Assembly: GCA_964036155.1 (NCBI GenBank)
Contig: OZ038423.1
Span: forward strand, 56,869,249-56,933,248
Source of the DNA: Diploscapter coronatus
Lineage: Eukaryota; Nematoda; Chromadorea; Rhabditida; Rhabditidae
Length of the DNA: 64,000 nucleotides
Direction of reading: 5' to 3'
Below, piece after piece: positions 1 to 64,000 of this stretch. The stretch's first letter is position 1, and every line of letters starts with the position of its first letter. The position numbers were made by a program, and so were the translations under genes. The notes below the pieces were generated by a model. The model was given only the letters and a program-made list of their open reading frames with translations, was not told the DNA's origin and searched no databases.

Positions 1-1286
1 CTTTATTTCTCATAAAATCAACTCTAGTACCACATTTACAAATTCTCCGAGTGAGACTAGGCCCAGGACTTAGAGGAAGATAGCTACAGTATACTCTGCT
101 CTAAAATTAAATTTAGGGCAAAGTATACGATCTTTTAAATTATACCGTATTTTCTCTAATAGAAGTCCGGGATCTTATAATTTTAAATGTTATTTCTAGG
201 AGACTTCTATTAGAGATTACGGTATTTTATCTATAAGATAACATAAATTAATTATACGAAAATTGTAAAGCAAAAATTAGACGTCAAAGACGAGAAAAGT
301 CTAGAATAGAAAAATCGTATCACAGTTTCGAAATAAGGAAATTTTCGGATGAAATTTGCGAAAAATACCTAAATTTCATGAAAATTATATTATTTTTAGT
401 TTTCCAGAGAAATGAATTAAATAAATAGAGGCGAAGCTTAACACGTATTTAGTAGTTTTTAGATACAATTTAAATCTAGGCATAGGAAGAAGATTATTTT
501 GGGAAAATGGATAGATATTTACAACTTTACATAATTTCCATGGCTAATTTTTCATAAATGTTAGGTTTTTGCTAAAAGAAGAGCAATCCCGCAATGACAA
601 GTTTTTCGACTAATTACAACAAGTAAAAATTAAAAACCAGGAAAGATAGGATTAGGTCGCGTCCATTTTGAATAAAATTTAAAGGAAAGATATCTGGAAG
701 ATTTACAAAATCCATGATAGTTTATTGAATGTCTTATGATAGTCCTTTATTGGACTTTCACAAACCGTTTGACTGGAAGTTTTACTCATTTACTCAAAAA
801 GATGAAAATTCATCGGGAATCGACCCGATCGGTGAATGAGTTTTAAGGGGATCACCGGATTTCGAACGGATTTACGGGGATTTCTTTTCGAACTGAAAAA
901 AAATCATTTTGAAAGAAAGGAAATCGATGTAAAACCGTATATTTTTGGTGTATATTTAGTCTAGCCGAGAATACAGTATTTTTAAAGTTAAATATAGAGT
1001 CCCAAAACTCCATCCCTGAAATGTTTGTGGTAGAAGCGTGGTAGTTGGAAATTAAAAAATTCGAGAACAAAGTACCCTTCAAACCCCGAATGTCTCAAAA
1101 ACCCTATCTAAATCGACGATAAAATCCAATAAAATTGTTCCGTGCTAAATATTAGTATATCATTTTTGCGTCCACGCGCATTTATGGAATTTCAAGTTTT
1201 TCAAAAACTGCCGAAAAATACCGTATTCCCGACTAGACTATGTTTTCGAGAGCTTATTACTTATTCGAAAAGGGGGCGTGACTCGA
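1..1286. other. Non-coding flank downstream of smim14
   Basis: No supported coding region on either strand. It should hold the 3' UTR of the minus-strand smim14 gene. TTTATT (AATAAA on the minus strand) occurs near 721 and 747 and could be its poly(A) signal, but other AT-rich matches exist. The only structured element seen is the inverted repeat at 142-225. Confidence 0.6.
142..225. repeat. Short inverted repeat (hairpin), MITE-like
   Basis: Arm 142-167 (ATACCGTA...CTCTAATAGAAGTC) is complementary to arm 202-225 (GACTTCTATTAGAG...TACGGTAT), differing by a two-base gap and a substitution, with a loop of about 34 nt. The outer ends carry the TACCGTA/TACGGTA word that recurs across the window. 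It may be a small non-autonomous element or an RNA hairpin. No target-site duplication was recognised. Confidence 0.5.
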
Positions 1287-2141
1287 TCAGAGGACGGGTG
1301 GTGCGGGTGGCGGATCGTTGTTGGGGCCTCCGTTTCCACTTCCGCCGGGCTTTTCGAGGGCCGGATTCGAGCGCATCGAGTTCGGTCGGAAGTAGTACAG
1401 CGCCATCGCTAGAGCGGCCCATAACATCGACCTAAAATTTGAATAATTTATTTCTAATAAAAAATAGCCTTATTATTAAACACAAATCGACAATAATCTG
1501 TACTGAAGGATCCGAAATCTGACTGTGAGAGGTCAGAAGTGCGAAGAAAAAGAATTATTTTTAGGCCAGTCTCTTTATTTCGTGTGCTATTTTTCTAATC
1601 ATGAAAATAACTGTACTACTTTGTACCTCATGGATTATAAGAACCAAGTAATAAAATTATAAGGTAGTAGCATTTCTCTAACCCCATGATATTTCTTGGG
1701 AATTTCAACTTTCTTTTCCCCTTAATTATGTCCGTCTATCTTACTATACCTTGCAAACTTTGCTAACTATCAAATAGACTGAAATAGAGAAATGTCTAAA
1801 ATGAATTTGAGAAGCAATTAACATACCACAAGAAAATACTATTATCTGGCCAGGTTTGCGGTCCGTCCTGCAGACACTCCGAGTCGGTGCAGAAGTTCTG
1901 CGCATCGCGCAGCTGAAAATTAGAATATTTAGAAATTGCAGTAACCTTTATCTTCGTTTTTTGGAAAAGTGATTTTAAATTTGAAATAATAATGTCTTAA
2001 TATTGTGATAATTGAGTCTTATAAGAGTTGTTCAAAATATCTATTTTCTCTTAAATTAGCCAAAAATTAGCATACAAGTGAGAGTAGCCTGCGCATGGCG
2101 GCCTCGTGGTTGAACAGACACTCGCACGGATCGTCGCCCAT
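1287..2141 (-). CDS. smim14: SMIM14-like small integral membrane protein
   Basis: Three coding exons (2076-2141, 1827-1912, 1287-1431) join in frame to 98 residues, against about 99 in the human protein as I remember it. All splice sites are GT-AG. The protein starts MGDDPCECLFNHEAAMRR, matching the family's DPCEC...HAMRRL opening. It continues with CTDSECLQ, one hydrophobic segment at about residues 46-65 (FLWSMLWAALAMALYYF), and a proline/glycine-rich tail ending PPPAPPVL. SMIM14 is a single-pass endoplasmic-reticulum membrane protein of little-known function. The start is the ATG 16 nt after a TTTTGCAG acceptor (ending at about 2158), so a trans-spliced leader or an upstream 5'-UTR exon is likely. 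The short residues encoded between acceptor and ATG have no family counterpart. Recognition rests on the N-terminal Cys motif, the C-terminal motif and the length. Confidence 0.88.
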
Positions 2142-2159
2142 CGTCGGATCGGCTATGTC

Positions 2160-5100
2160 TGCAAAAATTAGAATAAATACCGTAATCCGAATTATCAAAG
2201 GCAATTTTTCTCATTTTAATTTCATGCCCTATCTGAATATTTAACTATTATATCTCTACAGTAATATTCTATCAGGGAAAATTATTCTTTAAAAAATAGA
2301 AAATGCATCGCGTTTTATATCGATTCACTTCCCAAACGATGCCATGATACATGAATTATTCATGAATGATTGAATTAAAGAATCAATGCTTCTGAAAATG
2401 TACCTGCAATTTGTAAGTAAATGAATCGGTAGAAATGGATGAATTGATCAGATTCTTTCAGGAAGTCGTTGGCACTTTTCTAAAATCAATCAACAATTTT
2501 CAAGCAAAATCGAAATAGACATCGATTTTCAAAGTAATCGAAATGGAAGTGAAAATATAGAGCGGTTTTGGGTTTCAAACAGGCAAGGCCTGCTGCTTTT
2601 TTATTATGTAGGAGAACCAGTTTACTGATAAAGTGATGAAATATGATAACGCTATAGACAAAAAGGGGGTGAAAATGCTGGTGCTAGGAAAAAATCGATA
2701 GGTTTTCAGAGATTCTGTAAAGTAACTGAAATATCATGACATCGATCATTTTTGCTAGTAAATGAAAAGGAGACAATCATTGGACAATTAAGATAGAGTT
2801 AGTTGCCCAATTAACTTTGAGCTAACTACGTTAATTACTGCATAATTTCTCGTAGAGCGCGCGATGATCGATTTTCAAGCTGGAGAGAGTCAGGTCGCTC
2901 TCGCCGTGGCACGAATGGAAATGTAAACAATTTGGTGAAAATTGAAAATTTTAATGCGGAAAGAGAAGGCAAAAGCTAATTTTTCAGAAACCAATATCAC
3001 GTGATGATGTAGTAAAATGATTTGAATAATCACTCTTTGATGAATGACATAGGTAAAGGTCGTTTTTACTGATAAAAAAAACTTGATCTTTGCTAAAAAT
3101 TTAGATTATTTTGATCTAAAAGCTTCAAATAATCGATAAACTGTCCTCTAATTGGTGAGGCTATGGTCTTCAAAGCAATCAATAAGGTTAAAAGTGGAAT
3201 AAAGAAGCTGATCTTCGCGAAAATTCATGAAATTTCTAATCACACCATTTAGTCAAATTGATAAAATCGGTCAATTTAGTCTATCAGTGATCAGAATTGA
3301 TCGTCGACTTAGGCTTATTAGCAAGTGGGCGGGGCTTCGACAGAAAATCGGGTGATTGGATGGAAAGCAAAGGAGGAAATGGATGCCTGGGGAAGCTTGG
3401 AAGGAGAGAACGAAAGAGACAATGTTAAGCGGGGAGAGTGGAAAAGAGAAAAATATAAAGATTCAATCGATACTTCATATCTCTCCCCTTTAGAACATAT
3501 GGGAGAAACCTTAATTCGAATTCTGCTTCTCTAACTCTCCCCTCTTTCATACGTTATTGACTCACTGGTTCTCTAATTTCTAACTCTTTTCGTACCTCGC
3601 GCTTTAGGACACGTCGCTCAAACGAATGGCAGAGAGGGAAAAACTGCTATTGGCGCAAAGTTTGTTCAGCTGTAAGCGCAAAGAGTGAAAAGAGAAAAGA
3701 GAGGCAATAAAAGCGAAATTATTTCAGACGGTTTCCGGCCTTTATATCTTTTCTATGCAATTGAATTGAATAGGGCCTCTAGAGTGAGCTTTCAAATTAA
3801 ACTAATCGAGTTTTTATAAGGGACTGCATAAGAGGTCAATCGATAGAAATTTTCTATAAAAGCTAAAACTACGTAGTTTTAGAGAAATCTATTGTGAAGA
3901 TTGACGCTTTTAGGAGCTGAATAAAATAAAATTTAATCAACAAAATAAAACTCGAAAATATTTTATTTTTAAATGAATATTGTATCGACAATAAGGAAAA
4001 TGACTAATGTAGCCTAGGAGATATTATTTCACTCATGTTACAAAGGAAATTATACCGAAAAAGATACCAGACGGTATTGTTTTTTATGTTTATGTATGGG
4101 GTGAGAGAGAATCGGAAGATCTATTTTCTTTATGGAAAAGCGATGAAGCTTGAAAGCTGCAATCGAAAAGAATGAATGAGGAGGGTTATGGAAAGAAATG
4201 GAAGACGCAAGCATCGCAGAAGACAAAACATTTGGGAAAGGTAGAGACGGTTTTTTGATTCATGAAAAATGAGAACATGAATGATAAGATTTTTCTCGGC
4301 TTACGGTATCGGACTTAGAAGACAAAGGTATACTTTGATAAGCTAATCTGTGTATATAAACCATAAAATTTAGAAAATGTGCTAATTTTAAATTTATATG
4401 AAAAGTTTGGAGTTCTAGTTATAAAGAGCAGGAATTTTGAAAAAAAAAACATAAATTTCTAGCTGAAAGTAGCCTTTAATAAACAGAAGTAATAGTGAAA
4501 TTTGAAAATGAAAATGGAGCGCTCTAAAACTCGATTCAACGCAAAGAATGAATCTGAAAGTGGAACTGTTCTGTGAAAAATTTCAATCACTAGCGCGAAA
4601 CTCTCCTATCATTGATTTTCTTTTCCTCTCTCGAAAACCCTCGCTATTTCCTGCAAATTTTCAGTTCTGTCCCTGTGTCTCTTCTCTCTCTCAAATCATA
4701 GCGCTATTTCTCGATCTATACGAGTGCTGAACCAAGTGTACACTTCGAACAAAAGACATTGAAAAATAAGAAATAGCCTAAGAAATTGAAGAGAAAAGAA
4801 AAAAGACGAAGAAATAGGCAGAATAATAAAAGAGATGACAGTGAAGTCAGAAATCGGACAAATAGTGAGGGGGGATGTAGAGATAGAGAAAGAAAGAGAT
4901 ACTCTCTCAACGCCTACACTGGGTCTCTTTCTCCCTTTCTTCTTTCTTCTCTTTTCTTGCCCCAAGCAAAAGAAATTGATCAACCATTATTTTCCCCATA
5001 CTTCAACGAATAATTAGTATACTTTTACTTGTTTATTGTTGTTGTAGCAGTAATTTTAGAACAACAGCAATTACAGTATTTTCCCTAAATTTTATCGTTG

Positions 5101-5274
5101 ATATTTTCAAGTTCTTACTAATTCTCTTCGTTATCTGAATGATATGGCGTTCTATATCATAGTTCATATCTTTAGAATTTACTAATTTCTTATTCTCTTG
5201 ATTTTATCAATCAGAAACTGTTGATAATTGTGCCGCTCTGCTCAATTTACGATATTTTAAAATCATATTTAAGA
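2160..5274. other. Divergent intergenic region between smim14 and rsu-1
   Basis: No coding exon supported. It should contain both promoters, since the flanking genes point away from each other. A purine-rich stretch at about 4740-4900 gives spurious open frames. Just before the rsu-1 ATG, TTTAAG (5268-5273) could be a splice or trans-splice acceptor. Confidence 0.5.
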
Positions 5275-6551
5275 ATGCCGAAGGACAAGAAGAAAGAGGA
5301 GGTTACCGAGTTGGATCAGGTTGATCGCAACGTTGCCAGCTTCAACCAGATCACTGGGCTTTGTGAGTTATTCTAGTCAAATATATTCTTTAATATAATT
5401 CAATAATTCCTTAGGGGACATGACCCAGCTCACAAGATTGACACTGAGTCACAACAAGATCGTCAACGTGCCACCGAACATTGCTGATTTGGTCAATCTG
5501 CAGGTAAAATTCTCCTACAAAAAGAACTTAAATCAAATTCCTTCTCTCGCAAAGAATTTGAATTTCTAGATCCTCACCCTTTGGAATAACCAAATCGAAG
5601 AGCTTCCTTCTTCTATCTCCAGTCTGCCAAAACTGAGAATCCTGAACGTCGGAATGAATCGCTTGTCGATTCTTCCTCGTGGGTTCGGCTCGTTCCCATC
5701 GCTTGAAATCCTCGACCTCACCTACAACAATCTGTGCGAGAGAAGTCTGCCAGGCAACTTCTTCTTCATCCGTAAGTCTTGAATTATTATTCCGAAAGAC
5801 TATCTGAAATTTTTATACCGCCAAAGTTAGGTTAAGAAAAGCTGGGGAGCAATTGCTTTTCTATTTGTATCTTATTCGAGATTTCCAAGTTACAGTTAGA
5901 AATGAATAATTTTAGCTTCTGTTCTATCTTCAAATATTCACCTTGATATTCCAGAAACCCTCCGCGCTCTTTACTTGGGTGACAACGACTTCGAGATGCT
6001 ACCTGGCGACGTCGAGAATCTCGTTAATCTGCAGATTCTCGTGCTCAGAGACAACGATCTGCTTACGCTTCCAAGGGAAATCGGAAGACTCCACAAACTC
6101 AAAGAGCTCCATATCCAGGGCAATCGCTTGACGACTCTGCCTCCGGAGGTCGGAAATCTTGATCTAATCGGGCCTAAGCAGATCATGCGGATCGAGCGCA
6201 ACCCGTGGGTGCCTAGCGTTCAGGTAGACTTTCTTCTTGCATTAGCTTAATTTATTGAGTTTGATGGCAATTTATATTCTATTTCGATATTAGAACTCAA
6301 TAAGCGGAGTGACAAAAAGTACCGACCAACCAATACTCTATTTCAGGAACACTTCGACGCTGCTGGTGCGCCAGGAGTGATGGATTACGTCCGGAGTGAG
6401 AACTACAAGTACTTTTATGGAAGACAGGTACGGAGAGTTTGAGCCCAAAGAAGAAGAGTTAATTTAGGAAGTTGCCTCGACTCCCGTTCCACCGAAGCGA
6501 TCCAAGGACAAGAAAATCTCGAGGAAGAAGACGCAAGGACAGTGCGCTTAA
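5275..6551 (+). CDS. rsu-1: Ras suppressor protein 1 (RSU-1), leucine-rich repeat protein
   Basis: Six exons (5275-5362, 5415-5503, 5570-5771, 5955-6223, 6347-6427, 6468-6551) join in frame to 270 residues (human RSU1 about 277). All introns are GT-AG and 52-183 nt long. Repeated LxxLxLxxNxLxxLP units run from about residue 35 to 205, with signature stretches such as NKIVNVPPNIADLVNLQ, GMNRLSILPRGFGS, LTYNNL and ELHIQGNRLTTLPPE. The family C-terminal cap follows (NPWVP...YVRSENYKYFYGRQ), and the end is a basic KRSKDKKISRKK tail. RSU1 binds PINCH/UNC-97 in the ILK-PINCH-parvin complex at integrin adhesions, so a cytosolic, muscle or adhesion-site role is expected. The start is the first ATG after a TTTAAG acceptor-like site. 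The 3' end faces the collagen gene about 1 kb away. Confidence 0.95.
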
Positions 6552-7552
6552 GACGATTATTTGTGAAAAGAAGCGCAAAATGCACCATAACTTAAACTAT
6601 GAAGATAACGAGAGATTTCTGTTAAACACATGTGCATTTTACGTGTCATTTTACATAAAATATTAGATAAATCTGAGCAAATTTACACTTTTCATGATGA
6701 AGACTTTATTCCGATTCATTTTCGAAATATTGAAAAACATTTGCCATACCGACTTGCCTTGACAACTGAATTGAACTCTCACGTTCAGGTGCTATTGCCG
6801 TGCATTTACAAATTACATATTATTTTTATTTTATATTCTGTATATTAGCTTTAAACTTATGGAACCAAATCTACGAAAATTGATAATAATTTTAGAGTCA
6901 TTTAAAACATTGTCAATTTTCTTCCGAGTTTTCTATTACTCTCCTCTAGTCCGCAATAATTATATTGAGTGCAACCGACATTTTTAATAATTAACATTTT
7001 ATTATTAAGAAACAATCTCACATTACTCGATCAAATAATAGTTTTTAAATTTAATAAAGTAATAAAATTATCTAATCATCAAAAACTGATTCAGAATTTA
7101 AAACTAATATAACTTCGAACCACAGTACAGACAATTTTCAAAATACCAAAATAAGAGAATTTTCAATTTCAAATAACAATAAATTTAAAAATCGACTAAT
7201 TCTCACAATTCATCTCAAGGCAGTGAAATATTGCAATTAAATTATGCTCTAACGACAAAAACCATCCATTTCTAAAATTTTAGAGACTGTTCAAATATTG
7301 GCAGTAATAGTGATAGGGCATGATGATAGATGTTTCACTTTTGTCTTGCAAATAAATAATAATTTAAACCTAACAATGAAATTATTTCTGCAAGATAAAA
7401 GTGAAAAAGAAAATGATAGAAATTTGGCAAGATTTTATCTTCAAAAGGCAAGAACGCATGAAAGGCACAGCTGAATGTAAGAGAAATAGGTTAGAAATTA
7501 AAAATATAGAAAGAAGATGGAATTAAATTAGAAATACAAAGTTGAATTTAAA
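6552..7552. other. Convergent intergenic region with the 3' UTRs of rsu-1 and the collagen gene
   Basis: AT-rich, no coding exon seen. AATAAA on the plus strand at about 7052 may end the rsu-1 transcript. The collagen stop codon lies at 7553-7555 on the minus strand, so its 3' UTR runs leftwards into this stretch. Confidence 0.5.
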
Positions 7553-8975
7553 TCATCGTTGTTTCAAACAGACTTGGCATCGGGATACTCGGTCTTTCAG
7601 ACCGCCGGCCTTCAGCGTTTGCGACATTGGCTTGCGGAATTGCTTGTCCTGGAAATATTTGTTTCCCAATCTCATTATTTTAGGCGATAAAATTTCGATG
7701 ATTTTTCTACTTTCAACGGTAAAAATGTCGCGGAGAACAAGAAGTAGTGAAATGTGTTTTACTCCGACTCTCCCTCAAACTAATCCTCTCGCCTATCCCT
7801 AACGATAAATTCCCCATCATTTGACCAACTTTTTAGACTATCCTATTCTCAGCAATATCTTCCTTCCCAACACAAACCTGTTCAACGACGGCCATCCAGA
7901 ATCCGTGATTGGTGGCGTAGTAGTTGCACGTGCCGCGGCCGTGGCACTCGATGAACGGTACGGCGCGGAAGTGCTCCATGCACGAACCGGGCGATTGCAG
8001 GTTCTGACCCGTTCCCTCACCGCCCGCAGCAGTGTGCTGAAGTATTCATCATAGGGCTATATCATTTGGTTTGATGATGACTTTAACATCATCTTCCAGC
8101 CCACATATCATCCGCCGTTAATAAATCTAGTTTTATCGGGTTTATGGTTAAATTTCTTCTTCTTCATTGTTTTCGAAATAAAAAATCTCGTACCATGACG
8201 AACGAGTATCCTTGCCAGAGTGGGCCCCAGCCTTGTGGACAGTTGGGGATGGAGATGTCTTGCGAGTGAACCGCCATGATCTGAGTCGGAACCTCACACA
8301 CTGCGCATCGCGAGATGTAGGGTCGGATCGCGGAGCCAGTCACCTAAATCAGTTTATCATCTGGGCAGCTATTGTGGAGACACAAGAAACTATAAATCTC
8401 TCCGTTCTCACTAATTCGACCACATCTTTTATCTTGAATTGTGTTCATTCTTATTTTATAATTTTATCGAAAAAGCTAACCGGATTCATCATGGGCGTCA
8501 TCGGTTCTTCTGTCGATAGCCAGAATGAGTAGTCGGATCGAGACGCCACGTTGCACACCGAGTTGATGTTGCAGAACATGAACGGCATCGTGTTGAACTT
8601 GGACAGGCACGAGCCGGGCTGGCCTAAAATTGATTTTTAGTTAGATCAAATCAGGTGAAACATGAGCAACTCATCAGGAATGTGAATTGAGACGGGTCTT
8701 ATCGCACTACTATCTTTGCTACCAATACGCAGCTCTACAGTCATGGAATCAGCGTTCCGCTTTGATGCCACGATAACGCTTCTTCCCTTACAAAAATCCA
8801 AACTTACCAAGATCTTGTCCGCTTGACCGTCCGTTGCCTTGGACGTAGAGGAGCGAGTATCCAGTCCAGAGTGGCTGAGTTCCAGTGGGGCATTGTGGCA
8901 CTTCGGTGGTCTGCGAGTGCTTCGTGAACGTGAATCCACGGCTCGGCGCCCATCCACCAGGTCCTCCGGGGAATC
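7553..8975 (-). other. emb-9: Collagen IV NC1 domain (exons 70-74)
   Basis: Exons 8808-8975, 8481-8623, 8194-8343, 7878-8036 and 7553-7648 encode the end of the helix and the full NC1 trimerisation domain, two homologous C4 subdomains. All twelve conserved cysteines are visible: [53 protein letters not shown]. The methionine cluster in [12 protein letters not shown] and the lysine in TLKAG sit where the peroxidasin-made sulfilimine cross-link forms in other animals, so that bond is probably possible here. The protein ends [10 protein letters not shown]. Confidence 0.93.
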
Positions 8976-11900
8976 ATAAAATCTGATGGATTAGTACCGG
9001 AAATTTAGTTCCTGAGCAGAATGCTAATGATGAAACTTGACGAAATGGCATCCTTTATTTTCCCATTTTTTACTTCTGACTATAGAATTTCGTAATTCCA
9101 TGTTCCATTCATCATTTAGTAGCTCTCAATCAAAAGGACAAAAATCAGCTGTTGCCGACTTTCTTGTTCTATAAAATCGCTGTTCTCAAAAATCTAAATG
9201 ACTTAACTGGCGGCCCATGATTGCCTGCAGAACCCGTTCTTCCGGGAACGCCGACCGGTCGTGAAAATATTTAATTAGGAAGAAAGTTTATTTCAATGAC
9301 TTATCTGGTTCTCCCGTCATTCCGGCCAATCCAGGGGTGCCTTAAATTTGGTATGGATTTTGTTACTGCTTTAAGAATTCTATGAATCGGTTAAAAGATA
9401 CCAGGAATTCCAGGTTGACCCTCGCGTCCCTAAACAGAATTTTATAAATCATTTGAAGAACTTATACAAGAACGCGAGAGCAAATTCTTGACATCAAGAT
9501 TCCCCTCACGTCCTATGAATCTCAAGAAATACTTACAGGAAGTCCAGCGAAACCTTCTTTGCCTGGTGGGCCCATTCTGCTTAAAAATAAACGATTAGGA
9601 TCATATTCTCTGGCGATTCGAATTATTTAAATTCTTCGAAATACTTATCTGGTTCGCCGGGCTCACCAGGATAGCCCTTTTCGCCTTGGGGACCGGGGGG
9701 TCATGAAACGAAAATATTATCTAACTTTTTAAAGTCTACAACTTTACCTGATGTACCATCGGGATTAGGTTGATGAATTCCAGGTGGGGCGGGAATACCT
9801 TAACAAGAAGAATTGAGATCTGCTCATAACCATGTCTAAAGTTTAAGTTTACCAGGAAGGCCTTGGTCACCGGACTGACCCTAAATTAAAAAAAATTGCA
9901 TGAAGACCAGCTTTTTGAATAAAATGTTTACCTTATAACCGTCCAAACCGGGCAGACCGTCATCACCTCGCATTCCTTTTCTTCCAGGAGTTCCAGGCGT
10001 ACCCTTAAACATTTGCTCAAATTTAGGTTTCTAAAAAATCGTCTATTTAAAAAAAAAATATATTCACGGGCAATCCATCGATACCACGGAGACCCTGAAT
10101 TTGAAATTTAATTAGAAGAAAACATCTAAAAACTCTTACAACAGGGCCATCCTCGCCGCAGTCACCTTCCAAGCCTGGCTGAAAGGAGAATATTTAGATT
10201 GATAAAGCAATAAGTTTATGGATGAATACCGTTCCGGGCAAACCATCAGCTCCAGGGACTCCTAAATTTAGATTATCAATGAATTAAAAAATATAATTTA
10301 AAGGTTTGAAATCATTTAGGCTATCCTGATTAAAAATCTACCTGGGGCTCCAGCAGCACCCGATTGGCCGTGTCCGTCCTGAAATGGAATAGTTCTCGAA
10401 CTTTGCTCAATTTAATTCGTACCTGTCCAGGTAATCCTGAAATTTTTGGTCGTAAATGAATATCATCATTTTGCAATTATGAAATGATGGTATTCGTTTA
10501 TAACCTGGCAGGCCGTCGTCACCGCGCCCACCATTTAATCCGGGCATTCTAAAGTGTTAATTTGGCTCCCAAAAGATCTTAATTTCATCAGGAACTCACC
10601 CATCGGGGCCCTGAGGACCGTCAATTCCAGGCTCGCCGTTATTTCCCTGAAATATACAAATTATACTAGCATTTTTGGACCTAAAATGTCGAATTTATGA
10701 TCAGAAGACCTACCTTCTCGCCCGTAGGGCCAGGATAGCCCGTCAAGCCTTCGTCGCCCTTCATTCCCGGGAGTCCTGGCATGCTTAAAACGGGATGATT
10801 ATGATTGATTTTTAAAATAGTTTTATTCAAATTTTAACCAGTGGCAAGCAAAAGTTTGGAAAGTTTCTCGATCTAAATAATTTCCTTCGACCTAATAATC
10901 ATTATTCAATTCATCGAACTTTTAGCATAATGACATGATAGCATGTGCTCAGCTGGTGTGCAGAATTTCAGAAGAATCATGCTTATGAAAGTAACTGAAA
11001 CATGAATGAAAAAATTATGTGCACTTCTAAACCTTTGCACTCCACTGTTTCACAACTATATCATAATAGATTTAAGACTTATCAGGCTGGCCCGGATAAC
11101 CGTTAATTCCCGCATCGCCAGGCACTCCACGCTCGCCATTTTCACCATTCCTGCCTGGTGGACCCTAGATTTTAAAAGTAGTAAGAAGGAATCTAGTTTA
11201 TCGAAGTCTTACCTGAAGTCCAGGAAGACCGTCTCTGCCCTAAAATTTAATTCAAGTAGCTAAGTTTGATTTAAAATGAAGAAAAATAATTTACGGTTGG
11301 TCCATCGTCACCGCAGTCACCTAAACTTGTAAGAATTATTTAGCTAATAATAGGAGCTACAGGAAATTACCTTCGGGACCTGGATCACCTGCCATCCCAG
11401 GGGGTCTTAAAATAGGGTCAATATTATTTCAATTGAATTTTCGGCTATAAATTTATTATTTTAAAATGTTAGAAGCTTATCTGGCATTCCGGGCTCGCCG
11501 AATTCACCATCCAAGCCAGGCAGGCCGTTCGGCCCATCCTCACCACACTCGCCATCGACTCCAGGAATTCCGTTTTCACCTGGTCCACCGTTCAATCTGC
11601 AATTAAAATGCATTGGATCTTAAGTAGGAATTTTAAATCTAAAATATTTCAATATTTTCACTTTTATAGTTCGCTTGAAAGGTGCACGGTTTCGCATTTC
11701 TGAACGAACGGAAATTATCGGGGATCGCTATGAAAAGATGAAACCTTGCAATCATACAATTTTTTTAAACTCCCTTTACAAATTACGATATTTCAAACTA
11801 AATACTATAATTATTACCCAGGGAAACCGATCGTGCCATCCTCACCGTTCAAGCCTGGCTGACCCTAAAATCAATTAACATTGAAAAGATGACCTTCCTT

Positions 11901-14900
11901 TTTAATTTCAGAGTAGAAGAGAAATCATACGTCGGGCCCTGGAAGACCATCTCTACCGTCATAGCCTTAAATTAAGTTTATTAGGTTCTGGGTTTGTTCA
12001 ATTCCCACAAACCTGGTTCACCCGGCATTCCATTCGAACCCGGAGTTCCTAAGATAAACATTGTTTGTTAATTAAACCTTAAATTAAAAACCTGGCAATC
12101 CCATTCTTCCAGGCTCGCCGTCTCTACCCGGGAAACCATCGTCACCTCGTTGTCCCTGAATTTCGATCGTTTTTGGGCTCACAAGGAATGCTCAACATAT
12201 GAAGCGCTTAATTCCGGAAACGGCCCATATCATCTGGTAGCCCAGGCCGTGGGCTGCTCAACGGTACCAATCTTACCGGCCCATACGGGCTTTACGCTGT
12301 AAACGACGGACGGAAAGTTTCCATGGCTCAGGCCTGCTGTCGCACATCACTTACACCGTTGTTTCTTCGCTATTTCTCGATGGATTTCGAAAATTCTTTC
12401 TGTAATAAGTTTGAATTAGTCGTACAGTAATGAGAAAAATATAAGTAATCCAAAATCTGCAAATTTCAGACACGAAATCGGGCCTTTTAACTATTGCCAA
12501 TTATCCAAATGTAGCAATGCAAGTTTAAAGGCATTCAATGAGAAAAATAAATCATCCTTTAGGGTTTTCGGGTGCGTATAATTCGAAAATAACAGTAAAT
12601 TTATCGGAAAAACCACCTGTTATAGCTTTTAGCGTAACTCTCATCGGTTTCCGCCGAAATTATCAAGTCTTGCACTCGGAATTTTGAGAAAGACTTACAT
12701 TTACAAAATATTAATAAAAAATGGGCATATGAGAAAATTCGAATGAAGTAAAGATTTATTGGATTAACTAGTTAATGACGATGAAAGATGGAGCAGTGGA
12801 AACACATATACTTTTCGCAGTATGAACATTTGTTGAAGACTTTGCGGCCACAATTGGAAACTTCACAAATGAAAATGTGAGAGAAACCAAAACAAAACTC
12901 TATCGGAGTCTCAAAGGGAGGAGGATGAACAGTAGAAAATCCTGCCTTGTACCAAGAGTACAGAAGAAAGTTTTTGTATCTGGGGCATTTGAACTGAAAA
13001 TATACCCAATCAAGAAGATGGAGGAGATTGTCACGAACAGAAATAGTAAAATCAATATGTTGCAATCGGATTTTGTCCGAGGCCCTACGAAAGAAATGCT
13101 TCAGTGTTCTGTTATAGAATACGTCAGCTGGCTGGAGGATTGGAGTGGATCCCTTCGGGAGTTGATAAATGATCAGGTTCGACTTCTTGACCTCCGGAAT
13201 TTGCATCATTCGAGCGAAGCCGGTCCAGGCGTCAATTATGAGACAGCTGTCTTTTCCCACGTTTGGAAGAAAATCCTAAATTAAACAAATGAATAAAAGA
13301 ACAAATATAGATAATTTTACCGTTTTGAGCCATTCAATAGCGATCGGAGTATCCATCTTGCCGCTTTTCGTCCAATAGATCGAAAGATTCTGAATAGTCA
13401 AACATGCATTAATCATTTCATAAATGAAGGAATACGAAAAAGTTCGTATAGAACTATTAGTTGATACTAGTGATTCACTGTGACTAATTATGATATTATC
13501 TACCTGAAGTATTTCTCATTAATTCTTACGGTAAATTTCTTGCATTCGGATGAGAAGTTCATCGGCACTTTTCCATTTTGTTCATGAAGAACAACAGACA
13601 TTTTCTCAGGGAGTCGGCCTGCAGCACACAGAACGACGTGCAGAGTAAGGGAATGTGTTATGGCACTTTGACGTTGAACTCTTCGAATGACCTTTTTCGA
13701 ATTTTTTATGGTCATTGTTCTTCCAGAAGTGATTTCGAGCTGCAATCCCATCTGGTCTGCATTGTAAACCTGTAATATGAAGTTACTTATTTCGATTTCA
13801 AAGAAATTATTTGTAGAAATTTAGGTAACTCATTTTCTAGAATTAATGATCAATAATTCAGAACGAATATCTTTGCTAAAATACACATGAGATATGAATA
13901 CCATAAACGGATTGATAACAATTTTAATTTTACTACTTTAAACTAATCTGATATGGTTTTGATAAGTGAAATGAGTAGGCATTTTTCCTTTATAATATTT
14001 AATTTTTATCTGGATAAATTATATTCTTAAACTTTCAGATATTTATTTTTTACCTTATCAGGTGAAAACTGTTGGATTTCAAGGATTTTCGAGGCTCGAA
14101 ATTCGTCAATCGATTCTTCAGTATCTTTAGCCTACAATTAAAAATCATTTTGAAGAACATATTTTAAGAAAAAATTTATCGATTCTATTTACATCTCTCC
14201 TATTATTAAATGGAGAGAAAGTCTACATTCAAAAATTACTGTTAGTCTTCTCTGCGTCTTGGGTCATGGGACATAATGGGGCCATATGGGCCCATGACCC
14301 TAGTTTCGGGTCATGGCCTTTCAATGTGCCCATATGGGTCCATCACCCGAGACTATTTATGGGTCGAAATGGCTCAGAATGGGCCCACATGGCCTTATTA
14401 TGTCCCATGACCCAAGACGCAGAGTTACCATCCCGATTTGAATTGATTGAATACCTGAAGCAGAGTCTTGTCAGAAACGGTTTTGTCGATGTGCCTATCT
14501 CCAATTCCGTATTTCTGCTGGAAATAATGGATCCAACCCCTGCTGGCCTGTATTATCAAATAAATCGAATTAGAATAGGCTCCATTTCAGAATAACTAGG
14601 TTAAGGAATAATTAGAAATGGCTGAAATTGAGTAATCCTTATCTCAACACTACGGATATAAAATGCGTACTTGAAATTCTGTTAATCCCATTCTTTCGGC
14701 AATTTCCATGGCCTCGATTCGCATATCCTCTTCATGGAAAACAAGTAGATGCTCATCCCAATCCTAAAATAAAAAGTATTTCATTACAAAATTTATCTAC
14801 ATATTGGTATTTTTTAGTCTACCACAATAAAGAATTTTTACAAATTGCTTATCTATGTCATCAATAAATAAGCAAATCAATCATCATCTAAATTTCAAAA

Positions 14901-17900
14901 GTACCTGCACACTTTCCCATAGAGCTTTCTTGAGTTTGTCGTACTCTATTTTGGACGAGACAGAGCCGCGTTGAACAAATTTTCGCATCCTTAATTGTCT
15001 CTCTTTATTTGAAAGATGAATCAATCAAACCTGGCGAGTTGGGTTCTGCCGTTACTTCCTGTGTGTACTTGTTTCCAGCGATGGTGGATCCGATCTAGAG
15101 ACCAACCCAGGTAATCGCGATTGTACACTATTTCGAACATTGTGTCAATGTCGTAAGTGACTGCACTTCTTGTTGTTGATTCATCAGAGCTGTGATATTC
15201 CTCATCGGTCAACACTTGTTCGGCATCGGAATCGATATTCAGCGAATCAAGACTTTGTTCAATACGCCTTTCCTCCTCTGCTTGAAGCATATCTGAAAAT
15301 TTATTTTATTAAAACAAAAACTTCAGCTAAATTACTATGGATTCGATTTAGAAGCTTCGTTTCGGAACGATCACTCGTCTGTTTGTTGAGTTCGGCTACC
15401 TGGAGAAGCAATTTTTCGAATGCACCAGCGTTCGAAGGAATGGAATCAGATAGTGTTGAGTCCATTCTAGAATTTGTTCTTTCATTTTTACGAAGAAAAC
15501 TAACAATTTCATAATTTCGAAACACAATAACGAAATGATTCGGATTTAATTAGAAAATGATAAATATTGAAATGTGGATTCATTTTAGCATGCAAATATA
15601 CAAAACATGGAATTAAAATAGTAAAAAAAAATTCGATATAATTAAAAAAATAAGAAATCCAATTGGATTTTTCGATAAAAAAATAATGCAAGACTTGATA
15701 ATTTCGGCGGAAACCGATGAGAGTTACGCTAAAAGCTATAACAGGTGGTTTTTCCGATAAATTTACTGTTATTTTCGAATTATACGCACCCGAAAACCCT
15801 AAAGGATGATTTATTTTTCTCATTGAATGCCTTTAAACTTGCATTGCTACATTTGGATAATTGGCAATAGTTAAAAGGCCCGATTTCGTGTCTGAAATTT
15901 GCAGATTTTGGATTACTTATATTTTTCTCATTACTGTACGACTAATTCAAACTTATTACAGAAAGAATTTTCGAAATCCATCGAGAAATAGCGAAGAAAC
16001 AACGGTGTAAGTGATGTGCGACAGCAGGCCTGAGCCATGGAAACTTTCCGTCCGTCGTTTACAGCGTAAAGCCCGTATGGGCCGGTAAGATTGGTACCGT
16101 TGAGCAGCCCACGGCCTGGGCTACCAGATGATATGGGCCGTTTCCGGAATTAAGCGCTTCATATGTTGAGCATTCCTTGTCAGAAAACAAACTAATGCCT
16201 AAGAATGGTAGTTCCGGGATATTTGTACCAAAAATTACTAGGAGGATATCCTTTCATTATTGGTACAAATCTCGCTTAACCCCTACTAGAATTCTCATTT
16301 TAAGATCAATTTGGCAACAAATTACGATTGAAGACTAAAGTTATCCACTTTCAATAAACCCACCGGAAGTCCAGGCAGCCCGCCCAAACCGACGGCTCCG
16401 TCCTCGCCACACTCGCCGTCCTGTCCATTGAATCCGACGTCACCTTGCGGGCCTGGTAAGCCGGGCTCACCCATGAGTCCTGGGAATCTTAAAACTGTCC
16501 GGATTAGCGTTAGAACTATAATTGATGAAAATCATAGACGTAAGAGGTTCTCTATTTCGATTCCCATTCATTTTGAAAAACACTATAACCTCGTCCGCCC
16601 CTGATTTAGCATGCTAATCACGAAAATCCTTATCTGGCAGTCCATCCATGCCGCGTTCGCCTGTCGTACCCGGATATCCATCTTGGCCAGGCTAAATTGG
16701 CATAGTAATTGTACTTACTTCAGTAAAATGTTATTTAAGTTTGATGAATCCTCAGTTTTTGCACACTTAACCAATTAAAAATTTATAAACACAAGTCCAC
16801 GAACCGTTCCCGGTGCTCCTCGAGGCCCAACTGGGCCTTGGAAGCCCTTGGGGCCCATTCGTCCTGGTATACCTAAATTAAGAAGTAGATTTTATATTAG
16901 AATTTAAACATAGTGAAAATAGTCTTTTTTCCCAAGAAAAATTTTACCTGCCGGACCAGGTGGATTCTTCTCGATGTTGAATGGCCGTTGACCATCGGGA
17001 CCCGGACGACCTTAAATTATCGATTTATTTGAGTCGATAATAAAATTATTACCTCTCTGACCCGGCAGACCTATAATTGAATTCATAGTCGGTTTAAATT
17101 TAGTTAAAAGTAAAATTTAAATCGACTATGAATTCGCACCTGGAAGACCGTCATCTCCTCGCATTCCCCTTCCTCCCTAAAGTTAAATAATTAGACTTTT
17201 CAAGTTATATTTTTATCAGATCAAACAAATCAATTAAAACTCACTGGTATGCCAGGTTGTCCAGGAATCGAATCACCAACGGGTCCGGGAATACCCTGAA
17301 TTAAAATATCTTCAACCTGTTTCTCCTTCAAACTATACCGGCATTCCTAGCATGCCATCGCGACCTCGCTTGCCGTCGATACCAGGAAGTCCCTTCTCGC
17401 CTCGGTAACCAGGCAAGCCGTCCGGACCTTAATTTTTTAATTGAAAAAATTTAAAGTCTTGAGGTTTTACCTGGTGGACCCTGCAAGCCTGGCATTCCAT
17501 CTCGGCCTGGGCCTCTTAAAATATATCAATATCTTCAAGATTTATGAGTTTGATGAAGAAAATATTGGCTTGATCGATAATTTCTGGTACATTTTGGCAT
17601 TAGAATAGCAAAAAATTCAGCAATTATCTTTCAAACCGATATTTTCTAAAGTATGATTGAGATAGTCCTTATCTGGATATCCCGGCTCTCCTCTAGAGCC
17701 TTTCTCTCCACTGATTCCGGCTGGATTCTCCATCGGACCGACGACCTCACCAGGTTCACCCTTCAGGCCTTGGTATCTTAAAATTAGGCAAATAACTTTG
17801 ATTTATTGTCATTTAGAACTGTGCGCAGTAGCATTAAAATATATTGGGTTGCACACGATTCATATAATAATGAAAAGTCCTTATCTGGGATTCCGGGGAG

Positions 17901-20900
17901 GCCTGGGGATCTTAAAATTGAATGATTAGTAGGGTGTTTGTTGACTTAAGAATCATCACTTTTAGAGGCTATGAGTAAATAAAACGAAATCTATGATGTT
18001 TTACCCTCTAAAGGTGCTCTGAACGGGTTTGAAACTTATCTGGCAAACCAGAAGGACCTTCCAAGCCCGGTTGTCCTGGAATTCCGTTCGGACCACAATC
18101 GCCTAAATAGGATTGATTTTTTGAATCAAATAGAACTTTTGACAAATTTTCGACACAAAACGAGAATGTGAAGATCAGCTTATGAAATCGTTAAATCACA
18201 CAAATTTGTTTACCAGAATCGCCATCCGGGCCTGGCGGACCTTTGTATCCATCGGGACTAAAATTTTTTGTCTTTAGATTTTTGAATTCACGTAAATTTT
18301 ACCCAGGGCTTCCCGCGTCACCCACGGCTCCTGGCAGGCCATCTGGACAATAGCCACAGTCGTCACCTCTTGGGCCGATGTCACCGGGGGCACCTAAGAC
18401 AAAACTATGCGTGTGTGTGTGTGTGATTTAATTGATTTGATTTAAGGTTTCAATCCAACACATGGTCTTCATCATTTAGTTTTACTAGAAAAAACGCAGC
18501 CAAGTGTCAGTACGGGAAAGTTTATTGTCATTAACATTTTTCCTGGGCCATTAATATTTCAATAATTTTCATGGTTTTTACCAGGAATTCCGTCGATACC
18601 AATTCGACCTGGTTCGCCGGGTTCACCCTTAAATAATTCGTCTAAATTAGACGAGGAGATAAAACATACGGGCAGGCCAGACAAGCCATCGGGACCTTGT
18701 TTCTGCGTCGCGGCGGTTCCGGGGAACCTTGAAAAAAACATTAGTTAAATTAAATTGACGATTTAGATCAAATTTACCCTTTGGCGCCGCTTGGGCCAGG
18801 ATCTCCGATCATTCCCTGAATTTTTAAGTGGTGATTTAAAAAAAAAAAGAATCAAATATATTAAAAATTCATTGACAAACTCACAGGTTGACCCGGAAAT
18901 CCGTCCTTTCCACTCTAAAATAAGTTATTTTTGTTCTAGATCTATGAAATTTTAATTACCTGGCCATCAGCGCCTGGCGGGCCTTGGATATCGTAGCCAG
19001 GAAGGCCCTAAATTTAATTTTTAGATTCCTTAAAGAATTATCAAATCGTACAGCCTCTCCATCAGGACCACAGTCACCATCTTCGCCGGGAATTCCAGGC
19101 TCGCTTAAAAGTTTCAGGTCATTTTTAGGTTTAAAAACGTTAAAATTTCATAAAGTAGGCTCAAGTCTGGTTTTAAGTGCAGTTTTTGGTCTTGAAAATT
19201 TGATAGAAACTTATCTGCGAATCCGGGGTGGCCATCATCACCTCTTTCGCCCTTCTGCGAGTAGCCGGGCAATCCATCCAAACCTGGTGGGCCTGGCATG
19301 CCTGAATTTTCACTGATTAGACCGTGAAATTTATCAAATTTGGTCATATTTGAACTAGAGAGAATACTTCAGCAACGTTAGGTAAAATAAGTTGAAATGT
19401 TTGCCTGGGGGTCCGGGAGGTCTGTAATTTAGATATTCAGAGGTTAAATGTGATGTGTTAAGTTACCCTCTGGGTCCCATCGCACCGTAGAAACCGTCTT
19501 TGCCTAAAATTTTGAGGTGAGCACTTGAGATCGGAGTTCAATTCAAGTAGATTCAATCACCAACCTGCTTCACCCTTGGGGCCAGGAGCTCCGTCGAATC
19601 CTTGAGTTCCTCTGGGGCCAGACTCGCCTTTGCCCTCGCCGAATGGGCCCTGTTCACCGCAGTCACCTTCCAAACCCTGCAAGAAATTAAATTTACATGA
19701 ATCAATTGTTCAGATATAAGAGTTTATTTGAGGCCTGTATCATCAAGACTTGGACTTAGAATTTTCATCCCTGGACTTGAACTTGTAAGTCCAATCCTAA
19801 CCTCTCAGGCATACAAGCCAGATTCAGAAATTGAAACTTTAGGTCTTGGCACAAGTATTGTCTATCTATCAAATTATAAATTGATATCAGTACTGGATCA
19901 AGTCTTAGTTTTTAAATGTCAGATTTCCGAACTCCATCCAGGCCAGATAACCTAAAGATTTACTTACTTGGGGACCATCATAGCCAGGTTCACCCGCAGC
20001 TCCTTTCACTCCTGGAATTCCAGGAACACCGGACAAGCCTAAAACGAGACGATTCTTTTGTTGAAATAAAAATATGAAATCAGATTTGAAAAAAATATAT
20101 TCCTGAAAACTCATCTGGTTCTCCTTGGTCACCCTTGGGTCCGAAACTTCCTGACAGACCGTCCTTGCCGCGTTTGCCTCTTTCACCCGCGTCTCCCGGA
20201 TCTCCCTTTTGGCTAAAATTGTTTTTAGGTAAAAAGTAAGTGGACTTTTCAAGGGATTTGGATTTGTCACGATTTTGAAGCTAACGAAATTTGATGCTTG
20301 GCTCCGAGATAAAATAAATGCTATCTTTGCATAATATTTGTTTCGAATCATGAAAATCCAAATTTCCAACTTCATCATCAAACTCACCCTTTGATTCCTG
20401 GATAACCCGGTTGGCCGTCGACGCTTAAAATTTAACATTGTTAAGGACTTCTTTAGATATGCAATTTTGCTTTTCTTAGCTCATCAGAAAGATGGTCTTC
20501 GTGATATTATATTTAAAAAAAAAAAATGCATATCTGGTAAGCCTGGCGGTCCGGTCGCTCCGTCCCTGCCTTTCTCTCCCTTGACACCTAAATTAAATTG
20601 CTTTCGAGGCTTTTTTTAATATAAAAAGACCTCCATCTCCGGGTGGGCCTTGAAGAACTTGCGTCTCACGTCCACGCTGCTCCCATTTCCGGTCGTCGTA
20701 ACCTGGGTCACCTAAAACCGAGAATTCAATACTGTTTTAGTTGAGAAAAAGTCGATATTCACGAAAAATGGCGAAGATCAATCTTCAATTAAAATGAATT
20801 GATTGGTAGCTATTTTTAGACCTAGGATTTGGTGTTAGTTTTAGCATTTTGAATACGAATTTAGAACTTATCTGGTGGACCCATCGGACCCTGAAATTTA

Positions 20901-23584
20901 TGCAATTTAGTTCAATTTATTTAAACAACTACTTACAGGAAGTCCCTTTTCTCCCTTCATACCAGGAGTGCGCACGCCCATTCGACCTTTCTCACCAGGG
21001 GGACCTCAAAATCAAATTTCTGAGGCGGTTCTAAATTTGAAACGAATACCAGGAAATCCGGGCGGACCAAGCGGTCCATTGTCACCCTTTGCTCTAAAAA
21101 CAAGCAATTATGCCATGGTTCATCTTTAGAAACGTTTAAACTCACCCCTTCAAGCCGCTTTGACCAGGAATACCCGGTTGTCCCTTAAATTGATGATAAT
21201 GATGATTAGATGATTTTTAAGGGTTTGAGGATGCATAATCTAATAAGAAGTTAGTCTTATGTTTCGGAATTTCTTTTTATCGAAAAATTTCGCGTACGGG
21301 AATTCCATCTTGGCCTGGGTCACCCTGAGAGCCCTTAATTCCTGGCGAATTCTGGCCTCCGACACCGGGGTCTCCTCTGGAAATTGGTTTTATCTAAATT
21401 TTCTATAATTGGAGCAAACCTAGGTCCTTTGTATCCGGGGTTTCCGGGCGGGCCTGGGGGTCGTGAAACGAAATGATTAGTTTGACAATGAATAATTTAA
21501 GTGAGGTTTTAAACTTTTAGATAAAAGATGACTAGGTTTTTTTATCATAATAAGATGCGGAGAAACTATTATTGAGTTTTTTTTAATTAAAATTTTTAAA
21601 AACATTTCTTTCAGAATAGCTTGAATAACTCATCTGGAGGGCCTGCCAACCCGGGCAAACCGGGCATTCCCTGAAAGTTATTTGTTAAGAATATATGATT
21701 TTTAATCGATATATAGATTTTTTGTTTAACTTAGGTTATTTAGTTTGAATTTTGAAATAAGCTCACAAGGCAGAAATCTATCAAATTGGGAATGTTTTGG
21801 TCCTTTATATTTGCAAATTTGCTTAGCTTATGTCCTCTAAATCAAAGCACATAATTATCCGCTCGATGCTGACTCATTATTAGTTCATTCTTCCTCTCGC
21901 TCTTAAGCACCCCTTGGATTGTTACAATGTGCAGAGAACGAGAAAAATTAAAGAATGGAGCTCTTTGGATAAAGAGGGGCTGTAACACCTCTGAATGCCT
22001 GAGAAAAAAGTTTTGGAAGCTAGGGAAAAAGTGGGTCAATATGTGCCAGGAACACTGTTTCGACGTTGATCTCGAAGGTTTGAGCGCCGTTAAATCATTA
22101 TTTCTCGCCTTTCATTAGAGTGCAGCTTCTTGCAACAATCGGTCGAAAGCTGATAAAAAGCTAGAGATTAATCGATAAGCAGAAAAAATAGAGGATTTAT
22201 GAGCCAGGCAATATTATTTCAAGCTAATGATAATGCATATGGTAAGGATTGAAGATCAAGAATTGATGATTTTAAGTAAAAAATCGATAAAAATATTGTT
22301 TTCCGAATTTAGCCAACTCACATCGGTCCCATTACAACCGGGGATACCTTCTTCGCCCTAAAATTAAATCATTCGAGTTTATTTTGAATTACAGAAGAAT
22401 GATCTTTCAAAGGCCTTGCCTTCAATCCGGGTAATCCGTCAAGTCCTGAAATTTAATAGATGATTTTTAATTCCTTGATAAATTAAAAACGAACAAATGG
22501 AAAATCAACTTATCTGGGAGACCAGGATGTCCAGGGGCGCTTAAAACAATATTATTAGATTTATAGAGCACTTAAAGATGGCCTTCAATTGAAAGGAATT
22601 AAAAAAAATATTTTCGCCCTTCAATCAAAGCTCAAAAATCAAATTTTAAGGCTTATCTGGAAGTCCGCGATCTCCGCGCACTCCTTTCGGGCCCATATCA
22701 CCGAAATCACCTTCCGCACCCTAAATTAGTAATTAAATTGAGTAATAATCCTTAGATAAATTTACAGTCATTCCAGCGGCGCCAGGATTGCCTTCTGGGC
22801 CATCTTCACCTGGGGCACCTAAATTTGGGTACTTTATTTGGATGATCAGAGAGAATAGGTCAATTAGAGCACGTGTGGAAGATTTGCTTCGAAATATGAC
22901 TGTCTTAGGTGATATTTTGGGTTCGAAGATTTAAATTGTATTATGATCTCTTGTAGATGATCCACAGTTTTTACCTGGATGACCCATTTCACCGGGAAAA
23001 CCTTGACCGCCCTAAAAAAATCGAGATTTTATTGATTCAGAATTCAATAATTATCTCACCCGTTCTCCTTTCGTTCCGGGACAAACACATGGCGGCGCAC
23101 AACCTTTGCAAGCGACCGCTGCATCGGCGAACCTTCTGGAATAATGATTTCTTCTTTTCATAAAATCTATTGCAGTATACAAGTGACTTTTGGATTAATT
23201 AACTCGGAACAAGATGGGAATTTCCTTTTGTTTAAATGGCACCTCTTTCAACAGAATTGATCCTGAAGTGTAATTTTTCTAGATGTGCTGGCAGTGAAAG
23301 AAAAAGCTACTGAACTACCAATACTCCTTACTCTTGCTGTAGCTATAGAAGATCAATATGATTGCAGAAATGATAATGAAATATTTCAGATCCAACTCAA
23401 AGAGCAATCCTGCATCTAGAACAAGGCTATTCAGAGTCGAGACTTTGATTTCATTCAAAATCCCAAAATCGAACAGTTCAGCTTTCAGAGTCATCAAAGA
23501 TTCTTACAGGTTAGCGCTCTCGAAGGATAGCAGACATAGGGCTGCGAGAGCGATGGAGGCATAATATGTGGTCTTATGCCTCAT
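7553..23584 (-). CDS. emb-9: Collagen type IV alpha1-type chain
   Basis: Seventy-four exons join without a frame break to 1,445 codons. A signal peptide ([19 protein letters not shown]...) is followed by a cysteine-bearing 7S region ([19 protein letters not shown]). Then come about 1,150 residues of Gly-X-Y with type IV interruptions ([25 protein letters not shown]) and a C-terminal NC1 domain of about 229 residues. NC1 features such as [11 protein letters not shown] and FCNINSVCN match alpha1 rather than alpha2 chains, hence the EMB-9 assignment. The product would be the major basement-membrane chain, pairing with an alpha2 chain into 2:1 trimers. The predicted chain is shorter than the roughly 1,650-1,760 residues usual for alpha1. 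I found no missed exon, but cannot exclude one. Intron 44 carries a 4,000-bp transposon. About 17 introns have non-GT-AG ends; see the exon lists and intron entries. Confidence 0.93.
8976..9206 (-). other. emb-9: Anomalous intron 69 at the helix/NC1 junction (TT-AT?)
   Basis: Exon 69 ends CCGCCAG before TTAAGT, and exon 70 opens GATTCCCCGGAGGACC after TTTTAT. Only CCAG joined to GATTC keeps glycine and frame. The nearby AG acceptor (CATCAG at the 3' end) leads into an in-frame TGA. Neither terminus is canonical under any in-frame join I could build. Confidence 0.6.
9261..9304 (-). other. emb-9: Non-canonical intron 68 (AT-AC, 44 nt)
   Basis: Donor CCAG|ATAAGT, acceptor TTTCAC|GA, which restores GGA. 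A GT-AG alternative (GATAA|GT to GGAAG|A) is in frame but would replace the first six residues of exon 69 and break the triplet register there. Confidence 0.6.
11407..11480 (-). other. emb-9: Non-canonical intron 49 (AT-AA)
   Basis: A 74-nt intron. Donor CCAG|ATAAGC, acceptor TTTTAA|GA. The intron interior near the donor holds no GT. Confidence 0.8.
12181..12674 (+). repeat. Left terminal inverted repeat (494 bp)
   Basis: Identical by eye to the reverse complement of 15687-16180. The outer 170 bp are GC-richer, with short internal palindromes such as GCCCAGGCCGTGGGC. The inner part is AT-rich. Confidence 0.95.
12772..15525 (-). CDS. Pogo/DDE_1-type transposase, intact
   Basis: Nine exons (15336-15525, 15031-15292, 14905-14989, 14671-14763, 14455-14547, 14054-14131, 13530-13769, 13321-13389, 12772-13275) join in frame to 537 residues; all introns are GT-AG. 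The middle part resembles the CENP-B/pogo DNA-binding helix-turn-helix ([10 protein letters not shown] then [14 protein letters not shown]). The catalytic core shows VYNADQMGL (first Asp), [10 protein letters not shown] (second Asp) and PILQPADV (third Asp, 35 residues later), a DD35D triad. The C terminus carries a Cys/His cluster ([19 protein letters not shown]), probably a zinc-binding module. Such enzymes cut and paste their element by binding the inverted repeats. An internal start at residue 21 ([11 protein letters not shown]) is also possible. No stop or frameshift was seen, so the gene looks functional. Confidence 0.88.
14251..14423. repeat. Nested 173-bp palindromic MITE-like element
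   Basis: Arms 14251-14294 and 14380-14423 (44 bp) are inverted copies with about three mismatches, starting TCTGCGTCTTGGGTCATGGG. The centre is also GGGTCATGG/CCCATATGGG-rich and partly self-complementary. It lies wholly within transposase intron 5 (14132-14454), so it does not interrupt coding. Its ends differ from the host element's ends, so it is probably a separate non-autonomous family that inserted there. Confidence 0.75.
15687..16180 (-). repeat. Right terminal inverted repeat (494 bp)
   Basis: Exact inverted copy of 12181-12674. Its inner edge lies about 160 bp upstream of the transposase start, so it probably supplies the transposase promoter. Confidence 0.95.
16489..16633 (-). other. 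emb-9: Non-canonical intron 43 (AT-AA)
   Basis: Donor CCAG|ATAAGG, acceptor TTTTAA|GA. A GT upstream in the exon (CCGG|GTACGA) would still need a non-AG acceptor to stay in frame. Confidence 0.8.
17071..17139 (-). other. Hairpin intron 39 (mirtron-like)
   Basis: A 69-nt GT-AG intron of emb-9. Arms 17113-17135 and 17079-17101 pair over 23 positions with a single A/C mismatch, leaving an 11-nt loop. The stem starts 4 nt after the 5' splice site and stops 8 nt before the 3' splice site. This is the geometry of a mirtron, whose spliced and debranched intron folds into a Dicer substrate. The stem is AT-rich apart from its CGACTATG part. No expression evidence is available here. Confidence 0.5.
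17516..17672 (-). other. emb-9: Non-canonical intron 35 (AT-AA)
   Basis: Donor CCAG|ATAAGG, acceptor TTTTAA|GA, with the same architecture as introns 34 and 43. Confidence 0.8.
17778..17884 (-). other. emb-9: Non-canonical intron 34 (AT-AA)
   Basis: Donor CCAG|ATAAGG, acceptor TTTTAA|GA. No GT lies within a plausible distance. G joins GA to give glycine. Confidence 0.8.
18411..18425. repeat. (GT)n microsatellite
   Basis: Fifteen bases of alternating G and T in collagen intron 30. No function inferred. Confidence 0.9.
20425..20533 (-). other. emb-9: Non-canonical intron 17 (AT-AA)
   Basis: Donor CCAG|ATATGC, acceptor TTTTAA|GC. No GT occurs near the donor, and the joined glycine codon requires these exact ends. 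Confidence 0.78.
21463..21633 (-). other. emb-9: Non-canonical intron 9 (AT-AC, possibly AT-AG)
   Basis: Donor CCAG|ATGAGT, acceptor TTTCAC|GA. An in-frame AG nine bases further in (CCCCCAG|GC) is an alternative acceptor. The AT donor is needed either way to keep the glycine register. Confidence 0.7.
22541..22656 (-). other. emb-9: Non-canonical intron 5 (AT-AA)
   Basis: Donor CCAG|ATAAGC, acceptor TTTTAA|GC. Reading through the donor meets TAA within four codons and no usable GT is near. Only this cut restores G-GC (glycine) in the Gly-X-Y register. Confidence 0.8.
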
Positions 23585-26500
23585 CGTGACGCCCTACGAC
23601 TGAGTGGAAAACGGGTCGCGAACGCGTCGATTCGAAGACACCGCGGTTTCCGACAGCCCGTGGTGGAGTCTAGTCGGGCGCAATCCAAATATGAGGTGGG
23701 TCTGAAAATGCTTAATAGGTATTGAGAATTCTCTAGATTAGTGGCGTGAAGAATTCTCGGATTAAATCAATATCAATTAATTCCGAAAGCAAGGAAATGA
23801 AGATACTGCATAAGAATCATGATAAGAACAGAAATTGATAAAGAAAAACTATAACTTGGATGATCAACTAGAATGCATTAGATAAAAAAAGTACTGAACT
23901 ATAAATAATAGGGAAAAAATGAAATCTAACAAATATTGACTGAAAAGCTTCAATAAACTGAGCATGAGATCAAGCACAAGTGATCTGAAAATTAGGATAA
24001 AAGTACCAGACTTCTGCGGGTTCAAAGGAACATCTCTTCTCTCAAATTAGCTGGATCGAGCCAGAAAGCTATTGTCTATGCGCCTTTCAGCTATCTGGCA
24101 TTAGAAAATCGATTGATTGAGGAGATCTAGAGACTCAGTACCTCTCTCAGAGAGAGCTAGAGCTCCATCTTTATCCCATACCCTCTCAAATCCCCTTATC
24201 TCTAAATTCCCTTTTCCCAGTTCCATCCTGATGGCTTTACAACGGTGAGCGCGACTCTGCTAAGATCCTGAGAGCCTGTTTTTTCTCTACTCTCTCTCTT
24301 GTTAGCCATTGTTCACTTTACTATTTTCCTTTTTCTGCCTCTCGAACTCTTTGTCATTATTTATCTCTAGCTCATCTTTTTCTTGCTATCTCTTGTCATT
24401 TATCACTGTCAGCTTCTCACTCTCGTTCAGTCCTGTCAGAGGTAATATTATGAAGGAGAAGAAAGTAAGAGAGGGACCGCAAAATACCGAGAGGCTTTTC
24501 AGTTTTTCTTGAAAATATCTATGAAAAGAAAAGCACATGGCATATTACATATCAAAAGGTTTGAGGATTCGATTTCAAGGAAAAGGAACGCGTCAAAACG
24601 CATATAGTTAGGGGTTTGAGCATGAGTAAGGAAAGTCAAAGAAGATACGGTAATTCTTGGAGAATTTAAGAAAAAATGAACGGAAGTTCAGAATACAAAG
24701 ATTAGATCGAAGGTAAAACGAGTTAGAATTTCGTAGAAATGCGGATGAAGATCAATCCAGGTTATTGATAGATGCAAAGAAATATAAGATTTCGTAAGGT
24801 TAGATAATGATTATGTTAGAAAAAGATCATAGACTTTGATAAATTTAAATCGGGAGATTTTTTGAACTTTTAAAAACTACATATTGAGGCCTGCAAATTT
24901 GACCTTATAATTTTGAAGGCTCTTAATCACCCCATAAGTTTGTATGCTTTGAAGTGAAGAAATAAACAAAGTCTCGGAAGGAGATTTTCTCGCTGAGGCC
25001 TGCTTACGGAATGAATGCCCCAAGCAGCACACAGATGCCTCATAATTTGGACCGGCTTTATAAACTATTGGACTTGAGAGAATTGAACTTTAGGGACGTT
25101 TAAATTTATCTGTATTTGAAGTTTTTTGTTTCCTTAAATTTCGAAGACTTACATTTTTAATTTAGCAAATATATCTTTCTTAAGCTTTTATCTCAAATAT
25201 TATTCTATATAAAAATTTTTATTCGCTCCGAGCATTGAAACATTTAATAGAAGAAAAAATCGATAAAACACAAAATTGATGATTTTCATTCTCCGACGAA
25301 GATGTGAAAATTTATCATTTGAATTTTCAACAAAGAAAACTCGCATACAGTCGCTCTGCGACAAAATTGATGTTAAATTTATGAAACAATCGATAATTTG
25401 CTCAAAGTTTAAATGTAATTTGATCGATTTCCAGCAAATTTGAAAAATACAAAAATTACAACTTTTTGTGTGAAGATTTCGACGCGCACGGTTTTGCATG
25501 AACATATTCTTGCCTTGAGCTGATATATTGTATTTTAAACAAATAGAATACAAAATAAGTTAGAAAATATCGATTTTGAGTGAAGAATGTTTTAAAAAAT
25601 CGTAAGAAAATTGAAATCCACTCAAAATTTCAGGCAAAACTTTAAGTTTTCTTTTTTGTGATAGCATACCATTCGGGTGATAGGTGATGTGTGGTAAAGC
25701 TGCTAAATTTTAACGTTTTGACTAAAAATTAGTAGGCTAATTTTTGCAATTTTGTCATTTTTTAAAGATTTTTTTCTGCGATTTTCCTACTTACCCAAAT
25801 GATTTTTTTGTTGTAAGCCCGACCCACCGAAAGACTCACCGGTAATGGTACGCTCAACACAAATTTGCGAAGTCATAGAAAAGCTATATCGTCATAATAT
25901 ATTAAATGTTTTTGAGATAATATTTTTAAAATAACTAAAATCAGACGATATTCATCATATCAATGATTTCGGAAAACATTTTCAAGTTATCATTTTTGAT
26001 CTTTCGAAAGAAATTACCATATATCGCGTCTAATGTTTTGAAAAGTTCAGATTTTTCTGGAAGAATATTGCTGAATTTTTCAATCATTTAAATACAATTC
26101 ACTGGGATAAAATTGTCAAAAGTGCGAAAAACGTTGGTTAAATTCGAATTTCTTCGATCAGAAAAACGAAATTCAATCGGGAAACAGCGCAAAAATCGTA
26201 CACCGGACATCGAAAATTAGAATAAAATAGGAAAGAATGAAAAGAGTTGAATATCTAGACGTCGAGACAACACCAGGCAATAGAAATGTTGAATTTCAAA
26301 GGATAAGATCTTCTGAAATTCGATTTTCCTACAATTCCCGTCAAATGTACTATTTTCGAGTTTATCTTGACTAATAGCAACTATTGCTAACTATTGGGTT
26401 AATTTTGTGCCATTAATCTAGAGCAAGAACTCGAAGATAAGTTGAATAACGATGAAAATCGCAGCAATATCAAATTCAGAACGTTAGAAGGAACTAGCTA

Positions 26501-27297
26501 CTAATTCAAAATATGAACAATTTGAATTTAATTGGAGAAGTGGACATATAAACTCGCTAGTCGAACTATTTCTCTTTTCTGTTGCCTGAACGCAAAATGC
26601 AAGGCGAAATTTACAAATCATCCAAAATTTGTAAAATTCACCATTTTGCATCTGTGAAATATTGAAAAAACGATCTAGAAAAACAAAAAGTTATCCAAAT
26701 CAATCGAAAAACCAAAAACAAAAATCATGTATTGACTTACAATCTACGCATCTACGACCTATCTCAAATCTAATAATGAATATTTGTAAAACACACTCAT
26801 TTTAGACCTTATTTTCAATGGGAGGAGCGAATTTTCGAATTACCACGAAATACACAATCGAAAAATGTTTAAATGTTGCTTGCAAGTTTGAATTTTGCAT
26901 ATCGTAATTATATCTTACAATCGCATATAAAATAGCTAGATAGGTAATTGAGTAATTTTATTTAATACAAATGAAATAAGATAGAAATAAAATTAAAGGG
27001 TACGTCGACGTAGACCAACGAATTGATTATAGGATGCATATTCTATAACTCGTTCTTCACATGTAAGGCGTCTGAAAATATAACATTTAATTTGATATGC
27101 ACAAATAATTTAGACTACTTTGTAAAGTATTTTTCGTGATTTTAAAATTAATTTAGAGAATGCATGGTATGAGCAAAGAAAAAGATATTCGATAAGTTGA
27201 GTTTAAATTGAAGTCTTGCATATCATTAATTTCCAAATTCGTTATTTCAAGTGTTCACAACGTATGACTCACAACACCGTATACCTTTAGTGGGGGG
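23585..27297. other. Intergenic region upstream of emb-9 and downstream of msi-1
   Basis: No coding exon supported on either strand. It must hold the emb-9 promoter (right of 23585) and the msi-1 3' UTR (left of 27298). The open frames around 24300-24500 are pyrimidine-rich, low-complexity artefacts. A GC-richer patch at about 23590-23690, next to the emb-9 start codon, is probably 5' UTR or core promoter. Confidence 0.5.
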
Positions 27298-30200
27298 TCA
27301 AACCTTATGTTGGTAGCTATTATGTTGCAGCGGTGACATGTAGACATTCGCCGCGTCACCGAATGGCTGAGCAGTTCCGCCTGAAAATATTTAGCTCGAA
27401 TAGTTTTCAAAAATACAAAAAAATGACCGTCAAAATGCAAAGAGTATGGTGTAGATTAAATAGGGTCGAAAGCAGGATATAAGCATAGGTTATTCTAATA
27501 TAAGATTTTCAAAGAATGATGATTCGTACCGAGATTAGCCGCGTAAATGGCGGCCGCGTCGACGAATTGCTGTTGTCCCCGCGCAGCAGCTGTGGATGAC
27601 GCGGGAGACGTTGGCAGACCCGAGTATGATGGCAGTTGATTGAACACTGAATGTAAATTATGATCATTTTCTCGTTTTTAGGGTTTTTCTCTATGGGTTT
27701 TGATGCTCGAAGACTAAAATACGCGACATCACTTCTAAATATGGATCCACGAATTCAAAAGCATTTCTGCGCAATAAGACGACAATCACAATGAACTACG
27801 CAAACTATTGCATGATCAACTACATTTTAAAGGAATCTCTGAACCTGTGAAATCCAAAGAGGGAGCGCATTTCATTAGAATTGGACCACCTGCTAGAATT
27901 GACTTATTTATTTACTTTGTAAGTATTGTTTGAAGGACTGGAAATTATGGAGACATAATTTTCGAATTATTGAATGTGATAAACAATTCGAGAAAACATC
28001 CTCAACAACTTTTTTGAGCATCTTCAAATTTTCTCACACTCAATTCACAGCTGCTCTCGAAGTTATTCCCTCATATTGATGCAAAATCGCAGCCTGCGTT
28101 CTTTCCCATATTTTACCATGGAGAAAGAGTCATTTGTATCACTTCGAGAGCAAATCTTCGAAAAAATAGAAAAATCGACTTACTTGACCCGACGCTCGGA
28201 TACAACAGATTCGTTCCGTAGCCGAAACGAGGTAAATATGTCGCATACGCTAAATTTTCTAAACTCAATGATTTTTCGTAATGACTTTTTGGCTTACCTA
28301 AAAGCTGTTCAGGAGGCAACCCGTAGAGATTTCTTGCAGCTGCAGCTCTTGATTTGTTCAGTTGAACTGGTAACATTACCTAAAATCGATTTTAGTGGAT
28401 TTTGGCAAAAAGCGAAAATTCAGATTCAAAAAGTACTGAAACTGAGACTATATTTTGACAAAAGGTTTACTTCTTTAGGCTGCGCCTTTTTGCATTCGAC
28501 CATTTTGCCGTTGATCTCGTGGAAGTGGATCTCGCACACCTTGTCCGATACTTCATCGTTGTCAAATGTGATGAAGCCGAAACCTAAGATTTTTCTAAGT
28601 ATTTTTCTTTAAAGACCTTACATACTGGTTCTAGAGTCACTATTATGTCTTATACAAAAAAAAAAAAAAAAAAAAAAAAGTTTTAGGACTTTTTTCCTAT
28701 ATCTATAAAGCGCTCTTAATTGTCGATGTAGAACACTTTTGGTGAATTGGGAAAAATTCCCGTGATTATAAAAGGACCCTCTAAGACTCCTTAGGCGCCT
28801 TAGGATTGATGCGTTCTTGAGACTACATGACTACGATGCTAATATGATGTAGGACTACGGTAGAAAAGTTATATAAATTTGAAAAAAACAATAGTTTAGC
28901 GCGATTAAACTTAAAATTAGCATATTTAAACTATTTACCTCTATGACGCTGGGTAGCTTTGTCGAACATCAACATAGCATCTTCGACCTAAATATTTAAA
29001 TCTTAAAATTTCTTGGTGTCAAATTTAAGTTTTCTATTCTTCTAAATCTATACATGAACTTCACAATTACTCATACCTCAAAAAATTTCAATTTAAATCA
29101 AATTGTGACTCTTCATGTAATTCTCTAAAATCTACGCTCTATCGTCAATTTAATTCCAAATATTATGTGCTTTAACTAATATTATATCATCGATTCAGAT
29201 TAAAATGATAAATCAATAGTATCAATCGCTAAGCATATATCAGTTTAGACTGCAACTGTATGGTTGTTAAATAATTTGCTCGCTAGCATACTTCATATCT
29301 ACGAATATAATGCTTTACATCTACGCTCAGCTAAGAATTACGGTAATTCAAAATCGCCAAAAAATTAAAATAAAATCTCGACGCATTTTCTGCGAGAGCT
29401 ACGGTATAAAACTAAAAATTATCCAATATTTCATTTTATAACCACTTGATTTAGTAATCTGTAAACCCAATCTCAACCCCGTTACTTTGAAGTCTTCCAA
29501 ATTGAGTTTGCATAAATTTCGGCACACCCATAAAGTGCATGTTCAAGGCTTCGTGAAAACTTAAGATAAAGGGGCGGAGCTTGGAATCTGTATGCTAACT
29601 TTCCGCATAGCTTAAACCAAGTGATTATAAAATGCAATACGTGCTTCGTCATGTAATCAAGCTCAAAATTTCTCGACAACTCTCGGGAATTTCGAATTTT
29701 GTTGGGTTGGGTGAAAAATTCAGCGTTTCAACATAGATGTTGGGCAAGAAGTACTGAAAATATTGGACTCTTCTTGTGAATTTTTAAATTTGAATATTTG
29801 ATAGCTTAGAAAATAATAGATTTTTAGGGCTAATTTGGTTTGAAACGAACCTTTCCATACTGTTCGAAATAGCTCTTCATGTCTTCGAGTGTCGATGTTG
29901 CTGACAGACCGCCAATGAAGACTTTTTTCGTTTTTGTCACCATCTGAAATTGGCAGAAATTTTCAACAAAAAAAATCCTTAAAAGTATTTTGAAAAATCC
30001 CAATTTAGCAACTTGAGGTCATGTTTTTTTATGAAATCAACTCTGTCCTGTTAGAAAATTACCGCTTTTGCGAAATTGTGATTTTTCAGGTAAATTTTCA
30101 GATTTTTTAGAAACTTCATTTTAAGCCTACTGGCGGTGCCTGAGTTTGTCCGCTAGCATTTAGTGTGCTAATGGTAGTCGGGTAGATGGGTAGAGCCATC

Positions 30201-33200
30201 GATATTCTCTAGTTTTGGTAGTCTATAAAATCGCGAAAGGTTGGGCAATTTAATGGTCGTGAGGGCCAAAGGAATGCGGCTTTCGGGGCTTGGAGCAAAA
30301 GAATAGGGAATGACGAGAGGAAATGGGGAAGTGAGGTGAAGAGTGAAGGGTCCCCTTCGCAGTCTCTCCGGAAGAGAGCACACGGAGGGCGCCTAGAAGC
30401 AAATTACATGCCAGAAAAGGTCCTAGGTCCCATACTTTCGGAAAGGCTCTATCGTTATTTCTCTAATCTCTATAGTTATTTTGCTTTCTCTAACAATACT
30501 TCTAGCGCTCTCTAACGTCGTTTCCGATTCTCTAACGCTAGATATTTCGCTAATTCCTATCGTTATTCTTCTTCTCTGTAGCGTCACTTTTCTCTATCGT
30601 TAGCGCTATTTTCTACTTCCTAACATTCTTTTCCTTTCTCTGGCGTTAGTCCTCGGATTTTCAAACGCTATTTTTTCGTCCTCTAACAATTTTCCGCTTC
30701 TCTAAAATCCCTATATCCAAAAGCAGAAGCTTGTAAATCGAAGGTAAGCGCTTAGAGCAGATAATGGGCCGTCGAAAAGTGCCGAGAGAGAAGTGCCAGC
30801 AAAGGAGCATAAAATGGGCCATTCCGAATGAAAGCGGGATTTGAAAAGAACAATAGAAGCACTGAAAGAGTATATGGAAATATGAGCGAAATAGTTGAGA
30901 ACAAAATATTATGAAAGCATGCAAACGTGATTTTTGGAAATCGAATATAAAATGGTTAAAAATCGACACAATATTATGATATAATTAGCTACCACCCTTA
31001 AATGTATTTGCCAAGTTCGGGAAGATGGAATCATATGGAGAAACCATAAAACAAACACGGTTCCAAAATTTGTTGTTCAAATATGTACGAAATAGTTCAA
31101 CCTTTTCCAGATGATATAATTTGCATTGGCTAAAATCAAAAGTAAAGTAAAATAGCATCATGGAAATCTAGCTTCAAACAAATGATTCTCGAATCGGATC
31201 CGTGAAAAATGAATGATGACTTGGATTATAGCGGATTTACTCGCGAAATGTGCCATTTGACAAAGTCGTCGATCAAAAGTAGAGATCAAAACAAAGTCAC
31301 GGAGAGCAATTACATCGAAAGAAGCAGGACAACTAAAAATAAATAGCGCCAGAGAAAATATCCGATTAGAGAATTATGCAAAATACGAGAGAATTAAAGA
31401 TAACAAGCTAGCGTTTAGAGAGTGATGGGTCCTTCGCCTAAATGCCCATAATAAGCCGGCCAGAGTCATTACACACAGACAAAGACGCGCTCTAACCCGC
31501 TAGCCTCTCGATTTTACCGCATATTTCTCGGTCTGAATAGCTAAAACGGAAAATTGGTCGGGCTTTCACCCGTCCGCGCCAATAAATGTCCATTATACGC
31601 AAGGTCTAAAATCACACCTTTCAGATAGGTACAATTCACGCGATGATTTACGGTCGTTAAATGAATGGAATTGAAGAAGATTCAATGAAATAAAAAAAAA
31701 TGTTCAACTTAACACTAGACTTTCGATGTCTGAATTGAGAAAAGTTCGTCTGTATGACTTGCTCTTCACGAGATTACATCGAGTGGCTATGAGTAAGTGA
31801 CGGAATCAAAATATTTGGCGTTAAGGCGGATCGAGAGTGGTCAGAAAAATGCTCAACGATGTGTCCACAATATAATTAGGAAAAGATCGTTATTTAAATT
31901 TGGCAGTAATTATCTAATACCTCACTATTGTGGTCTTTCAAAATGGCGTTTTCATTGACATTTACACCCGCACCGTCAGTAGGTTTCATAGTTCAATTTT
32001 TCAATAAAAAAATTGTAAATATTTGCAGTTCTTTTGAAAATAGGGTTATTTTTACCTTCGTCGTCGCCCGCTTTGGAAACGCCACTTTGGGGTCGATCTG
32101 AATGAAAATTGATTTTTATGTAGGTTTCAAAGAACTCCTTTACTCTCATCGAATTCATTGATTTTGAATATTGCATAATGTCGTTGCTATACTAATAAAA
32201 CCTCTCAATACTCGAAATAAAGAGGGTGTATGAAACTTCTTTATATTTAAAACTTTGTCACATTTTTATGAACTCTTCAATATTATTTGGCTCGGAGGAT
32301 GAAAGTTTTTAATCCGAAGGTTCAAAGAAGGTCAAGACAAAGTGCCAGGGGAGAAACGTCCTTTTAGGCAAAGGAAAAGCATCGACAGGGCAATTCGAAG
32401 TATTTAAAGTACCTCGCCAATCTGCATCCACTTGCCCCGTTTGCATTCGCGCGCATTCACAACTTTGCACACTTGATTGCATCGAGTTTGGATTGCCCAC
32501 TCCGAACTCACATTTTCGAGGTTCTTTAGGTTATTTCATTCTCGAGTAAAGAGATGTTCAAAGCTTAGGCTATCAAGAATATAGGATCGTCAGTATTTTA
32601 CCAGGTTAAAAACTTAATGCTAGAAAAAGTTATTGTGCACGTGAGGATTGGATATTTACCTCAGATTCTGGAAGCCCTAGTGGGCAGCATTTTAGGAATG
32701 AATCAAAATTTTCATTTCGAAAATCTTAAAAGGTTATAGTTCGCGCGAAACTTCTGATCCATGTTCATACTTTCTTACGTCTTCGAATTTATATCGCCAT
32801 TTCTCTAGCGTTTAGTTTACCTACCACACCCAAAATTTCGCAAACCTTCATTTCTCTATCTACATTTTTATATGCGTGCGGACAAATTGATTCCGAATTT
32901 GCGAAAACACCAAACAAATTTTAGTCTAATCGAACAAATGTGTGGCCAATAATTTGCCACAAATATTGAATTTCATAAATGCGAGCAAATACGCTTTTCC
33001 TAACTTTCATCGATGAACGAATATTTGCTTTTCATTTCGTAATTGATGGACAAGAATGTCATTTTTCTGACTAAAAGTTTTGTAAAAATGATGAAGATGG
33101 AGTTAAATTGGGCCTTATTTTTTAATCCTGAAAAACGAGCGATGCTACCTTTTTACCATCCAATTCGTGATCTTCTACAGCTAGTACTTTATCGACGCTC

Positions 33201-34079
33201 GACGGATCGACGAACGTTATGAACCCGAATCCTCTGAAAAATGCAGTAAAATAACAAAGAATACTCTAGTTTTTGCGAACCTAGCCCGTTTAGTTGCCGG
33301 ATCCCGCATTACCATGCACTCGTTGACTTCGCCGAAGCGGCCAAAATAGTCACGAAGGCCTTCTGCAAGAAAATAATTATTTGTAGACAAAACTTTGCAT
33401 TTGATAATATTTTTCAAACTACCATCAAAATCCAATCAATATAGGAAAAAACTCATGAAAATCCACGATTTAGACCAATTTCTTTCGCTGTTCAGATTTT
33501 TTTCAAAAGACTTGTCAATCCGAATTATCTTCAAAAGTCAATTAGCACAAGGAAAATATCGGTAGTCAGATCAAATTAACAAATTTGATAAAAAGTGAAT
33601 TTGGCGGAAATTTTACCGGCGGTGGTCTGCCAGCTGAGGCCCCCGATGAACATTTTGCCGGGATCGTGGGTCTGCGATCCGTCGTCCGAATCGGCGTTCA
33701 GCCGCGCCTCGTCCCGTTCAACTCCACCGTCGCCTACTGGCGATGCACCCGTGTCCATCTGAAATTTAAAAATATGCAACTAAAGTTTTCGGTCGACGAA
33801 ATTTGCTAGCTCTATCTCATCGTAATTCTTTTATTCAGAATTGTTCAATTTTGACGTTTCCTGCTTAATTTTGAATAGTACGACTTATGAGAAAATATAT
33901 CCGAAGTTACCGTTAAACTTATTTTTTGTCGTTTAGTTAGCGAGTATCAACTTTATACCAAAATGAAATGAGATTTAATTTATGAAGAGATTTATAAAAT
34001 TAAACGAAAATCGGAAATAAAATAAAATTCATACCTTTTGTGTGTGTTGTTGTTGAGTGCCACTAGCGTTCGAGTCCAT
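27298..34079 (-). CDS. msi-1: Musashi RNA-binding protein
   Basis: Twelve exons (34035-34079, 33617-33758, 33281-33362, 33149-33233, 32056-32097, 29851-29943, 28939-28987, 28471-28583, 28298-28379, 28184-28249, 27530-27646, 27298-27380) join in frame to 332 residues; all introns are GT-AG. RRM1 has RNP2 KMFIGGLSW and RNP1 RGFGFITF. The linker [10 protein letters not shown] is the Musashi hallmark. RRM2 has KVFIGGLS and RGFGFITF and ends [12 protein letters not shown]. The following block [20 protein letters not shown] and [13 protein letters not shown] recalls nematode MSI-1. Musashi binds UAG-type motifs in mRNAs and controls translation, mainly in neurons. The N terminus is extended by a Gln/Asp-rich leader. 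An alternative last splice (donor at 27303 to exon 27057-27071) would replace the final Val with ThrProTyrMet. Confidence 0.95.
28656..28679 (+). repeat. A24 homopolymer
   Basis: Twenty-four consecutive A on the plus strand, hence a T tract in the sense strand of msi-1 intron 7, about 70 nt from its 3' splice site. It may be a long polypyrimidine tract or an unstable microsatellite. Confidence 0.9.
30450..30715. repeat. Degenerate TCTCTAACG-type repeat tract
   Basis: Within msi-1 intron 5, short units of the type TCTCTAACGCTA or TCTATCGTTATT recur about fifteen times with variable spacing on the plus strand. Related words (TAGCGCTATTT) occur singly near 4700 and 36960. The tract lies in an otherwise gene-free intron of about 2.1 kb. 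It has no coding potential. Confidence 0.5.
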
Positions 34080-37000
34080 TAATTTAATTAAAATACTTAT
34101 GTACTGATAATATCACTAATTGCAATGATATTATTTTCTTCGCTAATAGACGATAAAGGCAGGAATTGTTGTTTAGGGATTATAGAGTAGCTAAATACAG
34201 TAACCCAAGCGTATTACGGTGATCGAAAAGCTGCTCTGTTGATGACAACGATTTTGAATATGACTATCAAAATCGTCTATGGATAGGAAGTTATAAACCG
34301 ACGAAAAATATAGAAAAATAGAGAAGAGACGATATTATAATACGATAATTTTTACACACTACGCCCAGCAACTACGGCAACTCTGAAATTAGAATAATTA
34401 CAAGGTTTTAAAGATAATAATATTAAACTAAGATTGCACATATTTAGTTCATATATTCTGATTATCAATAGAAGAATACTGGCAAAACAATTCAAAAGGT
34501 AAGATAAAAATGATCTGGTTTAAATTAAATAAAAATGATCAAAATAAGCAGAAGACCATAGATTTGCCCAACGAAAAGAACAAATTTCTATTTACAGAGT
34601 TTGAAACGGTAGCAAAGGCACAAGGTGACTGTGCAAAGCGATGAAAAAATCGAAGGAAAGAAAACAAGTTTTTCGAAACTCCTTGCCCCAATCGACTTTA
34701 GAAATTCTGAGGAAAAACTTCTTGCGCCTCGTGCACGGTTCAAATCAATAATATTTGTTCTGCAGATTAAAATGTACGATAGAATAAGTGCCGAATTTTG
34801 AAAAGGTGCCAAAATTTCAGATTTTTTATAAATTTAAACATCATTTGAAAAATTTAGTTAGGATGTTCATGAATAATTTTCTCCTAAAATAATTCAAATC
34901 GGGAAAAAGTATTAGACTCTATTTTCTTCAATCAATGGTCAGTAAGTACCTAATAAATCAGCTGATTATACGTGAATTACCAGCGATGTTCGAAAAAATA
35001 ATTCGATTTCTAACGAAGGGTAAGTCGAATCGATCACAAGTTAAAAATCATCGAATTAACTCTCGATGAATTTTAGAAAGGCCTTGAAAAATCGAAGAAT
35101 TAAAAAGAGCACGTTGTAGTTTCGAGTATCTCAAAATAATATTTGGCAGAAAAATGAGGAGAATAAGAAGTTTAAGAGGTTATGAAAATGAAATTTTGAA
35201 AATCAAGATTCAATTTTAATTTGAAAAATAGGTATTAGTGGCTCAATTTACAAGAATATCATAATTAGGGACCGCAACTGATTTTGCATAGTTTAGAGGC
35301 TTCTAAGATTTCCTACTCTAAATAATCAAATACGACATAACTAATACATTCATGAAGAAAAATAAAAGTCATTTTTGATCGAGAGACGCCACCAGAATCA
35401 ACCAGGAAAATGAACACGATCTCGTGGTATAAAAGTCTCACGAGTGCCTGCGGATGCGCACTTCCTGACAAGGTTTTCTAATGAACAGCCATTTCTATGG
35501 ACGGTTTATCGATTCTGATAGTGATCTTTCGTGAACACCCACTTTGAAGGGGATTTGCTTCCTATTTTTTGGATCTCCTATGATCACTTTTGAACGAATG
35601 TGAAGAATGTAAGGGGAGGAGTTTACTGTCTCTAATCATAGTATAAAACTGTACGAAAAATTTAGGTAAAGAGTTAATTGAATCAAAATTTTCGACATCT
35701 TGCTAACCATTCGACTTTTGAATGTATAGATTAGAAAAGCGATCGAAGATAGCAAAATGTGAAAGCGAACAACGTGAAAAACACGGCAGCGCGAACTCTC
35801 TTCGTCCTGTCAAGGACGAGGCAAAAATGAACGCGGCGATAAAATAGCGCATAAATTTTAGATACGCAATGCAGAAATGCGGACGAGCCCACGAGAAAAA
35901 GCGTATATCGGGATAGAATTTTACAGAGATTTCGAATTGCAAAAGTAAATTTACAGAAAAGAAATTGAAATCGGTACGGAAAAAGTTCCAGAGAAATGAC
36001 GGAAAATAGCGTTTATTTCGAGGAGCGTGAAAAGAGAAAATAAGAAACTTCAAGATTATAAAACAGTCATTTTTCCTGCGTGTTCAGTTCGATGGAAAAG
36101 TTGTTTGTTCGCGAGTGAACAGTAAGTTAGAAATTGGAAAATACTGCTGAAATTTAGAGGTCCAAAGAAAAAATCTGACAGAGACACTGAAAACTAAAGA
36201 TAGAAAATGAATGAAAATAGTGAGTGAGAAGAAGAAGAATTGGAAATATTGAAGGAAATTTAGAGACTGAGAGGAGAAGAACCCTGCAGACACTGAAAGT
36301 ACTGGGAAAATAGCGTATGAAAAGGGGAAATAAGGGAAAAATTGCATGAAGTAAACAGAATAGCGACAGAGAGACGGACCGAGGGCCTAACCGAACCGAA
36401 TGACAACCAGAAATATGCGCTAAAAAGAAAGTTAAATCGATAAAACCGGGCTGCCGAAACAAAAGTAAAGAGACTATTTGCTATTGAAACCGATTAGGTA
36501 AGATTGAATAAAATCGAAAATACAAAATAGGAACAATTAGATATTTTGAAAAATACAAACATAGCAGGAAAAATGATATGATAAATAGCAAGATAGAACA
36601 AAAACAAGATGCAAATATTAATTCAAATATAGCAAGAAAAATTGTAAGATAGCAAGTAAAAGTAGCTTTACGATTATGTTTTCCAAGTGCCGAAAACGAG
36701 TAAAATAAAAATCAGAAAGATGTTATTCGGTAAGAATGAGTTTGGAGAAATAGTAAATAAGCGGGAAATTCGAGATGAAAACAAAGATAATGGTCTTCAC
36801 TGAAAGAGTTACTCCCAGCTTTACTCAATCAAAATCTTGACTTTTACGATTGTTGTGTTTCTAAATTCTAAACTACGCTAGATACAGTGTGGTGTGCAAA
36901 GTCCTTTTCACTATTTTCTGATATGAAATGTGAATTTCGTTGTTTTGGCCGATTTTTGCTTATTTAGCGCTATTCATTTAAATTTAGTGCTAATTTTCGC

Positions 37001-40000
37001 TTCACTCAGGAAGTAGTACTTTACCAGTCTTATCTGTTCAAAGATTCAAATATCAAAACGTTCAAAACAAACAATATTCTATCGATTCTATCAGAATTGG
37101 CAAAATTCATCAAAAATTAGGTAATCTGTAAAATAGTTACATCATCTCATATGATATAGTGCATGGTCGCATTGCTTTGAACTGTCTGGCGTCATTTTTT
37201 CAGAAGAAGCTGCTATAACTTTTTATCTGTGTATTATGCTAAAATATCCCGTCACTGAAAAATTTCTAAAAATATCCCTGGCAATATAGCCGGAGAACGT
37301 TTTCAAAAAAATTATGTAAAGTTAGAAAAAAAAAATCAATTTTTGAGTCAATTTTCAGAGGGCTTCGCCAGACAAGACAAAAAGAAAGCATAGCACTATG
37401 ATGGTATGATTAGTGTTCTTACCAAACCCTATCTTATTTTATGCGACAATATAACGATGCAACTACTTTCCCAAAACCAAAAATTACTGTATTAATTACG
37501 AAATTCCATTATGGTACGTTTATACGGTGGGAATTAGTGCGCAAAATGGGTACTCTGCTAGTTTCCCAAATGGAAGAAAACAGCCAATAGCGCATAGACA
37601 GGGCGCTCTGATGCGCGGGCAAAATATAATTGATAAATTGATAACGATAACAGAGAAATCACAGTCTGCGTGAACAATTAACAATGGACGCTAATCGATA
37701 AGTCAGCCAATCTCTGCAGGTTTGAATGAAGGCTATTCGAAATGAGTTAGTCGCAAAACAACCGTGATTTTCATGTGAACCGGGGAAAGCGCTGAACCGA
37801 AAAATAAAAGTATCGATTTTTGCTATCAGAAAGAGAACTCTTGATTTGAGTGATAAGTGTGAGATGCAAGATTCTTGATCTTTTGATAATTCTAGCGAAA
37901 ATGACATTCTGAATGGGAAGCAGATGTTGAGATATTTTTAACAAAGTCTAGTATAGTTTAGACATTATCAAAGAAAGATGAATAAATAATAACTCCAGAC
38001 TAATATGTAAAAATTGTCTTATCAAATTTAATCGAATCTACTTTAGTTTTGACATTATTTATCAAGAAAAGAATGTGTCAATAAGGTAGAGTAAAGATTA
38101 TTACACAAGAGTAATGAATGATGACTTCAGTTCGTGTATTATCAGAATTCTGGAAACCCTAGCGTATAAAAATGGATTGTTTGTTGGTGCGGTGCGGTGG
38201 CTGGAAATATCGCTTTCTCTGCTGCGACTGTGATAGTCAATGATAAGTGATAGTGAAGAAGACAGGAAGACTAAGAAATGAAAAAGCCAAGTGAAAAATA
38301 ATCGGAGGAGAATACGACTTTTTGGAAAATGCATCTATTTCCCCTCAAGATTAGGTTTTTAAAATGAGTTAATTTTTCATGAAATTAGTGATAGTCATTG
38401 ACAAATGATAGTGAAGGAGACTGAAAGGAAGGGAACGGAAAAAAAAAACCAAGTGAGAAACAGCCGAAATAATCGGCAAGAGAGAATATACAATCTCTTG
38501 AAAACAAGTATCTAGTCGGGAAAAATCGCGAGTGAATGGGATAACGATTTCCCGTCATCGCTGTCAGTTCCACAAATCATCAAACATCTCGACGGGAAAA
38601 ATGCTAATTCAATGAAGTTTCCGGCATCTTTTTACGTGAGAAAGTGCATCTACGAAAAGTAAGGTTGCAGAAAATGAAAAATTACATTTTTCTATTTCTA
38701 AACGATAGATAAGGCTTAATTCGTTGAAGTTCAACGAAAGTATTGATCAACTAAATAATTCTATAAACTAGATAAGACTTCAGTTTATCAAGAATCAACA
38801 GGCTAAAACTACGTAGCATGACTGTTTTGATTAGATATAATCCGCAAGAAAGATGAGCAAAATATTTGTTCAAACCTAGATACGTAACGATTGCACGATA
38901 CCTAAACTGTAATAGATCTATGTTCTAAGCCACTAAATCTCTAAATCGCCAAGTCCGAAAGATGAGCTTTCGTTAGTAAGTTCGTTTGTCAATACACACC
39001 ACACCTACACTGAAAATACGAAGCTTCGAGTTTAGGCGTGACTAATTCTCTTCAAAGACTTAAACTTGATAGGAAATCTCTTAGGTTTAGAAAATGACAC
39101 CATTTAAAAGAAAGAATGCTTCTTAAGAGATCTATGAAAAATTAACTAAAGTTGAGACTTCGACTAAAATATTGGATCATCAGAATTTAAAGTTGGAACA
39201 GCTCTGGTCAATCTCAAGCTAATACCAATCTAAAGCTCCATTTGATTTCTAGAGCCTAGCAGTAAACTCTGTCAATCTCTTTAATTCAATCACATTTTCT
39301 TCTGATTTCTTTTCTTTCTTCTAGGCGTTCTTTTGGGAGGTCGCTTCGAATGCGCTAGGCCCTGCCTCGAGACCACATAACAACATAACTCTGCGCTATC
39401 TTTCACTTAAAGACTGAAAACTCGAACGAAATGTTGACTTCGCACCGACCAGCACTAATTCAAAACAGCAACAACAACATTGATGTGGTCCATCAAATAT
39501 TCATGTCAGATTCTATTTTCGATGATCTATGAAATTCTTTAGAAAATGTTTTCAGCTTTCTAATTTCATTACTTTTCTAATCACTGAATTTTTCAGATGA
39601 CGTTCTTTTAAAGCTAATATCAAATTATTTTATTCCCGTAAAACTACTAGACTTTTTTATACCAAATTCTTTGATGCTTCTCCAGATCACGTACTTTTTC
39701 CATCCGAATAATTCATGATCCTCTTTCTTTCCCTTCTTCCTACCAAGCACCTTCAATCATTATCAAGCGGTCGAAAATTTGCAGCTGTTTATCGGTGCGG
39801 CATCCCTGTCGCGCAAAATGCGACGAAAATATTATCGTCCGATGCTTTTTCTGCAGAAAGACTGGAAATTTTGATGAATCTCACAGAAAAAAATCGGAGA
39901 AAACCAGCTAGAAAACTAAAATTGTAAAACGTGCTCGGAAACCAATTTTCATTCTACTCTCTCATCTCGTTTATCTTTGATCTCAATTTTGGGCATTCAT

Positions 40001-41280
40001 TGCATTTTCTCAAGTAGATTCGGTTACATAGGAATGAAGGGGATGAAAATTTAAGAAATTTTTAATTTTGATGGTAATCTTCATTTCGAAGTTTAACGTG
40101 AAAAATTAAGGTTCCGTCCAAGACTAAGAAAAATCTTGCTGATCAAGAAGTTAAAATTTTTCAAAAACCTACAAAAATTCCATATCCATCTTAAAGATAG
40201 ACAATATAACCCCATTCTTTCGTATTTGAATTCTTTCTTTCCCTGACAACCTAGCTTGCATATTCACTCTTGCTAGCTCGTTTTCTCGTTTCACAGGTAA
40301 TTCGATATGTGTCCTATCTGCTGGGTTTTTATCCGCCCTTGCTTCTGACTCTCTATATCTTCTATCTTCATCTATCCGCATTTTTCTATTTCCAACCTAT
40401 CATATCCAATTCTCGATGCGAGATTCTTCAAAACGGAACTCCATCCATTTCAGTGCAGAGACATCGCTGAATAAATGTACACCAGTTCTGATTCACTTAT
40501 GGGCTTGGTTTGGAGAAGAGAGTCAAAAAATTGAGAAATTTTAGGGGAGAAAAGAGGTCCTAAAATTTCAAAAAATATCATGAGTTGGAGAATTCTGCCA
40601 GAAAAAAGTGGAAGAAGATTCAAAATTTGAAGAAATAGCACAAGCTAGAAGATGAAAATAAGGAAACTCCAGGATTCGGGAAATATTATTCAGACCAGAA
40701 AAAATGAAAATATATAAAGACGGTGAGCGTGAAGAATTTTCAATTCAATCCCGCTTATTGCTTTTTGCGACTCATTCAGAAGGGGAAGTTAGAGGAGCAA
40801 AATTCGGAGGAAATAGTGCTGAGAAACTGCGGAGTTAGGGAAGAAATAATTCTGGAAATAGTGCGAAGAAATATAGCGAATTTTGTCGACGGGTGAGAGG
40901 GAGTCTTTTTAGGCGTCCACCCCTTTAAAGGGGGGTACTTAAGCTCTCGAAACTCCATAAACTTTACCTTCTCGACAAAGGCACAGAGAGGAAAGACTAA
41001 TCTTTGCCCTGATTTCGCCAATTTCCAAAGAATAATAGTTTCCAAGAAGAATGATTATTGTATCATTTTTTGAGGTTTGGGCTTTTTTTTTCAGAAAGAA
41101 ATAGGTTAATAAGTTCCATTTTAAAGAAATTTCTAGCTTTTTTCCTAACTTGAAAAATAAATATATGAACTCTAATATGTGAATCGTTAACAATTTACCA
41201 ACAAGCATCAAATTCAATCAATCAAAACCAACTTCACCCACTTTATTATTTTAGTAAAATATCTGATGTAAGGCGGAAAT
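34080..41280. other. Non-coding region upstream of msi-1
   Basis: No coding exon recognised. From about 36 kb the plus strand is markedly purine-rich (many AAGAAA/GAGA runs), so the minus strand shows Phe/Ser/Leu-rich open frames that I treat as compositional. It may be a long 5' intron or regulatory region of msi-1. Confidence 0.45.
38230..38490. repeat. Diverged tandem duplication, period about 158 bp
   Basis: Copy 1 begins at 38230 and copy 2 at 38388, both with GTGATAGTCAxTGA. They share later words TGATAGTGAAG, CCAAGTGA and AATAATCGG in the same order up to about 38317 and 38490. Divergence is visible throughout. Confidence 0.55.
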
Positions 41281-41780
41281 CGAAGAAGGTTGAGGAAAGA
41301 GAATAAGAAAATAGAACCCTTCTTGCACTGACGTCATCGGCTTTGTTTCTAGGCGGAGTCAATGTTTGATCAATCGAGCTTGATGCTTTCACCAGTTTGG
41401 AAAAATTGGAACGGAAACCAAGTTTCCCAACAGTCTCTAAAATCCAAGACTTACACTCTACAGTAAGCGAAAAGGAATAGCGACGTCCGTTTGCGTTTGG
41501 CGTGTCTTTGCCGATCGAGCTTCGATTGGTGAAATCAGCTGCCGATCAATTGGCGTCGTTGCACCACACACTTCGCCGAACCACCACCCAGTCGCGCCAA
41601 GCAGTACACTTTTCTCCTCGAATTGGCGCTAAGATTGGCGCAATTCGATGGTGTGGTATGGGGCTTCACTCGGAGTGATTCACAAATTAGCGGTAGAGGA
41701 TAGGAAATACAGCGGATAATCGCCAGCGACGTTCGACAGCTCGAGAGAGAAACGAAACGTCGTTAGCACCCAGCGAATCC
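41281..41780. promoter_or_regulatory. Promoter-like GC-richer island with CRE and TTGGCGC motifs
   Basis: A GC-richer patch in an AT-rich desert. It contains a perfect palindromic TGACGTCA (41329-41336), the CREB/ATF site, and a pair of TTGGCGC words around 41620-41645 (AATTGGCGCTAAGATTGGCGCAA) that resemble E2F sites. No open frame here resembles a known protein. It could be the distal promoter and first non-coding exon of minus-strand msi-1, about 7 kb away, or an enhancer. Confidence 0.35.
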
Positions 41781-42529
41781 GCACAAGTCAGAATCTACCG
41801 GATGAGACTGAAATTTAGACTTTACCGACTGATTTTTCAAGTTAATTTCAAAGCAACGATTCTTAGAAAGTTCTACTGTGAATTTTTGTTATAGTGGATA
41901 TTGCTAAAAGGACTTTCAAATGAAGATCAAAGAATGAAGGTAACGAAAGCTTGAAACGCATTTGAAGCGAGAATAACGATATTGAAGGAGTTGTATTGGT
42001 TACAGCGAATAGTGCTCGAAAATTCTCGCTTTCAAATGATCAGGAAATCAAAACATTGGAACAACTTGACACTTGTTTGGATCACAATTCCGCAGAAAGT
42101 TGATCAACTCGAAATCTTCCAAATGAAAATATCTTGTGAGCGCGATAACTACTTTCGCTGATGTTTTCGAAAAATTTAGCGAGATACGAACAAAAACATA
42201 AAACGCGAGGTAAAGGCAATGATAGATGATGGACCAGTGCGCGAGATGATGAACAATTCGATTAGTTGTGAAGTGCTGTTCGGGGGGAAATTTTGAGAAG
42301 AAAAACTCGAACGAAGGACTACTTTTCGGGAAAATCAATTAATTTTGAAATTGCTCATAAACGAACAAAATGGCGAATGAATTGAAAGCTTTGATGGGGA
42401 ACACTTGGTGACGGTCTTTGGAAAAAAGATAAAATTCTGTTTTGTTTGCCAAAAAATGTCGACTTTGCAAAAATCGATTGGAATTTCTGTGTGGATTGCT
42501 CATAAGTCTCAAGTTTCTTGGAGAGAGCA

Positions 42530-43440
42530 GAGCTATGTGACTGTGTAGCTGTTGGTTGCTGACGGCATAGCTCGTGCCGATTTCATTGGCCCTGGGACGC
42601 GTTCGCTCTTTCGCCTTTTTTTCGCGAAATCAGCTCCTCGGGTTTGACAGGCGGTAAGAGAATTGCGAGGAGCAAAAAAACACCACCGAGACAGAATTTC
42701 AGAGAGAGAGAGCTCTCGGTTGGGGAAAAGTTCAGAGAGATGCTGCTCTAATGCTGAAGCAGCAGGCAAATGTTTGTGGTGCCTGAAAAACGCGCACCAC
42801 ACCAACGGCGGGCAGAGGGCAAAAACGAGTGAAATGAGAGCAGCGCGGACGGCGCGAGTGTCAAGTCGAGGAACCTTAGCCGAACCGATCGATGGGCCAG
42901 GATGAGACCGTATGGCATAGGGAGTGAAAAAAGATGGGGGCAAAGTGGGACAATTTTGAAATTGATGAGCGCGCACAAGTTCCAAATGATGCGAACACAA
43001 TTGAAAATAATGTCCTTTGCTCGAAGTAAAAACCAAAATTCGAGAAAACAAACTTTATGTATTGATTTTCCCTGCAAATATGAACATGTTTAGAATGAAA
43101 ATTGCACAATACCTGAAAACTGTCGATAAGCAGGAAGACTTATCACTGATAATGATGTCGGAGAACTAATATAAAACGAGAGAAAGAGAGAGAGAGCGAA
43201 ATTGAGATGGCGCAGGGGAGTGCTATGCGCATAAACAAGATAAACGAAAATGCGGCACACAGGGTGAATGGCTCTGGGATGAAAAAACGCTCCCAGGCGG
43301 CGGACGTGCGAAATCGATTAGCGCGCCTGCCGACAGACGATTTGTTCGTGTTCGCTCGGACGGCGATCAAACGGAAAGCGTTCTCACTTTTTATTCTCGC
43401 TATTTCTCCCCGATTTTTCATCCCAACGCCTCTCATTATC
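42530..43440. promoter_or_regulatory. Second GC-richer island, function unknown
   Basis: A GC-richer stretch rich in GAGAGA/GCGC words. It contains several overlapping open frames on both strands (up to about 172 codons on the minus strand), none with recognisable domains, splice signals or sensible composition. I treat it as regulatory or 5'-UTR-like rather than coding. Confidence 0.3.
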
Positions 43441-44090
43441 CCCCAATATTTCTCCCAGTCTCATTTTCCTCCAACACTTCTGACGTAAGAAAAATATTAG
43501 CAAATAGATCGAATTTCTATTAGAAATTTTCATTCATAGTTTTTGTGGAAAAAACCTTCAAAATTGTATGAAACAAATAGCACTATTTAACAAGAAAATT
43601 GAATTAGTTGTCATAGAAATCCGCGATTTTTAATTCAGTAATTCGAAAATTGAAAAATTGAGAACTTTCGGCAAAGCTATGCAAATATGATTGCGCAGTG
43701 GGTATTTAGAAGTAGTGCAAACTTGTATCCGTGAGAAATTTGGCGAAATCAAAAATCAGCATTTAAAACTTCTAACGAATTGTAATGTTGCTTAAAATAA
43801 GCTTCAGAAAATCAAGATCAGTAGCAGAAATTTGTTCAAATTATTGGCTAAATCTCTTTGAAAACATACTAAAGGCAAAAATACCGTAACTCAGAAAAAA
43901 AAATCCAAGAAAATCGATAGGTTGCGAAAATTTGCACATTTGATGAAACATTTGCCAAATGAGTGAATTGTGAAAGGATGGCCTTCAAAAATTTTTAGGG
44001 GAACTTTCCTTCGAATTCAATGAAAATCGATAATTGAACATGAAAATGAAATTGAAAAACGAGGGGTAGAGGGTGAAAATTAGAAAAGAT

Positions 44091-44107
44091 AGAGAGAGAG
44101 AGAGAGA
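44091..44107. repeat. (AG)n microsatellite
   Basis: Seventeen bases of alternating A and G. A shorter imperfect (GA)n lies near 43181-43197. Both lie in the purine-rich plus-strand stretch. Confidence 0.9.
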
Positions 44108-45065
44108 AATGTGAAGTTAGTCTAAACTCCAAGGCAAAAAGGATAGAGGGGAAAGAAAGATAGATGGAGAAAAAACACACAAAACGCGAAAGAGGAGAGG
44201 GAAAAGAAAGAGTCGGGATGCCAGCAGCAGTTTTCTCAGTTTTCTGTCCTCTCGAAATGCCACACTATTCCGTCGCCTACTCGCTTCTCTGCATTCTCTT
44301 ACGTAACTCTGCGTCTCTGCCCAATTGCATGTAAAAACGCACACACGACGACTCTCACTCGTTTTTGTTACCTCGATTTCCTTCGTCCCTCCTTTTTCTT
44401 GTCCGCTCTCTCACTTTCGAAAACTATTTCGCGATTATCTATTCACTCTTCTTGCGGCATTGCAAACATGCGCGCAGAACCACGGAAAACGCGAAATATA
44501 GGAAACCAGAGATAAGGTAAAGTTGGAGAGGCCAGAGAGAAAGAGACGATATAAGTTTTGTGCAAAATACTAGTAAAGGGAAATTGGTATCAATTTTAGG
44601 AGAATCCAGAAAATTTTCAAATTTTTAGGAAAAGTTTGAAAAATCGAAAAGTTGAGATCAAAAGTTTAGAAAAGAAGAAAACGATTGGGAAAAATCAAGA
44701 ACAGCAAGCAGAAAGGCATGGCTAACATAAGGTCCGAAAAACAAGACCAACGCAGTGTAAAGGAATGGGCATAAAGGTTAGGAAAGACAATGGCAAATCA
44801 GGAGATCACAGAGAAGCGAGAAAAGTAAGAAATAGCTAGGAAAACGGATAGAGAAAAGAGGAAAAAGATATAAGATAACGAGACGCAACCTTTCTAATAA
44901 TGAACGGGCAGTACATGACAAAGGCATGGAAAGAGAGAGAGAGTGGATACTGTAGGGAAAAACGGCTATGATATAATCGATAGATAGGTTAGAAAGCGAG
45001 AGGTGCAAAGATATAAATCAAAACGCGTCGTCTTTCCTCATTTAGGAAAGAAATGTTCAATGGGA

Positions 45066-45238
45066 GATCTTATCTCAGGAAAATAATCTATAAAAGTAGT
45101 GAGTTGACGATGAAGATCAATAGGGAGGGATTGCAATTGAACCAACCTCGTAATCTTCACGCAAAATTTTCAATACGAAATTTTATCTCGGAAAGATAGT
45201 CATAAAAGTAGTGAAATAATGATGAAAACTAATAGGAA
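45066..45238. repeat. Diverged tandem duplication, period about 113 bp
   Basis: Copy 1 (45066-45128) and copy 2 (45179-45238) share TTATCTCxGGAAA, ATAAAAGTAGTGA, GATGAA and AATAGG in the same order and spacing, with many substitutions. No coding potential. Confidence 0.5.
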
Positions 45239-46829
45239 AATTTCCCGATTGAACTTTAACCTTGAAGTCCTCAGGAAACTCTTCTTTCGAAATTTTCTCA
45301 AGCGAACAAAAATTTGCTCAAATAGTGAAACGCTTGAAAGCAATTCCTGAAAACCTCAAAACCTCGGCCCCAAATTAAAAATTCCCCAGCTCGAAGTTAG
45401 AGAAAGACGACAATAGAATTTTCGAAAAGGCCACTGCAAAAGCGATGCGACGTTTCCGCGAGAATATTTTCCGACAAAGAAAGTGGGTAGGTTGGAAAAA
45501 TAAAGCTGTTTCGGCCATAAATGGGGAAAAGTTGGAGTATCTAGAAAATTTAGTCAGCTACAGAAAGGTCTTTGAACAGATTCAGGCACATTTTCAAACA
45601 TAACGGAAAAAACTAAAGAAGTGATCGTAACAAAATTTTAGCGGACACATTTTGGCTTAATGGACCAGCCCTTCCCTAGGCCTGTCCTTGCATTCTCATG
45701 CAAACTTCTTAACAGGTTCAAAAGCCACTCCAATTATATGAGAACAGCATTAATCTTGCTCGATGATGATAATCTGAGGTGCTAAAATTGTCCCCCACAA
45801 CGCAGAGCACGGCTGAAATCCCGAGCCTCAGCGTTTATGGGATTTACGGCCTTGGATAAATGGATGAAGATGAAGAAGAAGAGACGAAATTGCTCGGATG
45901 AAAGCGATAATGCGCCTTATTCAAAAACTCGAGATTGGGGATATTCCCAAGAAAGGTAAGGGAAAATTCATAAAGGGATGAAATCTGGACTTTCTTCTTT
46001 GGTTACAAGCTGATTTATCTCAATGGTGACGTGAAAGGGGTTGAAGAGAAGTCGTTCTTCAAGTCGAAAGTCATTTTTTCAGGTTTCAACATTGAGGCAG
46101 TTACGATCACCCTATGAAAAGATCCTCTACCACCGACGATACGTCTTGCTTTTAATCAAAGAAGATTAACTTCAAGAAAGGCAAGAGGATAAAAGGCATA
46201 AAACCCCCTAGCATATTCGCCATATCTGTGTCAGATACCCAATATCCTGGTGTCTCATTCTTGCGTGAGCATTGATTTACCATCTGCTTCCTCAAGCCCT
46301 GCTAGGCTGCACAAGTGCGGATGAAAACGGATACGGCGAAATGCGGCTGGCGATAAAAGGGAAAAACGAATGAAAATATGAAGAAATCCTCGCTCTGCGC
46401 CTGCCTCAGGGAAGTGAAACGAGATAGCGCAAGCTTTGGAGGGGGGACATAAGAAAGAGATCCAGCCAAGGAAAGCAAGGCGATAGAGGGATTGAGCTAG
46501 GTGTGCAAAGAGCGAAGAAATCCTAGACTAACCGAAGACGAAAAAGAAGAAGACTGCTCGTGCTCTAACGATGAGATGAAGCCATAAACGCCAAGACACA
46601 CGAGGATTTGAGCTTTGAAAATCATTTTTCAGCCCAAAGCTGTGATGAGCAAACTAGAAAAATACGGAATTTTGGGCTTTTGATCGATCTGAGGGTTCTT
46701 TCGAAATTTCTTAATCACATTAACCGTAGGAACTTGCTACAGGTATACTGGATAGCATTTTTTCTTAAAATCTTTGTTGACTCCACTATATTTTAATCAA
46801 TGATAGAATGCCAAAACACCCTCTCATGA

Positions 46830-47640
46830 ATTATTGACGTGCACACATCCGATTTATCAGCTATTTTGCGCTGATAACTTGAAAAACAACGGAAGAGAAC
46901 ATTATCCTCGCTCGGATTATTTTTACTGCAAAAATGAGAAAAACGCGGGTGCTGCGTCGACGAAAAACTATGAACTGGCAAGGGCCCCGCGGGCGGTGTC
47001 AACAATTCCACTTTTATAGCTGTCCGAATGCAAAAAACAACCCCTGCTGCACAGCGCTAGGGAGGAGTGTTTGCTAGCCAGTCAGCAAAATACTTCCGTA
47101 CACTAACAAAATCGAAAAATTGCAGGAAAGTGAGTCTGTGGCCGCCGATGGTATAATGGTAGTTGGCCGAGAGTTAACGACATTAGCGAACAATTCTTTA
47201 GAACATGATTTTTGCCGAAAAACGCTGTAAAAAGGCGTGTTAGTCATTCGAAGTTCGATACCATTAACGTTGAACGCGATTTTGGGTGGAGAAAAATTTC
47301 GGGAAATCGAGGAAAAACCTAGAAGAACTGCAAAAATGGTAGCACCAGCACAATTGAATGTGTTGGAAGTGAAAAATGCCAGACAAGGGCCGAGGGAAAG
47401 GAGGCGAATGCGTCCCAGAACCGGTTTTTCGCCACTCTCTGTTCACAACATTCTGCTGGCTGTAGAACTCAAGGACCATGCAGTATTTTTGCATGCGCCT
47501 GCGCGCGATGCATCTTTCTTTTCATGTATTATTTCATTCCGTGTCTCATTCTCTTATGCCATTCACGGGCAGTGTCTCGCTCGCTATTCTAATCGTAAAC
47601 AAATGCTTATCTATCTATGAGAGGGCTGCGTTCGATCAAA
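46830..47640. promoter_or_regulatory. Promoter-like island near the strand-composition switch
   Basis: GC-richer than its surroundings. A TATA-like TTTTATAG at about 47012 is followed by GC-richer sequence. At 47491-47513 lies GCATGCGCCTGCGCGCGATG, close to the NRF1 consensus (alternating GCGC). A plus-strand frame of 127 codons at 47237 has no recognisable motif. The position between purine-rich and pyrimidine-rich blocks fits a divergent promoter, but this is inference. Confidence 0.3.
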
Positions 47641-48506
47641 AATGCCCAGAAAAAGTGATGAGAAATAACGATCTCAAGACACAATCTGAACAGTTTGATT
47701 TTCAGGTGCAACGTTGTGGTTCGTGTAGCTGAAAGTTTTGCCATAAATCAGAAGTAATCGCTGGATTTCAGCGAATAAGAAAATTCATCGTGCGTGAAAT
47801 GTGCTCAACTACTCTCAGAGATCAGATGAAATTTAAAAAATCATGATTCTTGCATTAAGAGTGAATGTCAGTAAAAACCAAAGTCGCTCGGAGCAGGGTC
47901 CTCCAATCGAGCTGATTTTCACACCATGTGTGCAGTTTTTCGTGCTGACTCTCATGGTGTAGTCCGTTTTTCATAAAGGTGCAAATGGCCGGAGTTATGC
48001 TAATTTTAGCTTTTATATACTCCATGTCAGAAAAAGCTCCTATTTTATTGTTTGATAATCTAGAAACTAAATTCTGCCGAATAAAGAAAGAATCATTCAA
48101 TTTGGTTCAGAAATAAGAAAATAATGAATTTTTACCGAAGTCGGGTCTGCCAAAACTCCAAGCTACTGTAATTTGCTACAGTAATCGATTTTCGAAAAAC
48201 GGATAGCACCACGAGAATCAGCGTGAAAAACTGTATAAAATATGTGAAAATCAGCCAAATCGACGGATCCCTGGAAACACTGACTTTGGTCCTTCCTGAT
48301 ATTCACCCTTAAATGATAAACCACGTTTAGGAATCGATTTTTAGTCTGGTAAAAATTGCAAAGCATCAATTTAGTAGTTCCATTCTCCTTTCTTCAATGA
48401 CCGATTTCAAATTCATTAATTGCAGACTTTCCCATTCAATCAATGCTCTTTTACTGTTTCCATTTTGAAACAATACTATGGTGATTGTTTAGGTCTCTTA
48501 ACAAAG
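47641..48506. other. Short non-coding spacer
   Basis: AT-rich, no gene or repeat recognised between the promoter-like island and the F-box/kelch pseudogene. Confidence 0.4.
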
Positions 48507-49737
48507 ATGTTAGCCAAATTACCAGTCGAAATTATATTGTTGATCTGCGAATATCCCGAATTCAGAGATCTGGGACAATTGGTTTAGACTAATAAACGGA
48601 TGATGCAAATAATCAAGAAACATCTGTCGATAGTGCTCGAGAGGGAAATTTTATTCTATCGTAGGAAAATATTTCTTGTATTCTCGAAAGTTAATTTGAG
48701 TGTTTAGTGCCTTATAAAGACAACGGTGTTGGAGAAGGAAGAATTTGTCTGTTTGATTCGCATACTAATTCTGCTGAGCAGATTGAGAGATTTACTAATT
48801 ATTTATGGCCGTGGGAAGTTGCAACTACAAAAGATAAAGTAGATTGTTTTATTTGTCATTGCCAACTTTATAACTTTAGATTTTCGCAATTAATTCGTGT
48901 GAGAAATCATTTGAAATATTTGACTTGAATACTCGACAAATTTCAAGAGGTCTTATCAACAAATCCACGAATGATCGATTCAAGGAATTTTACAGGTCCA
49001 GATCCTCCTGAATGGCGTAAATTTGCATCTGTCACTTATTTCAAAAACAAATTGTATTATTTGGGTGGAAATACGAATTGCGTTGATGTAAGAAGATCGA
49101 ATGAAAGTCCATGAAATAATTTATTCAGGTTTTAATAGATGGAACATGGCAAACAGGACCTGCTTTTCCTCTTCCAATTAGTTATACTCGAACAATAACA
49201 TGCGATGGAATTTTATACGGTCACATTATAGCATATTCATTATTGTAATTATGGATATTCAGTTATTGGTGGAGATGATAATAAAAAGATATATCGATTG
49301 TCAGACGATGAACGAGAATGGATTGAAGTAGGAGAGATTCCAGAAAGACGAGGTGTATTCGGAGTTGCATCGCTGAACGGAAAAGTGTACATAACTGGAG
49401 GATGGAAATAGTTAATTTTGTATGATAAATAATATATCATTATATATTTAGTAATGATATATTAAAATCCTGTCTGTGTTTCGACCCCTCAGCTCCAGTT
49501 GACAGTCGAATTTCTCGAATCGCTGATATGAATTATGCAAGATATCATCATTCTCTTGTTGTCGCTAACGGGAAATTGTATTCAATCGGAGGGTGAGCTG
49601 AGATCTGGCATACCCTTATACGAAATATTTGTTAACTTAGATTTCAAAAACCACTTAACAATTTTTGTAATTCAATCGAAGAATACGATCCACAAACGAA
49701 TAAATGGCGAGAAGTTGGGGAATTAAAATTTGAATAA
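48507..49737 (+). pseudogene. F-box/kelch-repeat protein, degenerate
   Basis: An F-box opens at the ATG at 48507 (MLAKLPVEIILLICEYPEF, then TNKRMMQII) but has an in-frame TAG at about 48585. A probable 47-nt intron (about 48660-48707) leads to another frame that ends in TGA at about 48926. Kelch-type pieces follow: LYYLGGNTN, GTWQTGPAFPLP, then after a frameshift EWIEVGEIPERRGVFGV...VYITGGW (stop at 49409), YHHSLVVANGKLYSIGG (stop), and IEEYDPQTNKWREVGEL. F-box/kelch proteins are substrate adaptors of SCF ubiquitin ligases. At least four stops and two frame changes show this copy is dead, but the kelch motifs are still well preserved, so its loss is not ancient. It is more AT-rich than the functional genes here. 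No parent copy lies in the window. Confidence 0.85.
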
Positions 49738-52700
49738 TGCAATTAATATCATGTACCCCTTTTATTTAGTATATTATATTTTATGAATATTATCTTTATT
49801 CAACTATTATTAAAATTTCAATGAATATGATAAAGGCAACTCTCGAAGACATCCAAAAGTGATGAGGAATAATTGTAACTCAAATAAATATTCTTTAAAA
49901 TACTTTATTTCAAAAATTCTATAGCCAAATCCAATATTTATTTTATAGCAATTTCAATCCATTTATGAATTTTAAAGTAAACTTTTCAAAATGTATAGCA
50001 TAAAGTTAATCGATTTCTTGTGAATCAATCCTGCATCTTTAACAATAACCATAAATTTATCATTGCTTTAAATAACTTCCACTTTTCTTTTGAGTATGCG
50101 TATTTATTCAATTTTAAACGAAAATTTGAATCATTAGATATGCGTTAGATTTGATGGACTATTGATATTCAATGGCATATTCACGATAGCATTGTTATTC
50201 TTCGATCTGAAATTATCGATATTCGATGTAAATCGATATCGTTATTATATTTCAACGAAAACCTCACGTAATACGCATCGAAAGATTTGAGGAAGGAACA
50301 ACCTTGAGCAGCTCGCAGAACATCTGTAATAGTATTCTTAGTGCGTTTTGCGTTAGAGTTATTTACTAACGCGTTTTCTTTATACATCCCTGGATCGGAT
50401 CATCTATTTAGCTTTGATCAATACATTTTGCTGAATGAATTGAATTCATTGAATGGGTTGTTTTCGGCTTGCTGGCCATGATCTTACCCTGGACCTGTCC
50501 TGTGCGTGCGTGTTCATGCATTCGAATTCTTTCGGCTTTTGTGCCTTCATCTTTTCCTTCTCCTTGATTTTCTCGCTTGTCCCCTGTTCACTTCGATGTT
50601 CCCGCCGTGATGACTGTCTGTCCACTTCGTTCTTCAATTCAAGGGCTCTTCTCGGCTCATTTCTGTCTTCATTTCGCTATTTTCCTCGTTCTTTTCTTAT
50701 CATCACTACGCTCTGTCCGTTAACGGCAAAAACCTTTTCCCTCTCCATTTTCCATGCTGCTTCTTCCTTCCAGCATAGAAATAGTGTGAAGATAATGGAG
50801 AAGTAAAGACTTCTCTGGCGTTATTATTTTCTCTAATGAAGGGAAAACATCGAGAGATCACAAAGATGCCGCCGCAGGCACGACACGCAGTATGCAAATG
50901 ATGACTGTTGCTTATCATGCTATCATCCAGAAGTCGATTTTTACCGCCTGTAGTATCAATTTATGATCACTACTTGACCTTTAATGCCTTTTTAAACCTT
51001 AATTAGCTTTTACCTCATTTTGCTTCAAATTACTTCGCTTCCCCCTTAAAGAAAGTACGCTTTTCATTCTATGAACTTGTGGTTGCTCTAAAATATTTAT
51101 TGTTAGATAAGATATCTCATCCACTAGAAAGATTAGCCGAAAATATGAATTGAATAGATATGCTCTGTTTGTCGAACGGTAGTATTTGCCATTGAATAGG
51201 ATGTCTCAAAGAGATGAACATTCAAGAGAACAATGACGGAAGTGTGACAAATACACCGTCCGCCAGAATGCAGCAGGGCCTATTGACAATTCAGCACTCA
51301 AGTGGCTACTCCGTCTTTATCGGTCAACTTCTTGAAATAGTTGGATAAGAGTTATGCAAGTTCAGTTAGAGCTAACAAGCTAACAATAGGAACCATTTTG
51401 AAGCTACAAAACTCAAGTTTGGAACGGTTTTGGATGATATTATCACTTATGCACCGGTTTTTTGTTTGATAACTTAAAATTTGCAATAACTTAGAGAAGG
51501 AACGGTCAAAATTCATGTTCCGTCTTGTTTACAATTCAGATTTTTCGCGCCTATTCAAAGAATCTTTGAGGTTCTCGTTCATGCTTCTCATTTCTGACCT
51601 TCTTGTATCGATTTCAACCTTCTCCAAATTTACTATAGTCATTCTCAGCTAACTTAAGTATTCTACGACTGGTCATCAAAGTTTAAGTACTTCCTCGTGA
51701 TAAATAATTCCTCTTGGCTGTAGTAATTTCTTTGCTGCACTCTGGGGGTCATTATCGGAATTTTAGTCATTAGGTCAAATTTACTGAATCAAAAGTCGAT
51801 TTATTCAGCTTTTCCGTATCTTTCTTCCTTCCTATCTCTTTCTATTCAAATATGGCAATGGATTAGCACCCGATCGGTTTCCGCTCCTTTCTTCCTTTCC
51901 TCTTCTTTCTTTACTTGTCGGCCAACCTCAAAGGCCCAACTGCCATAACGGGTGGCTGTCAATATATGATCAATTCGTTAAGCTTCGATGAAGAAATTAT
52001 GATCGCTACTATTTTTTCGATTTTATTATTTTTATCGCATTTATAAATTGCATTAGGATATCTAATCTTTCCTAATTAGAGTGGGACATCATAAAGTCAT
52101 GAATTTAATCTCCTTAATGAGCTTCTAAACATTTCATTGAAGGCATTTTCATTCGAAGATTTGGAAATGAAGAAAACATCTTTGAAAGAATAATGGATCA
52201 GGTTGGTGACGAAAATTTCGATCTCCCTTCTTTTTGTTCGTTTCATTTTGCCAACATCGCAAAAATCCCGTCAAAACCTCTCCAATCCCATAAGAATTTT
52301 TGGTTTCAGACAATAAAATTCGAAATTTCATCTGCGGTGTTGACCCTAATCGTTTTTCCTCTGCCTTTCATCGTCTCGATTTGTTGCAATTTCGATCGTA
52401 AAAAGTGGGCGGGAAAGGAATAAAAAACCGAGGTGAGAGTCGAGATTTTTGCAGACAATGTACGACGAAACAAGGGTGAGAAACCAATTTGCTGGGCATT
52501 TCGGGGCTGGTAAATGGGAATTTTTAGGTAAGTTGGGGCAAGAGTGAAATTTTTGGTAGGGCGAGAAGAATGGAAATTTTCGTCAGCGAGTAAGAAATTG
52601 CCGAAAGGTGTAATGGTCAGCCCTTTTTCACTCAACCGTTCGAAATTCGTTAATTACCCAAGTTCGAGTTCGTTTTTCTCTTTTTTCTACTTGTGACAAA

Positions 52701-55700
52701 TCTGGCACCATTTTCTCTCGCTTGAGCGCCGTTCACACATGACTAATTGCTTTCCTCAATTTTGATTTATTTTTTCTTTGGCTTCTTTCGTATTTCAGTA
52801 CTCTCTAATTTCAAGCTGAATGTTTATCATTTATCTATCATTGTTTCGTTAGCGTCATCAATTGTCAAGTGTCAAAAACAAGGGACTTTACGTATTTTGT
52901 TTGCTATTCTGTAATAGTTAGACTCATTTTTCCTAAAAAAAATACCGAAGAGAAATCTTCCATGATACCTAAAATTTAGTTTGATTTGCTCCATTAAATT
53001 CATTACAAAATTCATCCCCAGACCCCACTGAACATGCATTTATTCAATGAGGTTTTGCGCAATTGACGAGATTAAAATTCCCGTCCTGTATCCATCCACC
53101 CGTTTCGCTGACCCTTTTGGCACGACATTTCACTCGCCAACTCCTTTCTCTTTCCGATTCTACAACTTCATATCCGCTTTGTGTTGGTCACTCTCCGAAT
53201 CTGATTAAATTGGTTTCGGAAGTCATTTGCATTGAAACTTTTGGCTTTACTATATCCAAAATATAGCAACAGAACAGGTCCTGGAAGTTGTTTCTAAAGA
53301 AAACTTTTAGTAATTCTTTTAAAACTGTCTAAAATTTTTGAGCAATATATCAATCTAAATACACAACTATTAGGTTTCTTTTAGTTGCTTTATCTCCCAA
53401 CTAATCTCAAATCCACTAATATCCTCTAAATATCCCCTTCCCCCATTTTCCCTATTGCCTCATCATTCATGCACTTTTTCCTGCACCACTATTCATTGTT
53501 TTCGTTCCGATTTTTCGAACTTCCCAATATTTTTTCGTCGTGCTACTAGCGCTAAGGTGTCAACACATTAGCGTTTCTAGCTTCATTTATTTTCCACTAT
53601 TTTTTTTATAAGCCTGCACTAAGGATCCAATCACTCAAACCCTAGAGTACTATTTCACGAGACTTGCAAAAAAATATTGATAAATTACTTTATCTCGTGC
53701 TTCTAAATTGATGAAATCACACCCTCGAAGTTCAAACTCTTCAGTCGTACTATTAGTGGGATACTGAAATCTCGAATCTCTTTCATTTTTTCTTATTTAA
53801 TAACTACACTTTTTAGTTTATTATGACAAATTTGTTCCCTACATTTACGATCTCTTATAAGCAAACGATAAATTCAGTTCATAAATACACTATTTGATGA
53901 AATAAGGGATATCTCGCGGTTTCTTTCCATATTTCGCTCCACAGATGGTCAGATTTGGTCCAGAATAGCTATTCCTTTCAATTCCAATCGAAATATTGAA
54001 CACTTCATCAACTCCTTTTTATTATTTGGTACAAAATACGCTTTTCATAAGTTTTTTCTCTTATAATACTTGCACAGGTTTTAGTAATTCAATCTTTACA
54101 GGCTTATACTTTGATCAGATATTTTTTCGGTCAAATTTTCGTCAAAAATATACATTTCCCGAAAATGCTTGGCAGATAGATTATGTGTGGAAGACCAAGT
54201 GTGGTGGAAATCGGACAGTTAAACAGACTGACAACGAACTACTAATTTATTTATCTCAAACTTGGGTAATTAAGCCATAAAAATAACAAAAATGTAAAAT
54301 CAAAAATAAAAAAAAACAAATTCTGTGAATTGTGTTGAGCAGCAAGGAATGCTGCTTTTATCTTGAGGCAAAAAGAGGGAAGAAAAGTCTCTTCTTGAGT
54401 TGGGGATAGATTCAATCTGAAACTATAGAAAGATCTAGATTTTTTTACGAAATGGGAAAAACGAAGATTGCAGTTCACGGCATTTTCGAAATTTCTATGG
54501 TCATTGTAAATTCCATGACTCCTAATTTACTATGCAGGCGTCCTCTTCCAAAATACCCAGAACAATTGCCCCGGTCAGCAGTTTGATTTATCCATAAATT
54601 AATCTGCATCTCTTTTCCTTTCATCCTTATTTCTCCCTGGATGTTATCTTTCCTGTCAGACCATTTTGTAATTCTTACATAACTACTGACATCTCTTGAT
54701 TTGATAAAGGAGCCTCGAAACTTTCCTTCTTTGCAAATCTAATCTGACTTTTTATCTTTCGTTCTTTTCTAAATTTATCCTCTCAGACTTCATAAATCTA
54801 GGCTTGCGTTGTTCATCCCCCGATAATTCTGTCATAATTCATGGGAAATTTCGAGATTTTGGAATATTATACAATTTTACTGAGTCACAAAAATTCGGCA
54901 TGCTATGAAGACCATCAACTTATCACTAGACCGATATGTAAAATAGGTCAATTTGTAAATTTTAGTCTATTTTACAACTCGGCGTGCGGCGACTTGATGA
55001 TCTTCACTAAATGCATACAAATTTCCACTACTATCCATTCATCTTACGCTAAAATTTACAATCTTCATTCATATTTATGCCTGCTCTTGATATTTATGTG
55101 ATTCTAGATATGAGCCTAATTTTAGCGCTGATCGCCTTTTTATAGGACTCGCCCTAACAGAAACTCCCTAGTGGTTTGGAATAAAAGCACGCTCACGACG
55201 TAAGACTCTGAAAAGATTGTTGGTCGTCGGGCGTTTTAGCAGTGGCCAAAACGAAGTTAAGGAATCTATCCTCTGGACTCGAGGAGCTTTTTCGCATTTC
55301 GCATCAATGAACCCTCAGTTTTTACGTAATGGATGTGTTTTTGTAGTTTCAGCCTAAAATGTTTACTTAAAACTGAATTTCGAAGAAACTTTGGCCTAGA
55401 ATTTTCTATAATCATGATTTTTTGTTATAAATTTGACTAAAATCAGATCTTTTCCCGGGTTTTTGGACAGAAAACGTACAATATTTTGTTGTGTTTATAC
55501 CGAACACAATATCAAACAAAACACATTCATTTTTCCGGGAAGAAAAATGGTACACAAATTGACGCAGAATGTGCATTATAAATGTCTATTGTTAGGATGG
55601 AAAAAAAACGTTCCTTTTTTGCAAGAAAAATCTCTTCTATTCACTTGGAAAAATCATCAAATTTACATTAGCTATTTTCGCTAATCCCATTTTTCGACAT

Positions 55701-58695
55701 TTGATAAGCATCTTTGATGTCAAGCGTACAAAATTATCGCTTCTCATTTTTTATGCTTTGTTTCTGGAGTTTCGGATGTAAAATCCCGTATTTAATCGAT
55801 TATTTTCCTAAATTAAGATCAAAATGATCAGCTTCATAATTAGCACTTTCTCCACCCATTAATATTCTTATCAACCTTCTTTTATTCGCGTTTTATTGCA
55901 TTTTGGCGCTAAGCCCTCCCAGAGAGCCGTCAAATAATGGCGATTAGTTGATTAGACTTTTCAACCGTTCAGAGCGTTACTTGATTCCCCGTTCATTAGT
56001 CGATAAATATCAGTTTTGAAAATTGTGACTAGGAATATTTTTCTCCCAAACTAAAAACTCTTTTAAAAATTTATTTTTACTTAACCATGCTCTTTATTCT
56101 GTTGTGTAAACTTGTAAACCTTTGTGTAAGCAGATTACTCTACCTAAACATGAGAATAAGCGCGCGTTGTTTACCTTTCAAAAATTCTTATGCATGGAAA
56201 AGAATAGTAAGCCTGGAAATGATATGTTTCACGATTTGTCGATATTCAGACATTTTCTCTTCATTTGAATTCTGTCTGCTGCTTTCTATAATAACCAATA
56301 ACAAAAAACCAATGCTTTAAAGAAAAATTGAATTGAAAATGAAAACTCAACTGTACTTTTCAATTCTTTTGCAAACTTTCAAAAGCATTCACGTGATTGC
56401 ATTTTGTTGTTGTTTTCTTTCGGATTTCCTTTGCAAATTTGGTTAAGATTTGGGTTTTGCTGACCCTCCCGTGATTCATTGCAGTATCTTTTTGGCTAGA
56501 AGAAAACTAAAAAGCATTGGCTTTCTAAATTTTCAGAATTCGTATCATTTCAATTCCAGACATTTCTTTTTGATGCCTAGGTTCTAAAATTAGAATCTGG
56601 AAACTTAGGTTAGATAAAAATCTTATTTTCGTTACTTCCCAATTCCATATCCTTTACTTGCCTATCAGTTTTTTTTCCTGAATTATCCAGGTAATCTTTT
56701 CCTCCTGAGGAAATAGTGAGTTCAAGTGTTTTCTGCTGTTTTTGCCTAGGCAAACAGATCGCCCCGCGCCATTGACTCATTTACTATGCGAGGAGGGGAA
56801 ATGCGATACCACATTTTTGGGATTTTTTGGATTAGATAGACGCAGGGAATGTTTGCGTTGCCATTTCTATGTTTCAAAAATACCTCAATCTTCTTTCCTT
56901 TCTATAATAATCTCGAAATCATGTTTAATTTGCACTATTTTAAGTTGAGAATTCAAAATACTTGTCTCCTAGTTTCATTGCGTCTTAGGCATATAACAAT
57001 TTAGCAGAAAATACTCGTTTCTCTGAAGAAAAAAACTAACTACCTGTCCATCGGTGGCTTTTTGATCCTCAATAACGTGAAATTGTAGGTGCAAAATCAT
57101 CTCTTCCGGTTGCAATGTTTATCGTTTTCTCTGTGTCGAAAGGCGGTGATATTTCCATGTTTCGGGTTCTACTATTTCCATTTTCGTCTTTCCTTTCTTC
57201 ACTGCGCGCTTCTTATTGTATTCTCTTTTGCCTATGTAAACACATCATTTGCGGGCGCGCTTTTCTTTTCGGTCCTCTTGATTTCTCATGCTCTCTACAT
57301 ACTTTTACCTATCTATTTTCTTTACTTATAGTTAAAATTTGCCAACGGCAAAAATGACAGACCTACGCACACACGTGTGGTTGGGAAATCAGTGCTGCTT
57401 AGCACTGTTTTGCGGGAGAAGCCGAAGAAATTAGAGATTGGGTAGAGAAGAAAAGAGAGAGCAAAAAGTTTGCCCGGCTTGTGAAGGGCGCTTCAAGAAA
57501 ACAGTCCTGCGTCGTACAAGAGCATCCCTTGTTTTCATATAAATCATGTGTTGCAAAACACATTGTCATTTGACTCTGGTGAATCAGCTATCTTGAACCT
57601 CTTGGCAAAAATCTCTCCTTGAGCTTGCTCAATATTTTTTATATGATAAAGAAGGACAATTTTAAACTGTCTTGATAGAATACTATCTACAAAGTTAGTT
57701 TAGGAAGAGTTCTCAAGTCAAGGCTGTCACTCGAAACATCTGAGCTTCTCTATTCCGTTTTATCTTTTCTTTTTCTGAACGTCCAGTATGAAACTCCTCT
57801 ATATTCCTCAAAATAGTTGCACATTTCGCAATTATTCCTGCTCAATTTAATTAATTGAATTATCACTTAACTTTCCTCAGCTATGAACCATAGTTTTTCA
57901 ACTACAAACCAGGAATTTCCCGTGCTCATATTCCCGACTTTTATGCCATTCACGCCCTTCGGCTATAAAACGACGTTTTATTTGAGAGTTTTGGAGCACA
58001 CCCTTTGTGATTTGGCAGGAAATTGTGACGATTTAATTTCACTACGAGTTTTTCCGATCAAGTAAATTTTTCCTTCCATCCTGGAAAATGCCATTATGGC
58101 AAGCAACTTCGGCATCGGTAATGTCTAATTAACGGTTTTTGATGACGATCTTTGTGACCGCTCCCTGAACTGGTTTCAACGTGTTCTTGCATATTGCGTA
58201 CTGACCTTTCATCTTACTGCATAGGACCAATCTAAATTTTAAAAATCCACCAAATGTGATCATATTTATCATAATTTAAATCAAAATCTGGATTCTAATT
58301 TTTATGACTTGATCTCTAGAAACTTCTGAGTCATCCTAAAATTTCCACTCATAATTTGCAGATTTAATTCAACTTTCTTCTTTCCCAATTAGACTCTAAT
58401 TATTTCATTAGTTCATTGTTTTATTGTTCTTTCTTCCGCTTATCGGCATTTATTAGCTCGCCCATCGTAAAACGCGCTTTGCAACACACTTTGCCGTACT
58501 GGAGTCGGAGGTTTCTTTGAATTTTTCATTGTTCGACAATTTTACGATCCCTGTGGTGAAAAGTTGCACTGTTAGATTCAGAAGGAACCGAAAACTCCTC
58601 AATTCTTGATTGTTCATCTTATCCCAAAGAGTTTTTCACTCTTACTAATTTCGCTGTTTTTAGTCATTTTGATTTTTCGAAGAATTTATTTTTCA
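49738..58695. other. Long gene-free region, pyrimidine-rich on the plus strand
   Basis: No coding exon or recognisable domain. From about 50.5 to 58 kb the plus strand is rich in TTCT/CTTT runs, giving Phe/Ser/Leu/Cys-rich open frames that I judge compositional. It may be the 5' regulatory region or a long first intron of the SBSPON-like gene that follows. One hairpin repeat is listed separately. Confidence 0.45.
54906..55006. repeat. Imperfect 101-nt hairpin
   Basis: The outer arms 54906-54921 and 54991-55006 (TGAAGACCATCAACTT against TGAAGATCATCAAGTC when complemented) pair with about three mismatches. The inner arms GTAAAATAGG (about 54938-54947) and CTATTTTAC (about 54967-54975) also pair. 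This could be a pre-miRNA-like fold or a decayed MITE. Confidence 0.4.
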
Positions 58696-58704
58696 GATGT
58701 CGTG

Positions 58705-61005
58705 ATGCAATTGCAAGTTTGTGGTTTTTGGCCGGTCGCACTCCTACTTCTACTGGCGACGTCGTCATCCGTGCCTCCGACCGAAGCGGGCTGTGCGGCC
58801 ACCAAAATGTGCTGTCGCGGAAGGAACAACACTTGTAAGGTGCGTATTTTCAAGAGAAAAACTTGAAAATCTCAAACTTTATTGCCTTAAAATACGATGA
58901 AAAATATTATACCCGCACATCATCTCGCATAACCTAAGGCTTCCAAGCTTTCTTTAAAAATCTCCTAAAATCAATATTTTTCTTCAGACGATCGATTCTG
59001 GACTGCCATTCCCACAATTCCTAAAGGAGTATGGAGGGTATTCAAATTCTTTTTTCTGGAAGAAAAGTAATTTTCAAAAATTCAGCCCCTCAAAATGGCA
59101 GCCTTCCCACATATTCGCGGAACACCCTACTCCGTACTACGAATCATCAGGCGATGGGTATCAAATGGTCTATCCGGATGTGAGCCAAAATGATCATCCA
59201 GGAAAATATCTAAAAAAAATTCAGGTCTACGATGAGACGGAGCACGAGAGGATAGGCAAGTTGATACTACCGGACATCATCGAGATGGAGGGCTCTGGCG
59301 GAGAGCATCTGTACGACAAATATGGTTTGGAAGAATGTCAGCTGCAATATCAAGCTCCTGGCATTTTAGGACCCTACCACAGTAGTGCAGAAGCATCCAC
59401 GACCCAGACATCGCCAGTGCAGACGATAAAGCAATTCATCTTCGGTCGAAAAGAGCCCCAGAGCGAAGAGCCAGAGGAAATCTCTCGGTACTCGACTCGA
59501 CCCAAGCATCTTTTGATACGGTTGGAGTTATCGCTTTCTAACGTTTTTTTCGGCAAAACTTGAAATGGTTTCATTTTAGATGAAAGTGTAAGTGAAATAT
59601 TTGATCTTTTGAAGTGTGGCTTGAATTTTCCTTGAAGGATGTCCTTGCATAGTTTTCGCGTGTTCTGTTTGACTGATTTTCTTGTTTTGGTTTTGGCGCA
59701 GATTGTAAATTTCAACGTTTCAGTGTCATTTATGCAATTTAACAGGCAGGAGAAACTGCTAGAGATTTATACGATTTGCGCGTGATTCACACGTACGCGC
59801 TTTCCTGCGTCTATTTACAATGAGATCATTCATCAACTTTTCGTTCGTTTCAATGCCGTGAGAACGTGTCGAAAAACAACATTTGACAATTAGAAATTAG
59901 ATTTGGAGTGCAGATTTCGATCCCTGCATTGAAAGAAATAAAAAAGGAAAATTGTCTTTAGATACTCGGTACTTTCCCAGCACTTACCTTTGACAATCTC
60001 AACAACGCCGATCCATTCAACTTCATCACCAGAGTTCGTCTTTCTTGAGGTTCAAGAGTTCTCATTCCCTCAAGAAGAGAAGAAATTCAGGCAATACCCA
60101 TGGACTGCTACTGCGACGAAGCTTGTATCGCTCTAGGGGACTGTTGTTCAGATTACACCTATTCGTGTCCACGTAAGAGAAAATACCATTATTTCGGGAA
60201 CTCTCGACAATTTCAGTAAAAGACTGCCGAGTCTCTTCCTGGAGCCATTGGAGTGGTTGTCAGCCTGATAAGGGCATTTGCGGAATTGGAGTCAGGCAAA
60301 GGTTCTCCAAATTTGCCTTTCCTAAAAATTCCAAGATGAACCTTCAGAGTCCGTCACGTGACTCAACAGCCGTGTGGGGGTGGTCGTTCGTGCCCGCCGC
60401 TGAAGGAAATGAGCACCTGCTTCGTGGAGTGTCCCAGGATGCGGACGAAGAATCTCACGGAAGAAGGCTAGTTTGGAGAAAGACTCTTAAAACTAAAAGA
60501 AATGGTTTTTAGACATCACCACCGTCGCTCTTCTTCTGGACTACAAATTTAACTCTACCAGATCGAAGACGGCTCGTAATAACGTGTACTGGGACCTGCC
60601 AGATGTCGCCGAGAAGATGTCGAAGGCCATGTAGTCAGTGTTTTCCTGGGAAAAATTCCAACTACGAATTTCAGCTACTGCGTTCACTACCAAATCACCT
60701 GGCTGAACCGGAACTGTATCCAGAAGGAGTGGAAGGAGAAGTTGAAAGCTGGTGAAGTCATCTGCGCAGAGTGCCAACCTGAAGCGACGTTGCACAGGAA
60801 GAATGGACGGTACATCCAATCGTCCCTGAAAACAGTCTATTGCTTAAATTAAAGATGCGCATCCGACCTTGAAGACGGCGAGGAGGGCTTTTGGAAGTTG
60901 ATAGGACCAAAGTCTTGCAACGGAATTTGGATTCGCCAAACTCGAACGGACGATTGCCGATGTCATGTCAACTACCCTGAAAAGAGCCCGTTCCTGCTGG
61001 TCTGA
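58705..61005 (+). CDS. SBSPON-like secreted protein (somatomedin-B and thrombospondin type 1)
   Basis: Exons: 58705-58839, 58988-59037, 59086 to about 59520, about 60057-60172, 60217-60301, 60348-60466, 60513-60630, 60675-60809, 60855-61005. A signal peptide (LLLLLATSSS) precedes the first half of a somatomedin-B module (GCAATKMCCRGRNNTC). Its second half (CYCDEACIALGDCCSDYTYSC) follows only after about 170 inserted residues. Next come a thrombospondin type 1 start (SSWSHWSGC...CGGGRSCPP) and the conserved C-terminal domain (YCVHYQITWLNRNC...VICAECQPEA...CRCH). This order matches vertebrate SBSPON/RPESP, an extracellular matrix protein. The start is the ATG 9 nt after a TTTTTCAG acceptor, which suggests trans-splicing. 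The exon 3 to exon 4 junction is uncertain: donors at 59487 or 59520 both fit an acceptor at 60056. The intron after 60466 is GC-AG. Confidence 0.82.
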
Positions 61006-61858
61006 TCATCTAAAATTTAACCTGATGAATCTCAATGTCGGTATAAGATGGTGCTACCTAGTTCATTATATTGAAGAGGGAAGGTCGGACTTTTAATTCT
61101 TTAGAAGTTAGCATAAATTCCGACCTATCCAAGAATGTTCTAATCCCAATTGAAGAATCTTGCCTTGTCTCACCAGACAGTATTCCAATTTGCCAGCTGT
61201 TGATTAGGTAACGCGCCGAGTGCCAATAGTGCCACGCTTTCCGGTTTGCAGAGTCCTGTAGAAATCGTGCAAATCTTGTTGCAGAATAGTCATTATCGAT
61301 TTTTACAGTACGCTTCACGCAAAATTTGTTATTTCTAGAATTTCCCATCGTTCTACTTACATTTTAGACGAAGAAGAAGGTTACTTATTCGATCGCTTTA
61401 CTTATCAGTGGCCGTATTTAGAAGGTTTTCTTTTGCGAGTATTTTTGAAGTTTCTGAATACGGAAACAGCTGTTTTGACTAATTGATTACGGGTAAATTG
61501 CTGACAATTTTGTGCATGTTTAGTTTATGCGCAAATCCAACATTTTCCATGTGCACTACCGCATAATTTACCATTTTCATACAACTTTATAAGTTCGCAG
61601 CCAAGCTGCTAAACTTGACAAATTTGCATACATCTTTCTTCTGTTCTTCCCAAAATGACTGCCTTCTGCAGATGTCTCCATTTCATCAATTCAGGCGCGT
61701 TTTGCCAATGTCTTTGTCCAAAATTCACTCTTTCAAACGTTAGCTGTTGATATCCGAATTCATGAATGCTTTGTTACCATTTAGTAATTTCTTTTGTTAC
61801 CATTATTTATGTTGCTCATAATAAATAGTGCACTTTTGGATTTCGAATTCCCGAACTT
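61006..61858. other. 3' flank of the SBSPON-like gene
   Basis: No gene recognised. It should contain the 3' UTR of the upstream plus-strand gene. The minus-strand frame of 96 codons at 61058-61348 has no motif or splice support. Confidence 0.45.
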
Positions 61859-62056
61859 TTTATTGATGCCCTTCGAGATTGGTGTCGCCCAAGATGCGGT
61901 GATTGGTGTGTGGTAGATGGGATGGGGATGGGAGGTGTCCCGCAAATGGGTCGTGCAATGGTAGAGAATCGCTGCGGCAACTCAGGCGGAAGCTACCAAA
62001 ATGGGCGTGTTCGGGGGTATCGCGTCGAGCTGATTTGCAGGCTTTCAAATTTTAGG
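61859..62056 (-). other. Possible terminal exon and 3' UTR of an unknown minus-strand gene
   Basis: This patch is clearly GC-richer than its surroundings and ends with AATAAA on the minus strand (61859-61864). One reading after a TTTGAAAG acceptor at about 62045 gives PANQLDAIPPNTPILVASA and a stop, followed by a UTR of about 130 nt. Other frames stay open longer. I recognise no family, and any upstream exons would lie to the right, partly outside the window. Confidence 0.22.
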
Positions 62057-63569
62057 ATGATCTTGTTCCGGTCTCTTCGATCTGTCACCAAGGATTTGGA
62101 AAGAAACTGGTGACAAATACAAGCTACTATTTCGAACTACACGAAAATCAACCCGACTAGAACGACACTGTCGAATGGTGGTGATACGAGTGGGGATGAT
62201 AAGTGGGAGAGATCAGGGCAGAGGACGAAGCCGAGTAGGTAATGGGGAAACATTATCGATCTAAAAGAGTGACGATAAAAAATTGTCGATAAAATGTAAG
62301 CTAATTTTTCTCAATTCATCATAGAACACTCCAAAACTTATCATTTCTTCTTTACTGGAAGATGCACAAATCTAAAGAACGCTAAATTTTCGCTTCTAAC
62401 TTTTCTTCCAGAAAACGTTGATATCTAAATCAAGAATTTTGCAACCATTTACGCAATTCGCTTTTTCTAAGCCAAATATAATTTGACAAATCATTCGGTC
62501 TAAATGTAATCGCCTTATGGGAACGAAATGCGAGGACACGCATCGCTTTCTTCGTTACCCCTTGATAATTCTCAATTATGATGAGTGCACCCTCCTTATT
62601 TTTATCGCTTTCTTATCATCCATAAATAACTTTTTCTCGAGGTAAAATTTACCGCGATGCTCAAAAATACTGCTGAAAAACAGTCTATGAAAGAAACTTC
62701 GGGAGCTTATTTATCAACGCCAAATAATCGCATAAAATTGGCAGATGGAGCGGCTCCTGGGTAAAATTTCGACACTCAGGTACTTCGTCCTATCTTTCAG
62801 ACAATAGATAACAAAGACAGAGTTCTCAGTAGAATGAAGTTTTGCCTGTCTTGACGCAAGAAGCCTCGAAAGCTTCGCAAATCGACCGAAATTTTGCCCC
62901 GACCTGACGATGGGAATTTAATAGTTTGATAAGCGCTAAGAATATAAGATCATCGCTTCACGAACAAATTCGTTGTTATCACGAAAATTTACAAGTTTCT
63001 GCGTACGTGTTAACCGATTTTTCAAACTAGACCTAACAATTCTATTTTACCGTGTTCTAATTTTAGTATCCCTTGGAAATACTTATATTTTTCTGTATCA
63101 AAATAGTGCACTTTTAAAATTGACAATATTTTTATCTTTCAAAGGCTGTCCTTGACAAAATTATCAAAAACTTTGATATATTATTAGTGTGCACCAGCAC
63201 CTAAGGCAGATCATTTTTATTTGTTCTTGTTTACGAATTTTACGACGATTTTATGTTGAGTGTGTCAAAATAGTTCGAGCTAAAAATTGGACGGAAATTT
63301 CTAAAAATAGCTCTTGCTCTGATAAAACTATGCATAAAAAGTCCATGTGATTCAACCATTCGATTCCTCGAATATTCTGGCACCAAACTTTCAAATTCCA
63401 CAGCAGCAATTTGATTGCGTTCATGAATTTTCTACCGTTTTAATCGGTATCTTTTATCAATCACTCTATAAAATGAGCCCCGTGAATGAATGTATTGAAA
63501 ATATGTCGTCATGCATCGATTTCAATATAAAAATATTGCGCAAAAACTCCATTTATTGAAGGGCTATTT
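62057..63569. other. No feature recognised
   Basis: AT-rich and gene-poor. A GC-richer patch at about 62160-62260 might belong to the same unknown minus-strand gene, but no exon can be defined. Confidence 0.4.
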
Positions 63570-63699
63570 GGAAACCGCGAGATCACGAGACACGAGACAT
63601 AAACGAAATGGTATAGAGTTAGGGTAGGGTATGGGATGGTAGGTTTTCTTTTTTCACACTATTTTTCAATGTCTCGTGTCTCATGGTCTCACGGTTTAC
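63570..63699. repeat. Inverted repeat with 31-bp arms
   Basis: Arm 63570-63600 (GGAAACCGCGAGATCACGAG...) is complementary to arm 63669-63699 (...GGTCTCACGGTTTAC) with about four mismatches and a 68-nt loop that contains GGGTAGGG. The GAGACACGAGACAT word at the inner edge is perfect in both arms. It resembles small nematode palindromic elements. No target-site duplication was recognised. Confidence 0.6.
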
Positions 63700-64000
63700 A
63701 AGTTTGCCTATTGAAACATTTTCGAACGTATCTACGCCGTGAATAAAAACATCACAACAAAAAATGTATGCACTCTTTTGAATAAATTTTTCCGTGTTTG
63801 ATATTTTCCATTCTGCCATTATATTTGTGCGTCTTAATATCAAGAGCATTGCTACCTTTTATTATTCGTTAGATCCATTCATACCTTCTTCAGATGACTT
63901 TTTACCTAAAACTTCTGAAAATTATCAGATTTCATGCTTTCAGAATGCGAATCTTTCATTGCGTTGCTTTTCAGGGGCTGTGATTTCTGTACTTTTCATG

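Follow-up and report, generated by a model that had tools for sequence, protein, structure and literature searches.

Which machinery could remove introns that begin with AT from a type IV collagen gene of the nematode Diploscapter coronatus, and are such introns peculiar to that one gene? We addressed this question in a window of 64,000 nucleotides (the whole stretch of DNA that was analysed). The window lies on C2, one of two chromosome-size contigs (C1 and C2, 87.7 and 82.0 Mb) that, together with a 13.4-kb mitochondrial contig, make up the genome. About 170 Mb in two divergent haplotypes, with 2n = 2, fits Diploscapter; two chromosomes and 5.7% SNV are described for D. coronatus (PMC5483258). 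C1 and C2 hold allelic copies of the genes that we compared, and the NC1 region of the window gene is 96% identical on C1. The nematode SL1 leader has 269 exact genomic copies, and the nine mitochondrial genes that we placed follow the C. elegans order.

A collagen IV gene and its introns

The C-terminal NC1 domain of the window gene, g1, shares 64-65% identity with its closest matches, collagen alpha-1/5(IV) chains, in a protein search whose 19 matches included no nematode collagen IV. The gene model places a collagen triple helix upstream of NC1. Its reading frame is open and dN/dS between the alleles is ~0.1, so that the pseudogene envisaged by an earlier note on this DNA, to be recognised by stops or frameshifts, is not what we find. 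Among the 75 predicted introns, 56 are GT-AG, 2 are GC-AG and the remaining 17 have other ends (hereafter odd introns): 10 AT-AA, 3 AT-AG, 2 AT-AC, 1 GT-AT and 1 TT-AT. In the following list, a slash within a sequence marks a junction, and the upper coordinate of each intron is its donor.

7553..23584, minus strand: type IV collagen gene g1, predicted coding sequence (1416 amino acids, 75 introns; short exons are possibly absent from the model)
22541..22656, minus strand: intron 5, AT-AA, CCAG/ATAAGC..TGTTTTAA/GCG; identical ends in the C1 allele
22446..22513, minus strand: intron 6, AT-AG, CCAG/ATAAGT..AATTTCAG/GAC; weak GT alternative upstream
21463..21633, minus strand: intron 9, AT-AC, CCAG/ATGAGT..CGTTTCAC/GAC
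20712..20871, minus strand: intron 15, AT-AG, CCAG/ATAAGT..GGTTTTAG/GTG; weak GT alternative upstream
20425..20533, minus strand: intron 17, AT-AA, CCAG/ATATGC..AATTTTAA/GCG
20039..20114, minus strand: intron 19, AT-AG, CCAG/ATGAGT..CGTTTTAG/GCT; ATAAG in the C1 allele; weak GT alternative upstream
19105..19214, minus strand: intron 24, AT-AA, GCAG/ATAAGT..ACTTTTAA/GCG
17912..18039, minus strand: intron 33, AT-AA, CCAG/ATAAGT..AATTTTAA/GAT
17778..17884, minus strand: intron 34, AT-AA, CCAG/ATAAGG..AATTTTAA/GAT
17516..17672, minus strand: intron 36, AT-AA, CCAG/ATAAGG..TATTTTAA/GAG
16489..16633, minus strand: intron 44, AT-AA, CCAG/ATAAGG..AGTTTTAA/GAT
11407..11480, minus strand: intron 51, AT-AA, CCAG/ATAAGC..TATTTTAA/GAC
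10785..11082, minus strand: intron 55, AT-AA, CCTG/ATAAGT..CGTTTTAA/GCA
9703..9747, minus strand: intron 66, GT-AT, TCAG/GTAAAG..CGTTTCAT/GAC; donor set manually next to an interruption of the Gly-X-Y repeat, the Viterbi donor being shifted
9581..9648, minus strand: intron 67, AT-AA, CCAG/ATAAGT..ATTTTTAA/GCA; one of two Viterbi runs took the +5 GT and a later AG
9261..9304, minus strand: intron 70, AT-AC, CCAG/ATAAGT..ATTTTCAC/GAC
8976..9206, minus strand: intron 71, TT-AT, CCAG/TTAAGT..GATTTTAT/GAT; lies between the final helical exon and NC1, added manually

All fifteen AT donors described in the earlier note are present in the sequence contexts it gave, and the span it reported (9261-22656) is exactly that of these introns. 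Its total of 73 introns becomes 75 here, with some intron numbers off by one or two. Describing the introns as AT-initiated captured their 5' ends correctly and overlooked their 3' ends, of which 12 of 15 are not AG (ten AA, two AC). A class defined by AT alone is also incomplete, as it misses the GT-AT (9747-9703) and TT-AT (9206-8976) introns; since these are present too, the AT introns appear as a subset of introns with NT-AN ends. A 4-kb element (12169-16192) occupies one collagen intron of the window. Its terminal inverted repeats are 506 bp long (99%), and inspection by eye shows a transposase-like ORF in it; the C1 allele of this intron is 207 nt long and element-free.

The note had described these introns in one gene; the same intron classes occur in five further collagen genes. 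A second gene, g2, has 9 AT-AA, 1 AT-AC, 1 AT-AG and 3 GT-AT among its called introns.

C1:18454178-18479560, minus strand: collagen gene g2 (85 called introns; allele at C2:17.43 Mb)

In four additional collagen genes, 7/23, 2/16, 3/15 and 3/15 called introns are odd; because these four genes were picked by a match to CCAGATAAGTTT and are not a random sample, their share of odd introns is biased upward. Over the six genes, 46 of 229 called introns depart from the U2-type combination of a GT or GC start and an AG end, with the next exon beginning with G (AT-AA 24, GT-AT 7, AT-AC 6, AT-AG 5, TT-AT 2, TT-AG 2); five artefact calls were dropped from this count and two doubtful rows (GT-AA and TT-AT, with other exon starts) were left out. 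The collagen gene at C1:27.59 Mb (locus L054, 546-2214) is itself finely divided, with 23 called introns (one a likely artefact) in 495 nt of coding sequence and exons with a median of 18 nt and a minimum of 6 nt.

Outside the collagens, the comparison gene was Prp8, the single long gene that we aligned (91% identity to a human template over 1265 residues). Canonical ends were found in 35 of its 36 called introns (26/26 in the first piece, one of them GC-AG, and 9/10 in the second), the remaining one being an alignment gap in a variable loop. The difference between collagen and Prp8 introns is significant (Fisher p = 7e-4; two doubtful rows included, 35 Prp8 introns). Five introns of the LRR gene at 5280-6550 of the window are GT-AG by eye.

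Genome-wide, CCAGATAAG alone shows no surplus (768 copies vs 855 for the reversed control). Outside the CCAG context A+1 is not in excess either (A 10, T 11, G 14, C 6 in 41 CAG rows, among the 100 of 375 matches listed). We inspected 16 of the 22 further C1 places with CCAGATAAGTTT among the 100 of 126 matches listed: four coincide with an intron called in a collagen gene, and at the other 12 we found no collagen model and no clear coding context. Outside U1 genes, CCAGATAAGTTT is commoner than the perfect consensus CCAGGTAAGTTT among the matches to CCAGNTAAGTTT that were listed (100 of 126); by eye, the C1 rows hold at least 32 of the former and at least 8 of the latter, and 10 of these 32 are in the two large collagen genes.

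Placement of the introns

Since collagen has a glycine at every third residue, introns could be placed with a nine-phase Viterbi model. Besides GT/GC-AG introns, the model could use a second, penalised class whose donor and acceptor were unrestricted; a preceding version with free donors and strongly favoured AG acceptors misplaced the AT-AA introns and was replaced. Two hand edits were made in g1, where the donor of the GT-AT intron was corrected and the TT-AT intron was added. With AT nowhere specified, the penalised free-class introns of g1 fell on AT donors in 11 of 12 cases in one run and 15 of 16 in another, and the single exception in each run was the GT-AT intron with a shifted donor. 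Free placement yields AT-A(A/C/G) in both g1 and g2, and in either allele. Among the counted odd introns, T+2 and A-2 are constant partly because a filter imposes them; five calls that did not fit look like artefacts.

Admitting the free class raised the g1 score from 1116.3 (GT/GC-AG only) to 1329.6. Restriction to GT/GC-AG costs 213 score units in g1 and 205 in g2 (where the canonical-only score is 1198.1), even with Gly-X-Y interruptions allowed. An AT-AN class alone, scoring 1318.6 (g1) and 1381.9 (g2), regains nearly all of the lost score in g1 and most of it in g2. When the first and last bases of the 15 g1 AT introns were replaced by G in silico, only the shifted GT-AT free call was left; the same replacement in g2 left two artefact free calls. 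Removing flank scoring left 9 AT-AA and 2 AT-AC introns in g1 and 8 AT-AA and 1 AT-AC in g2, plus single odd calls. The AT-AG class disappears from g1 once donor-flank scoring is removed, which means that the AT-AG calls rest on donor similarity; for the seven AT-AG and TT-AG rows among the 46, donor letters are the sole support.

Could the odd introns be of the ordinary GT-AG kind, with a GT close by serving as donor, at the cost of small insertions or deletions in the protein? The earlier note had found no nearby in-frame GT for ten of them, which stands for six AT-AA introns without a GT at +5 and fails for the three AT-AG introns (donors 22513, 20871 and 20114), where the frame permits a weak upstream GT that costs one or two Gly-X-Y triplets. 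It had also seen a GT four bases later, giving a small insertion, and such a site is indeed available to 4 of the 10 AT-AA introns of g1 and to 9/9 in g2. Over the six genes, a +5 GT with an AAG acceptor is in frame for 17 of 24 AT-AA introns and turns the glycine into two residues. Yet this leaves 7 of 24 AT-AA introns, six of them in g1, without the required GT; none of the six AT-AC introns has an AG at the 3' junction; the +5 sites (for example ATAA/GTTTTT) pair poorly with U1 whereas CCAG/ATAAGTTT is nearly perfect; and the score losses of 213 and 205 units weigh against any canonical-only model. We therefore consider splicing at nearby GT sites unlikely.

Donor strength and the splicing machinery

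The A+1 donors read ATAAG, ATGAG or ATATG and do not fit (A/G)TATCCTT, the U12-type donor consensus. Of their 11 positions other than +1, 9.86 are complementary to U1, vs 6.44 of 11 for GT/GC-AG introns (p ~8e-19), an excess that spans -4 to -1 and +2 to +8. The view that these donors are not of U12 type and resemble U2-type sites was thus well founded: they lack ATATCC and are near-perfect U1 complements except at +1. The combination of AT start, AC end and U2-like donor accounts for 6 of the 46 odd introns, the main class being AT-AA.

A separate spliceosome, such as a U12-type relic, or a variant U1 might nevertheless handle the odd introns. AT-AN and GT-AN are known U12-type classes, as described in PMC8280824, and the 5' end is divergent in 6 of the 37 U1-like genes in the genome, tandem arrays accounting for five of the six. 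Against a separate spliceosome stand the donors without ATATCC and the absence of U12 snRNA from our genome search, which was run without a positive control; nematodes are moreover reported to have lost all U12-type snRNAs, according to PMC13326754. Against a variant U1, the 5' end ACUUAUCUG, which would pair with A+1, occurs in 0 of the 37 U1-like genes, so that a U1 variant pairing with AUAAG is ruled out among them. Both forms of this explanation appear quite unlikely to us.

The U1 5' end is canonical (ACUUACCUG) in 31 of the 37 genes. The five divergent genes in tandem arrays carry ACUUACAUGG, ACUUACUUGG and ACUAACCUUG, and the sixth is single-copy with the 5' end ACUUACCGUC; the six belong to loci L035 and L036 (C1:33.56 Mb and C2:31.57 Mb) and L027. 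The U5 loop (GCCUUUUAC) is canonical in the four copies that we read out of 47 listed. For U2AF65, each haplotype has a single clear locus with several exons that fits the matches; another locus (L075), whose C-terminal match is good and which was considered as a possible U2AF65 duplication like that of Fritillaria, is by eye an SPF45-like G-patch/UHM gene.

The U6 genes have a peculiarity of their own. All four full-length copies (L040-L043; seven matches in all, three partial) contain a 54-nt GT-AG intron within the ACAGAGA box, with the junctions ACAGA/GTAAGTT..TTTGCAG/GAAGATTAGC.

C2:73993324: full-length U6 snRNA gene with intron
C2:74187623: full-length U6 snRNA gene with intron
C1:79304777: full-length U6 snRNA gene with intron
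C1:79099896: full-length U6 snRNA gene with intron

We found no exact genomic copy of the uninterrupted 19-mer ACAGAGAAGATTAGCATGG, and the box reads as canonical after predicted splicing. U6 would then need to be spliced by a machine that U6 itself helps to build. U6 introns are known in fungi, fission yeast included; we found no report of one in an animal in the open-access literature.

Intron ends, their alleles and a possible route

The first and last bases of the collagen introns are coupled. Among 224 kept introns (two doubtful ones included), G+1 is combined with G-1 in 176, T-1 in 7 and A-1 in 1; A+1 with A in 24, C in 6 and G in 5; and T+1 with T in 3 and G in 2. A+1 is strongly associated with a non-G last base (Fisher p ~1.7e-24), and among introns with non-G last bases, T as opposed to A or C at -1 depends on whether +1 is A or G (p ~6e-7). 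Watson-Crick A-T or G-C terminal combinations are absent from the 224 introns. The exon side also differs: in the six collagen genes, exons after non-AG acceptors start with GA (31) or GC (7) and never with GT (0/38), vs 34 GT starts among 88 exons that follow an AG acceptor in a matching setting (p = 5e-7).

Comparison of the haplotypes bears on how the odd introns arose. Every comparable intron position is common to both (67/67 in g1, 85/85 in g2), and we found no presence/absence polymorphism between the haplotypes, two apparent cases being a model artefact and a transposon. The end letters of odd introns are kept in 16/16 allele pairs compared in g1 (the TT-AT intron lies outside the comparison) and in 17/17 in g2, three artefact or doubtful calls included; the last intron of g2 differs between alleles, being GT-AG on C1 and GT-AT on C2. 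With intron interiors 93.2% identical between alleles and dN/dS ~0.1, the collagen genes look functional and the odd ends look as if held by selection.

These data also bear on a possible recent origin of the odd introns by copying of a single mobile element with odd ends. The non-canonical introns of Eurytemora look recent (PMC5714493), introners with weak splice sites are named in a tunicate study (PMC13326754), and the collagen genes examined here are very intron-dense. Against this origin, all compared positions are common to both haplotypes, and BLAST among the g1 and g2 introns below 4 kb detected nothing shared beyond alleles and seven short weak matches. A mobile-element origin is accordingly disfavoured, and we regard it as very unlikely.

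Cutting one base later would turn the AT-AA introns into TA-AG introns with a normal acceptor (TTTTAAG), and a model of this kind beats the canonical-only model (1199.9 vs 1116.3 in g1, 1280.6 vs 1198.1 in g2). It scores below the AT-AN model in both genes, however, and puts Asp or Glu in the glycine slot at every AT-AA intron, a pattern (Gly-X-Y-(D/E)-X-Y-Gly) seen elsewhere 0 times in g1 (349 triplets) and once in g2 (366 triplets); as it also leaves AT-AC, GT-AT and TT-AT unexplained, it seems highly improbable. A-to-I editing before splicing, which at A+1 and A-1 would give canonical ends to the 24 AT-AA introns among the 46, is scarcely credible, since the AT-AC, GT-AT, TT-AT and TT-AG introns (17/46) would stay unexplained and the base before the donor A is a G, which A-to-I editing enzymes disfavour.

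The best reading is therefore that these are predicted U2-type introns with relaxed NT-AN ends that are enriched in collagen genes. Strong U1 pairing combined with a non-Watson-Crick terminal pair suggests that the U2-type spliceosome probably removes the predicted odd introns of g1. Splicing at these sites, the identity of the spliceosome and the geometry of the pairing are inferred here from genomic sequence. A mismatch at +1 would be tolerated because the rest of the donor, CCAG/NUAAGUUU, pairs almost perfectly with U1. After the first step, the first and last intron bases may form a non-Watson-Crick pair for exon ligation. Such pairing of the terminal bases, with G-G and A-C isosteric, is described in PMC13326754. 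Against our reading, it has been argued that the terminal pair leaves U2-type splicing less freedom than U12-type splicing (PMC2831892). Collagens would be favoured because a split glycine codon after proline supplies CCAG before and G after the intron; as this fixes the exon sequence at most junctions, four pairs with U1 are available before the intron begins. We propose that GT-AG introns could drift to AT-AG or GT-AT, and that a second change would then rescue them (AT-AA, AT-AC, TT-AT). Candidate intermediates of such a drift, AT-AG and GT-AT, are present among the called introns.

Relation to known systems and significance

U2-type AT-AC introns share with those described here GT-like letters from +3 to +6. 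They likewise combine A+1 with a non-G last base and the major spliceosome (probable in our case), as reported for human SCN4A intron 21 (PMC2831892); they differ in that the main class here is AT-AA, accompanied by AT-AG, TT-AT, TT-AG and GT-AT, and that odd introns make up about a fifth of the introns in the collagen genes examined. The CENATAC-dependent U12-type AT-AN introns (as described in PMC8280824) resemble ours in a free last base after A+1, with T+2 and A-2 kept; here, in contrast, the ATATCC donor is lacking and U12 was not found in the genome search.

Like the collagen genes, the copepod Eurytemora affinis, as presented in PMC5714493, has a high share of odd donors (there GA and GG) with an obligate AG before them and A at +3; its +2 position varies, its acceptors are near canonical and the phenomenon is likely genome-wide. 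In that system G+1 is kept, +2 is A or G and the acceptor is AG, whereas in the collagen introns +1 varies, T+2 and A-2 are found in 46/46 (after filtering), +1 and -1 covary, and the single long non-collagen gene aligned is canonical. Features in common are also seen with Fritillaria borealis, for which PMC13326754 describes a canonical U1 5' end, no U12, relaxation of both ends and a terminal-pair rule. According to the same source, 95% of its introns are non-GT/AG, AG/AC and AG/AT are commonest and U2AF is duplicated; in D. coronatus, one U2AF65 gene per haplotype fits the matches, and the NT-AN ends are found in collagens. In the open-access literature we came upon neither AT-AA or NT-AN introns of nematodes nor odd intron ends of Diploscapter.

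A further possibility, which we put forward tentatively and with more doubt than confidence, is that the major spliceosome reads a second splice-site code in collagens, in which NT...AN introns sit in split glycine codons and terminal pairing defines the ends. If this is true, ends that match (A with A or C, T with T, G with G or T) might serve as keys, and such keys could order many tiny exons, away from the GT- and AG-like sites in Gly-Pro-Pro exons. The 46 predicted odd introns in six genes, beside 176 ordinary ones, form a natural set that samples several end combinations. The host is probably culturable and related to C. elegans, and the terminal-pair rule would be directly testable in it. 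Where annotation pipelines demand GT-AG, errors in the collagen gene models of such genomes are likely. If RNA confirms these junctions, ordinary splicing would have greater flexibility in collagen genes than had been assumed, and our results suggest that a single gene family could accumulate relaxed ends without change in most U1 genes.
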